DNA from: Egicoccus sp. AB-alg2
Lineage (GTDB): Bacteria; Actinomycetota; Nitriliruptoria; Nitriliruptorales; Nitriliruptoraceae
DNA: 64,000 nucleotides
Direction: 5' to 3'
Assembly (NCBI RefSeq): GCF_041821065.1
Contig: NZ_JBGUAX010000005.1
Span: 1 to 64,000 of the forward strand
Within the stretch, counting starts at the first letter, position 1. The number at the start of each line of letters is the position of its first letter. A model generated the notes under the pieces. That model saw only the letters and a list, made by a program, of their open reading frames with translations, had not been told where the DNA came from and did no database searches. Of the stretch, positions 1 to 64,000 are shown one piece after another. The translations under genes were made by a program, and so were the position numbers.

Positions 1-100
1 AGGTGGTGGGTCGCCGCGCGGCCCCATCCGCTCAAACCGCATACCCGAAACCTGACCAGCGTCAGCTTGTGGGCTGGCGGCGCCGGCTGCCGCAGCTGGC

Positions 101-445
101 CTAGGCCCAGCCGAGGTCGTGGAGACGGTCGTCGTCGATGCCCAGGTGGTGGGCGAACTCGTGCACGACCGTGACGTAGATCTCCTCGACGAGGTCTTCC
201 TCGTCGTCGCAGTAGTCGCACAGCGCGAGGCGGAAGATCCGGATCACGTCGGGCATGGCACCGGCGTACTCCTCGCGCTCGGTCAGCGGGATGCCCTCGT
301 AGATGCCGAGCAGGTCGGGTTCGTCCTCGTGGCGGTCCTCGACCAGGACGACCACGTTGTCGAACTGTTCCCAGAGTTCGTCGGGGACGTCGTCGAGCGC
401 CTTCCCCACCAGTTCCTCGAAGCGCTGCTCGGGGATCGGGTCCAC
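101..445 (-). CDS. Small zinc metallopeptidase-like protein (DUF1025/zincin family)
   Basis: Compact 114-residue protein of the PF06262-type minimal zincin family found widely in actinobacteria; its physiological substrate is unknown. The family signature is clear: a zinc-binding HEFAHH motif (His95, Glu96, His99) followed by LGIDDDRLHDLGW near the C-terminus. A CDYC pair lies at about residues 76-79. The frame stays open upstream to 631, but that extension overlaps the aldolase end and reads as Arg/Pro-rich noise, so I chose the GTG at 445, which starts MDPIPEQRFEELV as in the family. It follows fba on the same strand after about 100 bases and is probably cotranscribed. No signal peptide, so presumably cytoplasmic. 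The family call is solid; the start is less certain. Confidence 0.8.
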   Translation of the reverse strand: MDPIPEQRFEELVGKALDDVPDELWEQFDNVVVLVEDRHEDEPDLLGIYEGIPLTEREEYAGAMPDVIRIFRLALCDYCDDEEDLVEEIYVTVVHEFAHHLGIDDDRLHDLGWA

Positions 446-543
446 GCGTCTGCCCTGCCCGCCCGCGCGGGGCGTCGTCGCCGGCTGGCCACGGCCGCCG
501 ACGGGCCGGCCCACGCTGGGGCGCGGCCCGTCGGCAGCGCGTG

Positions 544-1566
544 TCAGCGGACCTTGGTGCCGGTCGACCGCAGCATCTCGCAGGCCTCGACCACGCGGCG
601 GGCCATCGCCGCTTCCGCGGAAGCGCCCCACCCGCGCGGGTCGTAGACCTTCTTGTTGCCGACCTCGCCGTCGACCTTCAGCACGCCGTCGTAGTTGCGG
701 AACATGTGGTCGGCGACCGGCCGCGTGAAGGCGTACTGCGTGTCGGTGTCGATGTTCATCTTCACCACACCGTGGTCGAGCGCCTCGTGGATCTCGTCGA
801 GGGTCGAACCGGACCCGCCGTGGAAGACGAGGTCGAACGGCTGCTCGACGCCGGTCTTGCCGGCGACGGCGTCCTGGAGGTCCTTGAGGATCGAGGGTCG
901 CAACTGCACGTGGCCCGGCTTGTAGACGCCGTGGACGTTGCCGAACGTCGCCGCCAGCAGGTAGCGGCCGTGCTCTCCCGTGCCGAGTTCCTCGGCGACC
1001 CGCATCGCGTCGCCCGGCGTGGAGTACAGCTTGTCGTTCATCTCGCCGACGATGCCGTCCTCCTCGCCGCCGACCACGCCGATCTCCATCTCCATGATGG
1101 CCCGGGCGTCACGGCAGGCCGCGAGCAGTTCCTTGGCAATGGACAGGTTCTCCTCGAGTTCGACGGCCGAGCCGTCCCACATGTGGGACTGGAACAGCGG
1201 CTGCTCACCGCGGGCGACCCGCTCGCGGGAGATCTCGACCAGCGGCCGCATGAAGTCGTCGAGCTTGTCCTTCGGGCAGTGGTCGGTGTGCAGCGCGATG
1301 TTCACCGGGTACTGCTCGGCGACGACCCGGGCGTACTCCGCGAACGCGGTCGCACCGACGACCATGTGCTTCTTCGACGAGCCGGACCAGAAGGCGGCGC
1401 CGCCGGTGGAGACCTGGACGATGCCGTCGCTCTCGGCCTCGGCGAAGCCCTGCAGCGCCGCGTTCAGGGTCATGGACGAGGTGACGTTGATCGCCGGGTA
1501 GGCGAACGCGCCGCGCTTGGCGCGGTCGAGCATCTCCTCGTAGGCCTCGGGGGTCGCGATCGGCAT
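544..1566 (-). CDS. fba: Class II fructose-bisphosphate aldolase
   Basis: Zinc-dependent aldolase that cleaves fructose 1,6-bisphosphate to dihydroxyacetone phosphate and glyceraldehyde 3-phosphate in glycolysis, and runs in reverse in gluconeogenesis. The 340-residue length fits the long class IIA form of actinobacteria and enterobacteria. Visible family motifs are the N-terminal FAYPAINVTSS, the metal-site stretch HTDHCPKDKLDD, the acidic EMEIGVVGGEEDG segment, FGNVHGVYKPG and the phosphate-binding FHGGSGS, then NIDTDTQYA. The ATG at 1566 has AGGAGAT upstream in the right place; the frame extends further, but without family sequence. It lies downstream of a phosphohexomutase on the same strand (96-base gap), making a small sugar-phosphate cluster. 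Confidence 0.96.
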   Translation of the reverse strand: MPIATPEAYEEMLDRAKRGAFAYPAINVTSSMTLNAALQGFAEAESDGIVQVSTGGAAFWSGSSKKHMVVGATAFAEYARVVAEQYPVNIALHTDHCPKDKLDDFMRPLVEISRERVARGEQPLFQSHMWDGSAVELEENLSIAKELLAACRDARAIMEMEIGVVGGEEDGIVGEMNDKLYSTPGDAMRVAEELGTGEHGRYLLAATFGNVHGVYKPGHVQLRPSILKDLQDAVAGKTGVEQPFDLVFHGGSGSTLDEIHEALDHGVVKMNIDTDTQYAFTRPVADHMFRNYDGVLKVDGEVGNKKVYDPRGWGASAEAAMARRVVEACEMLRSTGTKVR

Positions 1567-1662
1567 GGGATCTCCTGCGGTGGATCGAGGTTGGTGGGTG
1601 GGCGACGAATCGGACGGCGAGCCTCGGCGACCGGGGCGGTCAGGCTGGCGGGCAGGATCCAA

Positions 1663-3399
1663 TCAGTTCAGACCGACGAACGCGGCCAGGTCGGTGGCGA
1701 CCGCGGCGGCGCGCTGCAGCAGTTCCTCGGCGCGGGTGTCGAGGTCCTCGTCGGGGCGCAGCTCGCCGCGGAGGTCGACGTAGATCTTCAGCTTGGGTTC
1801 GGTACCCGACGGGCGGATGAGGGCTCGCCCGTCGGTGAGCTCGAGCGCCACCATGTCGTGCGCCTCGAGCCAGGGCGGACGCTCCTCGGCGCCGACGCGG
1901 TAGTCGAGGCTCGACAGGACCTGCTGTCCGGCCAGTTCCTCGGGAACCTGCGTCTCCAGCACGGCCATCGCCTGCGCGATCTCCGCGAGGCCGGCGCTTC
2001 CGGGACGCGTGATCGAGTGCTGGTGGCTGACCCACAGGCCGTGGCGCCGGTAGAGCTCCTCGAGCCGGTCGCGGACGGTGCGGCCCTCCGCCGCCAGCGA
2101 ACGGGCCAGCCCGGCGAACGCGACGGCAGCGCCGATGCCGTCCTTGTCGCGCACGACGGTCCCGACCGAGGAGCCGAGCGCTTCCTCGAAGCCGTACACG
2201 AACGAGCGGCCCTCGGCCCGCTCCAGGTCCCGTGCGGCGGCGCAAATCCACTTGAACCCGGTCAGCGTGAATTCCGCGTGCGCGCCGTACTTGGCGGCGA
2301 CGTCGCGGAACATGGGCGTGGACACGATCGAGGCAACCACCAGCGGCCGGTCCGCGTCCGTGCCGGCCAGCAGGTGGTCGGTGAGCAGCACGCCGATCTG
2401 GTTGCCGGTCAGCAGCCGGTAGCCGCCGTTGCCGTCGGGCACCGCCGCCGCCAGGCGGTCGGCGTCCGGGTCGTTGGCGAGGACGAGCGTCGCATCCACC
2501 TCCCGGGCCAGCTCCAGCGCCGCGTCCATGGCGCCCGGCTCCTCGGGGTTCGGGAACCGGACGGTCGGGAACCGGCCGTCGGGCTCCGCCTGCGAGGGCA
2601 CCAGGTGCAGGTCGTGGAACCCGGCCTCGCCCATGGCGCGCTGGACCAACTCACCACCGACGCCGTGGAGGGGGGTGTAGACGATGGTCAGGTCGGGACC
2701 GGGCGTGTCGGGCCGCGCGGCAGCGAGCTCGCCGAGGTAGCGGTCGACGACCTCGGCGGGGACCGGCGCCACCAGTTCGCTGGCCAGCGGGTCCGCCAGC
2801 GGGATGTCGACCGCCGGACCCGCGGCCTCGATGGCCGCCGCGATGGCGGCGTCCGTCGGCGGCACGATCTGCGCCGCACCCTCGGCATACACCTTGTAGC
2901 CGTTGTACTCGGGCGGGTTGTGGCTGGCGGTGATGACCACGGCGGCCGCGGCGTCCAGGACGCGCTGCGCGTAGGCGACCAGCGGGGTCGGCCGCGGCGA
3001 CGGGAACCACCGCACCTTCAGCCCGGCGCCCGCGAACACCGCCACCGCCTCGCGCGCGAACTCCTCGGAGTCGACGCGGGCGTCGAAGCCGACGACGACT
3101 CCGCGCTCGGCGGCGCCGGGCACCGTCGCGAGCAAGTGGTCGGCCAGCCCGCGACTCGTGCGCCGGACCACGGCGCGGTTCATGCGGTTGGTGCCCGCGC
3201 CGACGATCCCCCGGAGCCCGGCCGTGCCGAACTCCAGGCCGACACCGACGCGCTCGAGCAGCTCTGCCTGGTCGCCCGCGTCGAGCAACGCCTGCAGCTC
3301 CGCGCGGGTGGACTCGTCGGGGTCCCCCGCGATCCAGGCACTGGCACGCGCCTGGAGGTCGCCGAGGGTCGGGCCGGATTCCGTGACGTGTTCGCTCAT
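1663..3399 (-). CDS. pmmB: Phospho-sugar mutase (phosphoglucomutase/phosphomannomutase, PmmB-like)
   Basis: Alpha-D-phosphohexomutase that moves a phosphate between C1 and C6 of hexoses through a phosphoserine. All four family motifs are present in order: the phosphoserine loop TASHNPPEYNGYK at about residue 155, the metal site DPDADRLA, the sugar-specificity loop GFEEALGSS and the phosphate-binding RPSGTEPKLKIY near the C-terminus. At 578 residues it matches the long PgcA/PGM2/PmmB group (mycobacterial Rv3308 type) rather than the 450-residue ManB/GlmM forms. The GEAALG-type loop suggests glucose and mannose phosphates as substrates, but specificity cannot be fixed from sequence. It feeds the same sugar-phosphate pool as the downstream aldolase. 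Confidence 0.93.
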   Translation of the reverse strand: MSEHVTESGPTLGDLQARASAWIAGDPDESTRAELQALLDAGDQAELLERVGVGLEFGTAGLRGIVGAGTNRMNRAVVRRTSRGLADHLLATVPGAAERGVVVGFDARVDSEEFAREAVAVFAGAGLKVRWFPSPRPTPLVAYAQRVLDAAAAVVITASHNPPEYNGYKVYAEGAAQIVPPTDAAIAAAIEAAGPAVDIPLADPLASELVAPVPAEVVDRYLGELAAARPDTPGPDLTIVYTPLHGVGGELVQRAMGEAGFHDLHLVPSQAEPDGRFPTVRFPNPEEPGAMDAALELAREVDATLVLANDPDADRLAAAVPDGNGGYRLLTGNQIGVLLTDHLLAGTDADRPLVVASIVSTPMFRDVAAKYGAHAEFTLTGFKWICAAARDLERAEGRSFVYGFEEALGSSVGTVVRDKDGIGAAVAFAGLARSLAAEGRTVRDRLEELYRRHGLWVSHQHSITRPGSAGLAEIAQAMAVLETQVPEELAGQQVLSSLDYRVGAEERPPWLEAHDMVALELTDGRALIRPSGTEPKLKIYVDLRGELRPDEDLDTRAEELLQRAAAVATDLAAFVGLN

Positions 3400-3457
3400 G
3401 CGCGCAGAGCCTAGGGGCCGCGCGCGGATCGGCCCACCCCGTCGGCCCTGCGCCTGG

Positions 3458-3715
3458 TCACCGCCGCGCGCCGGCCATCCGGCTTCGCGCTCCGGACCGC
3501 CGTGCCCGGACCAGACCGACCGCGGCCAGGATCAGCAGGACGTCGCCCACGCCGGCGAGCGTCCAGCGCAGCCACGTCGGCGCACCGAACGGATCGGCCA
3601 CCGCCAGCGCGAGCAGCACCACGCCGGCGACGAGGTCGACGACGGCGGCAGTCGGCAGACGACGCGGTGCCTGCCCGGTGGCGGCCGCGGTGGTGGGACG
3701 GACGGTGCTGGTCAT
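3458..3715 (-). CDS. Small two-helix membrane protein, function unknown
   Basis: An 85-residue protein I do not recognise. It has a Thr/Ala-rich N-terminus, then two hydrophobic segments (about residues 25-43, AAVVDLVAGVVLLALAVAD, and 50-70, rich in Leu/Val), and ends in a strongly basic Arg-rich tail. That predicts a two-pass inner-membrane protein with the tail in the cytoplasm. The ATG at 3715 is preceded by GGAGGAAG, an excellent ribosome site, which is the main reason to believe the gene. It is transcribed away from the XRE-type regulator at 3869, leaving a 153-base divergent promoter region that contains a short GCCGGCG/CGCCGGC hairpin near 3736-3752. Confidence 0.6.
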   Translation of the reverse strand: MTSTVRPTTAAATGQAPRRLPTAAVVDLVAGVVLLALAVADPFGAPTWLRWTLAGVGDVLLILAAVGLVRARRSGARSRMAGARR

Positions 3716-3868
3716 GAGGCTTCCTCCTCGACGTGCCGGCGGTTCGCCGGCGGGTCCTGCCACCCTGCGGTCGCCACGTCACACCGTCGATGACCTGGGA
3801 GGTAACGGACGCCGGTGCGGCCCGGACGTACGGTGCCGACGTAGCCAGGGCGAGACCGGAGGATCCGC

Positions 3869-4669
3869 GTGAGCAGCGCCGAGCGAGTCGTCGAGAGCTT
3901 CGGTGACCGGTTGCGGGACTGGCGCGAGCGGCGCCGGTGCACACAGCTGGACCTCTCCCTGGCGACCGGCGTCTCCACACGCCACCTCTCGTTCCTGGAG
4001 ACCGGCCGGTCGCGGCCGAGCCGCGACATGGTCCTGACCCTCGCCGACGCGCTGGACGTCCCGCTGCGCGAGCGCAACCGGCTCCTGACCGCGGCGGGGT
4101 TCGCGCCGTCCTACGGGCACCGGCCGCTGCAGGCGCCGGAGTTGTCGGCGGTGCGGCAGGCCGTCGACACGGTGCTGCGCGGGCACCTGCCGAACCCGGC
4201 GCTGGCGGTCGACGGCCGGTGGAACCTCGTCGACATGAACGCGGCCGTCGCCGTCCTGGTCGACGGCGTCGCCGCACACCTGCTGGAGCCGCCGGCGAAC
4301 GTCTATCGGGCCACCCTGCACCCGGACGGCATCGCGCCGCGGATCCGCAACCTCGACGAGGTGGCCCATCACCTGCTCGGGCGGCTCCGCCGCGAGGTGG
4401 AACTGTCCGGGGACAAGGCGCTGGCCGACCTGCTCGCCGAGGTCGAGCGCTACCCGACCGTCCGCGCGCTGCCGCGCCACCTCGACGTCCCCGCCGAGGT
4501 GGTGCTGCCGGTCCGCCTGCGGCACCCGGCGGGCGAGTTGGCCTTCTTCACGACCATGACGACCTTCGGCACGCCGGTGGACGTGACGGTGGCCGAGCTC
4601 GCGATCGAGACGTTCTTCCCGTTCGACGCGACGACGGCGGCACGCCTCCGCGAACTCGTCCCGGCGTGA
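3869..4669 (+). CDS. XRE-family regulator with MmyB-like ligand-binding domain
   Basis: A 266-residue transcription factor. Residues about 12-66 form a helix-turn-helix of the Cro/C1 type, ending in the recognition-helix motif VSTRHLSFLETGRSRPS that typifies the MmyB/MLTR group. Residues about 90-260 match the PAS-like ligand-binding domain of that group (NPALAVDGRWNLVDMN, then a C-terminal AFFTTMTTFGTPVDVTVAEL). In this family the ligand is thought to be a fatty acid or similar small molecule, and targets are often adjacent oxidoreductase or transporter genes. Here the divergent neighbour is only a small membrane protein, so the target is unclear. The GTG start has GGAGGAT just upstream. Confidence 0.9.
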   Translation: MSSAERVVESFGDRLRDWRERRRCTQLDLSLATGVSTRHLSFLETGRSRPSRDMVLTLADALDVPLRERNRLLTAAGFAPSYGHRPLQAPELSAVRQAVDTVLRGHLPNPALAVDGRWNLVDMNAAVAVLVDGVAAHLLEPPANVYRATLHPDGIAPRIRNLDEVAHHLLGRLRREVELSGDKALADLLAEVERYPTVRALPRHLDVPAEVVLPVRLRHPAGELAFFTTMTTFGTPVDVTVAELAIETFFPFDATTAARLRELVPA

Positions 4670-4901
4670 CGCTGCCTGGGACGTGACCGCCCGGCGGGTA
4701 GGTGGCCGCGTCGGTGTGCGGGGTGTGTGGGGCCGAGGCGGTGGACGCGCCCGGGTGGGGCGCAAAGGTCCCGGCCGGGTCGGGACCTTCCGCGCGCCAG
4801 GTCAGGCCTTGCGACCGGCGATACGAACCGTCGCACCGTCGACACTCCCTTCCAACGGCACCGACACCGGCGCCACCACCCACCGAACAAGCGAGACCCA
4901 C

Positions 4902-5456
4902 ATGAGCACCGACCTCACCACCGGCCGCGCCCAGGGCACCGCCCCCAAGATCGAACTCCACCTGCGCCCCAACCGGCTGTTCACCCTCGTCGCCTTCGCC
5001 GCCATCATCATCGGCGCCTTCTCCGCCCTCGGCGGCATCGGCGGCGCCATCTACACCTACCGCACCGCCGCCGTGGAGAACATCGTCACCCCCGACGACG
5101 CCGCCATCCCCGGCATCGCCGTGCGCGGCCCGATCTCCATGTGGGTCCAGTCCGACATCATCACCCACCACCAGCTCGAGTCCACCGAAGGGCTGCGCTA
5201 CGCCGAGATGGAACGCATGGTCCCCCAGATCGACGAAGCCACCGGCGAGGTCGTGCTCGACGAGGCCGGCGAACCCGTCATGGTCCCCAACGACGCCCGC
5301 ATGAGCTGGATCACCGCCACCTCGCTCACCACCGTGCTCGCCCTCGGAATCCTGTCCTACGCCTTCTCCGCCTTCGCCTTCGTGGTCGGCCTGACCCTGC
5401 TCGGCCTCGGCCTGGTCGTCCTCAAGCTCCGCCGCGACGCCGTCGCCTTCGCCTGA
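4902..5456 (+). CDS. Two-helix membrane protein with extracytoplasmic middle domain, unknown
   Basis: A 184-residue protein I do not recognise. A short polar N-terminus is followed by a hydrophobic segment at about residues 28-51 (FTLVAFAAIIIGAFSALGGI), a roughly 80-residue polar and acidic middle part (with MWVQSDIITHHQLES and EMERMVPQIDEATGEVV), and a long hydrophobic C-terminal region at about 135-175 that may cross once or twice. The middle domain is probably outside the membrane. No strong Shine-Dalgarno sequence precedes the ATG. Codons are strongly C-ending, as expected for a well-expressed real gene. It stands alone, closed by a strong hairpin at 5509-5546. Confidence 0.75.
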   Translation: MSTDLTTGRAQGTAPKIELHLRPNRLFTLVAFAAIIIGAFSALGGIGGAIYTYRTAAVENIVTPDDAAIPGIAVRGPISMWVQSDIITHHQLESTEGLRYAEMERMVPQIDEATGEVVLDEAGEPVMVPNDARMSWITATSLTTVLALGILSYAFSAFAFVVGLTLLGLGLVVLKLRRDAVAFA

Positions 5457-5508
5457 CGAACCCAGCTCGCCTCTCTCGCAGAGGCTCCGACTCCCAGGGG
5501 TGGGGTCG

Positions 5509-5546
5509 GCAAGGGCCGGTGGTCTTCCCAGACCGCCGGCCCTTGC
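5509..5546 (+). terminator. Strong 17-bp hairpin downstream of the 4902-5456 gene
   Basis: Two 17-base arms (5509-5525 and 5530-5546) pair with only one G:T wobble around a TCCC loop. No T-run follows, as is common in high-GC actinobacteria. It sits 50 bases after the upstream stop codon. Confidence 0.7.
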
Positions 5547-5729
5547 GCATGCCTTGCGCCCTCGGCCGATCGGCCGTCGTGGGCGCGCGTCGACCCAATT
5601 GGTCGCAATTGTCGCCCACACGAATATTGTCGTCGCGCCTCCAATCCCGGACGGCACGGGAGCGCCGCCGGGATCGCCGTCGGAGAGCGGCGCCATGGGA
5701 GGCCTCACGTGACCTGGGAGGGTGTACGT

Positions 5730-7604
5730 ATGAGATTCACGTTCCGTCGCATGGGACGGATGCCCAGGGCCGGACGTCGCTCGCTGGCGATCACGGCCTC
5801 GGTAGCACTGCTGGCGGGGGCCCTGCCGACGGCGGCCTTCGCGCAGCTTCCTTCGACCGACGACCCACGCGTCGGGCTCGGCGGTGGCGCCTTCGACGCC
5901 GAGACCGCGACGCTGGGCATGGAGCAGACCGGGTTCTTCGACAAGCGTGAGAGTCCGTTCTTCGACCCCGCGACCAGTCTGAGTCCCAACGTTGCGGCCG
6001 CGATCGGGACGGCCAACTCGGACATGGCGTTCACCGGCGACCACGTCATCCACGGCAACTGGCGCGGCTTCCAGATCTACGACATCTCCGACCCGAGCAA
6101 CCCGACGCTGCGCACGGAGGTCCTCTGCCCCGGCGGCCAGGGTGACGTCAACGTCCACGGCAACCTGCTCTTCCACTCGGTGGAGCAAGCCACCGCTCGC
6201 GTCGACTGCGGCGCGCAGGGCACGCTGCCCGGGGACCAGCCCGACCCCGAACGGTTCCGTGGTGTGCGCATCTGGGACATCAGCGACCTCGACAATCCGT
6301 TCCAAGTGGCGGCCGTGCAGACGTGCCGCGGGTCGCACACGAACCGCCTGGTCGAGGACCCGAACGACCCGACGCGGGTCTACATCTACAACAACGGCAC
6401 CTCCACGTTCCGGCACCCCGACGAGGAGCCGGGCTGCACCGACCACCCGCTGACCACCGACCCGGTGACCGACGAGAACGTCGACCGCTGGCAGATCGAG
6501 GTCATCGAGGTGCCTCTGGCCAACCCGGCGGCAGCCCGGATCGTCAACGAGGCCAGGCTGTTCGCCGACGAGGAAACCGGGGCGCTGAACGGGCTCAACA
6601 ACACGCAGTCCGGTGCGCTGCATCCGTGCGCAACCGCTGCCGAGGGTTCGTGTGCACCGGCCGGTGCCGCCTACTCGCCGCTTCCGAACACCAACACCTG
6701 CCACGACATCACGGCCTACCCGGAGATCGGCCTGGCCGCCGGCGCCTGCCAGGGCAACGGCATCCTGATCGACATCTCCGACCCGGCCGACCCCGTGCGG
6801 ATCGACGCCGTCGCGGACCCGAACTTCTCGTACTGGCACTCGGCGAACTTCAGCAACGACGGCACGAAGGTGCTGTTCACCGACGAGTGGGGCGGCGGCA
6901 CCGGTCCCCGGTGCGCGGCGAACCACCAGCTGTCCTGGGGCGCGAATGCCCTGTTCGAGATCGTGGACGGCAAGCTCGAGTTCGCCAGCTACTACAAGCT
7001 GCCGGCTCCCCAGACGAACACGGAGAACTGCGTCGCCCACCAGGCGAACATCGTGCCCGTGCCCGGCCGTGACGTCATCGTCCAGGCCTGGTACCAGGGC
7101 GGCATCTCCATGTTCGACTGGACCGACCCGAAGAACCCGTTCGAGATCGGTTACTTCGACCGCGGCCCGATCGACGAGGAAGTGATGATCCTCGGTGGGC
7201 ACTGGTCGGGCTACTGGTACAACGGCAACGTCTTCGGCGCGGAGATCGCCCGCGGCCTGGACGTCCTCGACCTGACGCCGACGGACGACCTGACCGCGAA
7301 CGAGATCGAGGCCGCCAAGACGGTCCAACTCGACGAGCACAACGCGATGTCGATGCGCATGATCACGTGGGAGCCCAGCTTCCCGCTGATCCGCGCGACC
7401 ATCGACCAGCTCGCCCGTGACGGTTCACTGGCGGCCAACAAGGCGAAGCAGGTTTACGGCTTCGTGGAGCGCGCCGAGCGGTTCGCCGACGGTCCGCAGC
7501 GCAACGCGGCCAAGCCGCAGCTGCAGAACGCGCTGAAGCAGTTGAACAGCGCGGACCACCAGCGGCTGATCGACGCCATCAACGACGTGATGGCCACCCT
7601 GTAG
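5730..7604 (+). CDS. Secreted LVIVD/beta-propeller-like repeat protein with C-terminal FIMAH-like domain
   Basis: A 624-residue exported protein. The N-terminus is a signal peptide: basic MRFTFRRMGRMPRAGRR, a hydrophobic core, and an AFA-Q cleavage site near residue 38. The body carries repeated YDISDPSNPT, WDISDLDNPF, IDISDPADPV and FDWTDPKNPF units, the pattern of LVIVD repeats that fold as propeller-like blades. The last 70 residues (IDQLARDGSLAANKAKQVYG onward) form a helical bundle resembling the FIMAH domain of surface proteins. Eight or more cysteines suggest disulfides outside the cell. The start ATG follows GGGAGGG. Upstream sequence (5560-5640) is locally AT-rich and probably holds the promoter. 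Substrate or ligand unknown. Confidence 0.85.
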   Translation: MRFTFRRMGRMPRAGRRSLAITASVALLAGALPTAAFAQLPSTDDPRVGLGGGAFDAETATLGMEQTGFFDKRESPFFDPATSLSPNVAAAIGTANSDMAFTGDHVIHGNWRGFQIYDISDPSNPTLRTEVLCPGGQGDVNVHGNLLFHSVEQATARVDCGAQGTLPGDQPDPERFRGVRIWDISDLDNPFQVAAVQTCRGSHTNRLVEDPNDPTRVYIYNNGTSTFRHPDEEPGCTDHPLTTDPVTDENVDRWQIEVIEVPLANPAAARIVNEARLFADEETGALNGLNNTQSGALHPCATAAEGSCAPAGAAYSPLPNTNTCHDITAYPEIGLAAGACQGNGILIDISDPADPVRIDAVADPNFSYWHSANFSNDGTKVLFTDEWGGGTGPRCAANHQLSWGANALFEIVDGKLEFASYYKLPAPQTNTENCVAHQANIVPVPGRDVIVQAWYQGGISMFDWTDPKNPFEIGYFDRGPIDEEVMILGGHWSGYWYNGNVFGAEIARGLDVLDLTPTDDLTANEIEAAKTVQLDEHNAMSMRMITWEPSFPLIRATIDQLARDGSLAANKAKQVYGFVERAERFADGPQRNAAKPQLQNALKQLNSADHQRLIDAINDVMATL

Positions 7605-7622
7605 CCATCGCGTCCGGGCAAC

Positions 7623-7679
7623 GAAGCGCCCGGCCCGACCGCACCCGCTCGAGCGGTGCGCGTCCGGGCCGGGCGCTTC
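7623..7679. terminator. Bidirectional terminator between convergent genes
   Basis: Perfect 15-base arms (7623-7637 and 7665-7679) enclose a second small hairpin built on CACCCGCTCGAGCGGTG. It lies between the stop of the LVIVD protein (+) and the stop of the TetR gene (-), so it can serve both. Confidence 0.8.
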
Positions 7680-7715
7680 CCGCCGTGCAGCGGGTACCCG
7701 AGTTCGCCGGTCGCC

Positions 7716-8336
7716 TCAGCGGGCCACGGCACGGTCGAGCACCGCGTCCGCGAGCGAACGCAACAGCTCACGCCGTTGCGGCACGCGCTGTGCCTCGGGG
7801 TTGAGCGCGGCCGAGTCGATCAGGCCGTGCACGGCCAGGACCGCGGTGCGGGCGTCCTCGTCGGACAGCGCGGGCGCGCCCCGTCGGAGCGCGTCGACCC
7901 ACGCGTCGACGTAGCGACGGTGGTTGCGGGCCGCCAGCCGCCGGTAGTCCGCCGGCAGGTGACGCAACTCGCGTACCAGCAGCACCAGCGCCGACGGCTG
8001 ACCGAGTGCGAGCTCCAGCTGGGCGTCCAGGAGGGTCCGCACGGCCTCGCCGGGCGGCTGGGCCGCGGCCCGGTCGATGGCCGGTCGCAGCTGCTCCCAG
8101 ATCCGGTCGAGCACCGCCATCAGCAGCGCGTCCTTGGACGCGAAGTGGCGGTACAGACCCGGACCGGTGATGCCGGCGGCGGCGCCCAGGTCGTCGACGC
8201 TAGTGCCGTGGAAGCCGTGTTCGAGGAACAACTGCTCGGCGGCGTCCAGGACGGCTTCGCGACGGCGCTGGCCGCGCGTGGTCGACGTCCGCCCCGACGT
8301 CGGGGCCGGGACGGACGCCGCTGCCGGCTCGTTCAC
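7716..8336 (-). CDS. TetR-family repressor of the adjacent acyl-CoA dehydrogenase operon
   Basis: A 206-residue TetR-type regulator. The N-terminal helix-turn-helix is textbook: RREAVLDAAEQLFLEHGFHGTSVDDLGAAAGITGPGLYRHFASKDALL, residues about 25-75. The variable C-terminal helical domain should bind an inducer, plausibly an acyl-CoA. The GTG start overlaps the stop of the upstream acyl-CoA dehydrogenase by four bases (GTGA), so the repressor is the last gene of the operon it probably controls, and it is translationally coupled. A palindromic AGTGA-ACGA-TCACT site sits just upstream of the operon's first gene at 10714-10727. The general arrangement resembles KstR/FadR-type control of fadE genes; the ligand is inferred, not shown. 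Confidence 0.93.
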   Translation of the reverse strand: MNEPAAASVPAPTSGRTSTTRGQRRREAVLDAAEQLFLEHGFHGTSVDDLGAAAGITGPGLYRHFASKDALLMAVLDRIWEQLRPAIDRAAAQPPGEAVRTLLDAQLELALGQPSALVLLVRELRHLPADYRRLAARNHRRYVDAWVDALRRGAPALSDEDARTAVLAVHGLIDSAALNPEAQRVPQRRELLRSLADAVLDRAVAR

Positions 8337-9490
8337 AGGCTGAGCACGTCGCCCAGCAGGCGGCGGTGCAGGTGCGGGTCGCCCAGGAGCAGCTTCGTGG
8401 CCTTGGCCCGCTTGAAGTACAGGTGTGCGTCGTGCTCCCAGGTGAAGCCGATGCCGCCGGCCAACTGGATGCCGTCGGCGGCGATCGTCTCGTACACCTC
8501 GCTGCACAGCGCCTTGGCCATCGGCGCCGCGATGGCGATCTCCTGCCGATCCCCCGCGGCGATCGCGCGGGCGGCGTGCAGGGCGGCCGATCGTGCGGCC
8601 TCGAGCTTGACGAGGTCCTCGGCGAGGCGGTGCTTGACCGCCTGGAACGAGCCGATGGCACGACCGAACTGGATGCGCTCGCGGGCGTAGGCCGTGGTCG
8701 TGGACAGCACCTCCTGGGCGCCGCCGACCTGCTCGCAGGCCAGCGCCACCACGCCGGCCGCGATGCCGTCGTGCAGGGCCGTGATGGGATCACCGCCGGT
8801 GAGCGCCGCCTCGGCGTCCACGTGCACGCCGTCGAAGCGCAGCGTCGCGAGCGGGCGCGTGAGGTCGAGGGCGGGCAGCGGCTCACGGCTCAATCCGGCG
8901 GCGTCGCCCGGGACGGCGAACAGTGCCAGGCCGTCGTCGGTGACGGCGGCCGTGAGCAGCAGGTCCGCGGTGTGCCCGTCGATCACGTACCCGGCAGTGC
9001 CCGTCAGGCGCCAGCCATCGCCGTCGCGGGTGGCCCGGACACCGGGATCAGCGGTCAGGCGACCGCGCTCGTCGAGGTGGGCCAGGGCCAGGCGGGTCGC
9101 GCCGGTCGCCACGTCGGGCAGCCAGCGCTGGAGCTGCTGGGACGTGCCGGCCCGTTGCAGCACGGTCGTGCCCAGCACCGCCGACGACAGCAGCGGCACG
9201 GGCAGCAGCCGCTTGCCCGCCTCCTCGACCACGATGGCGAGCTCCACGAACGTCGAGCCGGCACCCCCGTGCGCCTCGGGGACCGTCAGGCCGAGCAGCC
9301 CGTACTCGCCCAGCTCCTTCCAGGCGGCGTCGTCGACGCCGGCGTCGGTCTGCATCACCTCGCGGACGCGTTCCGAGGTGGCTCGTGAGCCGAGGAAGTC
9401 GCGCAGCATCCCCCGCAGCTGTTGCTGCTCGTCGGTCTCCACGAACGTGACGGTCATCTCGCCCTCGTGGGGCGTGGTCTGGGTCGTCAT
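8333..9490 (-). CDS. Acyl-CoA dehydrogenase, FadE-type smaller partner subunit
   Basis: A 385-residue flavoprotein of the acyl-CoA dehydrogenase superfamily, with an N-terminal helical domain, a middle beta domain and a C-terminal helical domain containing RIQFGRAIGSFQAVKHRLAE. The C-terminal region reads GGIGFTWEHDAHLYFKRAK; the IEGGT/YEGT segment that carries the usual catalytic glutamate is not visible. This is typical of one half of the alpha2beta2 FadE heterotetramers known from actinobacterial steroid and side-chain degradation (ChsE1-ChsE2, ChsE4-ChsE5). The partner is almost certainly the upstream gene, whose stop lies 13 bases before this start. It probably oxidises an unusual or bulky acyl-CoA. 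Substrate unknown. Confidence 0.92.
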   Translation of the reverse strand: MTTQTTPHEGEMTVTFVETDEQQQLRGMLRDFLGSRATSERVREVMQTDAGVDDAAWKELGEYGLLGLTVPEAHGGAGSTFVELAIVVEEAGKRLLPVPLLSSAVLGTTVLQRAGTSQQLQRWLPDVATGATRLALAHLDERGRLTADPGVRATRDGDGWRLTGTAGYVIDGHTADLLLTAAVTDDGLALFAVPGDAAGLSREPLPALDLTRPLATLRFDGVHVDAEAALTGGDPITALHDGIAAGVVALACEQVGGAQEVLSTTTAYARERIQFGRAIGSFQAVKHRLAEDLVKLEAARSAALHAARAIAAGDRQEIAIAAPMAKALCSEVYETIAADGIQLAGGIGFTWEHDAHLYFKRAKATKLLLGDPHLHRRLLGDVLSL

Positions 9491-9503
9491 GGCGTACTCC
9501 TCG

Positions 9504-10694
9504 TCAGCTGCGCGGGACGTCGCGCCAGGCGACGTTCTTGTCGACGCGCGGCTCGCCGGGCAGACCCAGCACGCGCTCCCCCAGGATGTTCTTCATGATC
9601 TCGCTGGTGCCGCCCTCGATGGAGTTGGCCCGTGCCCGCAGGAACGCCTTGTGCGGGTCCTCGGTGCGGGTGGCGGTCAGCTCCGGGCGCACGAACTCGT
9701 AACCGCCCGGGTAGGTCACCCCCTCGGGCCCCATGAGGTCGATGGCGAACGAGGTGATGGCCTTGTTGAGGTCCGCCCAGTGCAGCTTCGCGGTCGAACC
9801 CTCGGGGCCGGGCGTGCCGCGGCGGGCGGCCTCGCCGGCCCGGATGGCCGTGAGCCGCAGCGCCTCGGCCTCGATCCAGTAGCCCAGCAACTGGTCGCGC
9901 GCGACGGGGTCGGACCCGTCGGTGCGCTTCCACGCCTCCACGGCGTGGGCGATCGCGCCGCTGCCGCGCGGGGCGACGTTCCCGCCGATGGCGACCCGCT
10001 CGTTCATCAGTGTGGTCATCGCGACGGTCCAGCCCTCGCCGACGGCACCGATCCGCATGGAGTCGGGGATGTGGACGTCGTCGAAGTAGACCTCGTTGAA
10101 CTCCGCCTCACCGGTGATCTGGTACAGCGGCCGGACGTCGACGCCCTCGGCCTCCATGTCGACCACGAAGTAGGTGAGCCCGGCGTGCTTCGGCACGTCC
10201 GGATCGGTGCGGGTGACGAGCAGACCCCACTTGGCGAGGTGCGCGAGCGTGTTCCACACCTTCTGGCCGTTGACGATCCACGTGTCGCCCTCGCGCACGG
10301 CGGTCGTCGACAGTGCCGCCAGGTCGGATCCGGCGCCCGGCTCCGAGAAGAGCTGACACCAGATCTCCTCGGTCGTGAACATCGGGCGCAGGAAGCGCCG
10401 CTGCTGCTCCTCGGTGCCGTGCGCCAGCAGCGTGCCGGCGCCCATGCCGATGCCGAGGATGTTCAGGTACCGGTTGCGGATCGAGCCGCCGGCCGCCTCG
10501 ATGCGCCGGTTGACCTCGGCCTGCCAGCGCGGACTGACGCCCAGGCCGCCCACCCCCTCGGGGAACTGGACCCAGGCCAGGCCGTGGTCGAACTGGGCGC
10601 CCCAGAACTCCGGTTCCGGCGTGTCCGCCGGCGGATGTGCGGCGAACAAGGCCTGGAGTTGCGCTTCGACCTGCTCGCGTTCGTCCGTGCTCAC
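9504..10694 (-). CDS. Acyl-CoA dehydrogenase, catalytic-type subunit (first gene of fadE operon)
   Basis: A 396-residue acyl-CoA dehydrogenase. Conserved pieces are CQLFSEPGAGSDLA and VNGQKVWNTLAHLAKWGLL (flavin and substrate contacts) and the C-terminal SIEGGTSEIMKNILGERVLG, where the Glu of IEGGT is at the usual catalytic-base position. It forms an operon with the second dehydrogenase and the TetR gene. I chose the GTG at 10694 because CGGGAGGGAGCC precedes it and family sequence starts there; the open frame reaches 10823 without matching the family. The operator at 10714-10727 lies 20 bases upstream, so repression by the terminal TetR gene is likely. Confidence 0.95.
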   Translation of the reverse strand: MSTDEREQVEAQLQALFAAHPPADTPEPEFWGAQFDHGLAWVQFPEGVGGLGVSPRWQAEVNRRIEAAGGSIRNRYLNILGIGMGAGTLLAHGTEEQQRRFLRPMFTTEEIWCQLFSEPGAGSDLAALSTTAVREGDTWIVNGQKVWNTLAHLAKWGLLVTRTDPDVPKHAGLTYFVVDMEAEGVDVRPLYQITGEAEFNEVYFDDVHIPDSMRIGAVGEGWTVAMTTLMNERVAIGGNVAPRGSGAIAHAVEAWKRTDGSDPVARDQLLGYWIEAEALRLTAIRAGEAARRGTPGPEGSTAKLHWADLNKAITSFAIDLMGPEGVTYPGGYEFVRPELTATRTEDPHKAFLRARANSIEGGTSEIMKNILGERVLGLPGEPRVDKNVAWRDVPRS

Positions 10695-10713
10695 GCGCCG
10701 GCTCCCTCCCGAA

Positions 10714-10727
10714 AGTGAACGATCACT
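10714..10727. promoter_or_regulatory. Palindromic operator upstream of the fadE-fadE-tetR operon
   Basis: AGTGA and TCACT arms flank a 4-base ACGA centre, a perfect inverted repeat about 20 bases before the GTG of the first dehydrogenase. Shape and position fit a TetR-family binding site; binding by the operon's own repressor is inferred. Confidence 0.55.
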
Positions 10728-10738
10728 AACAGGAAAGG

Positions 10739-11491
10739 CTAGCGCGCCCTTCGCGACGTCGTGCGACTGGCGCGGCCGGCGCGGCTGGCGCCGTAAGTGG
10801 GCCGGCGCAGCCGGTTGAGCCACCCGACCGGCCGCAGTTCCGGCCCGGTGTGCCAGGGATCGAAGTCGAGGTGCTCGTCGTCACCGGGCACCACGGGGAC
10901 GGCCGCCGGCCCGGGCGAGGCTGTCGGGGCTGCTGAATCCGCGTGTGTCGGCCGCGTGGGCGGCCCCGCTCGAAGGACCCCGAGGACCACCCCGTCCGCC
11001 GTGCCCAGACGCACCTCGAAGTCCGGCGGCCGGGCGACACGCCCGGAGGCGAGCGCGGCGTAGGTGACCGGCGCCGACCCGTCGAGCGCTCGGGCCAGGA
11101 CGGGTCGGCGTGTCCCGCCCGGGAGCCGATACGGGAGCAGGCTCGTGAACGCGCCGCCGGCCACGTCCCGTGCCAGGCGCAGCAGATGTCGACCGATCCG
11201 GCCACGGCCACCGGAGGCCAGCAGCAGGTCCTGGTCGCGTCCGGGGCCATGGACGTCCAGCACCTTCACGGCCAGTCCGAGGACGTCGGGCAGCGTCGCG
11301 GGCAGTCCGATGCCGTGGGAGATGCGCAGGCGTGCCGGCCGGTGGCCCGCCGCCAGGGACGAGCCCGGCAGTTCGTCGGCCGCGGCCGCCGTCGGTTCCC
11401 AGCGCGCGGCGTAGACCAGGCCGTGGGGATGGAAGGCCCGTGCCCCGCGCAGCCAGGAGGCGACGCGGAACAACGTCACCAGCACCGGCAT
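10739..11491 (-). CDS. Catalase-superfamily (y4iL-like) protein
   Basis: A 250-residue protein. The stretch AFHPHGLVYAARWEP, the ISHGIGLPATLPDVLGLAVKV segment and the C-terminal FDPWHTGPELRPVGWLNRLRR match, from memory, the small catalase-fold family typified by y4iL, which lacks much of the true catalase barrel and whose activity is not established. A Pro/Thr-rich linker sits at about 185-215, and the tail is very basic. I chose the ATG at 11491 because GGAGG lies five bases upstream; another ATG at 11512 has a poorer site. It ends in the promoter region of the fadE operon, on the same strand. It might detoxify peroxide or bind haem, but this is not shown. Confidence 0.6.
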   Translation of the reverse strand: MPVLVTLFRVASWLRGARAFHPHGLVYAARWEPTAAAADELPGSSLAAGHRPARLRISHGIGLPATLPDVLGLAVKVLDVHGPGRDQDLLLASGGRGRIGRHLLRLARDVAGGAFTSLLPYRLPGGTRRPVLARALDGSAPVTYAALASGRVARPPDFEVRLGTADGVVLGVLRAGPPTRPTHADSAAPTASPGPAAVPVVPGDDEHLDFDPWHTGPELRPVGWLNRLRRPTYGASRAGRASRTTSRRAR

Positions 11492-11647
11492 GTCGGCCTC
11501 CGCGGGCTGCATCGGGCATCGCCTGGCGGGCGTACCGCACGGTGGCCGCGGGCGCCGCGCCGGCCCCGGTCGCGTGCCGGGTCGCCGGGGCGCACGTCAC
11601 CGTCCTGGACTAGCGTGGGTCGGCTGCCGTCGGCCAGGAGCGCCAGC

Positions 11648-12481
11648 GTGGACGAACATGCCCGCACCAACCTCGCCAACTGGGAGGCGCGGACGCCCAT
11701 CCATGCGGCCAGCGAGGCCTACGGCCTGCAGCGCTACGTCGACGACCCGAGCCGCCTGTCCGACGTGGTCGCCCACGACGCGCCGTTCCTCGGGGACCTG
11801 ACGGGGCTGCGGGTCGTGCACCTGCAGTGTCACATCGGCACGGACACGCTGTCGCTGGCACGTCTGGGGGGCGAGGTGACGGGGGTCGACTTCTCGCCGT
11901 CCGCGATCGCGGTGGCGCGCGACCTCGCGGAGCGGGCCGGTCCCCCGGTCCGGTACGTCCAGGCGTCGGTCGACGAGGTGCCCGAGGCATTGCCGGAGAC
12001 GTTCGACGTCGTCTACACGGGCGTCGGCGCGTTGAACTGGCTGCCGTCGGTGTCGCGGTGGGCGCGGATCGTGGCGGGTCTGCTCGCGCCCGGCGGTCGG
12101 CTCTACCTGCGCGAGGGGCATCCGATGCTGAACGCGCTCGACGACGAGCGCGACGACGAACTGCTGGTGGTGGCCCATCCCTACTTCGAGCAGCCGGCGC
12201 CCACCGAATGGGTGACGCCGACGACCTACACCGGTGACGACACGCCGGTGTCGGCACCGGTGACGCGCGAGTGGGCCCACGGGCTCGGCGAGACAGTGCA
12301 AGCCGTGCTGGACGCGGGGCTGCGGCTCACGCGCCTCGCCGAGCACGCCGAGTTGGAGTGGGCGTTCTTCGACTGGATGCGGCGCAACGAGGCCGGGCGC
12401 TACGAGCTGCCGAACGGACGCGAACGCCTGCCGCTGATGTACACGCTCGAGGCCGTCAGAACTCGAGACCACGCCGGCTGA
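11648..12481 (+). CDS. Class I SAM-dependent methyltransferase
   Basis: A 277-residue methyltransferase. The SAM-binding motif I reads VVHLQCHIGTDTLSLARLGG, followed by motif II EVTGVDFSPSAIAVA and the acidic FDVVYTGVGALNWL motif (post-I/IV region), then LLAPGGRLYLREGHPML. N-terminal ANWEARTPIHAASEAYG and the C-terminal aromatic-rich part (EWAFFDWMRRNEAGRYELP) match a family of uncharacterised actinobacterial small-molecule methyltransferases. The GTG start has AGGAG eight bases upstream; the frame is open far upstream, but that part is antisense to the preceding gene. Its stop is six bases from the end of the convergent AlkB gene. Substrate unknown. Confidence 0.88.
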   Translation: MDEHARTNLANWEARTPIHAASEAYGLQRYVDDPSRLSDVVAHDAPFLGDLTGLRVVHLQCHIGTDTLSLARLGGEVTGVDFSPSAIAVARDLAERAGPPVRYVQASVDEVPEALPETFDVVYTGVGALNWLPSVSRWARIVAGLLAPGGRLYLREGHPMLNALDDERDDELLVVAHPYFEQPAPTEWVTPTTYTGDDTPVSAPVTREWAHGLGETVQAVLDAGLRLTRLAEHAELEWAFFDWMRRNEAGRYELPNGRERLPLMYTLEAVRTRDHAG

Positions 12482-12487
12482 TGGAGG

Positions 12488-13099
12488 TCACGGGTAGGCG
12501 TGCCGGTAGGTGAGGCTGATCCGCGGCCCGGCGTCGGCCACCTTCGGCACGGTGTGCTGCCACGTGCGCTGGCAGCTGCCGCCCATGACCAGCAGGTCGC
12601 CGTTGCCCAGCGAGAAGCCGAGGCTCGCTCCGCCGCCCCGCGGACGCAGCCGGAACGTCCGCGCGGCGCCGACGGAGACGATCGCGATGACCGCCTCGGG
12701 CAGGTCACGTGCGATGCGGTCGCCGTGCCAGGCCACCGAGTCACGACCGTCGCGGTAGAGATTCGCGCCGATGCGCTCGAAGTGGCGGCCGTAGCGGGCG
12801 TCGAGCACCCGTCCGAGCTCGGCCAGCACCTCCAGACCTGCGGGCGGCTCCGCGACCGGGATCGATGCCGTGAGTCGGGGCTGCAGGAGTTCCTGCCCGT
12901 GCAGGCGCTCGGTGCGCTGGCCCCACGGCAGCGACGCCAACGCGGTCGCGAAGACCTCGTCGGCGCCGGCCAGCCAGCCCGGCAGGTGGTCGACCCAGGC
13001 ACCGGCCGCGAGCTCGTGGCGGAGGAGGCCGGGCATGGCGGGGTCGAAGGTCGGCGATCGTCCGCCGAGGAGTGATCCCTGCCACGCGAGCTCCGTCAT
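12488..13099 (-). CDS. alkB: AlkB-like Fe(II)/2-oxoglutarate dioxygenase
   Basis: A 203-residue member of the AlkB family, which repairs N-alkylated bases such as 1-methyladenine and 3-methylcytosine by oxidative demethylation. The metal triad is visible: WHGD (His125, Asp127) and His182 in WQHTVP, followed by RISLTYR with the 2-oxoglutarate-binding arginine near 193. GANLYRDGRDSVAWHGD is the classic AlkB/ALKBH2-3 substrate-side motif, which supports DNA repair rather than peptide oxidation. It starts 42 bases after the Suc_Fer gene on the same strand and may be read through from that operon. No good Shine-Dalgarno precedes the ATG. Confidence 0.9.
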   Translation of the reverse strand: MTELAWQGSLLGGRSPTFDPAMPGLLRHELAAGAWVDHLPGWLAGADEVFATALASLPWGQRTERLHGQELLQPRLTASIPVAEPPAGLEVLAELGRVLDARYGRHFERIGANLYRDGRDSVAWHGDRIARDLPEAVIAIVSVGAARTFRLRPRGGGASLGFSLGNGDLLVMGGSCQRTWQHTVPKVADAGPRISLTYRHAYP

Positions 13100-13141
13100 G
13101 CCACCACGGTACCGAACATCCGTTCGATCACCAGTGGGTGC

Positions 13142-14035
13142 TCACTCCTCGCGCAATTCGAGTAGTTCGTAGCGCGGCGCCACGGCGGTGGCGCCCGCGC
13201 ACGTGAGCCGTGCGGGCGTGCCGTCCCGGCGCGTGCGCACCTCGACGACCACGTCGGGGCCGGCAAGGCGGCGAAACCGCACCCGGTGGCGGTCGTCCTG
13301 ACGATCGACCGAGACGACACGCAGCGCGTCGGCGCCCTGGATGCCCAGCCGCTCGCGGACCAGTACTTCCGCGGCCTGGACGGCGAAGGGGTGGGCGGAA
13401 CGCCCGCGGAAGTGCTCGAGGGTGATCCGCCCACCCTCGTGCGCAGCCACGACGACCCGGGCGGTGTCGGCGTCCAGCTGACCGTAGAACAAGCCGTCCG
13501 GCAGGCACACCACGTTGCCGGCGAACCGGTCACCGCCGACGTGCGAGCACTCCCACACCCGCTCGCCCACCTGCTCGAGCAGCGCCTGCGCCACCGGGAG
13601 ACCGAACTTGGCGCAGCAGGGGTCGTGCTTGCCGTTGGTACACACCAGGTACAGCGGGTCGAGCACCCGCAGCCCACCAACGGTCTGTCCTTCGCGCAGG
13701 GCATCCAGGTCGAGGTCGAGCACCTGCTGGACGTGCTCGAGCGCGAACGACTCCAGCCAGCCACCGATGCCCTGGCTGGTGCCGGCGTACAACGTCCGTT
13801 CCGTGCCCAGCGGTCGCTGGCCGCCGGGGCGCCGGAGCAGCAGCACCCGGGCCGGCAGGGCTCGTGACCAGTCCAGCAGCCGGTCGCGGACGGCCGGCGG
13901 GAGGTCGGAGTCCTGGAGTGCCTCGGCGCCCCACGGTCCGGGTTGTTCCAGCAGGATCCAGCGGCGGGCGCGCGACGCGGTTCCCAGCGGAGGTTCCGCA
14001 CGTGTCCGCGAGTCCAGCGCGCACAGATCGGTCAC
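13142..14035 (-). CDS. Sucrase/ferredoxin-like (Suc_Fer, PF06999) thioredoxin-fold iron-sulfur protein
   Basis: A 297-residue protein of the Suc_Fer-like family, a thioredoxin-fold ferredoxin relative. Key segments are LVCTNGKHDPCCAKFG (Cys132, Cys140, Cys141) and WECSHVGGDRFAGNVVCLPDG (Cys163, His165, Cys177), which likely hold a [2Fe-2S] cluster with Cys and His ligands. C-terminal residues from about 215 form a small extra domain. Its GTG start overlaps the stop of the upstream cupin gene as GTGA, so the two are translationally coupled. An electron-transfer partner for the iron-dependent oxygenase upstream is the simplest reading, but that is inference. Family recognition is strong; function in this family is largely undefined. 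Confidence 0.88.
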   Translation of the reverse strand: MTDLCALDSRTRAEPPLGTASRARRWILLEQPGPWGAEALQDSDLPPAVRDRLLDWSRALPARVLLLRRPGGQRPLGTERTLYAGTSQGIGGWLESFALEHVQQVLDLDLDALREGQTVGGLRVLDPLYLVCTNGKHDPCCAKFGLPVAQALLEQVGERVWECSHVGGDRFAGNVVCLPDGLFYGQLDADTARVVVAAHEGGRITLEHFRGRSAHPFAVQAAEVLVRERLGIQGADALRVVSVDRQDDRHRVRFRRLAGPDVVVEVRTRRDGTPARLTCAGATAVAPRYELLELREE

Positions 14036-15195
14036 GCCGGCTCGCCACCGGTCCCCCGGTCGACGGTCAGCAGTCCCTCACGCAGCAGCCGGCGGCAGAG
14101 CACCAGGCGGCTGTTCGGATCCAGGTGCGCATCGAGGTCCGCCGGCCGGAAGCGGCCGTCCTGCAGCACCTGTTCGAGGGCCGGCCGCAGCGGCGCCGGC
14201 AGACGGAGCCGTCGATCGGGCAGCACGAGTTCGACGACCTCCCCGGCGTCCACCAGGCGGGCGCCGAGGTACGGCCGCACCCGGAGCGGGGTCGCGTCGT
14301 CGAGGTGGTCCAGTGCGAGCAGGTCGCGCAGGCCACCGCTGCGGTCGGGCACCCGCGCCGACCAGAAGGACGCCGCGGACGCCTCGAGGGCCGCGTCGAC
14401 GTCGGCGCCGCGCAGCGCGATCGCGAGCCGGTCGAGGTGCTCGGCCAACTGCTCGCGGTGGACGAGCGGGTCGCCGGCCCAGCCGCCGGGCAGGGTCTGG
14501 TCGAGGTCGGCGCTGGCGAGGGCCGTGTCGACGGCGCGCCGGACGAGCGACGACCATCGCACCGTGCGCACCCCGATCGTGAGGTGGAGCGACGGCTGCT
14601 CGAGGGTCTGGGCGGCGTGGCGGGTGCCGGCCGGCAGGTACAGCACGTCTCCGGGCTTGAGCTCGAGGTCCCAGGGCTCCGACTGGCCGGGCGGGTGCAC
14701 GACCCACCGCTTGACACCGTGGGTCTGCACGGCGAAGACGTCGTGCGGGTCCTCGTGCAGGTGCAGCCCCTGTGCGACTGGCGGCGTCAGGTAGGCGTTG
14801 GCCTGCACGGGATGGGTCAGTTCCGCCTCCAGGGCGCGGCACAGCTCCGCGACCGGCGGCCAGGAGCGGTGCAGACCCTGCAGCACGATGCTGGCGCCGT
14901 CGTCGAACGCGGCGTGCACGGCCGCGACGTCGATCAGGTCGTCGACCTGGCGAGAGCCGATTCGGACCCGGCGGGTGACCTGCCCCGCGGGCAGCGTCAC
15001 GCCGTCCTCGACCAGCCGGAACGCCGGCGCGCGGAGCCCCGAGCCGGCCACCAGGTCGTCGACGTGCGCAAGCGAAAGGACGTCGTCGTAGGCGTCGGGA
15101 GCGCTGGCCGGGACGTGCAACGGGGCCTTCCCGAACGTGGTGTCCAGGAAGGCCCTCGCGTCCCCGACCAGTCGTGTCAGGGACGAGGTCGGCAT
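14032..15195 (-). CDS. JmjC/cupin-4 family Fe(II)/2OG oxygenase
   Basis: A 387-residue cupin-type oxygenase of the PF08007 group, related to ribosomal oxygenases such as YcfD that hydroxylate protein side chains. The metal site is GLHLHEDPHDVFAVQ (His147, Asp149), with the distal histidine in LPAGTRHAAQ (His193); KRWVVHPPG and LKPGDVLYLP frame the barrel. The C-terminal half (about 210-387) is a helical and winged-helix-like region as in YcfD relatives. Its ATG lies one base after the stop of the Asp-rich repeat peptide gene, and its stop overlaps the Suc_Fer gene. The tight spacing suggests the peptide is its substrate. Known activity of the family: hydroxylation of Arg, His or Asp/Asn in proteins. 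Confidence 0.88.
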   Translation of the reverse strand: MPTSSLTRLVGDARAFLDTTFGKAPLHVPASAPDAYDDVLSLAHVDDLVAGSGLRAPAFRLVEDGVTLPAGQVTRRVRIGSRQVDDLIDVAAVHAAFDDGASIVLQGLHRSWPPVAELCRALEAELTHPVQANAYLTPPVAQGLHLHEDPHDVFAVQTHGVKRWVVHPPGQSEPWDLELKPGDVLYLPAGTRHAAQTLEQPSLHLTIGVRTVRWSSLVRRAVDTALASADLDQTLPGGWAGDPLVHREQLAEHLDRLAIALRGADVDAALEASAASFWSARVPDRSGGLRDLLALDHLDDATPLRVRPYLGARLVDAGEVVELVLPDRRLRLPAPLRPALEQVLQDGRFRPADLDAHLDPNSRLVLCRRLLREGLLTVDRGTGGEPA

Positions 15196-15196
15196 G

Positions 15197-15445
15197 TCAG
15201 GCGTCGGTGCCGTCCACGTCGGCCCCGTCGCCGTCGGCGGCGTCGGTGGCGTCCCCGTCGGCGTCCGCGCCGTCGGCATCGGTGCCGTCCGCGTCGGTGC
15301 CGTCCGCGTCGGTGCCGTCGGCGTCCGCCGCGTCGCCGTCACGCACGTCGGTCGCGTCGCCGTCCTGCACGTCGGCGGTGGTGGTCGTGGCGGTCGCGGT
15401 GCCGACCGTCTCCATGTCGGCGTCCGTCAGGCCTTCAACGCGCAT
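15197..15445 (-). CDS. Asp-rich pentapeptide-repeat small protein, candidate modified-peptide precursor
   Basis: An 82-residue protein with 25 aspartates, two arginines, no lysine and no cysteine. The N-terminus, MRVEGLTDADMETVGTA, resembles the helical leader and processing-site region of many RiPP precursors (LTDxDxExV followed by small residues). After a Thr-rich stretch it enters tandem DADGT units (three exact copies at 41-55, then DADGA, DADGD) and ends in DGTDA. The ATG is preceded by GGAGGACGAGC, an excellent ribosome site, and the TGA is one base from the oxygenase ATG, so it is a real coupled gene rather than a shadow. DxDG units could also bind calcium. No family is recognised. A precursor role is inference. 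Confidence 0.7.
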   Translation of the reverse strand: MRVEGLTDADMETVGTATATTTTADVQDGDATDVRDGDAADADGTDADGTDADGTDADGADADGDATDAADGDGADVDGTDA

Positions 15446-15583
15446 GCTCGTCCTCCGGGCTCGAAACGTCGTGTCGCGAGCGTAGGCGGCAGCCGACCAC
15501 CGGGGTCGGGGCCGTCCGGGCAGGCCGGAGATGGACGCATTGCGCGTGCGAAACGGGCACTGCCGACAGGTCGCGTGACCGGC

Positions 15584-15871
15584 TCAGCTGCCGTTGCCGT
15601 CGCCCGGGCGCCAGCTCAACATGGCGTCGGTGAGCCGGCCGTTGCGTGCGGTGAGGAACTGGCGGCGGGCACGCGCATCCGCCCCGGCGGGGAGCAGACG
15701 GAGTTCGGCCACGTTGGCAGACACCTGCCGCTCGGCTTCCACCGCGCAGGCCCGCGAGCAGACCGTGCCCGCGGGCGCCTCGTCCCCGCACACCACGCAC
15801 CCCGTGAGCTCGAGGGCGTCGAGGTCCGCCTCGGTGGGCGGTGGGGTGGCGGGTGGTGGTGGGAGCAGCAT
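15584..15871 (-). CDS. Small zinc-finger protein with Cys4 motif, unknown
   Basis: A 95-residue protein. After a Pro-rich start (MLLPPPPATPPP) comes a treble-clef-like knuckle, CVVCGDEAPAGTVCSRAC (Cys25, Cys28, Cys38, Cys42), then a helical region with LPAGADARARRQFLTARNGRLTDAM. The Cys4 pattern should bind zinc. The ATG at 15871 has GAGG at a good distance; the frame remains open upstream without resemblance to anything. It is transcribed toward the repeat-peptide operon (138-base gap) and divergently from the F420-type enzyme at 16018. I do not recognise a family. Confidence 0.6.
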   Translation of the reverse strand: MLLPPPPATPPPTEADLDALELTGCVVCGDEAPAGTVCSRACAVEAERQVSANVAELRLLPAGADARARRQFLTARNGRLTDAMLSWRPGDGNGS

Positions 15872-16017
15872 GGCGGCCTCGATGTCGCGCTTCGACGTCG
15901 CCAGGTCCCCGTGGTCTCGACACCCGACCAGAAGACCGTACCGCCGAAGTGGACACCGCGCAATGACCGTGATAGGCGGTTGCGAGGCGCACCATCCCGC
16001 CCCGAACGAGGTCGCCA

Positions 16018-16431
16018 ATGGAGGCCGAGGAGGCGCGCCGACGCTTCGCCGCCGCCCGGGTCGCACGCCTGGCGACCGTGGCCCCCGACGGCATGCCGCA
16101 CCTCGTCCCGGTCGTGCATGCGGTCGAGGGCGACCGTGTCCATTTCGTCGTGGACCACAAACGCAAGCGCACCACGCGCCTGCGCCGCCTCGAGAACCTG
16201 CGTCACGACCCCCGCTGCGCGCTGCTGGTCGACCACTACGACGAGGACTGGTCGCGGCTGTGGTGGGTGCGCGCGGACGGGTCGGCGGAGATCGTCGACG
16301 CCCCCGCGGCCGACCACCCCGGATTGTCCCTTCTCGTGCAGCGATATCGGGCGTACCGTGAGAGCGTGCCGCCCGGCCCCCTCGTCGTGGTGACCGTGCG
16401 GCGCTGGAGCGGGTGGCTCGCGTCCCCTTGA
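16018..16431 (+). CDS. PPOX-class F420-dependent enzyme (TIGR03668-like)
   Basis: A 137-residue split-barrel flavin/deazaflavin-binding protein of the pyridoxamine-phosphate-oxidase superfamily. The N-terminal ARVARLATVAPDGMPHLVPV and the core HFVVDHKRKRTTRLRRLENL, DPRCALLVDHYDEDWSRLWWVRADG are hallmarks of the small actinobacterial F420-dependent group. These proteins use coenzyme F420 in redox reactions; some act on biliverdin or similar conjugated substrates. The ATG follows GAGG. A long hairpin at 16436-16486 closes the gene, and an LLM-class F420 enzyme follows immediately. Confidence 0.88.
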   Translation: MEAEEARRRFAAARVARLATVAPDGMPHLVPVVHAVEGDRVHFVVDHKRKRTTRLRRLENLRHDPRCALLVDHYDEDWSRLWWVRADGSAEIVDAPAADHPGLSLLVQRYRAYRESVPPGPLVVVTVRRWSGWLASP

Positions 16432-16435
16432 GAAG

Positions 16436-16486
16436 CGACGGCGGGCCGGTCCGACCGGCTCCGGCCGGTCGGACCGCCCGCCGTCG
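16436..16486 (+). terminator. Long hairpin after the PPOX-class gene
   Basis: Arms of 23 and 22 bases (16436-16458 and 16465-16486) pair with a single bulged base around a 6-base centre, starting five bases after the stop codon. No T-run follows. Confidence 0.7.
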
Positions 16487-16511
16487 GGAACGCCGAGGGA
16501 ACGGCAACGGC

Positions 16512-17369
16512 ATGGACATCGGGATCGGGCTCCCCAACACGGTCCCGGGTGCGACCGGCGCCAGCCTGTTGGACTGGGCCCGACGCGCCGACCGGGCCGG
16601 GTTCTCCAGCCTGGCGACGATCGGCGCACTCGACTACCCCGGCTACGAGGAGCTGACACTGTTCGCGGCGGCCGGCGCCGTCACGGAGCGCATCCGCTTC
16701 ATGAGCAACGTGCTGATCGCCCCCTTGCGCAGCGCCGCGGAGCTGGCCAAGCAGGCCGCGAGCGTGGACCAGTTGACGGGCGGACGGCTGACGCTCGGGC
16801 TGTCGATCGGCTGGCGCGCCAGCGACTACGCCCTCGCCGAGCGCGACTACCGCTCGCGGGGGCGGCGATTCGACGCGCAGTTGCGTGACCTTCGCGCCGC
16901 ACTGGACGGCGAGCCATTCGACGGCGGGTCGCGCCCCGTCGTGCCACCGTCCGTCCAGGCGCCGATCCCCATCGTCATCGGCGGCACCTCGGACGCCGCG
17001 GTCCGCCGCGTGGTGGAGTTCGGCGCGGGCTGGAGCGCCGGCGGCGCCCCGATCGAGGCCACCAAGGCGATGATCGACCGCGTCCGCACGGCATGGCAAC
17101 GAGCGGGCCGGGACGGGGAGCCGAGGTTCGTGGCGCTGGCCTACTTCGGCCTCGGCGACACGCTCGAGCGCTCGCGCGCTTACCTGCTGGACTACTACGC
17201 GCCCATGGGCGACATGGCTGCCGTCGTCGCCGACGGCGCGCTGCGCTCCCCCGAGGCGATCCGCGACGCCCTCGCGGCGTTCGCCGATGTCGGCATCCAC
17301 GAGGTGATCCTCGACCCGACGGTGGCGGACCCGGACCAGGTGGACCGGTTGGCCGACGTCGTCCTCTGA
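16512..17369 (+). CDS. LLM-class flavin/F420-dependent oxidoreductase
   Basis: A 285-residue TIM-barrel enzyme of the luciferase-like monooxygenase superfamily. Typical pieces are MDIGIGLPNTVPG at the N-terminus, RIRFMSNVLIAPLRSAAELAKQA, the strongly conserved VDQLTGGRLTLGLSIGW and PIPIVIGGTSDAAVRRV. The actinobacterial versions mostly use F420H2 rather than FMNH2, and the neighbouring PPOX gene also belongs to an F420-type family. I start it at the ATG at 16512; upstream codons lie within the terminator hairpin. Substrate cannot be read from the sequence. Confidence 0.9.
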   Translation: MDIGIGLPNTVPGATGASLLDWARRADRAGFSSLATIGALDYPGYEELTLFAAAGAVTERIRFMSNVLIAPLRSAAELAKQAASVDQLTGGRLTLGLSIGWRASDYALAERDYRSRGRRFDAQLRDLRAALDGEPFDGGSRPVVPPSVQAPIPIVIGGTSDAAVRRVVEFGAGWSAGGAPIEATKAMIDRVRTAWQRAGRDGEPRFVALAYFGLGDTLERSRAYLLDYYAPMGDMAAVVADGALRSPEAIRDALAAFADVGIHEVILDPTVADPDQVDRLADVVL

Positions 17370-17514
17370 CGACGGATCGTCCCTTTCGCCCGGCCGGCCC
17401 GACCAGGTGGCGTAGGCGCGCGCTGGCGTCGCACGTCGCCGAGCCAGCGGCAACGTTCGGCCACATACCTGCGTCGTCGGCGTCATCGTGGACGTCGAGG
17501 ACGAAGGACGGGGA

Positions 17515-18822
17515 ATGGTCGCAACGGGGGGCCGGCGCCTGCCGTGCGTCGGGATGCTCCGACGCACCGCCGCGACGGTGACACTGGTCGTCACGCTCAC
17601 GGCCGGCTGGGCGCTGCCGACGCCGCCCGCGCACGCGGCCGTCACACCGTGCTCGCGCGGGACGGTCGCGCTGACGTTCGACGACGGACCGCACGCGCGC
17701 TCCACGCCGCGGGTGCTGGACGTGCTCGCGGGCCGCCGCGTCAAGGCGACCTTCTTCCAGGTCGGTTCGATGGTGGCGGCCAACCCCGCCGTCGCTCGGC
17801 GGGTGCACGCCGACGGGCACGTGCTGGCCAACCACACCTATCGGCACGAGAACCTGACCCGGCTGGGCAATGCCGACATCCGGCGCACGATCGACCGGAC
17901 CAACCGCGCCATCGTCGGTATCGGCGCGCCGAAGCCGACCCTCGTCCGACCACCCTACGGCGCCACCTCGACCCGCGTCCGTGACGTGATCAGCGGCATG
18001 GGCATGCGACAGCTGCTGTGGGACGTCGACCCGCAGGACTGGCGTTCCGGACGTTCGGCCGCCACGATCCGGGACCTCGTGCTGCGAGGTCTGCGCGACG
18101 GCGCCGTCGTGTTGTTGCACGACGCGTCCGCGAACGTCGACCGCAGCATCGCCGCTCTGCCGGCCATCATCGACGGCGCCCGCAGCCGGGGGTACTGCCT
18201 CGGCACGCTCGACCAGGCGGGCCGGGTGGTGCCGCCGGTCCCGGCCGCGCGGATCGATGACGTCGAGGTGACCGAGGGAGCGGCCGGCACGAAACGTTCC
18301 GCCGTGCTGACGGTGCGACTGTCGGAGCCGACGAGCCGCGCGGTCAGCATCGACTGGACCACGGTCGACGGCAGCGCCGTCGCCGGTGAGGACTACAAGG
18401 CGGCGAGCGGCACCCTGACGATCCCGCGGGGCGCGACCCGCGGCACCATCAAGGTGACCGTCCGTGGCGACGACCTCGACGAACCGAACGAACGCTTCAC
18501 CATCCGGCTGCGCTCGCCCGCCGGCGTGACGCTCGCCCGCGCCAAGGCCCGCGTCACCATCCTCGACGATGATCCGCCCGCGGCCAGCACGAAGGCCGAC
18601 GCCTCCGCCGAGCGCGACGCCGGCGAGGGGGCCGCCGACACCGCCCAGACGCCTGACGCCCCGGCCGACGCCGACGTACCGACCGGCGCGCCGACGGAGG
18701 ACGGCGACGCCGCGACCGGGGCCACCGCCGAGGAGGACGTGCAGGAGGCGGACGACGACAGCGGAGCTCCGACCGGACCGGCGACCGAGGCGAGTGACGC
18801 CGGCACGGGCGGCGACCCGTAG
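17515..18822 (+). CDS. Secreted polysaccharide deacetylase (NodB) fused to a Calx-beta domain
   Basis: A 435-residue exported enzyme. After a signal peptide ending near AHA (residue 41) comes a NodB deacetylase domain (about 47-235) with every motif: TFDDGPH (Asp56, Asp57), NHTYRHENL (His107, His111), RPPYGA, WDVDPQDW and VVLLHDA. It should remove acetyl groups from peptidoglycan or another wall glycan. Residues about 245-352 form a Calx-beta domain (VSIDWTTVDGSAVAGEDYKAASGTLTI split by loops, closing VTILDDDPP) that probably binds calcium. The last 80 residues are an acidic Ala/Asp/Thr-rich disordered tail. ATG at 17515 chosen for the AAGGACGGGG upstream; a GTG at 17488 is possible. Confidence 0.88.
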   Translation: MVATGGRRLPCVGMLRRTAATVTLVVTLTAGWALPTPPAHAAVTPCSRGTVALTFDDGPHARSTPRVLDVLAGRRVKATFFQVGSMVAANPAVARRVHADGHVLANHTYRHENLTRLGNADIRRTIDRTNRAIVGIGAPKPTLVRPPYGATSTRVRDVISGMGMRQLLWDVDPQDWRSGRSAATIRDLVLRGLRDGAVVLLHDASANVDRSIAALPAIIDGARSRGYCLGTLDQAGRVVPPVPAARIDDVEVTEGAAGTKRSAVLTVRLSEPTSRAVSIDWTTVDGSAVAGEDYKAASGTLTIPRGATRGTIKVTVRGDDLDEPNERFTIRLRSPAGVTLARAKARVTILDDDPPAASTKADASAERDAGEGAADTAQTPDAPADADVPTGAPTEDGDAATGATAEEDVQEADDDSGAPTGPATEASDAGTGGDP

Positions 18823-18834
18823 GCCGTCCGGTGG

Positions 18835-18906
18835 CCTCCTCCGAGGCCCTCCTCCCCTGGCAGGCGATGCCACGGCGTCGTTCGCTGGAGGAGAGGCCGG
18901 AGGAGG
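18835..18906 (+). repeat. Inverted repeat that covers the ribosome site of the 18912 gene
   Basis: Pyrimidine arm 18835-18855 (CCTCCTCCGAGGCCCTCCT...) is nearly complementary to purine arm 18887-18906, which includes the GGAGGAGGG ribosome site six bases before the ATG at 18912. A small TGGCA/TGCCA hairpin lies between the arms. Folding would hide the ribosome site. Confidence 0.5.
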
Positions 18907-18911
18907 GTGCC

Positions 18912-19370
18912 ATGACCACGACACGCGTACCGGAACTCACGCGCCGACACCCCACCGCCGCGAACCGCGCCGGTTACGTCGTCGCCATCGCCGTCAACGG
19001 ATTGCTGCTGTGGGTCGCCGGCCGGCTGCTCGACTGGGGCTGGCCCGGGTTCCTGACCGAAGACTTCACCGAGGTGCTGCCGCTGCTGACCGTGTCGTTG
19101 GTCGCCGGCATGCTCGCCAACGCCGCGTTCCTCGTCCGCGACCGCGGGGCCTTCCGAGCGCTCGCCGACCTCGTGACGACCACGGTGGGTCTGGCCGTCG
19201 CCGTCCGGCTCTGGGACGTCTTCCCGTTCGACTTCGCGGGCTACCCGCAGGACTGGTCCTGGCTGGTCCGCGTCGGCCTGGCCGTCGGCATCGTCGGCGG
19301 CACGATCGCCATCGTCGTGAACCTCGTCCGCCTCGTCCGCTGCGGCCTCGGCGGCGCCAGCGACACGTGA
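18912..19370 (+). CDS. Four-helix integral membrane protein, unknown
   Basis: A 152-residue protein with four predicted transmembrane segments (about residues 22-43, 57-77, 84-102 and 117-142; for example WLVRVGLAVGIVGGTIAIVV). Short polar loops contain FLTEDFTEVLP and PFDFAGYPQDWSW. The start ATG has a very strong GGAGGAGGG site that lies in an inverted repeat (18835-18906). I recognise no family by name, although such small four-pass proteins are common in actinobacteria. It follows the NodB-type gene by 89 bases and is closed by the hairpin at 19394-19413. Confidence 0.75.
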   Translation: MTTTRVPELTRRHPTAANRAGYVVAIAVNGLLLWVAGRLLDWGWPGFLTEDFTEVLPLLTVSLVAGMLANAAFLVRDRGAFRALADLVTTTVGLAVAVRLWDVFPFDFAGYPQDWSWLVRVGLAVGIVGGTIAIVVNLVRLVRCGLGGASDT

Positions 19371-19393
19371 CGCACCTACCCGAGAAACGACGA

Positions 19394-19413
19394 AACCCCG
19401 CCGGAGCGGGGTT
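19394..19413. terminator. Bidirectional hairpin after tRNA-Gly and the 18912 gene
   Basis: Eight-base arms AACCCCGC and GCGGGGTT around CGGA. On the minus strand it lies just past the tRNA 3' end and is followed by T-rich TTTCGTCGTTTC, as in a true intrinsic terminator; it also follows the plus-strand stop at 19370. Confidence 0.75.
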
Positions 19414-19425
19414 CTGTCGTCGTTC

Positions 19426-19502
19426 TGGAGCGGATGACGAGATTCGAACTCGCGACCTCCACCTTGGCAAGGTGGCGCTCTAGCCAACTGAGCTACATCC
19501 GC
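19426..19502 (-). tRNA. tRNA-Gly (anticodon GCC)
   Basis: Reading the minus strand, GCGGATG at the 5' end pairs with CATCCGC at the 3' end. The D-arm GCTCAGTTGGCTAGAGC, an anticodon arm CCACC-TTGCCAA-GGTGG with anticodon GCC, and a T-arm with GTTCGAATC are all standard. Discriminator U is followed by an encoded CCA (19428-19426). The mature part without CCA is 74 nucleotides. A terminator follows at 19413-19394. Confidence 0.97.
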
Positions 19503-19563
19503 GTGCGGTCCGGGAAGGTAACCGCTCGGGCCCGACCGAGCAAAACCGTTCGGCGCCGGTGCG

Positions 19564-20019
19564 TCAGGCGAGCACCGCGCCGCGTCCCGTGGATCCGAAG
19601 CCGCCGCTACCGCGCATCGTGTCGTCCAATTCGTCCACTTCCTGCACCACGGCGCGACCCACCCGCTGGAGGAGCAACTGGGCCACCCGCTCCCCCTGCC
19701 CCAGCGTGACCGTCCGGTCGCCGAGGTTGCACAGCAGCACGAGCACCTCGCCGCGATAGCCCGCGTCGATGGTGCCCGGCGCGTTGGCCACGGTGACGCC
19801 GTGCCGTCGCGCGAGGCCGGACCGCGGGTGCACCAGCCCGACCCAGCCCGTCGGGATCGCCACCGCCAACCCCGTCGGCACCGCGGCGCGACCGCCGGGC
19901 GGCAGGGTCACCTCCTCGACGCTGGTGAGGTCGAGTCCCGCGTCGCCGGGATGCGCGTACGCGGGGAGCACCGCATCCGGGTGCAGTCGGCGGACCCGCA
20001 GGGGCACCTCGTCGTCCAT
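19564..20019 (-). CDS. dut: Deoxyuridine 5'-triphosphate nucleotidohydrolase (dUTPase)
   Basis: A 151-residue trimeric dUTPase that hydrolyses dUTP to dUMP and pyrophosphate, keeping uracil out of DNA and feeding thymidylate synthesis. The five conserved motifs are visible: AGLDLTS, HPRSGLARRHGV, NAPGTIDAGYRGE, RVAQLLLQRV and the C-terminal glycine-rich arm RGSGGFGSTGRG that closes over the substrate. AGGAGAGGA precedes the ATG at 20019. It is transcribed divergently from the 20186 gene. Confidence 0.96.
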   Translation of the reverse strand: MDDEVPLRVRRLHPDAVLPAYAHPGDAGLDLTSVEEVTLPPGGRAAVPTGLAVAIPTGWVGLVHPRSGLARRHGVTVANAPGTIDAGYRGEVLVLLCNLGDRTVTLGQGERVAQLLLQRVGRAVVQEVDELDDTMRGSGGFGSTGRGAVLA

Positions 20020-20185
20020 GCGTGTTCCTCTCCTGGGTGCGCCACGCGCCCAGCGACCCGTCCATGTGGCGCCGGCCGGGCGGACAGGTGCCGGCCGGGA
20101 CGTCGCGCTCGGGACCGTACCCTCGACCACCGACCGCGCCCTCACGGGGGCGCGTTTGCTTTGTCCCACTTCCCCCGAGGTTTCC

Positions 20186-21130
20186 ATGCCTGCTTCCCGA
20201 CCCGGGCGCGCCACCGCCGGACTCGTCGGCGTGCTGCTCGCCGTCGGTGCCACCGGCGCCGTCCTCGACGCCCGCAACACCACCGCCGAGGCGCAGCGCG
20301 CCGAACTGGCGGCGGCGCGCGGCGAACTGAACCGCGACCTCGCGGCCCTGCGCGCGACCCTCTCCTCGCCCGCCCACGACGCCCAGCAGACCGCGGCAGC
20401 GCTGCAGGTCGTCGCCGCAGAGGCCGTGACCGGCTCCGAGCGTGACGCCGACCGGGTCGCCGAGGACGCCCAGCGGCTGACCGACGACCTGGCACGCCAG
20501 GCCGACCGGCTCGAGGACGCCGCCGACCATCCGCTGCCCTCGCGACCGGCCGCGCTGCCCGTGGAGAGCGCCGACCCCCTCTTCGCCCGGCTGCAGCCAC
20601 TGGACGACCAGACCCTCACGGTCGCCGAGCACCTGCGCGCCTCGGCGAACGAAGTCCTGGCGCTGACCACGGCGGCCACCGCGCTGCAGGAGGCCGCCGC
20701 CACCTACGCGGCCGCGACCGACGACCTGCCCGAGGGCGACGACCCGGACGTCCACGCGCGTGCCTGGCGCCAGGAGCGTGAGCGGCTGGCGGCGTACCGC
20801 GAGGCCGTCGAGGAAGCCGCCGACGTGGAGGGCCTGCACCAGCTCGCGGCCGCGCACGGCCACCTGCTCGACGCGCTCGAGGAACTGGCGGCCGACGCGC
20901 TGGCGGCACTCGACGACGACGACGTGGACGCCTACAACGACCGCGTCGCCGACGGGATCGGTGACGACGCGCTGGAGACCTGGCGCGAGGAGCTGCGTTC
21001 GGGCGCCGAGCAGGCGCTCGAGGCGGCACCGCTTCGCCACCTGGAGCGTTCGCGGGCGCTGACCCTGGGCCTCATCAAGGAGCTGGACAACGTGCGGCGC
21101 AGCTCCAACGGCACGCTCGCCCTCGGTTGA
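20186..21130 (+). CDS. Membrane-anchored helical (coiled-coil) protein, unknown
   Basis: A 314-residue protein with one N-terminal hydrophobic segment (about 11-27, AGLVGVLLAVGATGAVL), then an Ala/Glu/Asp/Leu-rich helical body with long heptad-like stretches (for example AAEAQRAELAAARGELNRDL). Acidic residues dominate. It should be anchored in the membrane with its helical domain outside, or be released after cleavage. No family is recognised and there are no cysteines. GAGG precedes the ATG. It is divergent from dut and convergent with the WS/DGAT gene. Confidence 0.7.
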   Translation: MPASRPGRATAGLVGVLLAVGATGAVLDARNTTAEAQRAELAAARGELNRDLAALRATLSSPAHDAQQTAAALQVVAAEAVTGSERDADRVAEDAQRLTDDLARQADRLEDAADHPLPSRPAALPVESADPLFARLQPLDDQTLTVAEHLRASANEVLALTTAATALQEAAATYAAATDDLPEGDDPDVHARAWRQERERLAAYREAVEEAADVEGLHQLAAAHGHLLDALEELAADALAALDDDDVDAYNDRVADGIGDDALETWREELRSGAEQALEAAPLRHLERSRALTLGLIKELDNVRRSSNGTLALG

Positions 21131-21151
21131 CCGGCCGCGGCGCCGACGCGG

Positions 21152-22606
21152 TCAAGACGCCTCGACGGCGTCCACCGCGTCGGCACAGCGCAGCAGTTCC
21201 GCGAACGCGTCGCGCAGGTGGCCGGTCACGCGCTCGACGTCGGGCAGCGCGTCGTAGTCGGCCGTGAACCCGAAGTTGAGCCACCCGTCGATCGACGTCA
21301 GCCCGACCGCGTACGACTGGGTCGCGGCCAGCGGCGTGAACGGGAAGGCCCCGAGCAGGCGCGCACCGAGGCAGTAGACCGGTAGCTGCGGGCCGGGCAC
21401 GTTGGTGACGAGGAAGTTGAACAGCCGGCTGCTCACGGCCGCACGCGACGCCATCGCGTGCAGCGTCGGCGGCGCGAACTCCGACAGGCCGATGAGGAAG
21501 CCGGCACCCACGGCGTGATGGCTGGACTTGACCTCGCGCATCGCCTCGTGGCAGACCCGCAGGCGTTCGATCGGGTCCATCTCGAAGACCGGCAGGTCCA
21601 CGAACACGGCGACCACGCGGTTGCCCAGAACGTGGGACTCGGAGCCGGCGCGGGTGCTGACGGGCACCATCGCACGCAGCCACAGCCCGTCGGTGACGGC
21701 GCCATGGTCGCGCAGATAGCGGCCGGTCGCGTCGGCGACCGCCGCGAGCACGACGTCGTTGACCGTGGTGCCGAACGCGTTCTTGATCCGCTTGGCGTCG
21801 TCCAGCGCGATGCGCTGGATCGCGAAGCGGCGGTGCGGTCCCGGCGCCTGGTTGAGCAGCGAACGCGGGGCGGTCCGGATCAGCGTCGAACGGGCCATCG
21901 ACGCCGCCGCCCGGGTGACCGACAGCGCCCGGCGCGCCGACTTGGTCGGCGCGTCCAGCAGCCTCCGCCCGGAGGCGAGCAGCTGCGCGGGGCTGGTCAC
22001 CGCGTCGCGTACCGCGTCACCGAACAGCTGGGCCGTCCCGGGTGGCGGGGCCGGCGTCCACGGCTCGGGCTCGGGCAGCGACGCGTCGGCCTCGGGGCTG
22101 ACGTCCAGCATGACGGTCGCGATGTCGATGCCCGCCAGCCCGTCGATCATGGCGTGGTGGTTCTTGCCCAGCAACGCGAACCGTCCGTCCTCGAGCCCCT
22201 CGATGACGTAGAGCTCCCACAGCGGCCGGTCGCGGTCCAGCGGGCGCGAGAGGATCCGGGCGCAGTACTCGGTCAGCTGGGTGATCGTCCCCGGCTTCGG
22301 CAGCGCCGCGTGACGCACGTGGTAGGACAGGTCGAAGTGGGCGTCGTCGACCCACACCGGATTGCCCAGCTGCAAGGGCGGGTGGGCGAGCTTCTGCCGG
22401 TAGCGCGGGACCAGGTGCAGGCGCGAGCGGACGAGGTCCAGGAAGCGGGCGTAGTCGAAGTCGTGCGGGCTGCCCTGTTCCTTGCCGGGCGGGTCGAAGA
22501 CGAACAGGCCCCCGACGTGCATGTGGCGGGTCGGACCCTCCATGTTCAGGAAGGCCGCGTCCAGTGCCGTCAGTCGGTCGCCATGTGCCTGGGTGCGCTC
22601 GTCCAC
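21152..22606 (-). CDS. Wax ester synthase/acyl-CoA:diacylglycerol acyltransferase (WS/DGAT)
   Basis: A 484-residue acyltransferase of the WES/DGAT (PF03007/PF06974) family, which makes storage triacylglycerol or wax esters from acyl-CoA. The catalytic motif is KNHHAMIDGLAG (HHxxxDG). The N-terminal LTALDAAFLNMEGPTRHMHVGG and the C-terminal NVPGPQLPVYCLGARLLGAFPFTPL and GLTSIDGWLNFGFTADYDALPD are the standard family blocks. I use the GTG at 22606, preceded by GGGAAGGA; a GTG 15 bases earlier lacks a site. Together with the fad genes it suggests lipid storage in this organism. Confidence 0.94.
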   Translation of the reverse strand: MDERTQAHGDRLTALDAAFLNMEGPTRHMHVGGLFVFDPPGKEQGSPHDFDYARFLDLVRSRLHLVPRYRQKLAHPPLQLGNPVWVDDAHFDLSYHVRHAALPKPGTITQLTEYCARILSRPLDRDRPLWELYVIEGLEDGRFALLGKNHHAMIDGLAGIDIATVMLDVSPEADASLPEPEPWTPAPPPGTAQLFGDAVRDAVTSPAQLLASGRRLLDAPTKSARRALSVTRAAASMARSTLIRTAPRSLLNQAPGPHRRFAIQRIALDDAKRIKNAFGTTVNDVVLAAVADATGRYLRDHGAVTDGLWLRAMVPVSTRAGSESHVLGNRVVAVFVDLPVFEMDPIERLRVCHEAMREVKSSHHAVGAGFLIGLSEFAPPTLHAMASRAAVSSRLFNFLVTNVPGPQLPVYCLGARLLGAFPFTPLAATQSYAVGLTSIDGWLNFGFTADYDALPDVERVTGHLRDAFAELLRCADAVDAVEAS

Positions 22607-22655
22607 GCCGGTCCTTCCCACCGTGAGCCAGCCTACTGTCGTCCGCCGGGGCGTC

Positions 22656-23768
22656 TCAGCGAGCCCGCACCGCCACCGGCCGGCGCACGCCGATGCCCCG
22701 CAGCCGTACGGGCCGCAGCCGGCGCGGCGAGAGCTCCTCGGGCACGACGTCGTGCAGGTCGTCGTCGATCAGCAGACTCCACGGCCGTGCGAGGTCGGTC
22801 AGCCGCGCGGCCCGGTTCACCGGCGGCCCGTAGATGTCGCCCTCGCGGACCAGCGCCGCCCCGGCGGCCATCCCGCCGCGAAGCGGCACGTCCTCGAGCT
22901 CCGGGACGGGCGTGGTCAACTCCACCATCGCACCGATCAGCAACGCCGGGTCGGCCGCCACCAGCATGGCCGCGTCGCCGAGGTACTTGACCACCGTGAC
23001 CTGGCGGTCCGGCGAGGTGACGTCGACCACCCGCTCCTCGAAGGCGTCGAGCACGTCGTCGAGGCCGGACGGATCCACCCGCGACGACAGCGACGTCCAC
23101 CCGACGACGTCGACGAAGCCGACCGCCAACTCGACCTCGGCATCCTCGGTGCGTGTCAGCATGGCGGCCAGTTCCGTGCTGAGCTGGTGCTCCAGCTGCA
23201 GGCCGTACGTGATGGTGAGCACGTCGCGGGCGACCTCGTCGAGGCGGCGCGCCGTCTCCGCCAGTCCCGAGGCGACGGCGAGGTCGTCGGCACCAGCCTG
23301 GCGCATGGGCAGCAGCACCTCGTCGCGCACGACGCCGAGGTCACTGCGGGCCACCGTGCTGAGCGCGGTACCGCGCGCCCGTGCGGAGCGCACGACCGCC
23401 TCGACCGGCAGCAGCTGCAGCAGGGCGCGCAGGTGGCGTGCCCAGCGCAGGTCCGTGTCCGAATAGCGGTCCGGCAGCGGCAGCCCGCTGGCGACGCGCA
23501 CCCGCTGGAGGAGCTCGGCGGGAACGTCGGCTCGCTGCGAGAGCTCCTGCAGGTCGTAGCGCGGCTCGTCGCCCAGCACGCGCTGGGCCAGGACCAGCGG
23601 CACGCGGCCCTCGGCCACGGCCGCGCGGGCCTGGTCGGCGGGCACCCCCAGTTCGAGCAGCGCCTGCTCCGTGGCGCGGTCCTCGTCGGTCAGCGGACGC
23701 GGCCGACCCAGCACGTCCCGGACGAACTGCGGCAGTTCGCCGGTCAGGTCCTGCGAGGAGTCGGCCAC
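22656..23768 (-). CDS. Class III adenylate cyclase with Rv1264-type N-terminal regulatory domain
   Basis: A 370-residue protein predicted to make cAMP from ATP. The catalytic domain (about 213-365) retains metal-binding Asp220 (VGFVDVVGWT) and Asp265 (VVKYLGDAAML), the adenine-selecting Lys261, and the transition-state VNRAARL (Asn and Arg). GDIYGPPVN holds the usual substrate Asp. Residues about 8-200 resemble the helical regulatory domain of mycobacterial Rv1264, a pH-responsive cyclase. No transmembrane segment, so it is a soluble homodimer. The active-site set is complete, so enzymatic activity is likely; pH control is inferred from similarity only. Confidence 0.9.
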   Translation of the reverse strand: MADSSQDLTGELPQFVRDVLGRPRPLTDEDRATEQALLELGVPADQARAAVAEGRVPLVLAQRVLGDEPRYDLQELSQRADVPAELLQRVRVASGLPLPDRYSDTDLRWARHLRALLQLLPVEAVVRSARARGTALSTVARSDLGVVRDEVLLPMRQAGADDLAVASGLAETARRLDEVARDVLTITYGLQLEHQLSTELAAMLTRTEDAEVELAVGFVDVVGWTSLSSRVDPSGLDDVLDAFEERVVDVTSPDRQVTVVKYLGDAAMLVAADPALLIGAMVELTTPVPELEDVPLRGGMAAGAALVREGDIYGPPVNRAARLTDLARPWSLLIDDDLHDVVPEELSPRRLRPVRLRGIGVRRPVAVRAR

Positions 23769-23823
23769 CTCGATGCCATCCTGGTCGACGCGGCGGCGCG
23801 CCGGTCAGGCGGCGCCGTTGCTC

Positions 23824-24588
23824 TCAACGCGGCGCCATGCGGAGCGCGCCGTCGAGGCGGATCACCTCGCCGTTGAGGTAGGGGTTCGCGACGATCTGCG
23901 TCACCAGCAGCCCGTACTCGTCCGCCCGGCCGAGGCGGTGCGGGTGCGGGATGTTCTCCGCCAGTGCCGTTCGCGCCTCTTCGGGCAGCCCGGCCAGCAT
24001 CGGGGTGTCGAACGTGCCCGGCGCGATGGTGCACACCCGGATCTGGTGGCGGGCGAGGTCGCGCGCGACCGGCAGCGTCAGCCCGACGACCCCGCCCTTG
24101 GAGGCGCTGTAGGCGGCCTGGCCGATCTGGCCGTCGAAGGCGGCGATCGAGGCGGTGTTGACGACGACGCCGCGGTCGTCGCCGACCGGCTCGTTGGCGG
24201 CCATGGCCTCGGCCGCCAGCCGCAGCACGTTGAAGGTGCCGACGAGGTTGACCTCGACGACCTTTCGGAACAGGTCGAGGTCGTGGGGGCCCTCGCGGCC
24301 GAGCACGCGCGCCGCCCAGCCGACACCAGCGCAGTGGACGGCGACGCGTACCTCGCCGAGTTCGCGCGCCTGGGCGACCGCCTCGGCGACCGCGTCCGCG
24401 TCCGTCACGTCGGTCGGGACGAAGCGGGCCCGGTCACCGACCTCCTTCGCCGCGGCGTCGCCATCGGCGGTGGGCAGGTCGAGCAGGAGGACGCTGGCAC
24501 CGGCGGCGTGCAGGGCACGGGCCGCGGCGTTGCCCAGCCCGGACGCGCCTCCGGTGACGAGCGCGACGGAACGGTCGGTCAGCTGCAA
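23824..24588 (-). CDS. SDR-family 3-hydroxyacyl-CoA dehydrogenase (HSD10-like)
   Basis: A 254-residue NAD-dependent short-chain dehydrogenase similar to type II 3-hydroxyacyl-CoA dehydrogenase (17beta-HSD10). The nucleotide-binding TGGASGLG (residues about 12-19), LDLP at the second strand, HCAGVG, the catalytic NTASIAAF...AYSASKGG (Ser, Tyr, Lys) and PGTFDTPML are all visible. The C-terminal [20 protein letters not shown] is diagnostic of the HSD10 group. The likely start is the TTG at 24588, with AGGAG seven bases upstream; the frame is open beyond it but shows no family sequence. A role in fatty-acid or branched-chain acyl-CoA oxidation is likely. Confidence 0.9.
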
Positions 24589-24784
24589 CGGGCTCTCCTG
24601 GCGAGGATGACGGTCGCCGGTGCAGGCTAGTGCCACACCCGCGCCCGCCGATGCGGTCAGGCGTGGTCGCCACCCGCCGCCTGTTCGACGTCGGGGGCCC
24701 TCGGTCTCGCCGGTGGGATCGTCGTCGCCCGCCTCCTTGCGGTGGGCGACGGTCATCTCCAGCCCGGCCAGAGTGTCACTGGGG

Positions 24785-25501
24785 TTACGGGTTGCGCAGC
24801 TCGAAGGTGACCGCGGCCTCGACGCCGACGTCCTCGCCGGCCTGTCGTGCCCACGACCGCAGCTGCGCGCTCGTGTCGCGCCCGCCGGGATCGCCCAGTT
24901 CCTCGAGGTAGACCGCGTGGTGTCGCAGGGACGCGATGCCGGCCTCGAGGTGGTCGGTGACGTCCACGGCGTGGGTGGGGTGGGTCGAGCCGGCGAAGGC
25001 CACGAACGCGACCGGGTCGCATGCCTCACCAGCGTCCTGGAACACCCACGGGTTGGCGGCGTCACGGGCCGCGTCGAGCACGGCCAGGCCCACGGCCCGG
25101 TGGTCGGCGTGGTTCCAGCTCGTCCCGCCCCACGAGTCGCGGTAGCTGATTCCGATCAGCACGTCGGGCCGGTGCCGCCGGATGGCGGCGGCGAGGTCGC
25201 GGCGTAGGGCGACGCCGTACTCGACCAGCCCGTCGGGGTGGTCCAGGAACTCCAGGGCGGTGACGCCGACTTCCTCGCAGCTGGCCTGCTGCTCGCGTTC
25301 GCGCAGGGGCGCCACCTCGGCCGGCGGGCGGGTGGCGATCCCCGCCTCGCCGCGGGTGACCAGCAGGTAGCGCACGTCCTTGCCCTGCGACGTCCAGCGG
25401 GCCACCGCGCTGGCGGCCCCGTACTCCATGTCGTCGGGGTGGGCCACGATCGCCAGCGCCCGCTGCCAGTCCTCGGGCAGATCCTCGAGCCGTTCACCCA
25501 T
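24785..25501 (-). CDS. PIG-L family deacetylase
   Basis: A 238-residue zinc-dependent deacetylase of the LmbE/PIG-L family, which includes the mycothiol enzymes MshB and Mca and the GlcNAc-PI deacetylase. The zinc site is [13 protein letters not shown] (His, Asp-Asp) and the distal histidine is in [22 protein letters not shown] and [14 protein letters not shown] are typical. It is shorter than MshB/Mca (about 290-300 residues), so a mycothiol role is not safe to claim. GGAGG precedes the ATG at 25501. The 196 bases between it and the SDR gene hold nothing I can call. It starts 50 bases downstream of the photolyase gene on the same strand. Confidence 0.9.
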
Positions 25502-25550
25502 CGTCGCCTCCTCGCAACGGGAGCGGCACCGTAGGCGGCGCTCCGTCGCG

Positions 25551-26918
25551 TCACCGGCCCCGGGCGGCGAGGAAGCGCTCACGTGCCTCGCCGTGGTCCA
25601 CCAGCGGGCCCGGATACGCGTTGTCCTCCGGCTCGAACAGGGTGCCCTCGCGGGTCCACGGCTCGTGCACCGCACCGCCCTCGACGTCGGCGAGCTCGGG
25701 CACGTGCCGGCGGACGTACACCCCGTCCGGGTCGTAGCGGCGACCCTGGGTGACGGGGTTGAACATCCGGTTGGGCCGCGAGTCCGTGCCCGTGCCCGCC
25801 ACCCACTGCCACTGGGCGAAGTTGTTGGCCAGGTCGCCGTCCACCAGCCAGTCCATGAAGTGCCAGGCGCCCAGGCGCCAGTCGACGTACAGGTGCTTGG
25901 TCAGGAACGATGCCGTGAGCAGCCGGACCCGGTTGTGCATCCAGCCCTCGGTCCGCAGCTGGCGCATCCCGGCGTCGACGACCGGGTAGCCGGTCTCCCC
26001 CGCCTTCCAGGCCTCGAAGGCGTCCGGGTCGTCGCGCCACCGGTCACCCTGGCCTCGCAGCTCGGCCGCGGGCAGGTCCGGGTTGGCGGCCAGCAGCTGG
26101 GTGTTGAACTCGCGCCAACACAGCTGCCGGACGAACGCGTCGTGGCCGCGGCGGCGGCGATCCGCGCGCGCGTCGATCTCCGCGGGCGACAGACAGCCGA
26201 AGTGCAGGTCGGCCGACAACCGTGAGGTCTGGGCCGCGAGCCGGTCGCGGGTGTCGTCGTACTGGTCGACGTCCTGGTCGTCGAACCAGGCCGCCAGCCG
26301 CCGGCGCGCGGCGGTCTCGCCGCCCGGGATGACCTCGGGCGAGCGCTCCCCGGCGACGAGGTCGTGCCAGGCGGGGATCGCGCCGGCGTCGAGGGAGCTC
26401 GGAACCGGCACCCGCTCCGGGGTCCGGGCGAGGTCGCGTCGTGGCGCCTGTTCCCACCGGCGCCAGTAGGGCGTGAAGACGCGGAAGTGGTCACCGCTGG
26501 CCGGGCGGACGGCGGTCGGGGCGACCACCGTGATGGCGAGGTGTTCCTCGACCGCGAACCCGCGTTGCTGGCCCGCCTCACGCAGCCGCCGCAGGCGACG
26601 GCGGGCGAAGCGGCTGTGGTCCGCGGACAGCCGCACCCGGTCGGCGCCCACCTCGGTGCAGACGGCGGCCACCTCGGCGACCACGTCGCCGCGGCGGACG
26701 ACGAGTTGTCCATCGCGCTCGCGCAGCGCGGCGCGCAGGTCGGTCAGCGCCTCGAGCAGGAACCCGACCCGGTTCGGCGCCGCGTACCGCGAGCCGAGGA
26801 TGGCGTCGTCGAGCACGAACAGTGGCACCACGCGGTCGGCCTCCGCGACCGCGGCGGCCAGCGCGGGGTGATCGTGGACGCGCAGGTCGCGGGTGAACAG
26901 GACGACGGTGGTGGACAC
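25551..26918 (-). CDS. phrB: Class I deoxyribodipyrimidine (CPD) photolyase
   Basis: A 455-residue flavoprotein of the photolyase/cryptochrome family that splits UV-induced pyrimidine dimers with light. The N-terminal Rossmann antenna domain starts VLFTRDLRVHDHPAL. The FAD domain contains WREFNTQLL, GETGYPVVDAGMRQLRTEGWMHNRVR, WQWVAGTGTDSRPN and FNPVTQGRRYDPDG, the segments that bind FAD and the dimer. The length is normal for class I. GTG at 26918 chosen because the family N-terminus begins there, with GAGGC upstream; the long open frame beyond is antisense to Lhr. It is divergent from lhr, which strengthens the DNA-repair theme here. Confidence 0.94.
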   Translation of the reverse strand: MSTTVVLFTRDLRVHDHPALAAAVAEADRVVPLFVLDDAILGSRYAAPNRVGFLLEALTDLRAALRERDGQLVVRRGDVVAEVAAVCTEVGADRVRLSADHSRFARRRLRRLREAGQQRGFAVEEHLAITVVAPTAVRPASGDHFRVFTPYWRRWEQAPRRDLARTPERVPVPSSLDAGAIPAWHDLVAGERSPEVIPGGETAARRRLAAWFDDQDVDQYDDTRDRLAAQTSRLSADLHFGCLSPAEIDARADRRRRGHDAFVRQLCWREFNTQLLAANPDLPAAELRGQGDRWRDDPDAFEAWKAGETGYPVVDAGMRQLRTEGWMHNRVRLLTASFLTKHLYVDWRLGAWHFMDWLVDGDLANNFAQWQWVAGTGTDSRPNRMFNPVTQGRRYDPDGVYVRRHVPELADVEGGAVHEPWTREGTLFEPEDNAYPGPLVDHGEARERFLAARGR

Positions 26919-27060
26919 GCGCTGCCTCGGACGTGACGAAGGATCGCCAGGGATACGAGGCCGGCGCGATGGCCGGACGTCCGGTGCCGACGCGTGACGA
27001 GGCCGAGGGGCGGCGGATCGCGGACCGGTGCGGTCCCGGGTCGGGGCTACCGTTGCCGCG

Positions 27061-31722
<4,662 letters not shown>

Positions 31723-31841
31723 CCCACGTGCGTCGGGCGGACTGCCGCCTTCGGCGCGGGGTGGGTGTTCGCAATCCGTCGGGCGTGGGTTCTATGGTGC
31801 TCCGCCGGTCCGCTCCCGGATTCACACAGAAGGAGACCGTC

Positions 31842-32018
31842 ATGGCGGAATCGCTGATCGTGCAGAGCAAGGTGAAGGAGGCCGTCAAGGGCCTCGAGCT
31901 GCGTATGGACTCGAGCCTCCCGGACGCGCTGAACGAGAAGATCAACGCGCTGCTCCAGGACGCTGCCAAGCGTGCCAAGGAGAACGGTCGCGGCACCCTT
32001 CGCCCGTACGACCTGTGA
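31842..32018 (+). CDS. Bacterial histone-fold protein (single-fold, HBb/DUF1931-like)
   Basis: A 58-residue protein that reads as a minimal histone fold. SKVKEAVKGLELR corresponds to helix 1, DSSLPDALNEKINALLQDAAKRAKENG to the long helix 2 (split here by position, residues about 24-49), and RGTLRPYDL to loop 2 with the Arg-Thr pair and Asp-Leu that archaeal histones share (GRKTIxxxDI). As in Bdellovibrio HBb (Bd0055), the third helix is almost absent. Such proteins dimerise and bind DNA, bending or coating it. AAGGAG precedes the ATG with correct spacing. It lies alone between lhr and nei, with its own upstream region (31723-31841) and a strong terminator, so it may be highly expressed. Family call from motif memory. 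Confidence 0.82.
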   Translation: MAESLIVQSKVKEAVKGLELRMDSSLPDALNEKINALLQDAAKRAKENGRGTLRPYDL

Positions 32019-32089
32019 TCGACCCGGCGGGGCCGGCGCGTTCTCGTCGCCGCCTCGCCACGCGGCCGGCCGTCTCGGCCGGCAGGACT

Positions 32090-32118
32090 CGAGCCTCCCG
32101 CCGAACGCGGGAGGCTCG
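32090..32118 (+). terminator. Terminator after the histone gene
   Basis: Twelve-base arms CGAGCCTCCCGC and GCGGGAGGCTCG around CGAAC. A second small GCCGGCCG/CGGCCGGC-type hairpin lies at about 32064-32082. Both fall between the histone stop and the Nei start. Confidence 0.75.
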
Positions 32119-32156
32119 TCGCGTTCCAGGGTGTGGATCGCCCGTAGGCTCGTGAC

Positions 32157-33002
32157 ATGCCCGAGGGAGACACGATCCACCGCGCCGCCGCCGCCTTGCG
32201 GCCGGTGCTGGTCGGCAAGCCGCTCACGCGCGTCGAGGTCCCACGCCACCGTCCGCCCCTGCCCGCCGTCGGTGCCCACGTGGAACGCGTCGAGGCGCGC
32301 GGCAAGCACCTGCTGATCCACGTCTCCGACGGGCTGGTCGTGCACACGCATCAACGGATGACCGGCTCGTGGCACGTCTACCGGCCGGGCGAGCGCTGGC
32401 GGAAGTCGCCGCGTGCGGCGCGCGTCGTGCTCGCGGTGCCGGGCGCCGTGGCGGTCTGCTTCGCCGCCCCCGTCGTCGAGGTGCTCGACCAGCGGGCGCT
32501 GCAGCGGCATCCGTCGCTGCGACGGCTGGGGCCGGACCTGTGCGAGCCGGCGCCCGACCTCGACGACGTGCTGGCGCGGGTGGCGCGCCAGGACCCGGCC
32601 CGCCCGGTCGGCGAAGTCCTGCTCGACCAGACCGTCGCCAGCGGCATCGGCAACGTCTACCGCTGCGACGTGGCCTTCCTCCACGAGGTCGACCCGCACG
32701 TGCCCGTCGGCCGCGTCGCCTACGACGTCCGCGCGGCGTTGTTCACCACCGCGGGCGCGCTGCTGCGGGCCAACCTCGATCTCGCCGCCCGCACGACCGT
32801 GACGGGCGCGCCGGCCGGCACACTGTGGGTCTACGGCCGCGGTGGGCAGCCGTGCCGCCGCTGCACGACGCCGATCGAGCAGGGATTCCTCGGCGACCAG
32901 CAGCGGGTCCTGTACTGGTGCCCGACGTGCCAGCCCACCGGTGGCACGGGTGCGCCGCACGCCTACCGGGTCGGCGACCGCGAGGGCGACGTGCCGGCCT
33001 GA
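32157..33002 (+). CDS. nei: Endonuclease VIII-like DNA glycosylase (Nei/Fpg family)
   Basis: A 281-residue bifunctional DNA glycosylase/AP lyase for oxidised bases. The N-terminal catalytic PEGDTIHR (Pro and Glu after removal of Met) is the Nei signature, as in mycobacterial Nei2 rather than Fpg's PELPEV. The helix-two-turn-helix contains LLDQTVASGIGNVYRCD, and the C-terminal zinc finger is CRRCTTPIEQG...YWCPTCQP (four Cys). The catalytic-region VHTHQRMTGSW is also present. It follows lhr and the histone gene on the same strand; lhr-nei adjacency is seen in mycobacteria. No clear Shine-Dalgarno; the histone terminator suggests its own promoter. Confidence 0.95.
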   Translation: MPEGDTIHRAAAALRPVLVGKPLTRVEVPRHRPPLPAVGAHVERVEARGKHLLIHVSDGLVVHTHQRMTGSWHVYRPGERWRKSPRAARVVLAVPGAVAVCFAAPVVEVLDQRALQRHPSLRRLGPDLCEPAPDLDDVLARVARQDPARPVGEVLLDQTVASGIGNVYRCDVAFLHEVDPHVPVGRVAYDVRAALFTTAGALLRANLDLAARTTVTGAPAGTLWVYGRGGQPCRRCTTPIEQGFLGDQQRVLYWCPTCQPTGGTGAPHAYRVGDREGDVPA

Positions 33003-33125
33003 CCGGCGGGGAGCCGTGGCCCCGGCAGCAAGGGCGGTCGCGACGTTCGTGTAAGGGCTGGCAGGGCTGTTCGTGATGCAACGGTCGGACGGGAAACGGT
33101 ATGTCGCCGGCGCTACCCTTCGGGC

Positions 33126-33623
33126 ATGTCCACGAGCACCGCACCCACGCCCACCGGTCGTCCGCCGCGCATCGCGGCGGAGCGCCTTGCCGCCTGGCGC
33201 GGCTTCCTGGAGGCGCACGCCCGGGTCACCGACGTCCTCGCCCGCGAACTGCGCGACGAGGTCCGGCTCCCGCTGGCGTGGTACGACGTGCTGGTGCAGT
33301 TGCAGGAGGCCGACGGTCACCGGCTGCGCATGCAAGAGCTCGCGGCGGCCGTGCTGCTGTCCAAGAGCGGCCTGACCCGACTGGTCGACCGCATGGAGGC
33401 CGAGGGCCTCGTCCGGCGCACCGCCTGCGCGGACGACCGTCGCGGGACCTTCGCCGAGCTCACCGACGAGGGCTACGAGACGCTGCGCCGCACCGCGCCG
33501 ACCCACCTGCGCGGTGTCGAGGAGCACTTCACCTCGCTGCTCGACGACCACGAGGCCGAGGTGCTGGCCCGGGCCCTGCAGCGCATCGCCCAGCACGCCC
33601 GCGAGGTCGAAGCCGACGCCTGA
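33126..33623 (+). CDS. MarR-family transcriptional regulator
   Basis: A 165-residue winged-helix regulator. The DNA-binding part is at about 50-115: LPLAWYDVLVQLQEADGHRLRMQELAAAVLLSKSGLTRLVDRMEAEGLV, with the wing RRTACADDRRGTFAELTDEG. N- and C-terminal helices form the dimer interface. MarR regulators often repress a divergent or neighbouring gene and respond to small phenolic compounds or oxidation. The convergent neighbour is a YceI gene whose promoter region carries two MarR-like palindromes (34389-34400 and 34408-34429), making it a likely target. The region upstream has ATGCAA similarity to one of those sites, hinting at self-control. Confidence 0.92.
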   Translation: MSTSTAPTPTGRPPRIAAERLAAWRGFLEAHARVTDVLARELRDEVRLPLAWYDVLVQLQEADGHRLRMQELAAAVLLSKSGLTRLVDRMEAEGLVRRTACADDRRGTFAELTDEGYETLRRTAPTHLRGVEEHFTSLLDDHEAEVLARALQRIAQHAREVEADA

Positions 33624-33661
33624 GCGAAGGCGACGCGGGGCCGACGCCGGCAGACACGCGA

Positions 33662-33700
33662 CGCGCCCCGGCCACCGTTCGGGCGGTGGACCGGGGCGCG
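33662..33700. terminator. Bidirectional terminator between marR and yceI
   Basis: Sixteen-base arms (33662-33677 and 33684-33700) pair with one bulged A. It lies between two convergent stop codons (33623 plus, 33724 minus). Confidence 0.75.
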
Positions 33701-33723
33701 CGGCTTCCCTGACCAGGGAGGCG

Positions 33724-34278
33724 TCAGGCCTGCTGCTGCAGCTGCAGGTCGATCTCGATCTTCAGGCTCTTGCCCACGAGGACGCCGCCGGTCTCCAGCG
33801 CCGCGTTCCAGGTGATGCCGAACTCCTCGCGGTCGATCGTGGTGGCGGCGGTGAAGCCGGCCTTGTCGTTGCCCCACGGGTCCTTGATGAGGCCGAGGTA
33901 CTCGACCTCGAGCTCGACCGGTCGCGTGACACCGCGGATGGTCAGCTCGCCCGGGATCACGTAGTGGTCACCGGCCTCCTTCAACCGGCTGGAGCGGAAG
34001 GTGAGGCTCGGGTGGTTCTCCACGTCGAGGAAGTCGCCGCTACGCAGGTGGCCGTCGCGCTGGGCGTCGTTCGTGTCGATCGAGGCGGCGTCGATGGTGA
34101 CGTCGACGGTGGAGTCCTCGAGCTGGTCGGCGATGACGATCGTGCCCTCGAAGCGGGTGAAGCGGCCGCGGACCTTGCTGACGACCAGGTGCTTGGCGAC
34201 GGCCTCGACGCTGGAGTGCGACGCGTCGATGACCCAGGTCCCGGTGGCGGGCAACGTGGTGACGGTGGAGGTGGACAT
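33724..34278 (-). CDS. YceI-family polyisoprenoid-binding-like protein (cytoplasmic form)
   Basis: A 184-residue lipocalin-like beta-barrel protein. Family markers are TWVIDASHSSVEAVAKHLVVSKVRGRF, VDVTIDAASIDTNDAQRDGHLRSGDFLDVENHP and LTIRGVTRPVELEVEY (here cited in part), plus GFTAATTIDREEFGITWN. Members bind long isoprenoid chains, but in actinobacteria many lack a signal peptide, as here, and their role is unclear. GAGGAGT precedes the ATG. The upstream region has two inverted repeats typical of MarR operators, and a MarR gene is adjacent. Confidence 0.93.
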   Translation of the reverse strand: MSTSTVTTLPATGTWVIDASHSSVEAVAKHLVVSKVRGRFTRFEGTIVIADQLEDSTVDVTIDAASIDTNDAQRDGHLRSGDFLDVENHPSLTFRSSRLKEAGDHYVIPGELTIRGVTRPVELEVEYLGLIKDPWGNDKAGFTAATTIDREEFGITWNAALETGGVLVGKSLKIEIDLQLQQQA

Positions 34279-34388
34279 CGGTACTCCTCGTGGTGGCGTT
34301 GCGGCGCGGGAGCCGCGTTGCGGGTGGCCCGAGGCCGCAGCGGCGACGGACCGGTGGTGGTTCCCCGCCGGTTCGGACCCGACGGTAG

Positions 34389-34400
34389 TTGCGTATGCAA
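34389..34400. promoter_or_regulatory. MarR-like operator 1 (TTGC-GTAT-GCAA)
   Basis: Perfect TTGC/GCAA arms around GTAT, matching the usual shape of MarR-family sites, about 110 bases upstream of yceI. The binding protein is inferred from the neighbouring MarR gene. Confidence 0.45.
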
Positions 34401-34407
34401 GCACAAC

Positions 34408-34429
34408 GAAGGTTGAAGTGACAACCTTC
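34408..34429. promoter_or_regulatory. MarR-like operator 2 (GAAGGTTG-n6-CAACCTTC)
   Basis: Perfect 8-base arms separated by AAGTGA, only eight bases from operator 1. The TTG-n6-CAA core is common in MarR-type sites. It could control yceI, gltA or both. Confidence 0.5.
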
Positions 34430-34588
34430 CAAGCCTCCCGAGTTGCGCGACTAGATGTGCGCTCGCCGCACGACACGGCCGTGGTCGGGGGCCCGGCGGG
34501 CCGGCGTCGGCCAACGCGGGTCGGCGGCTCGCCCGCTAGCGTGGGAGGTACATCCAGCGCTCGCGTCCGACCAGGAGACCCCTGCCCG

Positions 34589-35881
<1,293 letters not shown>

Positions 35882-35912
35882 CCACCGGCGCGACCCCGCG
35901 CACCCCACATCT

Positions 35913-35944
35913 CGACGGCCGGGCGCGAACGCGCCCGGCCGTCG
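35913..35944 (+). terminator. Terminator after gltA
   Basis: Perfect 14-base arms CGACGGCCGGGCGC and GCGCCCGGCCGTCG around GAAC, about 30 bases after the stop codon. Confidence 0.8.
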
Positions 35945-36015
35945 GCGTCCCCGCGTCCCCCTCCCGGCCCCGCCACCTCCACCCCCAGCGCTGACTGCCC
36001 CCTTCCCGTCATCCG

Positions 36016-36066
36016 GTTGCTTCCTGCACTGAATCGATTCAGTTCTGGTCGGAGGAAGGAAGCAAC
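36016..36066. repeat. Hairpin with shared GTTGCTTCCT element, upstream copy
   Basis: Arms GTTGCTTCCT (36016-36025) and AGGAAGCAAC (36057-36066) enclose a perfect 16-base palindrome, ACTGAATC-GATTCAGT (36028-36043). The outer arm sequence, extended as GTTGCTTCCTGCAC, recurs at 37071-37084 on the other side of the 36154 gene. Confidence 0.75.
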
Positions 36067-36153
36067 GGGCGAGCCATTCGATCGCGGGCGTCGTCCACAG
36101 CCTCGGCAGCGCCGAGGCAGCGGAACACGTCATCTGCTGCGAGGCTGCGGCGC

Positions 36154-37068
36154 ATGACGTTTGCTGCCCTGTACGAACTCTGCGCGCGCCGTGACGGCGT
36201 CGTGACCGCCGATCTCGCGGCGAGCGTCGATGTCCGCCGCAGCCAGCTGCGCCGACGCGCCTCCGCGGAGGACTGGGCGCAGCCCTACCCGGGCGCCTGG
36301 GTCCTTCCCGGCTTCGACGTCACGCCGGCCGCCCGCGCGACGGCCGCCGCGGCGTCCATCGGCGGCGAGGTGGCGCTGACCGGTCTGACCGCCCTCGCCT
36401 ACCTCGGCCTGCTCCCCGCCTTCCCTTCCGTCATCGACGTGGCCGTGCCCGCGAATCGGCGCCGGCCGAGACTCGATCGGGTCAACGTCCGCTGGACAAG
36501 CGCGTGGCCACCGCCGCTGGTCGAAGAAGACGAGCACGCGGTCGCGGTGACCGACGTGGCCCGCAGCCTGGCGTTGCTCGGCGGCCGCCTACAGCTGCAC
36601 GGTCTGCGCGGCATCGCATTCGATGCGGTCAGTCGAAGACTGCTGACGCCGACGGACATCCAGCGCGAACTCGACCTGCGGGGACGCTTCGCCGGCCGTG
36701 CCGACCTGCGCCGACTCGTCCACGACCTCACCGGCGATGGATCCGAGTCGGGGTTCGAGTTCAGCGCCCGTGACCGCCTGCGCAGGCGTGGGCTGCCGCC
36801 GCGAGCGGATCAGCCCGTGCTCCCGACGGGGCGCTCCTCACGGCGCATCGACATCGCGTTCGACGGTGAGGTCGGCATCGACTGCCAGAGTTTGCGCCAT
36901 CACGCGAGTCCGGCGGACCTCGAGTCCGATGCGGTTCGGGACAACGAGATCGCGGCGATGGACCGCTGGTTGTTGCTGCGGCTCACGTTCCGGATGTTCT
37001 ACCTACGCTGGGACCCCTTCGAGGCGCAGCTCCGCCACTGCCTCGCCAGCCGCGGCGTCAGGTTCTGA
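36154..37068 (+). CDS. AbiEi-type HTH protein with DUF559/Vsr-like nuclease-fold C-terminus
   Basis: A 304-residue protein with two parts. Residues about 1-85 look like an AbiEi antitoxin-type winged helix (ALYELCARRDGVVTADLAASV...RSQLRRRASAEDW...YPGAWVLPG). The C-terminal part (about 205-300) resembles the Vsr/DUF559 PD-(D/E)XK-like fold: ESGFEFSARDRLRRRGL, RRIDIAFDGEVGIDCQSLRHH, then DNEIAAMDRWLLLRLTFRM. The canonical Glu of the 'aiEvDG' strand is Asp here (GIDCQ), so nuclease activity is uncertain. Such proteins are common and variable in actinobacteria, with no proven role. There is no toxin gene beside it. Matching hairpins flank the gene on both sides. ATG start; no strong ribosome site. 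Confidence 0.75.
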   Translation: MTFAALYELCARRDGVVTADLAASVDVRRSQLRRRASAEDWAQPYPGAWVLPGFDVTPAARATAAAASIGGEVALTGLTALAYLGLLPAFPSVIDVAVPANRRRPRLDRVNVRWTSAWPPPLVEEDEHAVAVTDVARSLALLGGRLQLHGLRGIAFDAVSRRLLTPTDIQRELDLRGRFAGRADLRRLVHDLTGDGSESGFEFSARDRLRRRGLPPRADQPVLPTGRSSRRIDIAFDGEVGIDCQSLRHHASPADLESDAVRDNEIAAMDRWLLLRLTFRMFYLRWDPFEAQLRHCLASRGVRF

Positions 37069-37122
37069 GCGTTGCTTCCTGCACGTCGCTGGCTGTGACT
37101 GGGTCAGTGCAGGAAGCAACGC
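37069..37122. repeat. Hairpin with shared GTTGCTTCCT element, downstream copy
   Basis: Perfect 16-base arms (37069-37084 and 37107-37122) with a 22-base loop, starting at the base after the stop codon of the 36154 gene. The arm contains GTTGCTTCCTGCAC, identical to the upstream copy. It can also act as a terminator for both convergent genes. Confidence 0.8.
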
Positions 37123-37137
37123 GGACGCCCGGCGCGG

Positions 37138-39243
37138 TCAGGACTGGGCGTGGTCGGTCGAGGTGACGAGGTCGCGGCCGGCGACCTGCTGGCTGATGCC
37201 CGTCTGGTCGAGGTGCCGGCACAGCCCACCCATGAAGAACGGGAACCCCGCCCCCAGGATCATCCCGGTGTCGATGTCGCGCGCGTCCGCGACGGTGCCG
37301 TCGTCGAGCATGCGGGCGCACTCGTCGGCGGCTGCTTCCAGCGCGACCCGGCGGATCTCGTCGGCGGTCATCGGGGTCGCGTCCTCGTCGACCTGTACGA
37401 GGTCGCGGATCTGCGCGTGGACCTCGCCGCCGGCCGACCAGTCGTAGACGCCCGGGGCGTCCGCGTCGGCGATGGCGCGGAAGTTGTCGTCGATGACGAA
37501 CCGGTCCGGGAACGCCTCGGCCAGCGTCTGTGCCGTGTGGAGCGCGACCTTCAGCCCGACCAGGCCGAACAGCTCGAACGGGCCCATCGGCAGGCCGAGT
37601 CCCTTGATGGCCTCGTCGATCTCCTTGAAGTCGTTGCCGCGCCGCAGCGCCCGCACCGCGGTGCCGTTGAAGCGGCTCAGCAGTCGGTTGACGATGAACG
37701 CCGGCCGGTCGGCGCACTGCACGCCGGTCTTCTTGAGCTTCTTGGCGACGTCGAACGCGGTCGCCATGGCCTCGTCGGACACCCCCTCGGGCCGGATCAC
37801 CTCGACCAGCGGCAGGACCGCGACCGGGTTGAAGAAGTGGAAGCCGACGACCCGCTCCGGGTGCGACAGCTTCTGCGCCATCTCGGCCACCGACAGCGAC
37901 GAGGTGTTGGTCGCCAGGATCGCGCTCTCTTCGACGACCTCCTCCAGGTCGGCGAAGATGGCCTGCTTGAGGTCCATGCGTTCCAACACGGCCTCGATCA
38001 CCCAGTCGGCCCCGCGCACGTCCTCGTAGGAGGTCGTGTAGGTGACCAGGCCCTTGAGGAAGGCGGCCTTGCCGGGCTTCAGCCGACCCTTCTGCACGAG
38101 CTTGTCGAGCTCGCCCTCGATGTGCTCGCGGCAGCGGCCGAGCACGCCCTCGTCGATGTCCTTCATGACCAGCGGCAGCTCGAGCCGTTGCAGGTGGAGC
38201 GCACCGAGCTGTGCACCCATCAGGCCGGCGCCGACCACGGCGACCTTCTGCAGACGGCGAGGTGCCGCCTCTGGACGCCAGGGCTGCTTCTTGGCCCGGT
38301 TCTGCACCAGGTCGAAGGCGTAGACCGACGCCTGGGCCTGCGGGGCCGGCAGCAGTTCGGCCAGGCCGTCCTGCTCGCGCCGACGGCCCTCGGCCAGATC
38401 ACCGCCACGGGCGGCGAACTCGATGAGGTCCAGCGCCACGTACGGCGCCCGGGTCGCGCCGTGCACCTTGGCGTCGGCGAAGGCGCGCGCGTTGGCCAGC
38501 GCCTCGTCCAACCCCTCGGCCGGATCTCCACCCTCCCCGCCCGCCGGACGCTCGATCGTCTCCTCGCCCGTGACCAGCCGCTCGAGCAGGGCCACCGACT
38601 CGTCGAGGAAGACGGCCGAGTCGATCAGCCGGTCCGCGAAGCCACGCTCGAAGGCCTGCTGCGGCTTCATCATGCGGTTGTTGTTGAGCGCGTCGACCAC
38701 GATCGCGTCGATCGCGTTCTTCGCCCCGGCCACACGCGGCGCCAGCTGGGTACCGCCCCAGGCCGGGAAGATCGACAGGAACACCTCGGGGAACGCGATC
38801 GCCGCCGCGCCGGTCGACACGGTGCGGTAGTCGCAGTGCAGCGCGATCTCCAGCCCGCCGCCCATGCAGGCACCGTTGATGGCGGCCAGCGTCGGGAACG
38901 GCAGGTCCATGATGCGGGCGAAGACGGCGTGCCCGCCCTGACCGCCGGCGCGGGCGCCGTCGGCGTCCATGCCGGCGAAGCTGGTGAGGTCCGCACCGAC
39001 CGCGAAGATGAACTGCTTGCCGGTGAGCAGCAGCCCCTTCACGTCGGTCTGGGACTCGAGCTCGTCCAAGGCCTCGGACAGCGAGTTGAGCGCCTGCTCG
39101 CCGAACGTGTTGGGCTTCTTGTAGTCCCGGCCGTTGTCCATGGTCAGGATCGCCAGGCGCCCGGCGGCAGGCGAGTCGTCGTACGCGGATCGAGCGCCGA
39201 GAGGGGTGTACGTCAGCTTGAAACGGGTGTAGGTGTCGCTCAT
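37138..39243 (-). CDS. fadB: Fatty acid oxidation multifunctional enzyme: enoyl-CoA hydratase/3-hydroxyacyl-CoA dehydrogenase
   Basis: A 701-residue two-domain beta-oxidation enzyme. The N-terminal crotonase domain (about 1-290) hydrates trans-2-enoyl-CoA, with the oxyanion-hole segment FAVGADLTSF and INGACMGGGLEIALHCDYR and the catalytic region FPEVFLSIFPAWGGTQ. The NAD-binding dehydrogenase domain begins VAVVGAGLMGAQLG (about 335) and includes the catalytic His in VGFHFFNPVAVLPLVEV. The C-terminal helical domains (NRLLSRFNGTAVRAL; GLPMGPFELFGLVGL) complete it. AGGAG precedes the ATG. It follows the thiolase by 40 bases in a fadA-fadB operon and should form the trifunctional complex with it. 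Confidence 0.95.
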   Translation of the reverse strand: MSDTYTRFKLTYTPLGARSAYDDSPAAGRLAILTMDNGRDYKKPNTFGEQALNSLSEALDELESQTDVKGLLLTGKQFIFAVGADLTSFAGMDADGARAGGQGGHAVFARIMDLPFPTLAAINGACMGGGLEIALHCDYRTVSTGAAAIAFPEVFLSIFPAWGGTQLAPRVAGAKNAIDAIVVDALNNNRMMKPQQAFERGFADRLIDSAVFLDESVALLERLVTGEETIERPAGGEGGDPAEGLDEALANARAFADAKVHGATRAPYVALDLIEFAARGGDLAEGRRREQDGLAELLPAPQAQASVYAFDLVQNRAKKQPWRPEAAPRRLQKVAVVGAGLMGAQLGALHLQRLELPLVMKDIDEGVLGRCREHIEGELDKLVQKGRLKPGKAAFLKGLVTYTTSYEDVRGADWVIEAVLERMDLKQAIFADLEEVVEESAILATNTSSLSVAEMAQKLSHPERVVGFHFFNPVAVLPLVEVIRPEGVSDEAMATAFDVAKKLKKTGVQCADRPAFIVNRLLSRFNGTAVRALRRGNDFKEIDEAIKGLGLPMGPFELFGLVGLKVALHTAQTLAEAFPDRFVIDDNFRAIADADAPGVYDWSAGGEVHAQIRDLVQVDEDATPMTADEIRRVALEAAADECARMLDDGTVADARDIDTGMILGAGFPFFMGGLCRHLDQTGISQQVAGRDLVTSTDHAQS

Positions 39244-39283
39244 CGGGTCACTCCTGGAATCGTCGTCGTCGGTGTGACCCGCG

Positions 39284-40465
39284 TCACACCCGCTCCCACA
39301 GGACGGCCGCGCCCATGCCCAGGCCGACGCACATGGTGGTCAGCCCGAGGCGCGCGTCGGGGTTGCGCTGGAACCAGGTCGCCACCTCCATCGCCAGCCG
39401 CGCGCCGGAGAAGGCCAGCGGGTGCCCCATCGCGATGGCCCCGCCGTAGGGATTGACGTGCGCGGCGTCCAGCGGGAGTCCGAAGTGGTCGAGGAACGCG
39501 ACGCACTGGACCGCGAACGCCTCGTTCATGTCGATGACGTCGAGGTCGTCGATGGACAGCCCGGTGCGCGCCAGCAGCTTCTCGGTGGCGGGGATCGGCC
39601 CGGACCCCATCGTCTCCGGCTCCACCCCGACGAAGGCGTAGTCGCGCAGGCGCATCGTGGGCGTGAGCCCGTACTCGGCGACCGCGGCGCCCGACGCGAG
39701 TAGCACGCCACCGGCCCCGTCGTTCAGCCCGGCGGCGTTGCCGGCCGTGACGTACCCGCCGGCACGGAACGGCGAACGCAGCTTGGCGAGGTCGTCCATG
39801 GTCGTACCGGGGCGCGGGTGCTCGTCGACGCGGACGACCTTCCAGCCCTCCTCGACCGACCACACCGTCGCCGGGACGACGTGGGTGTCGAAGACGCCGT
39901 CCGCCTGCGCCTTGCCGACCCGCTCCTGGGACCCCAGCGCGTACGCGTCGCAGCGCTCGCGCGTCACGTGGGGGAATTCGTCGTGCAGGTTCTCGGCCGT
40001 GTTGCCCATCACCAGGGCGGACGGGTCGACCAGCTTGTCCGACAGGAAGCGCGGATTGGGGTCCACCTCGGCGCCCATCGGGTGGTGGCCCATGTGCTCG
40101 ACACCGCCGGCCAGCACCAGGTCCTGCGCGCCGACCCGGATGGCGTTGCCGGCGTTGACGATGGCGGTCAGCGCCCCGGCGCACATGCGGTCGAGCGCGT
40201 AGCCGGGCACCTGCTTGCCGAGGCCCGCCAGGATCGCCAGGGAGCGACCGAGTGTCAGGCCCTGGTCCCCCACCTGCGCCGTTGCGGCCCACACGACGTC
40301 GTCGATGCGGTCGGGCGGCACGGACGGGTTGCGGTCGAGCAGGGCTCGGATCGCACGCACGGACAGGTCGTCGGCGCGGGTGCCGGCGTAGTAGCCGGTG
40401 TCCTTCGCGCGGCCGATGGGCAGGCGGACGCCATCGACGTAGTAGGCGTCGTCGAGCTCGGGCAC
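39284..40465 (-). CDS. fadA: Acetyl-CoA C-acyltransferase (thiolase)
   Basis: A 393-residue thiolase catalysing the last, cleaving step of beta-oxidation. Active-site features are the nucleophilic Cys in LDRMCAGALTAIVNAGN (about residue 94), NEAFA, the His in YGGAIAMGHPLAFSGAR and the second Cys in TTMCVGLGMG near the C-terminus. GHPLAFSGAR has Phe-Ser in place of the more usual Gly-x-Ser/Thr-Gly variants, which may affect substrate range. The start is a GTG with GAGAGAAAG about 10 bases upstream. First gene of the fadAB operon; an imperfect inverted repeat at 40537-40561 lies in its promoter region. Confidence 0.95.
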   Translation of the reverse strand: MPELDDAYYVDGVRLPIGRAKDTGYYAGTRADDLSVRAIRALLDRNPSVPPDRIDDVVWAATAQVGDQGLTLGRSLAILAGLGKQVPGYALDRMCAGALTAIVNAGNAIRVGAQDLVLAGGVEHMGHHPMGAEVDPNPRFLSDKLVDPSALVMGNTAENLHDEFPHVTRERCDAYALGSQERVGKAQADGVFDTHVVPATVWSVEEGWKVVRVDEHPRPGTTMDDLAKLRSPFRAGGYVTAGNAAGLNDGAGGVLLASGAAVAEYGLTPTMRLRDYAFVGVEPETMGSGPIPATEKLLARTGLSIDDLDVIDMNEAFAVQCVAFLDHFGLPLDAAHVNPYGGAIAMGHPLAFSGARLAMEVATWFQRNPDARLGLTTMCVGLGMGAAVLWERV

Positions 40466-40787
40466 GTCAGCGGCTTTCTCTCGCGGAAGGAAGCGGGCCA
40501 GGTGCGGGACGCGGCCGCGATGCCGCCTCCCACGACGGAACGATGTTCGCGCATCCGTTCCGGGCGTCGCAACGTGACACGAACGTCAGAACCCGCCCCC
40601 GGGAGCGGAGGGGCGGGTTCCGACGTGGCCGTCCCGCGGACGTGCCGCGAGCGCGTGGGCGGGACGGCGGCTGGTGGGAGCGCGTCGGTGCCGAGCGGTC
40701 AGGCAGGGCCGGTGGGTGTGGGCGGTGAGTGAGGCGGGGCCGGTGGGTGGGGCGCGGGTCGGCGCAGGGCGGGTGGGCGCGGACCGG
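40466..40787. other. Gene-free region between fadA and the 40788 gene
   Basis: 322 bases without a supportable gene. It holds the fadA upstream region, with an imperfect inverted repeat GGAACGATG...CATCCGTTCC (40537-40561); the terminator at 40589-40620; and a G-rich stretch with two direct copies of GGGCCGGTGGGTG (40706-40718 and 40737-40749). Confidence 0.6.
40589..40620 (-). terminator. Terminator downstream of the 40788-41639 gene
   Basis: Eleven-base arms GAACCCGCCCC and GGGGCGGGTTC with a 10-base loop, located between the 40788 stop and the fadA promoter region. Confidence 0.7.
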
Positions 40788-41639
40788 TCAGCGGACTCGG
40801 CGCAGCCCCGACAGTGCCCAGCCGAGCTCGCGGCGGGTGACGTGCCAGGCCAGGGCGGTCCCGGCCACCAGCATGCCGGTGAGCACCTGCAACGCGAGCG
40901 GGACCTGCGCGACCGGGCCGCCCGCGACCGGCGAGGCGGCCAACGTGGCGCCGGTGGCCGCGTCCGGCCCGGCCGCCGTCACGCCCGGCGCGAGTCCGGG
41001 AGCGATCTCCGGCGCGTCGAACGGGTGCCCGGTGTCGTGCGCACTGCCCGGTGCCTGGGCCCGCCGGGGCGCGAGCTCGACCCCGGGCAGGACGGCCGAG
41101 CCGCCGGCGACACCCAGGTCCACGTCCTGACCCCGGATCGCGCGGAACGCCTCGAACTGGGCGGCGCGGCGCGGCGTCCATCCCTCGGCGTCCCCGGCAG
41201 CGACGACGCGGCCGCCGTCCGCCTTGGAACCCGGCCCGGCCGCGGCCGCCGCGCCCTCATCCGCGCGGGGACGCTCGCCACGGTCGGTGTCGCGTGGCGA
41301 CGGCGGAGGTGGCGACTCGGGCGACGGCGACGGCTTCGGCGAGGGCTCGGGCGCTTTGGACCGACCGAGGTCGACCTTGCGTTCACCGACGGCGACGCCG
41401 CCACCGACGTCCACCTCGGGGCCGTCCTTGCCGACCCCGACGCCGACCTCCGGGTCCAGCTTCGCGTCGTCGGTGAGCTCCACGTCGAGGTCGACGCCGA
41501 CCTTCACACCATCCGACGTGTCGACCTTCACCTCGCCGAGGCCGGGCAGGCCGACCGTCTGTGCCGACGCCGGCACGACGTGCAGACCGGTCGCGACGAC
41601 CATCGCCGTCAGCACCGCCAAGAGCCGCCTACGTCCCAT
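40788..41639 (-). CDS. Exported proline-rich protein with C-terminal membrane anchor, unknown
   Basis: A 283-residue protein. A signal peptide (MGRRRLLAVLTAMVVATGL, cleavage near ASA-Q at 27) is followed by a Val/Asp/Gly beta-like region with repeating VGVDLDVELTDD and VGVGVGKDGPEVDVG units, a Pro/Ser/Glu-rich linker (about 90-120), a low-complexity Ala/Gly region and a hydrophobic segment near the C-terminus (PLALQVLTGMLVAGTALAW) with an Arg-rich end. This is the layout of a surface protein held by a C-terminal transmembrane helix. GGGAG precedes the ATG at 41639. No family recognised. Confidence 0.72.
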   Translation of the reverse strand: MGRRRLLAVLTAMVVATGLHVVPASAQTVGLPGLGEVKVDTSDGVKVGVDLDVELTDDAKLDPEVGVGVGKDGPEVDVGGGVAVGERKVDLGRSKAPEPSPKPSPSPESPPPPSPRDTDRGERPRADEGAAAAAGPGSKADGGRVVAAGDAEGWTPRRAAQFEAFRAIRGQDVDLGVAGGSAVLPGVELAPRRAQAPGSAHDTGHPFDAPEIAPGLAPGVTAAGPDAATGATLAASPVAGGPVAQVPLALQVLTGMLVAGTALAWHVTRRELGWALSGLRRVR

Positions 41640-41742
41640 GTCGCTCCCGCTCTCCCGCCCGGGCGAGAGGAAGGCACCCCGGGCGCTCTTCGGGACCAAC
41701 GAGGCGGACACGCGGCGGTTACGCGTCCCCTGGGACGGACGG

Positions 41743-43824
<2,082 letters not shown>

Positions 43825-43877
43825 GCGGGCCTCACGGAAACGGCGGTGGCGAGCCGGCGAGCCTACCCTGCGCCGCC

Positions 43878-45629
43878 ATGCACCTGGTGTCCGTCGATTC
43901 CGTGACGGCGTCCGTCGAGGGCCGGATCCTCTTCGCCGACGCCTCCTTCGGCCTGACCTCCGACGACCGGGTCGGCGTGGTCGGTCCCAACGGCTCCGGC
44001 AAGACCACGCTGCTCCGGATCGTCGCCGGTCAGCGCGCCCCCGACGTGGGCAGCGTGATCCCCCGCAGCGGCCTGCGGATCGGGTTCCTCGCCCAGGAGC
44101 CGAGGTTCGACGACCGGCAGGCCCTGGACGTGGTGCTGGCCGGCGACCCGACGGCCGCGGCGCACGAGGCCGAGCGCCTGCTCGACGTGCTGGGCGTCGA
44201 CCCCGGGCAGTCGACCGCGCAGATGTCCGGCGGCCAGCGCCGCCGCGTGGCCGTCGCGCAGACCCTGCTGGCGCCCTCCGACCTGCTGATCCTCGACGAA
44301 CCGACCAACCACCTCGACGTGGACACGATCGACTGGCTCGAGGGTGAGCTACACCGCCGCGGAAGCGGGCTGCTGCTGGTGACCCACGACCGCTACGTGC
44401 TGGAGCGGCTCGCCAACCGCATGCTCGACCTCGCGGACCAGCGCGTCCACTGGCACGAGGGGTCGTATTCCTCGCTGCTGGAGGCCCGCGCCGAGCGTGC
44501 GGCCATGCGCGAGCGCTCGACGGCCCGGGCCCGCAACCTGCTGCGCAAGGAGATCGCCTGGTTGCGCCGCGGCCCGAAGGCCCGCACCTCGAAGCCGAGG
44601 TTCCGCGTCGAGCAGGTCGAGGTGCTCCGCGACGCCGCTGCCGGTGACACCGAGGCCACGCCGCTGGATCTGGGCACCGGCCGGACCCGGCTGGGCAACG
44701 ACGTGCTCGACCTGCGTGAGGTCAGCGTGGCGCGTGGCGGGCGCACCGTCCTGGGCCGCGTCGACCTCGGCATCGGTCCCGGTGAGCGGGTCGGGATCGT
44801 CGGCCCGAACGGCGCCGGCAAGACCACGCTGCTGCACGTGCTGGCGGGCCGCCTCGCTCCCGACGCCGGCGAGGTCCGCACCGGCACCACCGTGGAGCTC
44901 GGCCTCTACGAGCAGGAGCACGGCACCGCCGCGGACGCGGCCGGCGAGGAGCGCACCGTGCTGGAGACGGTGCTGGACATCGCCGCGTTCGTGCCGCTGG
45001 CCAACGGCGAGACGCTGCCCGCCCACCGGCTCGCCGAGCGGTTCGGGTTCGACGGGCAACTGCAGCGCACGCCGCTGTCGCTGCTGAGCGGGGGCGAGCG
45101 CCGCCGCGTGGCGCTGCTGCACCTGCTGGTCGCCGCCCCCAACGTGCTGGTGCTGGACGAGCCGACCAACGACCTCGACCTCGACACGCTGACCGTCCTG
45201 GAGGACCACCTCGACGGCTTCAAGGGCACGCTGGTCGTCGCCTCCCACGACCGCTACGTGCTCGACCGGCTCACCGACCGGATCGTCGCCGTCGAGAACG
45301 GGCGGCTGACCGAGCACCTCGACTGGGAGGCCTACCGCGCGGCACACCGCGTCCGGACCGCGGCCGACGAGCAGCGCGCCGCCGAGACCAGCCGCGCGAC
45401 GCGGGCGTCGGCACAGGACAACCGGGCCCGGCAGGCGGCACGTAAGGAGGCCCGCCGGCTGGAGCAGCAGGTCGAGCGGCTCACGGCCCGCCGCGACGAA
45501 CTGCAAGCCGACATGGCCGCCGCGGCGACCGACGTGGCACGCCTCACGGCGTTGCAGTCCGACCTGCAGCGCCTGGAGGGCGAGCTGAGCGCGGCGGAGG
45601 ACCGCTGGCTCGAGTTGACCGTCGACTGA
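43878..45629 (+). CDS. ABC-F family ATPase (Uup-like) with C-terminal coiled coil
   Basis: A 583-residue ABC-F protein. Domain 1: GPNGSGKTT (about 37-45), MSGGQRRRVAVAQTLL, LDEPTNHLD. Domain 2: GPNGAGKTT, LSGGERRRVALLHLL, LDEPTNDLD. The linker holds ARNLLRKEIAWLRRGPKART, and the last 80 residues form a coiled coil (RKEARRLEQQVERLTARRDE), the hallmark of Uup-type members that bind branched DNA or ribosomes. It belongs to a different subgroup from the divergent neighbour: domain spacing, linker and tail differ. No drug-resistance specificity can be claimed. Confidence 0.93.
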   Translation: MHLVSVDSVTASVEGRILFADASFGLTSDDRVGVVGPNGSGKTTLLRIVAGQRAPDVGSVIPRSGLRIGFLAQEPRFDDRQALDVVLAGDPTAAAHEAERLLDVLGVDPGQSTAQMSGGQRRRVAVAQTLLAPSDLLILDEPTNHLDVDTIDWLEGELHRRGSGLLLVTHDRYVLERLANRMLDLADQRVHWHEGSYSSLLEARAERAAMRERSTARARNLLRKEIAWLRRGPKARTSKPRFRVEQVEVLRDAAAGDTEATPLDLGTGRTRLGNDVLDLREVSVARGGRTVLGRVDLGIGPGERVGIVGPNGAGKTTLLHVLAGRLAPDAGEVRTGTTVELGLYEQEHGTAADAAGEERTVLETVLDIAAFVPLANGETLPAHRLAERFGFDGQLQRTPLSLLSGGERRRVALLHLLVAAPNVLVLDEPTNDLDLDTLTVLEDHLDGFKGTLVVASHDRYVLDRLTDRIVAVENGRLTEHLDWEAYRAAHRVRTAADEQRAAETSRATRASAQDNRARQAARKEARRLEQQVERLTARRDELQADMAAAATDVARLTALQSDLQRLEGELSAAEDRWLELTVD

Positions 45630-45793
45630 GTCCTGGTCGCGCGTCCGTCGGACGGGCCCTGAAGCACCGCTGAAGGTTCGGTGTCGGGACGTGCCGGACG
45701 GGTGGCGGCTCGGCCCGATTCGGGCACGATGCCGCTAGGGTCGCGATCTGTCGCCGAGAGGGGCGTGGTCGAGGAAGCGGCCATGACCGGGGG

Positions 45794-46939
45794 GTGAGCG
45801 TGGCCGGTACGGGCATGATGGTCGACCGATCCGGACTGCAGGAACTGTGGTCCCGTGCCACCGGGCGCGGCTACGTGCTCCTCAGCGAGATCCACGACCT
45901 CCACGACCCGTTGGAGGATGCGGCCGACTGGCCCGACGAGGTGGCCAACGCCGCCCGTGACGCGGGCCTCGAGGTGGTCGACGACCTCACCGACGACGTC
46001 GCACCGCCACCGGCGTCCGTGCTGACCGCGACGACCGACGGGGTGCGCCAGTACCTCAACGCCATCGGCCGGGTCGCGCTGCTGAGCGCCGAGGAGGAGG
46101 TCGACCTCGCCAAGCGCTACCACGCCGGTCTGGCCGCCAAGCAGGCGCTGCAGGACGAGCGGCTCACCCGCGCGCAACGGGCACGCCTGCGGCGCCTGAC
46201 GGCCGAGGGCGCGCGGGCCCAGGAGCGGCTGGTGACGGCCAACCTGCGGCTTGTCGTGTCGGTCGCACGCCGTTACCTCGGGCGCGGACTGTCCCTGCTG
46301 GAACTGGTGCAGGAGGGCAACCTCGGCCTCATGCGCGGGGTGGAGAAGTTCGACCACACCAAGGGCTACAAGTTCTCCACCTACGCCACGTGGTGGATCC
46401 GCCAGGCGCTGACGCGCGGCACCGCAAACAAGGCCCGCTCGGTGCGGTTGCCGGTGCACGTCCACGAACTGGTCGCCAAGGTCCGGCGCACGGAGTTCGA
46501 GCTGCTGCAGGTCCTCGGTCGCGAGGCGACCGACGAGGAGGTCGCGGACGACCTCGGTCTCACCCTGGAACGGCTGCGCGAACTGCGGCTGGCGGGGCGG
46601 GAGATCACCTCGCTGGACCGCAGCGTCGGCGAGGACAGCGACGCGACGCTGGGCGACCTCGTGCCCGACGACGAGGCGGAGGACCCCGAGGCGGTCGCCA
46701 CCGCCGGCATCGCCCGCCGCGAGGTGGTCCTCGCCCTGGAGTCGCTGCACGAGCGCGAACGCGGCGTGCTGGAACTGCGCTACGGGTTGTCGGGCGAGGA
46801 ACCGCGAACGCTCGAGGAGATCGGTGCGCTCTACGGGGTCACGCGGGAGCGGATCCGGCAGATCGAGAAGAAGACCCTCGCCAAGCTGCGCCATCCGTCG
46901 CACGCGCACCGTCTGCGCGGCTTCGCCGACGACCTGTAG
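45794..46939 (+). CDS. Sigma-70 family factor, group 1/2 (SigB/SigA-like) without region 1.1
   Basis: An RNA polymerase sigma factor of up to 381 residues. Region 1.2 is DGVRQYLNAIGRVALLSAEEEVDLAKR; region 2 contains LVTANLRLVVSVARRYLGRGLSLLELVQEGN and KGYKFSTYATWWIRQAL (core binding and -10 recognition); region 3 starts RLPVHVHELVAKVRR; region 4.2 has LEEIGALYGVTRERIRQIEKKTL (-35 recognition). The N-terminal 75 residues are acidic and short, without the long region 1.1 of the housekeeping factor. Another sigma factor gene, more like RpoD, lies at the right edge. The start could be the GTG at 45794 or 45800 or the ATG at 45815; the GGGGGG run best supports 45800. Confidence 0.92.
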   Translation: MSVAGTGMMVDRSGLQELWSRATGRGYVLLSEIHDLHDPLEDAADWPDEVANAARDAGLEVVDDLTDDVAPPPASVLTATTDGVRQYLNAIGRVALLSAEEEVDLAKRYHAGLAAKQALQDERLTRAQRARLRRLTAEGARAQERLVTANLRLVVSVARRYLGRGLSLLELVQEGNLGLMRGVEKFDHTKGYKFSTYATWWIRQALTRGTANKARSVRLPVHVHELVAKVRRTEFELLQVLGREATDEEVADDLGLTLERLRELRLAGREITSLDRSVGEDSDATLGDLVPDDEAEDPEAVATAGIARREVVLALESLHERERGVLELRYGLSGEEPRTLEEIGALYGVTRERIRQIEKKTLAKLRHPSHAHRLRGFADDL

Positions 46940-47032
46940 GCGCCCGCGCACTGAAGTCGGCGCGGCCGCGTGCCGATAGCTCGGGGACGAGGTGGGCGTC
47001 GCACGCCCACGGGGTTCGTCGAGGGGCGTGTG

Positions 47033-48310
47033 ATGCCGCGGGGCAGACCAGCGCGGCCGGTCGTGGCCGTGCTCGTGGCCACCGGCCTGCTGCTGCCGTT
47101 CACGGCGGCCACGGCGGCGACCGAGGCCACGGCCGCACCCGTCGACGACCTCGACCGGACGCGGGACCGGCTGACCGATGCCGAACGCGGCCTCGACGAC
47201 GCCCGCGCCGCCGTCCGGGCCGCGGCCGACGAGCTGGCCGTGCTCGACGACCGGTTGTCGGCCGCTTCCACCCGCCTCACCCAGCTGAACGACGAGGTCC
47301 GCGTGGCGTCCGACGCCGCCGAGCGGGCCCGCGAGGAGCAGCAGCACGGCGCGGCTGAGCTGGCCGCTGCCAGCGAGGAGCTCGAGGCCGCCGTCGACGA
47401 CCTGCGTGACCGGCGGTCACAGGTGGAGCAGCGCGCGATCGAGGCGTACAAGCTCGGCAGCCGCCTCCCGCCGGACCTGGTGATCCGCGGCGTCGGCGGC
47501 GCGTCGGACCTGCACGAGGTGGCGGTGGCGATCCAGACCGTCGGCCGGCTCGTGAGCGACGACCGGGAGGCCTCGGCCGCCGCGGTCGTGATCGTCGACG
47601 ACACCGCCCACCGCCGCGGCGAGGTCTACGAGCTCCGGCTGGCGGCGCAGGCGGCCACGGCGGTCGCCGACGAGCGCCACCGGGAGCTGGCGTCCCTGCA
47701 GCAGCAACAGCACCGCCTGGTCGACGAGGTGGCGCAGCGCCGGCAGGAGCGTGCCGACGTGGTCGCCTCCCTGGAGTCGGACGCGAAGGTCCGCGCCGCG
47801 CTCGTCCGCGAACTGCAGGACCGCGTGGAGGCGCTGGAGCGGTCCGCGGCCGCGGTCCGGGTCCCCGTGCGCACCGACGTCCCCGTCGACGGTCCCGCGC
47901 CCGCCTGGGCGAGCGCGTTGCCACCGGCGGGGCGGCCGTGGGCGGCCCTGATCGACGCCACCGCCGCCCGGTACGGCCTGGACGGCCGGCTGCTGGCCGC
48001 GCTGGTGTGGACCGAGTCGAACTTCCGTCCAGACGCGCGGTCCCATGCCGGCGCGATCGGGCTCGCCCAACTCATGCCCGCCACCGCGCGCGGCCTGGGC
48101 GTCGACCCCCACGACCCGGTCCAGAACCTCGACGGCGGGGCGCGCTACCTCGCCGCCCAGCTGGACACCTTCGGGTCCGTCGAACTGGCCCTGGCCGCCT
48201 ACAACGCCGGTCCCGGTCGGGTGCACGCCGCCGGCGGCGTGCCGGCGATCGTGGAGACGCAGCTCTACGTCGTGCGGGTCCTCGACCGCTACGGCCACCT
48301 CGGCGGCTGA
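47033..48310 (+). CDS. Exported lytic transglycosylase with N-terminal coiled coil
   Basis: A 425-residue wall enzyme. Signal peptide: [21 protein letters not shown] with cleavage around residue 30. Residues about 40-280 form long coiled coils (Asp/Arg/Glu/Ala-rich) like those of NlpC/P60 and EnvC-type peptidoglycan hydrolases that must be activated. The C-terminal SLT domain (about 300-420) has the catalytic Glu in [13 protein letters not shown], then [30 protein letters not shown] and [12 protein letters not shown]. It cleaves glycan strands to 1,6-anhydro ends. The ATG follows GAGGGG. A perfect 8-bp hairpin (46992-47010) precedes the ribosome site. Confidence 0.92.
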
Positions 48311-48328
48311 CCGCCCCTCGCACGGGGG

Positions 48329-48871
48329 TCAGTGCAGCACGCGGCCTCCGGACCGCCAGTACTCGCCACGGTCACGGTCGAGGAGTCCTTCGTCGACGAG
48401 GTAGCGCCGCAGGCTGGCGTGGTCGGGGTTGAAGCGGCCGAGGATCTCGTTCACCTCGGGCTCCGTGTAGCGCCGGCCGGGCTCGAACTCGAGGGCCAGC
48501 CGCTCGAGCACCACGAGGCGCTTGCCGCGCGACGCCGGGATCTCCGTCAGCCGTTCCCCGACGAAGAACCGCCCCAGCACCTCGGCCTCGGCGCGGGTCA
48601 TCCCGAACGCGATGCGCGGGTGCGGCGGCGGGGCCTGCGGCAGCTCCTGGGCGACGGCCCGCCAGGTCGCCGCCTCGACGACGTAGGCCTCCCCGTCGCG
48701 GACGACCAGGCCGGCCTGGACCAGCGGCCCCAGCGTGCGCAGCACGTCGCGCCGCCGGACGCCGGTCAGCTTCTCGATCTCGTCCGGGGTGGCGGGACCC
48801 ACGGCGATGGTGCCGAGCACCGCCAGGCGCGACGGTTCGAGCAGGGTGCGCAGCAGGTCCATGGCGTTCAT
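48329..48871 (-). CDS. DUF2087 domain protein with N-terminal winged helix
   Basis: A 180-residue protein. Residues about 1-75 are an ArsR-like winged helix (LLRTLLEPSRLAVLGTIAVG, DEIEKLTGVRRRDVLRTLGPLVQAGLV). Residues about 100-180 are the DUF2087 domain (IPASRGKRLVVLERLALEFEPG, YTEPEVNEILGRFNPDHASLRRYLVDEGLL). DUF2087 proteins are thought to be regulators, but none is well characterised to my knowledge. Start uncertain: ATG at 48871 fits the family, GTG at 48892 is also possible, and neither has a good ribosome site, so the message may be leaderless. Divergent from the EamA transporter with only about 33 bases between starts. Confidence 0.85.
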   Translation of the reverse strand: MNAMDLLRTLLEPSRLAVLGTIAVGPATPDEIEKLTGVRRRDVLRTLGPLVQAGLVVRDGEAYVVEAATWRAVAQELPQAPPPHPRIAFGMTRAEAEVLGRFFVGERLTEIPASRGKRLVVLERLALEFEPGRRYTEPEVNEILGRFNPDHASLRRYLVDEGLLDRDRGEYWRSGGRVLH

Positions 48872-48904
48872 GGGGGGTAGGTGTAGCGCCACTAGGCTCG
48901 GCGC

Positions 48905-49864
48905 GTGCGCCCACTCCCCCGCCCCGTCGTCCTACTCGGCCTGCTCGTCGGTGCCCTCGCGGTGTCGACCTCGGCGATCCTGGCGCGCGTGGCCATGGGC
49001 GACGACCCGGGCGTGACCACGGCCCCGGCCGGGGCGGCACCGGCGCTGGCCGTGGCGTTCTGGCGCACGGCGCTGGGGGCGCTGGCGCTCGCGCCGCTGG
49101 CCGTGCGGGCCCAGGTGCGCCGCGGCACGCGGCTCACCGCGACGCGCCGGCGTCAACTGTTCGGGTCCGGGCTGTCACTGGCGCTGCACTTCGCGCTGTT
49201 CCAGGGTGCGCTGGCGCTCACCACCGTCGCCAGCGCCGTCACCCTCGTGACGATGTCCCCGGTGTTCGTGGCGCTCGGGGGCTGGTGGTTCCTGCACGAG
49301 CGCACGAGTCGCCGGACCGTGGTGGGCATGGGGCTCACGATCGTCGGGGCGGTCGTGATCGGCCTCGGCGACGCGGCCGCCATCGACCTCGGCAGGGAGG
49401 CACTGCTCGGCGACGCCATGGCGTTCGGCGGCGCCGTCGCGATCACCGGCTACCTGCTGGCGGGCCGCGTCGCCCGGCGGGACGTGCCGGCGGCCACCTA
49501 TTCGTGCGTCGTGTACGCGTGGGCCGCACTGGCGCTGCTGGTGGTGTGTCTGGCGTCGGGCGTGCCGCTGGCCGGCTACCGGCCGACGGTGTGGCTGGCG
49601 ATCCTGGGCATCGTCGTGGGGCCACAGCTGCTGGGCCACACGATCTTCAACACGCTGCTGTCCAGCGTGCCGGCCACGGTCGTCTCCATCGTGGTGCTGT
49701 CCGAGCCGGTGGGGGCCGGGATCCTGGCCTGGCTGCTGCTCGACGAGCTGCCGGCGGCCTGGTTCGCCGTCGGCGCCCCGCTCGTGCTGATCGGGGTGGC
49801 GGTGGCGACGGCCCGGCGCCGCGGCGCCCGCGAGGCGGCCCAGGCCACCGTGACGGAGACCTGA
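48905..49864 (+). CDS. EamA-family (DMT superfamily) transporter
   Basis: A 319-residue inner-membrane protein with about ten hydrophobic helices in two EamA repeats (about 8-150 and 170-305). Characteristic pieces are AFWRTALGALALAP, ALTTVASAVTLVTMSPVFVALGGWWFLHERTS in the first half and SSVPATVVSIVVLSEPVGAGILAWLLLDE in the second. These carriers export amino acids or other metabolites; the substrate is not readable. GTG start. Stop lies eight bases before the convergent 49872 gene. Confidence 0.92.
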   Translation: MRPLPRPVVLLGLLVGALAVSTSAILARVAMGDDPGVTTAPAGAAPALAVAFWRTALGALALAPLAVRAQVRRGTRLTATRRRQLFGSGLSLALHFALFQGALALTTVASAVTLVTMSPVFVALGGWWFLHERTSRRTVVGMGLTIVGAVVIGLGDAAAIDLGREALLGDAMAFGGAVAITGYLLAGRVARRDVPAATYSCVVYAWAALALLVVCLASGVPLAGYRPTVWLAILGIVVGPQLLGHTIFNTLLSSVPATVVSIVVLSEPVGAGILAWLLLDELPAAWFAVGAPLVLIGVAVATARRRGAREAAQATVTET

Positions 49865-49871
49865 GCCGCGC

Positions 49872-50183
49872 TCAGGCGGCCAGCGAGGCGTGGCGCCATG
49901 CCCGCGCCAGGCCGCGCGCCACGACGACCGGCGGATCCCCATGGCGGATGCGCAGGTGGGGCGGCAACACGCCGGCCGCCCACAGGACGGCGGTGGCGGC
50001 ATGTGCCTGGGCGCGCAGGCGCGCCCAGCCGGCGGCGTCGTCGAAGTCGGCGCTGGCAGCGGCGGCCAGCACGCGGGCGAGCGACGCACGGGCCGCCTCG
50101 ACCCGCCATCCCGTCGGGGGGATGGGGGCGCGGTCGGTGACGGACGTCGAGGTACGGACGGTTTCGAGGCGGCTGTGGGTCAT
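49872..50183 (-). CDS. Small unknown protein
   Basis: A 103-residue protein I do not recognise. It has a Thr/Ser/Arg-rich start (MTHSRLETVRTSTSVTDRAP), two amphipathic Ala-rich helices (VEAARASLARVLAAAASADF, and WARLRAQAHAATAVLWAAG), a basic RIRHGDPPVVVARGLARAW section and no cysteine. The ATG has GAGGAG seven bases upstream, which is the best evidence for it. It is divergent from the OsmC gene across a 214-base region with inverted repeats. Confidence 0.55.
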   Translation of the reverse strand: MTHSRLETVRTSTSVTDRAPIPPTGWRVEAARASLARVLAAAASADFDDAAGWARLRAQAHAATAVLWAAGVLPPHLRIRHGDPPVVVARGLARAWRHASLAA

Positions 50184-50329
50184 CGGAGGCTCCTCTCGTG
50201 TGGAACGTGCGCCGCCACCGTCGCGGGCCACGGCCGCGCCGGCCTGGGCAACCGGTGCCCAACTCCGCCGCCGGACGCCGCCGCTGGGAACTGGGCAGGT
50301 CGACCGTCGACATGGGTAGCCCCCACCGA

Positions 50330-50348
50330 GGAATCGGTGCCCGATTCC
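50330..50348. promoter_or_regulatory. Inverted repeat upstream of the OsmC gene
   Basis: GGAATCGG and CCGATTCC flank TGC, 50 bases before the OsmC ATG. A second repeat, TGGGCA-ACCGG-TGCCCA, lies at 50245-50261. Either could be an operator in this divergent promoter region; the factor is unknown. Confidence 0.4.
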
Positions 50349-50397
50349 GGTGGAGGATCGTCGCGTCCGACCTCCCCACGACTCGTCAGGAACCACC

Positions 50398-50967
50398 ATG
50401 AGCCAGACCACGACCGAGACCGGCGTCCGCAACGGCGTCGACGTCGCCACCCTGTTCGCCACGCTCGATGCCGTCCGGGGCCAGCGGGACCTCGCGCACT
50501 TCACCTTCCGCGCGAAGAACCGCTGGGTCTCCGGCACGCACAGCCAGAACACCAGCCAGGGGTTCCACGGCGCCGGCGAGGAGCGCGAGCACGAGCGCAC
50601 CTTCGTCTTCGACGCCGACCACCCGGCCGTCCTCGTCGGCCGCGACAACGGCCCCACGCCCGTCGAGTTCCTGCTCTACGCGCTGGCCTCGTGCATCACG
50701 GCCGGGATCGGCAACATCGCGACCGCTCGCGGGGTCGTCCTCACCCGCGTCGAGTCCACCGTCGTCGGCGACATCGACCTGCAGGGCATCTTCGGGATGT
50801 CCGGTGCCGTCCGCAACGGTTACGAGAAGGTGCAGATGCGACTGACCATCGAGGGCGACGCGCCGGCGGAGACGTTGCGCGAAATCGTCGAGCAGTCGCG
50901 GTCCCGCTCGGCCGTCTACGACGTCCTCACCAACGGCATCCCGGTCGAATTGGAGGTCGTCGCCTGA
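50398..50967 (+). CDS. OsmC-family protein
   Basis: A 189-residue OsmC/Ohr-fold protein. Recognisable parts are FRAKNRWVSGTHSQNTSQGF, GRDNGPTPVEFLLYALASCITAGIG (with the first conserved Cys), and the C-terminal strand VYDVLTNGIPVELEVV. The second, resolving cysteine of true Ohr/OsmC peroxidases is missing: the segment reads SRSRSAVYDV where the family often has a Cys-Pro. So thiol peroxidase activity may need an external thiol, or the protein has another role. AGGAACC precedes the ATG. The LAL regulator follows after 67 bases. Confidence 0.9.
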   Translation: MSQTTTETGVRNGVDVATLFATLDAVRGQRDLAHFTFRAKNRWVSGTHSQNTSQGFHGAGEEREHERTFVFDADHPAVLVGRDNGPTPVEFLLYALASCITAGIGNIATARGVVLTRVESTVVGDIDLQGIFGMSGAVRNGYEKVQMRLTIEGDAPAETLREIVEQSRSRSAVYDVLTNGIPVELEVVA

Positions 50968-51034
50968 AACCCTTCACAACGCGGTGCGTTCCCCGGAGGA
51001 TGGGGAGCGCACCGCTGCGGTCGGAACCGGGACG

Positions 51035-53608
51035 ATGGAGCTGCTGGAACGGGCGGGCGAACTCGACCTGCTCCGCGACGCACTCGGCGACGCGGCCCGT
51101 CGTCGGGGCTCCGTCGTGCTCGTGTCCGGAGAACCCGGCATCGGCAAGTCCAGCCTGCTGCGCGCGTGGTCCGCGGCGCCGGGCGAGGAGTGCCGCCTGC
51201 TGGTCGGTTGGTGCGACGACTTCCTGACCCGCCGCACCCTCGGCCCCTTCCACGACGTGGCTCGTGGTGCCGGCGGGGCCCTGGCCGATGCCGTCGCCCG
51301 CGGGGACACGAACGCCGTCCTCGACGCGCTGCTGGACGAACTGGACAACCCGCTGCGTCCGACGGTGCTCGTCCTGGAGGACGTGCACTGGGCCGACGAG
51401 GCCACCCTCGACGTCGTCCGCTACGTCGGCCGGCGCCTCGAGCGTCGGCCGGCCCTGCTGGTGCTGTCCTATCGCGACGGTGACCTCCACGCGGACCATC
51501 CGCTGTGGGGGGTGCTGGCGTCCCTGCCGACGCCAACGGTCCACCGCGTCGAGCTGCGGCCGCTGAGCTCGGCAGCCGTCCAACGCCTCACCGAGGGGAC
51601 GGACCTGGACCCGCGACAGGTGGCCGCCCTGACCGGCGGCAACCCGTTCTTCGTCACCGAGCTCGTGCACGACGGCGGTGCCCTGCCGACCAGCGTGACC
51701 GACGCCATCCAGGCCCGGGTCCGTCACCTGCCACCCGCGGCCCGCGAGGCGGTCGAGGTGCTCTCGGTCGTTCCCGACGGCATCGATCTCGCGATGCGTG
51801 ACGGCCTCGGGCTCGATCCGCTGGCCCTCGCCCTGGCCGAGGCCCGTGGCGTGCTGCGGGTGGACGGTGCCACCGTCCGCTTCCGGCACGAGCTGACCCG
51901 TCTGGCCGTCGAGGCCAGCCTGCCGGTGGCGGCCCGGCTCGCCCACCACGAACGCGTCCTGGACTGCCTGCTGGCGCACGAGGCCGACGACGCGGCGATC
52001 CTGCACCACGCGACCGCGGCCGCTCGCGGGGACGTCGTCGCCACCCACGGACCGCGCGCGGCGCGGGTGGCCTTCGGTGCCGGCGCGTTCCGCGAGGCGG
52101 CGGCCCACCAGGCCAACGTCCTGCGCCACGCCGACCTGCTCTCCGTCGAGGTGCAGGCGGAGCTGTTCGAGCAGCAGGCGTGGACGCTCTACAACCTCCA
52201 CCGGGTCGAGGAGGCGCTGGCCGCCGCACGGACGGCGGTCGAACGGCGCGCCGAGCTCGGCGAGCCGGTGGCCAGGGCGCGGGCGCTCATCGTCAGCAGC
52301 CGGATGCACTACATGGCGAACGAGCCCGGTGTCGCGGTGGACCTCGCCGACCAGGCGGCGAAGCTGCTGGACGACCACGGCGACGCCGAGCAGCGGGCGG
52401 AAGGGTTGGTCGCACGGGCGTCCACGTACGCCCTGGCCGAGCACCCGGCGGACCTGTCGCTGCGGTTGGGCCAGGAGGCCGTGACCCGCACCGCCGAGCT
52501 GCCCCGTCCCGACCTGCAGTCGCTGGCGCTCAACTACCGGGCCGTCGCGCAGTGCGCCGGTGGCCGGACCCCGGACCCGGACGACTTCCGCGCCGCGATC
52601 CGGCTCGCACTCGAAGGTGGCCACCTCGAGTTGGCCGCCCGGGCCTGGACGAACCTGTCGTTCGAGCTCATGGTCGCCCGCGAACCGAGCGAGGCGACCC
52701 GGCAGGTGCTCGGCGAGGCGCTCGCCTTCATGGTGGACCACGACTTCACCTCGCACGCCTTCGACATCCGGGCCAGGCTGGCGGCCATCGACGTCGCGCA
52801 GGGCAACTGGACCGACGCCGAGGCCGCGCTGCACCGGCTGCGCGACGGCACCGACGAGCACGGCGTCATCGACCTGATCGCCCTGGAGAGCCTTGCGCGC
52901 ATCGCCCTGCGCCGCGGGGACCTGGACGCCGACGGACTGCTGGAGCGCAGCTGGGAGCTGGCCTGCCGCAGCGGCGCCGCGCCCTACATCGGGCTGCTCG
53001 GGGTCGTGCGCATGGAGCAGGCCTGGCTGCACGGTGCCGGCGACGCCGACGCGCGGCTGGCGGCGCTGCCGCTGGAGCGGTTGCGCCCACGCCTGCGCGC
53101 CGAGGCGTTGCGCTACGCGCAGCTGGCCGGCGTCCCCGTCGAGGCGGGCGCCGAGGTGGCCGAACCGTGGGCGTCGGGACTGCGCGGCGACTGGCAGGCG
53201 GCCGCTCGGCTCTGGCGCGCCGACCGGCGGCCCTACGAGCTCGCGCTCGAGCTGTCCGCGTCCGGCGAGCCGGAGCCCATGCTCGAGGCGTTGACGATCT
53301 TCGACCGGCTCGGCGCGGCGCCGGCCGCCCGGCTGGTGAGACGCCGGCTACGCGAGCTCGGGGTGCGCCGGCTGCCACGGGGCCCGCAGGCGACGACGCG
53401 CGAGCATCCGGCCGGCCTCACCGAACGGCAGGCGCAGGTGCTCGCGCTGCTGACCGAGGGCATGACCAACGTGGAGATCGCCGACCGGCTCGTCCTCTCC
53501 GTCCGCACGGTCGATCATCACGTCGCGGCCGTGCTCCAGAAGCTCGGCGTCGACTCGCGGCGTGAGGCCGCCGCCCGCGCCGCGGCGCTCGACGTCGGCT
53601 GGCGCTGA
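51035..53608 (+). CDS. LAL-type LuxR-family regulator with AAA ATPase domain
   Basis: An 857-residue large ATP-binding LuxR regulator. The N-terminal NTPase has a Walker A loop VSGEPGIGKSSLLRAW and Walker B LVLEDVHWAD. The long middle part is a TPR-like helical solenoid (for example YNLHRVEEALAAARTAVERRAELG). The last 65 residues are a LuxR/GerE helix-turn-helix: LTERQAQVLALLTEGMTNVEIADRLVLSVRTVDHHVAAVLQKLGV. Such regulators are usually activators gated by ATP and a small ligand. I start at the ATG at 51035. The GNAT gene begins one base after the stop, so they are cotranscribed. Targets may be the OsmC gene or the GNAT gene. Confidence 0.93.
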   Translation: MELLERAGELDLLRDALGDAARRRGSVVLVSGEPGIGKSSLLRAWSAAPGEECRLLVGWCDDFLTRRTLGPFHDVARGAGGALADAVARGDTNAVLDALLDELDNPLRPTVLVLEDVHWADEATLDVVRYVGRRLERRPALLVLSYRDGDLHADHPLWGVLASLPTPTVHRVELRPLSSAAVQRLTEGTDLDPRQVAALTGGNPFFVTELVHDGGALPTSVTDAIQARVRHLPPAAREAVEVLSVVPDGIDLAMRDGLGLDPLALALAEARGVLRVDGATVRFRHELTRLAVEASLPVAARLAHHERVLDCLLAHEADDAAILHHATAAARGDVVATHGPRAARVAFGAGAFREAAAHQANVLRHADLLSVEVQAELFEQQAWTLYNLHRVEEALAAARTAVERRAELGEPVARARALIVSSRMHYMANEPGVAVDLADQAAKLLDDHGDAEQRAEGLVARASTYALAEHPADLSLRLGQEAVTRTAELPRPDLQSLALNYRAVAQCAGGRTPDPDDFRAAIRLALEGGHLELAARAWTNLSFELMVAREPSEATRQVLGEALAFMVDHDFTSHAFDIRARLAAIDVAQGNWTDAEAALHRLRDGTDEHGVIDLIALESLARIALRRGDLDADGLLERSWELACRSGAAPYIGLLGVVRMEQAWLHGAGDADARLAALPLERLRPRLRAEALRYAQLAGVPVEAGAEVAEPWASGLRGDWQAAARLWRADRRPYELALELSASGEPEPMLEALTIFDRLGAAPAARLVRRRLRELGVRRLPRGPQATTREHPAGLTERQAQVLALLTEGMTNVEIADRLVLSVRTVDHHVAAVLQKLGVDSRREAAARAAALDVGWR

Positions 53609-53609
53609 C

Positions 53610-54182
53610 ATGGGGCGACCTGCGGCGGCGCCGACCGGAGACCTGGGACGCAGGTCTCGACTGCCCGTGGTTCTCCGCCGGGCCACCGCCGACGACACCG
53701 CGTTGCTGGCGGCGCTGGGGGCGCGCACGTTCACCGAGGCGTTCATGGGGGTGCACGACCCCGGGCGGGTGGCTCGCTACGCGGCCCGGTCGTTCGCCGA
53801 GCCGCGGATCGCGGAACAGCTCGCCCAACCGGGTGCCGCGTTCCTGCTGGGCGTCGACCCGACGACGGCACGGGTCGTGGCGTACGCGCACGTCCGACCG
53901 GCGCCCGCGACGATGGTGCCTGCCGAACGACCGGTCGAGCTCGCGCGGCTCTACGTCGAGCTGCCGCTGACCGGTCGGGGCATCGGCTCGAGGATGATGG
54001 CGGCCGTCCTCGCCCACGCGCGGGCGCGAGCGCACGACCGCATCTGGTTGGGGGTCTGGGAGCACAACCGCGCGGCGCAGCGCTTCTACCGGCGCTGGGG
54101 CTTCGTGCCCGTGGGCCAGATCGCCTTCGTCCTCGACGACGAGGTCCAGACCGACCACGTGCTGAGCCGGCCGGTCGGCTGA
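53610..54182 (+). CDS. GNAT-family N-acetyltransferase
   Basis: A 190-residue acetyl-CoA-dependent N-acetyltransferase. Acetyl-CoA-binding motif A reads VELARLYVELPLTGRGIGSRMMAAVLAHA (R/QxxGxG/A as LTGRGIGS), followed by motif B WLGVWEHNRAAQRFYRRWGFVPVG. VVLRRATADDTALLAALG is the standard N-terminal strand-helix. The ATG at 53610 overlaps the LuxR terminus by spacing (TGA-C-ATG), which implies coupling; an internal GTG at about residue 20 is an alternative. It may acetylate an amine toxin or a metabolite. Confidence 0.9.
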   Translation: MGRPAAAPTGDLGRRSRLPVVLRRATADDTALLAALGARTFTEAFMGVHDPGRVARYAARSFAEPRIAEQLAQPGAAFLLGVDPTTARVVAYAHVRPAPATMVPAERPVELARLYVELPLTGRGIGSRMMAAVLAHARARAHDRIWLGVWEHNRAAQRFYRRWGFVPVGQIAFVLDDEVQTDHVLSRPVG

Positions 54183-54251
54183 CACGCGGCCGGCGCACGG
54201 TCGGAGCACGCGGTCGGAGCACGCGGTCCTGGCAGGCGGCGGTGGAGACGG

Positions 54252-54734
54252 TCAGAACAGCAGCGGCAGCTTGGGGCGTTCCTCGACGACGCCGACGATG
54301 GCGCCGCTGGCCGCACCGGCACGTGCCCGCTCGTCGATACGACGCGCGAGGTCACGTGGGTCCTCGTCGGGCGAGAGCACGGCGTCGCGCAAGACCACCA
54401 GCATCGTGCCGCGGACGCGTCGGGCCGCCTGCAACCAGTCGTGGTCGACGTCGGCGCGAGCGGCGCGCAGCAGGGTGGCGTCCTGTTCGTCGACCAGCCG
54501 CAGCTCGCGCGGCTCGACCATGAAGCCGATGCGGGCGCCACGAGGCAGGTCGACACCGAGGAACCCGTCGATGCTCGGCAGGCCGCGTTCGTCGAGCGCC
54601 GCCAGCAACTGCGGGCCTCGACCGTGAGGCTCGACGGCGGCGACCAGCAAGGGCAGCCCGCGCACCAGCAGGAACCGCAGGTGCACGGCGTCCGGAACGG
54701 GTGTGGCGGCGTTCACGGAGGTGGCGTCGCTCAT
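54252..54734 (-). CDS. Unknown conserved-looking protein
   Basis: A 160-residue protein without a family I can name. It has VHLRFLLVRGLPLLVAAVEPHG near the start, a central FLGVDLPRGARIGFMVEPRELRL, and a final RAGAASGAIVGVVEERPKLPLLF. Alternating hydrophobic strands and helices suggest a globular cytoplasmic protein. Its ATG overlaps the stop of the upstream SDR gene as ATGA, so it is a real, coupled gene. No cysteine, no membrane segment. Confidence 0.68.
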   Translation of the reverse strand: MSDATSVNAATPVPDAVHLRFLLVRGLPLLVAAVEPHGRGPQLLAALDERGLPSIDGFLGVDLPRGARIGFMVEPRELRLVDEQDATLLRAARADVDHDWLQAARRVRGTMLVVLRDAVLSPDEDPRDLARRIDERARAGAASGAIVGVVEERPKLPLLF

Positions 54735-55513
54735 GTGTCGGCCATCCTGCGGTGCAGCGTGGCCGACACGCGCCGGGTCACGCCCCGGGGAGCCAGTGCC
54801 GCGGCGCTCGCCACGATCCGGTTGCCGACACCGGGGACGCTACGGGCCCGGCCGCGGGCGAAGTCGCGCAGCGCCGACGTCACGACCGCGTCGGCGGACA
54901 TCACGAGCCGGTCGGAGACCATGGGAGCGCGACCTTCCGCCGCGTCGGCGAACGCCGTGGCGGTCAGGCCGGGAGTGACGAGCGTCACGGTGACCCCGCG
55001 GTCGCGGACCTCCTCGTGGAGCGCCTGGCTGAGGCTGCGGACGAAGGCCTTGGTCGCCCCGTAGGTGGCCGCGTACGGGTCGGGCTGGACCCCCGCGAGC
55101 GAGCCGACGTTGATGATGCCGCCGTCCCCCTGGGCCAGCAGTCGAGGCAGCACCGCGCGGCAGCACCGCAGCACCGCCAGCGCGTTGAGTTCGACGAGGT
55201 CGACCTGGCGGTCGACCGGCTGCGCGGCGAACGGGCCGTACACGCCCGCGCCGGCGTTGTTCACCAGCAGGTCGACCGGCTCGTCGGTCGTGCCCAGGCG
55301 TGCCTCGACCCGGGCGAGCTCCGCCGGGTCGCCGAGGTCCGCGGGCAGCACCTCGACGGGCGTGGGCAGGGCGTCGGCCAGTTGCCGCAGCCGGTCCTCG
55401 CGCCGGGCCACGAGAACCAGTCCGACACCGCGATCGGCGAGGTGGCGCGCGAACGCCGCCCCGATGCCGGAGGACGCGCCGGTCACGAGGGCGCGCCGAA
55501 CACGTCCCTGCAC
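54731..55513 (-). CDS. Short-chain dehydrogenase/reductase
   Basis: A 260-residue NAD(P)-dependent oxidoreductase of the classical SDR type. TGASSGIG (about 11-18) binds the cofactor and VARREDRL suggests NADP preference. NNAGAGVYGPF, the catalytic SLAGVQPDPYAATYGATKAF (Ser, Tyr, Lys) and TPGLTATAFA follow. The C-terminus resembles the DltE-like/SDR group 260-residue proteins of actinobacteria. GTG start with GAGAGGAG upstream. Operon with the unknown 54252 gene (4-base overlap). Substrate unknown. Confidence 0.92.
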   Translation of the reverse strand: MQGRVRRALVTGASSGIGAAFARHLADRGVGLVLVARREDRLRQLADALPTPVEVLPADLGDPAELARVEARLGTTDEPVDLLVNNAGAGVYGPFAAQPVDRQVDLVELNALAVLRCCRAVLPRLLAQGDGGIINVGSLAGVQPDPYAATYGATKAFVRSLSQALHEEVRDRGVTVTLVTPGLTATAFADAAEGRAPMVSDRLVMSADAVVTSALRDFARGRARSVPGVGNRIVASAAALAPRGVTRRVSATLHRRMADT

Positions 55514-55608
55514 GCGCGCTCCTCTCCACGGCGGTCGGCGATGGTCGGAGTCGAGGCTACTGGTTCGCTACCGTCGGCCTCGACGCCGCTGCTGCCAGGA
55601 TCCTGCCC

Positions 55609-56616
55609 GTGCCCACTGTCCCCTCCTCCCCTCGTGTGCTGGCGGTCGACGGCAACTCGCTCGGGCACCGCGGGTTCCACAGTGCCCGGCACGACGCGGA
55701 GCGCGAGGGCACCACGGCCCCGTTCGTGACCGGGGCGGTCGTCGGCATGCTGGCATCCGCCTGGGTGGAGGGGCCCTACGACGCCGTCGTCGTGGGGTTC
55801 GATCATCCCGTCAACCAGCGCAAGCTCGACTTCCCCGAGTACAAGGCGCACCGCGCCGCGACGCACCCGGATCTGCCCGGCCACCTGCAGACCCTGCGCG
55901 GCCACCTGCGCGAGTGCGGCTTCACGGTCGTCGAGGTGGAGGGCGCGGAGGCCGACGACCTGCTGGCCGCCACGGTGGACGCCTGCGCGGCCCGGTCGTG
56001 GCCCTGCGACGTGCTGAGCTCCGACCGGGACCTCACCGCACTCGTCGGGCCGACGACCCGGCTGCTGCGTCCGCGGGCCACCTTCGCCGACCTCAAGGTG
56101 TACGACGAGGCCGCCGTCCGGGCCGAGTACGGCGTGTCGCCGGCGCAGTACACCGATCTGGCCGCGCTGCGCGGCGACCCGTCCGACGGACTGGACGGCG
56201 CCACCGGCATCGGCCCGAAGATGGCGGCGCGCCTGCTGCGCGACTACGGCAGCGTGCCGGGCATGTACGCCTCGCTGCAGCACCTGCCGCCCAAGGTCGA
56301 GGCGGCGCTGCGCGCCAGCCGCGACCGCGTCGAGCGCAACCTCGAGCTCATGGCGCCCATCCCCCACCTGTCCGTGGACGTGGACGGCGCCGTCGCCGCC
56401 GGGGTCGACTGCGGCCGGCTGGAACGCACGCTGGACGAGCTGCGCCTCTTCGGACCGGCCCGCCGCTTCGTCCGGGCCGTCACGGCGCCGCCACCGCCGC
56501 CCATGCCGCCGATGCCGGCGGAACCGGACGACCTGCTGCCTGCGCTGGCCGGCGCCCTCAGCCCGACGCCGGTGACGGCGGCGCCGCTCTCCGGCGAGCA
56601 GGCCACCCTCTTCTAG
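55609..56616 (+). CDS. Stand-alone 5'-3' exonuclease (FEN/PolA N-terminal-like) with clamp-binding-like tail
   Basis: A 335-residue flap endonuclease-type nuclease like the separate 5'-3' exonuclease of actinobacteria (Rv2090 type). The acidic metal site is spread over LAVDGNSLGHRG, EVEGAEADDLLAAT and SSDRDLTALVG; FDHPVNQRKLDFPEYKAHR is the FEN arch region; the helix-hairpin-helix reads LDGATGIGPKMAARLL. A Pro-rich linker (PPPPPMPPMP) precedes a C-terminal GEQATLF, which matches the bacterial sliding-clamp motif Q-x-x-L-F. GTG start with CAGGAT upstream. It should remove RNA primers or flaps during lagging-strand synthesis or repair. Confidence 0.92.
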   Translation: MPTVPSSPRVLAVDGNSLGHRGFHSARHDAEREGTTAPFVTGAVVGMLASAWVEGPYDAVVVGFDHPVNQRKLDFPEYKAHRAATHPDLPGHLQTLRGHLRECGFTVVEVEGAEADDLLAATVDACAARSWPCDVLSSDRDLTALVGPTTRLLRPRATFADLKVYDEAAVRAEYGVSPAQYTDLAALRGDPSDGLDGATGIGPKMAARLLRDYGSVPGMYASLQHLPPKVEAALRASRDRVERNLELMAPIPHLSVDVDGAVAAGVDCGRLERTLDELRLFGPARRFVRAVTAPPPPPMPPMPAEPDDLLPALAGALSPTPVTAAPLSGEQATLF

Positions 56617-56787
56617 TGGTCGACGGCGCCGCGAGGTCCGCACGCCCGGACTCGGCCGGGTTTGCACGGTTGGCACTTCCCTGCGGCGCGCGGCGCCGGG
56701 CACGCTCCGTACCGTCGGCGAGGACGCGCGCGGCCGCCCGGTCGACGCGACCAGAACCCCGCGTTCGCAACCCAAGGAAGGACCACC

Positions 56788-57420
56788 GTGGCCATCCGAC
56801 TCGGAGACGACGCCCCGAACTTCACCGCTCCCACCACCGAGGGCGAGCTCAACTTCTACGACTGGAAGGGTGACAGCTGGGCCGTGCTGTTCAGCCACCC
56901 CAAGGACTTCACGCCGGTCTGCACGACCGAGCTCGGTGCCGTCGCCAAGCTCAAGGACGAGTTCGACCGTCGCGGCGTCAAGGTGATCGGCCTGTCCGTC
57001 AGCCCGCTGGGTGACCACGAGGGCTGGAGCAAGGACATCGAGGAGACCCAGGGTGCGGCCCTGAACTTCCCATTGATCGCCGACCCGGACCGCAAGGTGT
57101 CCGACCTGTACGACATGATCCACCCGAACGCGGACGACACCGCGACGGTGCGCTCGGTCTTCGTCATCGGCCCCGACAACAAGATCAAGCTCACCCTGAC
57201 CTACCCGGCCGCCACGGGCCGCAACTTCGACGAACTGCTGCGGGTCGTCGACTCGCTGCAGCTCACCGCCACCCAGGGCCTGGCGACGCCGGTCAACTGG
57301 ACCAAGGGCGACCGCGTCATCGTCACGCCTGCCGTGTCCGACGACGAGGCCCGGGAGCGTTTCGGCGACTTCGAGGCGCAGCGCCCCTACCTGCGCTACG
57401 TCGACGACCCGACCGCCTGA
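56788..57420 (+). CDS. 1-Cys peroxiredoxin (Prx6 subfamily)
   Basis: A 210-residue thiol peroxidase. The peroxidatic Cys45 lies in HPKDFTPVCTTELG, and no other cysteine occurs, so it is a true 1-Cys enzyme needing an external reductant. The Prx6-type C-terminal extension is present (LATPVNWTKGDRVIVTP, then RPYLRYVDDP). FVIGPDNKIKLTLTYPAATGRNFDE and RVVDSLQLTA are family blocks. It reduces hydrogen peroxide and lipid hydroperoxides. GTG start with AAGGAAGG upstream. Single-gene unit ended by the hairpin at 57441-57467. Confidence 0.95.
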   Translation: MAIRLGDDAPNFTAPTTEGELNFYDWKGDSWAVLFSHPKDFTPVCTTELGAVAKLKDEFDRRGVKVIGLSVSPLGDHEGWSKDIEETQGAALNFPLIADPDRKVSDLYDMIHPNADDTATVRSVFVIGPDNKIKLTLTYPAATGRNFDELLRVVDSLQLTATQGLATPVNWTKGDRVIVTPAVSDDEARERFGDFEAQRPYLRYVDDPTA

Positions 57421-57440
57421 CGACCCGCTTCCGACTCCCC

Positions 57441-57467
57441 CGAGCCCGGCGCACCGCGCCGGGCTCG
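57441..57467. terminator. Terminator between peroxiredoxin and LysM-SLT genes
   Basis: Perfect 12-base arms CGAGCCCGGCGC and GCGCCGGGCTCG with an ACC loop, between convergent stop codons at 57420 and 57487. Confidence 0.8.
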
Positions 57468-57486
57468 CGGCGTCCCGGCGCGCGGC

Positions 57487-58086
57487 TCAGCGGAACCGGT
57501 CGCGCAGCGCGAGGACGTTGGCGACGTAGCGGTCCGTGTCGGCGAAGGTGCCGTTCTCACGGACCGAGCGCAGCCCCTGGTAGTAGCCGGCGAGCGTCAG
57601 CTCGGGATCACCGTCGGTGAGCTCCCAGAGGTGCTGCAGGAAGACGACCCCGGCGACCACGTTGTCGTGCGGGTCGTGCAGGTCGAGTTCGCGCCCGACG
57701 AGATGATGCGAGACGAACCTGCCGGTGTCCGACATGACCTGCATGATCCCGATGGCGCCCGCCGACGAGACGCGGTCCTGCTGCCAGCCCGACTCCTGCC
57801 ACGCGAGGGCCTGGACGAACGCGGGACTCCAGCCGTGCTCGCTGGCGACGGTTGCGATCAGCTCGCCGACCGCGTCGCGGTCGAGGACCGGGATCTCCAG
57901 CACCTGGCCGGCCCGGATGTGGTCGAGGTCGCGGATGCCGTTGTGTTCGGCGAGCGCGCCGACCGACGTCCCGTGCCGCTGCGCGATGACCGACAGCACG
58001 TCGCCGGGCTGGACGACGTAGGCCGCCGACGACGTCCAGGCCAGCGCCACGACCGCGCCTGCCGCCAGGTGTCTGCGTGCGTTCAC
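57487..58086 (-). CDS. Exported LysM-SLT lytic transglycosylase
   Basis: A 199-residue wall enzyme. Short signal peptide (HLAAGAVVALAWTSSAA), then a LysM peptidoglycan-binding domain (about 23-67: YVVQPGDVLSVIAQRHGTSVGAL...IRAGQVLEIP), then an SLT domain with the catalytic Glu in LAWQESGWQQDRVSSAGAIGIMQVM and the later GYYQGLRSVRENG. It is the second transglycosylase in the window and far smaller than the coiled-coil one. GTG start with GAGGAGGGG upstream. The 154 bases before it contain a small CTGCC/GGCAG hairpin (58104-58123) close to the ribosome site. Confidence 0.92.
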   Translation of the reverse strand: MNARRHLAAGAVVALAWTSSAAYVVQPGDVLSVIAQRHGTSVGALAEHNGIRDLDHIRAGQVLEIPVLDRDAVGELIATVASEHGWSPAFVQALAWQESGWQQDRVSSAGAIGIMQVMSDTGRFVSHHLVGRELDLHDPHDNVVAGVVFLQHLWELTDGDPELTLAGYYQGLRSVRENGTFADTDRYVANVLALRDRFR

Positions 58087-58240
58087 GATACCCCTCCTCG
58101 TACCTGCCGCCTCGGGCGGGCAGCCGAGTCGTGGCCCCCGGCCGAGTCAGCCGTCCGGGCGTCGAACGCTCGGCCGGAACCACGGCGGGGCACGCGCCGT
58201 ACGGGCCGGCAGCCGGCGCCACCCGGGGTAGGGTTCGCCC

Positions 58241-59137
58241 GTGCGTCGCTTCCGTGTCCCCGGTGAACTCGATCTGCTGGCCACCCTGCGGCCGCTGGTC
58301 CACTCCGCGCAGGACCCCACCATCCGGCTCCGTCGCGACGGCGTCGTGCGCGCGTCCAGGACACCGGAGGGTGCGGGGACCGTCGAGATCGTGCGCGAGT
58401 CCGCGGGCACGTACACGGCCCGGGCCTGGGGCCCCGGGGCGGACTGGCTCCTCGACGGCGCACCAGCCCTCGTCGGCGGCGAGGACGACTGCTCGGACTT
58501 CGACCCGTCACCGCACCCGGCCGTGGCCCGGGCGGCACACGGCCGGCCCGGCCTGCGGCTGGGACGCTCGGGGGTCGCCTGGGACGCCGTGGTCCCCACC
58601 ATCCTCGCGCAGCGCGTCACCTCGCGAGAGGCCGCGCGGTCGTGGACGCGGCTGGTCCGTGCCCACGGCGAGCCGGCTCCCGGGCCCTACGACCTGCGCC
58701 TGCAGCCGGCCCCGGAGCGGCTGGCGTCCCTGCCGTACTGGGCCTACCACCGGTTCGGCGTGGAGCGCGCCCGCGCCGAGACCATCGTCGCCGCCAGCCG
58801 GTGCTCCCGGCGGCTCGAGCAGGCACTCACGCTGCCGTCGGCGGAAGCGACCGCGCGGCTGTGCGCCGTCCGGGGACTGGGGCCGTGGACGGCCGCGCTG
58901 GTGCTGCGCATCGCCGCCGGCGACGCGGACCAGGTCGAGGTGGGCGACTTCCACGTCAAGAACCAGGTCGCGTGGGCGCTGGCCGGCGAGCCGCGCGGCA
59001 CGGACGAGCGCATGCTGGAACTGCTGGCGCCCTTCGCCGGTCACCGCGGCCGGGTGGTGCGCCTGCTGCTGGCCACCGGGGTTCGCGCCCCCGCCTTCGG
59101 GGCACGCCAACGCATCGTGGCGATCGAACGCCTCTGA
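58241..59137 (+). CDS. AlkA-like DNA-3-methyladenine glycosylase (HhH-GPD family)
   Basis: A 298-residue DNA glycosylase. The N-terminal third resembles the AlkA beta-rich domain (RRFRVPGELDLLATL, IRLRRDGVVRAS). The HhH-GPD core has LAQRVTSREAARSWTRLV, the hairpin AVRGLGPWTAALVLRI and the catalytic Asp in VEVGDFHVKNQV. It excises alkylated purines. It is convergent with the LacI gene. It complements the AlkB, Nei and photolyase genes elsewhere in the window. GTG start; the ribosome site GGGGTAGGG is moderate. Confidence 0.9.
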   Translation: MRRFRVPGELDLLATLRPLVHSAQDPTIRLRRDGVVRASRTPEGAGTVEIVRESAGTYTARAWGPGADWLLDGAPALVGGEDDCSDFDPSPHPAVARAAHGRPGLRLGRSGVAWDAVVPTILAQRVTSREAARSWTRLVRAHGEPAPGPYDLRLQPAPERLASLPYWAYHRFGVERARAETIVAASRCSRRLEQALTLPSAEATARLCAVRGLGPWTAALVLRIAAGDADQVEVGDFHVKNQVAWALAGEPRGTDERMLELLAPFAGHRGRVVRLLLATGVRAPAFGARQRIVAIERL

Positions 59138-59158
59138 AGACCGCTGGCGGTGCGAGCG

Positions 59159-60193
59159 CTAGCGGTGCGTGCCGCGCAGCACCAGCTCGTGCGGCAGGAC
59201 GACGTCGCCGGTCGGTTCCAGGCCGAGCAACTGTGCCGCCGCACGCCGCCCCTTCTCCGTCGCCGGTTGGCGCACGGTGGTCAGGTCGTTCGCGGCCGCG
59301 TCGGGCAGGTCGTCGAAGCCGGCGACGGCAACCTGGTCGGGAACGCGCAGGCCACGGTCCTGCAGCGCCTCCAGGGCGCCCAGGGCGAGTTCGTCGGAGA
59401 TGCCGATGATCGCGTCGGGTCGCCAGCCCTCGGCCAGCACGTCCGCGACCTGCTCGCGCGCATTGGGCCGCTCGTTCACCCGGACCTCGCGGATCCGGAC
59501 GTCGCCGGCCGCGAGCCCCCGGGCCTCGGCGGCGTCGAGGATGCCGAGCAGTCGCTGCCGGGCGTTGAGGAACGTGGCCGCCGCGATGCGCTCGCGGGTC
59601 ACCTCGCCGGTGTGGTCGTCGGCGCGGACGCGGAACGTCACGACGAGCAGACGCCGCCGGCCGTCGGCCAGAACCGCCTCGGTGAGCTCGCGGGTGGCGG
59701 CGCGGTCGTCGATGCCGATGAACGGCACACCCGCGAGCCGCGGTGTGTCGATCGCGACCAGCGGCACGTCGCGCCGGCTCACCAGGTCGACGGCGGGGTG
59801 GCCCGACGGCATGGCGTAGACGATGAAGCTGTCGACGACGGCGCTGCGCAGCGCCTGCCCCGTGTCCGCACCGGGCGGCAGCGGGACGAGCAGCAACCCG
59901 ACGTCGGCGCCCGAGGTGGCCTGCGCCACCCCGCGCAGCAGGGCCTGCGCGTACGGGTCGTCGAACGCGTACTGCAGGGACTCGGTCAGCAGCAGCCCGA
60001 TCGCGCCGGCGCGTCCCCGCCGCAGCGAGCGCGCCGCCGGGTCGGGCCCGGCATACCCAAGCTCGTCGGCCACGGCGAGGATGCGTTCGCGCAGTCCCGG
60101 CGAGAGCTGGTCGGGCTTCGACCACGCGTTGGACACGGTCGTCCTGGACACGCCGAGGCGGTCGGCGATCGTCTGCAGCGTCACCCGTCCCAT
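59159..60193 (-). CDS. LacI-family transcriptional regulator
   Basis: A 344-residue sugar-type repressor. The N-terminal LacI helix-turn-helix and hinge read LQTIADRLGVSRTTVSNAWSK...LSPGLRERILAVADELGY. The periplasmic-binding-like sensor follows with GAIGLLLTESLQYAF, the VAIDTPRLAGVPFIGIDDRAA strand and VAVAGFDDLPDAAANDLTTVRQP. GAGGAG precedes the ATG at 60193. A CTTGA-CCGA-TCAAG palindrome 27 bases upstream suggests autorepression. No sugar-uptake genes are nearby, so it probably acts elsewhere in the genome or on the small divergent gene. Confidence 0.93.
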   Translation of the reverse strand: MGRVTLQTIADRLGVSRTTVSNAWSKPDQLSPGLRERILAVADELGYAGPDPAARSLRRGRAGAIGLLLTESLQYAFDDPYAQALLRGVAQATSGADVGLLLVPLPPGADTGQALRSAVVDSFIVYAMPSGHPAVDLVSRRDVPLVAIDTPRLAGVPFIGIDDRAATRELTEAVLADGRRRLLVVTFRVRADDHTGEVTRERIAAATFLNARQRLLGILDAAEARGLAAGDVRIREVRVNERPNAREQVADVLAEGWRPDAIIGISDELALGALEALQDRGLRVPDQVAVAGFDDLPDAAANDLTTVRQPATEKGRRAAAQLLGLEPTGDVVLPHELVLRGTHR

Positions 60194-60219
60194 GCGTTCT
60201 CCTCGGCAGCTGCAGGGTA

Positions 60220-60233
60220 CTTGACCGATCAAG
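60220..60233. promoter_or_regulatory. LacI-type operator upstream of the 59159-60193 gene
   Basis: CTTGA and TCAAG arms flank CCGA, a typical even-centred LacI-family palindrome. A related half-site (CGATCAAG) lies at 60261-60268, which may allow a second dimer in this divergent promoter region. Confidence 0.55.
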
Positions 60234-60338
60234 GGCAGCCGCGTAAGGTGCCTTCTGTATCGATCAAGACCCTCGATCCGTACGGCACCCGACCGATGCG
60301 TCGGGCTCGTCCTCCCGACGCTCGCAGGAGCACCACGC

Positions 60339-60575
60339 ATGGACCCCATGACCGCCTCCGTGTTCGTCCGTCGCCTGACGGTCGCCCACGACGTCGCGAC
60401 GTCGGCGATGCCCGACGCCCCGCAGGTCGTCGACCGGCCGGGACCGGTCCGCACCGCGCTCGCCGGCGGCTTCCGCCGCCTCGCGGTGCGCCTGGACCCC
60501 AGCACCACGGCCACCGGCGCCGGGATCCCGACGCAGCCGGGCGCACCGCGCCTGGCTCGCACGTCGGCCTGCTGA
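60339..60575 (+). CDS. Small unknown protein divergent from the LacI gene
   Basis: A 78-residue protein I do not recognise. It is rich in Ala, Val, Arg, Thr and Pro, without a membrane segment or motif, and ends in RLARTSAC with one cysteine. AGGAGCACC eight bases before the ATG and a strong terminator just after the stop (60601-60632) support it as a real transcript. It shares the operator-bearing intergenic region with the LacI gene. Confidence 0.45.
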   Translation: MDPMTASVFVRRLTVAHDVATSAMPDAPQVVDRPGPVRTALAGGFRRLAVRLDPSTTATGAGIPTQPGAPRLARTSAC

Positions 60576-60600
60576 CCTCGCCGCCGACACGCCGCACGCT

Positions 60601-60632
60601 GACGCGGGCCGCCCCCACGGGCGGCCCGCGTC
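60601..60632. terminator. Bidirectional terminator between the 60339 gene and the FNR gene
   Basis: Perfect 14-base arms GACGCGGGCCGCCC and GGGCGGCCCGCGTC around CCAC, between the stop at 60575 (plus) and the stop at 60644 (minus). Confidence 0.8.
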
Positions 60633-60643
60633 TGCGTGCGAGG

Positions 60644-61651
60644 TCATCCGGAGCTGTGGCCGGGGAAGACGCGTGCGGAGGGGTCGATGTACACGGCCGC
60701 GTTGTTCACCGCGGTGGCCGCCTCGCCGAAGCCGACCGCGATCAGGCGCACCTTGCCCTCGTACTCGGTGATGTCACCGGCCGCGAACACGCCCTCGATC
60801 GAGGTCTGCATGCGGGTGTCGACCAGCACGTGGCGGCCGTCGATCTGGATGTCCCAGGACTTCAGTGGCCCCAGATCCGAGGTGAACCCGAGCGCGGCGA
60901 CGACCGCCTGGACCTTGATGGTCTCGCGCTCGTCGGTCTTGTTGCTGAAGACCGTGACCTCCTCGACCTGGTCGACGCCGCGGATCTGGGCCACCTCGGT
61001 GAAGGTCATGACCCGGACGGAGGACTCGTAGAGTTTGTTGACCGAGTCCTCGTGGGCGCGGAAGCGGTCACGGCGGTGGATGAGCGTGATGGAGCGTGCG
61101 ATGCCCTCCAGGTTCAGCGCCCAGTCGCAGGCGCTGTCGCCGCCGCCGACGATCAGCACGTCCTTGTCGCGCATCGTCTCCAGTTCGCGAACGAAGTAGA
61201 CCAGCCCACGCCCCTCGAACTCCGCGGCGTCGGGCAGCGGCCGCGGCGTGAAGGTGCCGATCCCGCCGGTGACCAGCACGGCCTTGGTGGCCACCTCGAC
61301 GCCCTTGTGGGTGCCGATGGTGAACGTGCCGTCGTCGTGCTTGGTCAGCGTCTCCGCACGGTTGCCCAGCACGTAGAGCGGGTCGTACTGGGCGGCCTGC
61401 TCGACGCACTGCTCGATCAGTTCCTGGCCCTTGATGGCCGGGAACCCGGCGACGTCGTAGATCAGCTTCTCCGGGTACAGCGCCGCGACCTGACCGCCCG
61501 GCTCGGGCAGCGAGTCGACGACTGCCGTCCGCATCCCCCGGAAGCCCGCGTAGTAGGCCGCGTACAGCCCGGCGGGGCCGGCGCCGATGATGGTCAGGTC
61601 CACCTCGTGGCGTTGTTCCACGCTCGTACTCGATTCATGTCGACGTGCCAC
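60644..61651 (-). CDS. Ferredoxin--NADP+ reductase, thioredoxin-reductase-like type
   Basis: A 335-residue two-domain flavoprotein. The FAD-binding motif is LTIIGAGPAGLYAAYYAG and the NADPH-binding motif is VLIVGGGDSACDWALNL; GVFAAGDITEYEGKVRLIAVGFGEAATAVN closes the FAD site. The redox-active CxxC of thioredoxin reductase is absent (only SAC-D), and the C-terminus is extended, both as in YumC-type ferredoxin-NADP reductases. It passes electrons between NADPH and ferredoxin or flavodoxin. The start is a GTG at 61651 without a clear site; GTG at 61621 is possible. Confidence 0.92.
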   Translation of the reverse strand: MARRHESSTSVEQRHEVDLTIIGAGPAGLYAAYYAGFRGMRTAVVDSLPEPGGQVAALYPEKLIYDVAGFPAIKGQELIEQCVEQAAQYDPLYVLGNRAETLTKHDDGTFTIGTHKGVEVATKAVLVTGGIGTFTPRPLPDAAEFEGRGLVYFVRELETMRDKDVLIVGGGDSACDWALNLEGIARSITLIHRRDRFRAHEDSVNKLYESSVRVMTFTEVAQIRGVDQVEEVTVFSNKTDERETIKVQAVVAALGFTSDLGPLKSWDIQIDGRHVLVDTRMQTSIEGVFAAGDITEYEGKVRLIAVGFGEAATAVNNAAVYIDPSARVFPGHSSG

Positions 61652-61788
61652 CGCGCCCGGGCACCGTAAAGGGTCGCGGCGGCCGTCGAGGCATCAGCCA
61701 GGGCGGAGGTTGCGAATCCATGCGCGGCTCGCGCGCGAGCACGCCCGCCAGCCGGTGCTGACACACGAGGTGCCGGGGTCTTCGTCCT

Positions 61789-63492
61789 TCAGCAGGCGAC
61801 CTGAACCGGGGGGCGCCCCAGCGGCCCCTCCGCGGCGTCCTCGTCGGGTTCCAGCAGCTCGCAGCCCTGCAGATCGGCGACCAGTGCCAGGACCAGCTCG
61901 TCCATCAACGCCCGCACGACCCAGCGGTCCGCGCCCGGGGCGTCGTTGCCCACGACGGCGAGGTGGTAGCGCTCGCCGTCGTCGCCCAGGACCGCGCCGG
62001 TGACGGCGGTGACGTCGCTGAGGGTCCCGGTCTTGCCGAAGAAGCGGCCCGCCGCGGGCGTGCCCGTCAGCCGCTGGCGCAACGTGCCGCTCTCCCCCGC
62101 CACGGCCTGGAACGACGCCCACGTGTCGGCCTGTTCGCCGGACCACATCGCACGGTCGAGGTCGACCAGCAGGCGGGCGGTGACACGGTCGTCACGTGAC
62201 AGGCCCGAGCCGTCGGCGAACCGGCTGCCGGTGTGGTCGATCCCGAGCTCGTCGAGGATGGCCTTCACGGCACGCTCGCCCCGCGGCCAGCTCGCCCCGC
62301 CCGTGCGCACGCGCGACACGACCTGGAACAGCTGGTCGGTGAGATGGTTGTCGCTGCGCTGCACGGCGAAGCGCAGGACGTCGGCCATGGGCGGGCTGTC
62401 GACGCTGGCCAGTCCCCGCTCGGAGCTCCGACCGGCCAGCGTGACGGTGGCCTGCCCGTCGACCGTGACCCCCCGCTCGATCAGCAGTCGCCGCAGCTCG
62501 TCCGCGGCCTGCAGCCGGGGATCGGGGACCACCTCGACGCGCGCGAGCGGTGGGTCCAGGCCGGCCAGCCGTTCCTCGATCTCGTCTCGGGTGCCGATCA
62601 GCGGGATGCTGACCCGCTCGGGCGACGGCACCTGGGCCTCCGGATCGCCGTCCTCCTCGTCCGGGGCGGCATCGTCGACGGGCCCGTCCACCTGCAGGGC
62701 GCGCTCCTCCTCGAGCTGCGGCCAGCGGATGGACGTGGCCAGACCCCCGTCCACCGTCAGACCGCTGACGTAGCGCGCGTCGAAGTCGGCGAAGTAGCGC
62801 GGCAGCCACCCGGAGGGCTCGCTGGGGCCCGCGAAGCCCGGCGCCATGCCGTGCACGTCACCGGTGACCCGGGTCAGCCCGGCGTCGACCAGTTCGTCGG
62901 CGAGTTCCTCGAGCGGGGTGCGCGGACGGGCGGGATAGATCCAGCGGCCGTACTCCGGGGTGCCCAGGGTCGGGTCACCGACCCCCACCAGCGTGAGGTC
63001 ACCATCGAGGACCCCGTCGTCGCCGATCGGCGCGGTGGCGTCCACCCGGGTGGTCAGACGCGCATCGGCACCCAGGGTCACCAGCGTCGCCGCCGCGGTC
63101 ACGATCTTCAGGGTGCTGGCGGGCAGCACCGGGGTGTCCGGCGCGAGCCCGCCGAGCTCGCGGCCGTAGGCATCGGTGACCAGCACGGCGACGGTCGCGT
63201 CCTCGACCGCCTCCTCGGCCGCCGCCAGCAGCTCCTCCACGTGGGCCACCAGCGCCGCTCGGGAGGCCGGCTCGGGCGGCAGCGGGGGTGGCTCGGGCTC
63301 GGCCTCGGAGTCCCCGGCCGGTGGGTCGGGGCTCGGGTCCGGGGCCCCGGCGCCGGGCGCGGCGTCGGTCGGCGCCGCGGTCGGCCGGGGTTCCTCGGGA
63401 TCGGGCGCACCCTCCGGCGAGCAGGCGGCGACCAGCAGCGCCATCAGCACCAGCGCCGCGGCACTCCGCCGCGGCGGCACCGACCCGGGCAT
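61789..63492 (-). CDS. dacB: D-alanyl-D-alanine carboxypeptidase/endopeptidase (PBP4, DacB type), lipoprotein
   Basis: A 567-residue class C penicillin-binding protein that trims peptidoglycan stem peptides. The lipobox is LLVAAC (lipidated Cys24), followed by a long Pro/Glu/Ala linker (about 28-75). Catalytic motifs: LPASTLKI (Ser126, Lys129), QRSDNHLTD (SxN), and FFGKTGTLSDV (KTG). The region between SxxK and SxN is long, as in PBP4 (extra domains). The ATG overlaps the TGA of the sigma-factor gene by one base, so it is translated from the same message. No T or wall-anchoring motif. Some ORF-internal Asp/Glu-rich segments (PVDDAAPDEEDGDPEAQ) are peculiar. Confidence 0.93.
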   Translation of the reverse strand: MPGSVPPRRSAAALVLMALLVAACSPEGAPDPEEPRPTAAPTDAAPGAGAPDPSPDPPAGDSEAEPEPPPLPPEPASRAALVAHVEELLAAAEEAVEDATVAVLVTDAYGRELGGLAPDTPVLPASTLKIVTAAATLVTLGADARLTTRVDATAPIGDDGVLDGDLTLVGVGDPTLGTPEYGRWIYPARPRTPLEELADELVDAGLTRVTGDVHGMAPGFAGPSEPSGWLPRYFADFDARYVSGLTVDGGLATSIRWPQLEEERALQVDGPVDDAAPDEEDGDPEAQVPSPERVSIPLIGTRDEIEERLAGLDPPLARVEVVPDPRLQAADELRRLLIERGVTVDGQATVTLAGRSSERGLASVDSPPMADVLRFAVQRSDNHLTDQLFQVVSRVRTGGASWPRGERAVKAILDELGIDHTGSRFADGSGLSRDDRVTARLLVDLDRAMWSGEQADTWASFQAVAGESGTLRQRLTGTPAAGRFFGKTGTLSDVTAVTGAVLGDDGERYHLAVVGNDAPGADRWVVRALMDELVLALVADLQGCELLEPDEDAAEGPLGRPPVQVAC

Positions 63493-64000
63493 CAGCTCGG
63501 GGCGTCGACGGAATCGAGCAGGCCGCGCAACTGGAAGCCGCGCGAGGGGTGGCGCAGCTTGGTGAGCGTCTTCTTCTCGATCTGCCTTATACGTTCGCGG
63601 GTCAGCCCGAACTGGGCGCCGATGTCCTCGAGGGTGTGCTCCTCGCCGTCCATCAGCCCGTAGCGCAGCATCAGCACGGTGCGTTCGCGATCGGTCAGCG
63701 CCGCCAGCGCCCGCTCGACCTCGCGCTTGGCGAGCACGGCCGTGGCCGACGACTCCGGGTCGATCGCGTCCTCGTCGGCGACCAGCTCACCCATGGTGGC
63801 GTCGCCGTCCTCGCCGATCGGCTTGTCGAGCGAGGCGACGTCCTGGGCGGCGAGCTTGACCTCGCGCAGCCGTTCGACCGGCAGGCCGAGCTCGGCGGCG
63901 ATCTCGTGCTCGGTGGGCTCGCGACCCAGCTGCTGCAGCAGCGCGAACTCCGCGTAGCGGACCTTGCCCATCAGCTCGTGGACGTGGACCGGCAGTCGCA
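63492..64000 (-). CDS. rpoD: Principal sigma-70 factor RpoD/SigA, C-terminal part (cut by window edge)
   Basis: The 3' end of a sigma-70 gene that continues past the right edge. Visible are the start of region 3 (RLPVHVHELMGKVRYAEF), the linker ASLDKPIGEDGDATMGELVADEDAIDP, region 4 (LTDRERTVLMLRYGLMDGEEHTLEDIGAQFGLTRERIRQIEKKTL) and the tail LRHPSRGFQLRGLLDSVDAP. The LGDxV/GELVAD linker and tail match housekeeping sigma. It is closely related to, but distinct from, the sigma gene at 45794. An apparent ATG at 63971 is internal. The window contains 169 codons of it. Confidence 0.93.
   Translation of the reverse strand, partial: RLPVHVHELMGKVRYAEFALLQQLGREPTEHEIAAELGLPVERLREVKLAAQDVASLDKPIGEDGDATMGELVADEDAIDPESSATAVLAKREVERALAALTDRERTVLMLRYGLMDGEEHTLEDIGAQFGLTRERIRQIEKKTLTKLRHPSRGFQLRGLLDSVDAPS

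Follow-up and report, generated by a model that had tools for sequence, protein, structure and literature searches.

The window is the whole stretch of DNA analysed, 64,000 nucleotides from Egicoccus sp. AB-alg2. Three genes follow one another on its minus strand: an Asp-rich, precursor-like peptide of 82 aa (15197-15445), a JmjC_2/cupin 2OG-Fe(II) oxygenase of 387 aa (14033-15195 including the stop codon) and a Suc_Fer/thioredoxin-like ferredoxin protein of 297 aa with a GTG start (13142-14035). The peptide gene has an ATG start with GGAGG ahead of it and encodes 25 Asp, no Lys and no Cys. Its stop codon meets the oxygenase ATG at a 1-base junction, oxygenase and Suc_Fer genes overlap by GTGA, and the three genes are one tight operon. 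The coordinates, junctions, GGAGG site, length and residue counts given in the initial annotation were all exact on base-level recheck. Its calls for the two enzymes were borne out by Pfam (PF08007, JmjC_2, 3e-20; PF06999, 3e-19) and, for Suc_Fer, by the modelled fold.

An AlkB-type 2OG-Fe(II) oxygenase (PF13532) is encoded 42 bases downstream of the trio (12488-13099, minus strand). The gene after the trio in three loci of the same genus (L021-L023) falls in one common cluster and is absent from the other displayed loci. Upstream of the peptide lies a small ORF with a CxxC..C, zinc-ribbon-like pattern and no Pfam match (15588-15875, minus strand). A polysaccharide deacetylase that combines a Calx-beta domain with a long acidic tail (17488-18822, plus strand) and the sole tRNA within the window, a tRNA-Gly (gcc) (19426-19502, minus strand), are also encoded.

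Occurrence of the three-gene cassette

The oxygenase was present in 36 of 61 near relatives. At the level of the phylum, its profile matched 57 of 396 genomes, spread over 39 of 236 genera. GTDB contigs, when scanned, yielded 369 oxygenase relatives, the best 80 of which were from Nitriliruptoria, Egibacteraceae and Euzebyales plus some 60 Nocardioidaceae. Relatives below ~215 bits (L055, L165-L172) fell outside the cassette.

Oriented loci numbered 128, with upstream sequence in 125 (three contigs counted twice). Of these 125 loci, 123 had a peptide gene as the immediate upstream neighbour of the oxygenase; a small gene for a precursor next to that of a tailoring enzyme is the arrangement expected of a RiPP. 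This count includes one locus although it is interrupted by masked N (L039), and one whose peptide is a different ORF from that picked in the peptide compilation (L157). As a similar peptide precedes the orthologous oxygenase so regularly, the peptide is not a chance ORF. Both peptide-less loci (L160, L161) are also without Suc_Fer; an oxygenase-Suc_Fer pair lacking the peptide, named beforehand as the case that would speak against the cassette, was found nowhere among the loci. In the relatives survey, peptide matches adjoined the oxygenase except for two in genomes without an oxygenase match, one running to the contig end (G027) and one weak (G021).

The only conserved neighbourhood was the trio itself, kept from Nitriliruptoria to Nocardioides; conservation in distant actinobacteria had been set as a test in the initial annotation. 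No protease, exporter/transporter or further enzyme was conserved across the loci, which was counted against a RiPP reading. Genes for leader removal and export are common in RiPP loci, not strictly required, and housekeeping proteases could remove the leader. With peptide, oxygenase and Suc_Fer alone conserved, the cassette has neither the ATP-grasp ligase of graspetides nor the MNIO (DUF692) enzyme of MNIO RiPPs and methanobactin-like metallophores. Iron, zinc or Fur-type boxes upstream were in no excess over shuffles, a further point against the favoured RiPP reading. A large ATPase-LuxR (LAL-type) regulator is encoded upstream of the peptide in ~30 loci, from Nocardioides (L110:1888-4863, L087, L117, L121, L128, L129 and others), and is not general; ~12 of these loci also encode a second Suc_Fer with the canonical HX3H.

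Leader and core of the peptide

The peptide of the window carries the leader motif LTDADMET (15407-15430, minus strand). The family leader is L-x-D-[DE]-[DE]-[IM]-x-T, with column counts over 110 peptides of 97 for L, 106 for D, 105 for I/M and 101 for T; in the window's genus it takes the form L-T-D/E-A-D-[IM]-E-T, where Ala takes the fourth place. The general leader pattern with a short ORF turned up 93 times in the 1.43 Mb of sequence fetched, all of them adjacent to the oxygenase. Chance in GC-rich DNA was rejected as a source of such peptides: elsewhere in the 1.43 Mb, both strands, there were 23 Asp-rich 40-residue windows, all without the leader. No Pfam or NCBIfam family was found for the window peptide or for the other peptides tried, among which one gave a weak daptide match (E 0.009) below that model's cut-off.

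The core follows at 15200-15373 (minus strand), with tandem DADGT and DGDAT units in which Asp is spaced 2 or 3 apart by small residues. Three core types were distinguished: D-x(1,2)-D repeats (type 1, n = 108), EGPADGGSNPGGHDGGADGTA repeats (type 2, n = 11), with a small remainder grouped as type 3. Neighbouring Asp residues of type 1 cores were 2 or 3 apart in 2046 of 2137 gaps (96%). Cores contain 5-41 Asp in tandem repeats; Asp makes up ~30% of their residues, Gly/Ala/Thr/Ser serve as spacers, and hydrophobic residues are nearly absent. Peptides measure 54-155 aa in all, so that a conserved leader is combined with a variable core, as is typical of RiPPs and as the initial annotation had predicted for leader and repeat number. 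In the oxygenase tree, types 1 and 2 are largely confined to two well-supported parts (SH-aLRT 95 and 96, a quick support method); core types track oxygenase clades.

Selection on the peptide was assessed from 22 close, overlapping pairs, the members of each being equally long and at least 70% identical. Third codon positions held 466 of 767 nucleotide differences (61%), which shows that the ORF is translated and under selection at the protein level. Amino-acid changes were mostly S/T, A/G, G/S and A/S. Of 143 amino-acid changes in the core, 8 involved Asp, where codon content would predict 43%; since the pairs overlap, the p-value should be read loosely, but the difference is a large one. Asp is the only reactive side chain that all cores have in abundance. 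The initial annotation had left the target as Asp or Thr. Thr was dropped and Asp retained, because spacers interchange S/T/A/G freely, Asp rarely changes, and one core (L047) is made of Asp/Gly/Ala, with 19 Asp and 2 Ser+Thr. Conservation of Asp would also be expected if Asp served only to bind metal, which was counted against modification.

Oxygenase and Suc_Fer protein

The metal-binding HxD of the oxygenase (H147, D149; 14749-14757), the third metal ligand H193 (14617-14619) and the 2OG lysine K162 (14710-14712), all on the minus strand, are invariant in 25 aligned sequences and align with the corresponding NO66 residues. All 25 members match PF08007 and have the HxD..H triad and the 2OG-binding residue; judged by these residues, the active site is intact. 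The monomer model (pLDDT 90.6) matched NO66 best among solved folds (Z 28.0, 4.7 A over 364 residues), followed by MINA53 and YcfD. The cassette oxygenase thus resembles the ribosomal oxygenases NO66, MINA53 and YcfD/RoxA in fold over nearly its whole length, in HxD..H with the 2OG lysine/arginine, and in a C-terminal winged-helix-type domain. Those enzymes act on His/Arg of ribosomal proteins, whereas the cassette oxygenase is encoded with an Asp-rich peptide and a Suc_Fer gene. To our knowledge, the PF08007 enzymes characterised so far act on ribosomal proteins, in which they hydroxylate Arg or His, and none hydroxylates Asp; this was counted against the Asp reading.

Residues 304-378 of the modelled oxygenase (14062-14286, minus strand) run from strands through three helices to a short strand. 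This is the element order of an RRE as defined in PMC12710340, and it is suggestive of an RRE-like, leader-binding C-terminal domain. The order was seen in the model alone, and Pfam RRE families had no match in this region. The same survey already notes PF08007 proteins with RRE-like domains, together with their fold and RiPP-like bacterial neighbourhoods; its passages found by keyword make no mention of an Asp-repeat precursor, a leader motif or a Suc_Fer partner (PMC12710340).

The Suc_Fer model (monomer, pLDDT 94.1) had thioredoxin-like [2Fe-2S] ferredoxins as nearest solved folds. In Aim32 and Apd1 the cluster is bound by CX8CXnHX3H (PMC8482512). The cassette protein is like these ferredoxins in its fold and in having CX8C and an HX3 motif, but almost every cassette member has Asp in place of their second His ligand (PMC8482512, PMC11126956). 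The two putative [2Fe-2S] ligands of CX8C, C132 (13640-13642) and C141 (13613-13615), are both invariant; the other two would be provided by HX3D (H165, D169; 13529-13543, all minus strand), with Asp in 111 of 116 cassette Suc_Fer matches. HX3H is found in 13 Suc_Fer paralogues, whose genes lie immediately upstream in Nocardioides loci. Among nine stand-alone Suc_Fer proteins of the class, six have His and two Asp, and HX3D is therefore not exclusive to the cassette. Suc_Fer was encoded in 103 of 104 type 1 and 9 of 11 type 2 loci and in none of the 4 of type 3 (one of them a duplicate); 103/104 against 9/14 gave a Fisher p of 6e-5 with relatedness ignored. Its absence from some loci was counted against the pathway proposed below.

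Distant homologues of the oxygenase in Streptomyces adjoin YcaO/TfuA genes; a plasmid of Streptomyces sp. WAC00288 (L185:1-4161) encodes YcaO, a TfuA-like protein, a homologous cupin, a methyltransferase and a carbamoyltransferase. The S. clavuligerus homologue adjoins a 48-residue peptide with two DxDxxD stretches (DNDPSD, DPDPFD). In two large actinobacterial genomes (L169, L171), short peptides ending in GRSDGND precede a distant JmjC/cupin homologue and are possibly another precursor family. These settings suggest that a wider branch of the oxygenase serves peptide modification. A search for plasmid copies of the cassette oxygenase gave distant homologues only (~32% identity for the best-ranked). 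One distant JmjC/cupin gene lies on a small mobilizable E. coli plasmid of 7.9 kb (L184:615-1508).

Proposed pathway and alternatives

The cassette is a genuine, conserved and apparently undescribed gene set, and it looks like a candidate new RiPP family. The initial annotation knew of no described pathway with this set, and none was found in the open-access literature searched. The reading we favour, with reasonable confidence, is a minimal RiPP-type pathway in which the oxygenase oxidises core Asp with Suc_Fer as redox partner. The peptide would be the precursor, in which a recognition motif at the N-terminus is joined to a core of variable length with Asp two or three apart. The C-terminal domain of the oxygenase would probably bind the leader, and the enzyme, with Fe(II), O2 and 2-oxoglutarate, would oxidise many core Asp, most likely by beta-hydroxylation. 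Within such a pathway Suc_Fer would plausibly serve as the redox partner, for example by keeping the oxygenase iron as Fe(II) over dozens of sites; an oxygenase of high turnover could well need such a donor of electrons. Supply of electrons or iron by Suc_Fer, or metal binding by the product, had been suggested in the initial annotation. Taken singly, these assignments differ in strength: the peptide is very probably the substrate and Asp is a likely modified site, hydroxylation is slightly favoured as the reaction, and the redox role of Suc_Fer is tentative, at somewhat under even chances.

Related chemistry is known from RiPPs. Cupin/JmjC enzymes such as PbsQ hydroxylate precursors (PMC12257519), and biphenomycin-type loci (PbsQ, BpmG) likewise encode a cupin-like 2OG hydroxylase with the precursor. 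There it is one of several enzymes (MNIO, arginase, B12-rSAM, protease), whereas the cassette oxygenase is apparently the main enzyme and faces a multi-site Asp core. Asp of a precursor peptide is beta-hydroxylated oxidatively by PesHI (PMC13060819) and by SmaO/SmaX (reported in PMC13097080). PesHI differs in being an MNIO rather than a JmjC enzyme and in modifying one Asp, compared with 5-41 core Asp here.

The best-surviving alternative, though improbable, goes beyond hydroxylation: the oxygenase would start at the Asp beta carbon and Suc_Fer would catalyse a second step, with products such as decarboxylated, cross-linked or aminomalonate-type residues. The near-constant presence of Suc_Fer with type 1 cores and its unusual HX3D ligand set agree with this, and in a graspetide cluster SmaO/SmaX convert Asp through beta-hydroxyAsp to aminomalonate, as PMC13097080 reports. 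However, Apd1 and Aim32 are described as electron-transfer/redox proteins, not catalysts (PMC11126956, PMC8482512), and some loci are without Suc_Fer. Less probable still is an acidic peptide that stays unmodified and binds metal (Ca, Fe) or mimics nucleic acid, with both enzymes acting elsewhere. DxDG-like spacing resembles Ca-binding loops, and both the Asp-rich core nearly devoid of hydrophobics and the lack of a conserved protease and exporter would suit it; but it needs neither a strict one-to-one linkage to the oxygenase, nor a common leader on unlike cores, nor a likely peptide-binding oxygenase domain. An ordinary ribosomal-protein oxygenase (ROX) operon, with the short upstream ORF for translation coupling or regulation only, is very improbable, since a coupling ORF needs no conserved protein leader, selected Asp, length of 54-129 residues or clade-specific repeats, even though the fold is that of NO66/MINA53/YcfD and the 1-base and GTGA junctions suggest translational coupling.

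A more specific form of the favoured RiPP-type pathway is speculative: a single JmjC oxygenase would make a poly-beta-hydroxyaspartyl polymer, a metal-chelating polyanion, with a Cys2-His-Asp [2Fe-2S] protein as dedicated partner, in a new RiPP family. The cassette is carried by cultured Nocardioides strains, which makes a direct test possible. If the proposed pathway is true, PF08007 oxygenases would gain a natural substrate class beyond ribosomal proteins, RiPPs would gain a family in which what appears to be one main modifying enzyme acts on tens of sites, and one branch of the Suc_Fer proteins, which are poorly understood, would have a function.
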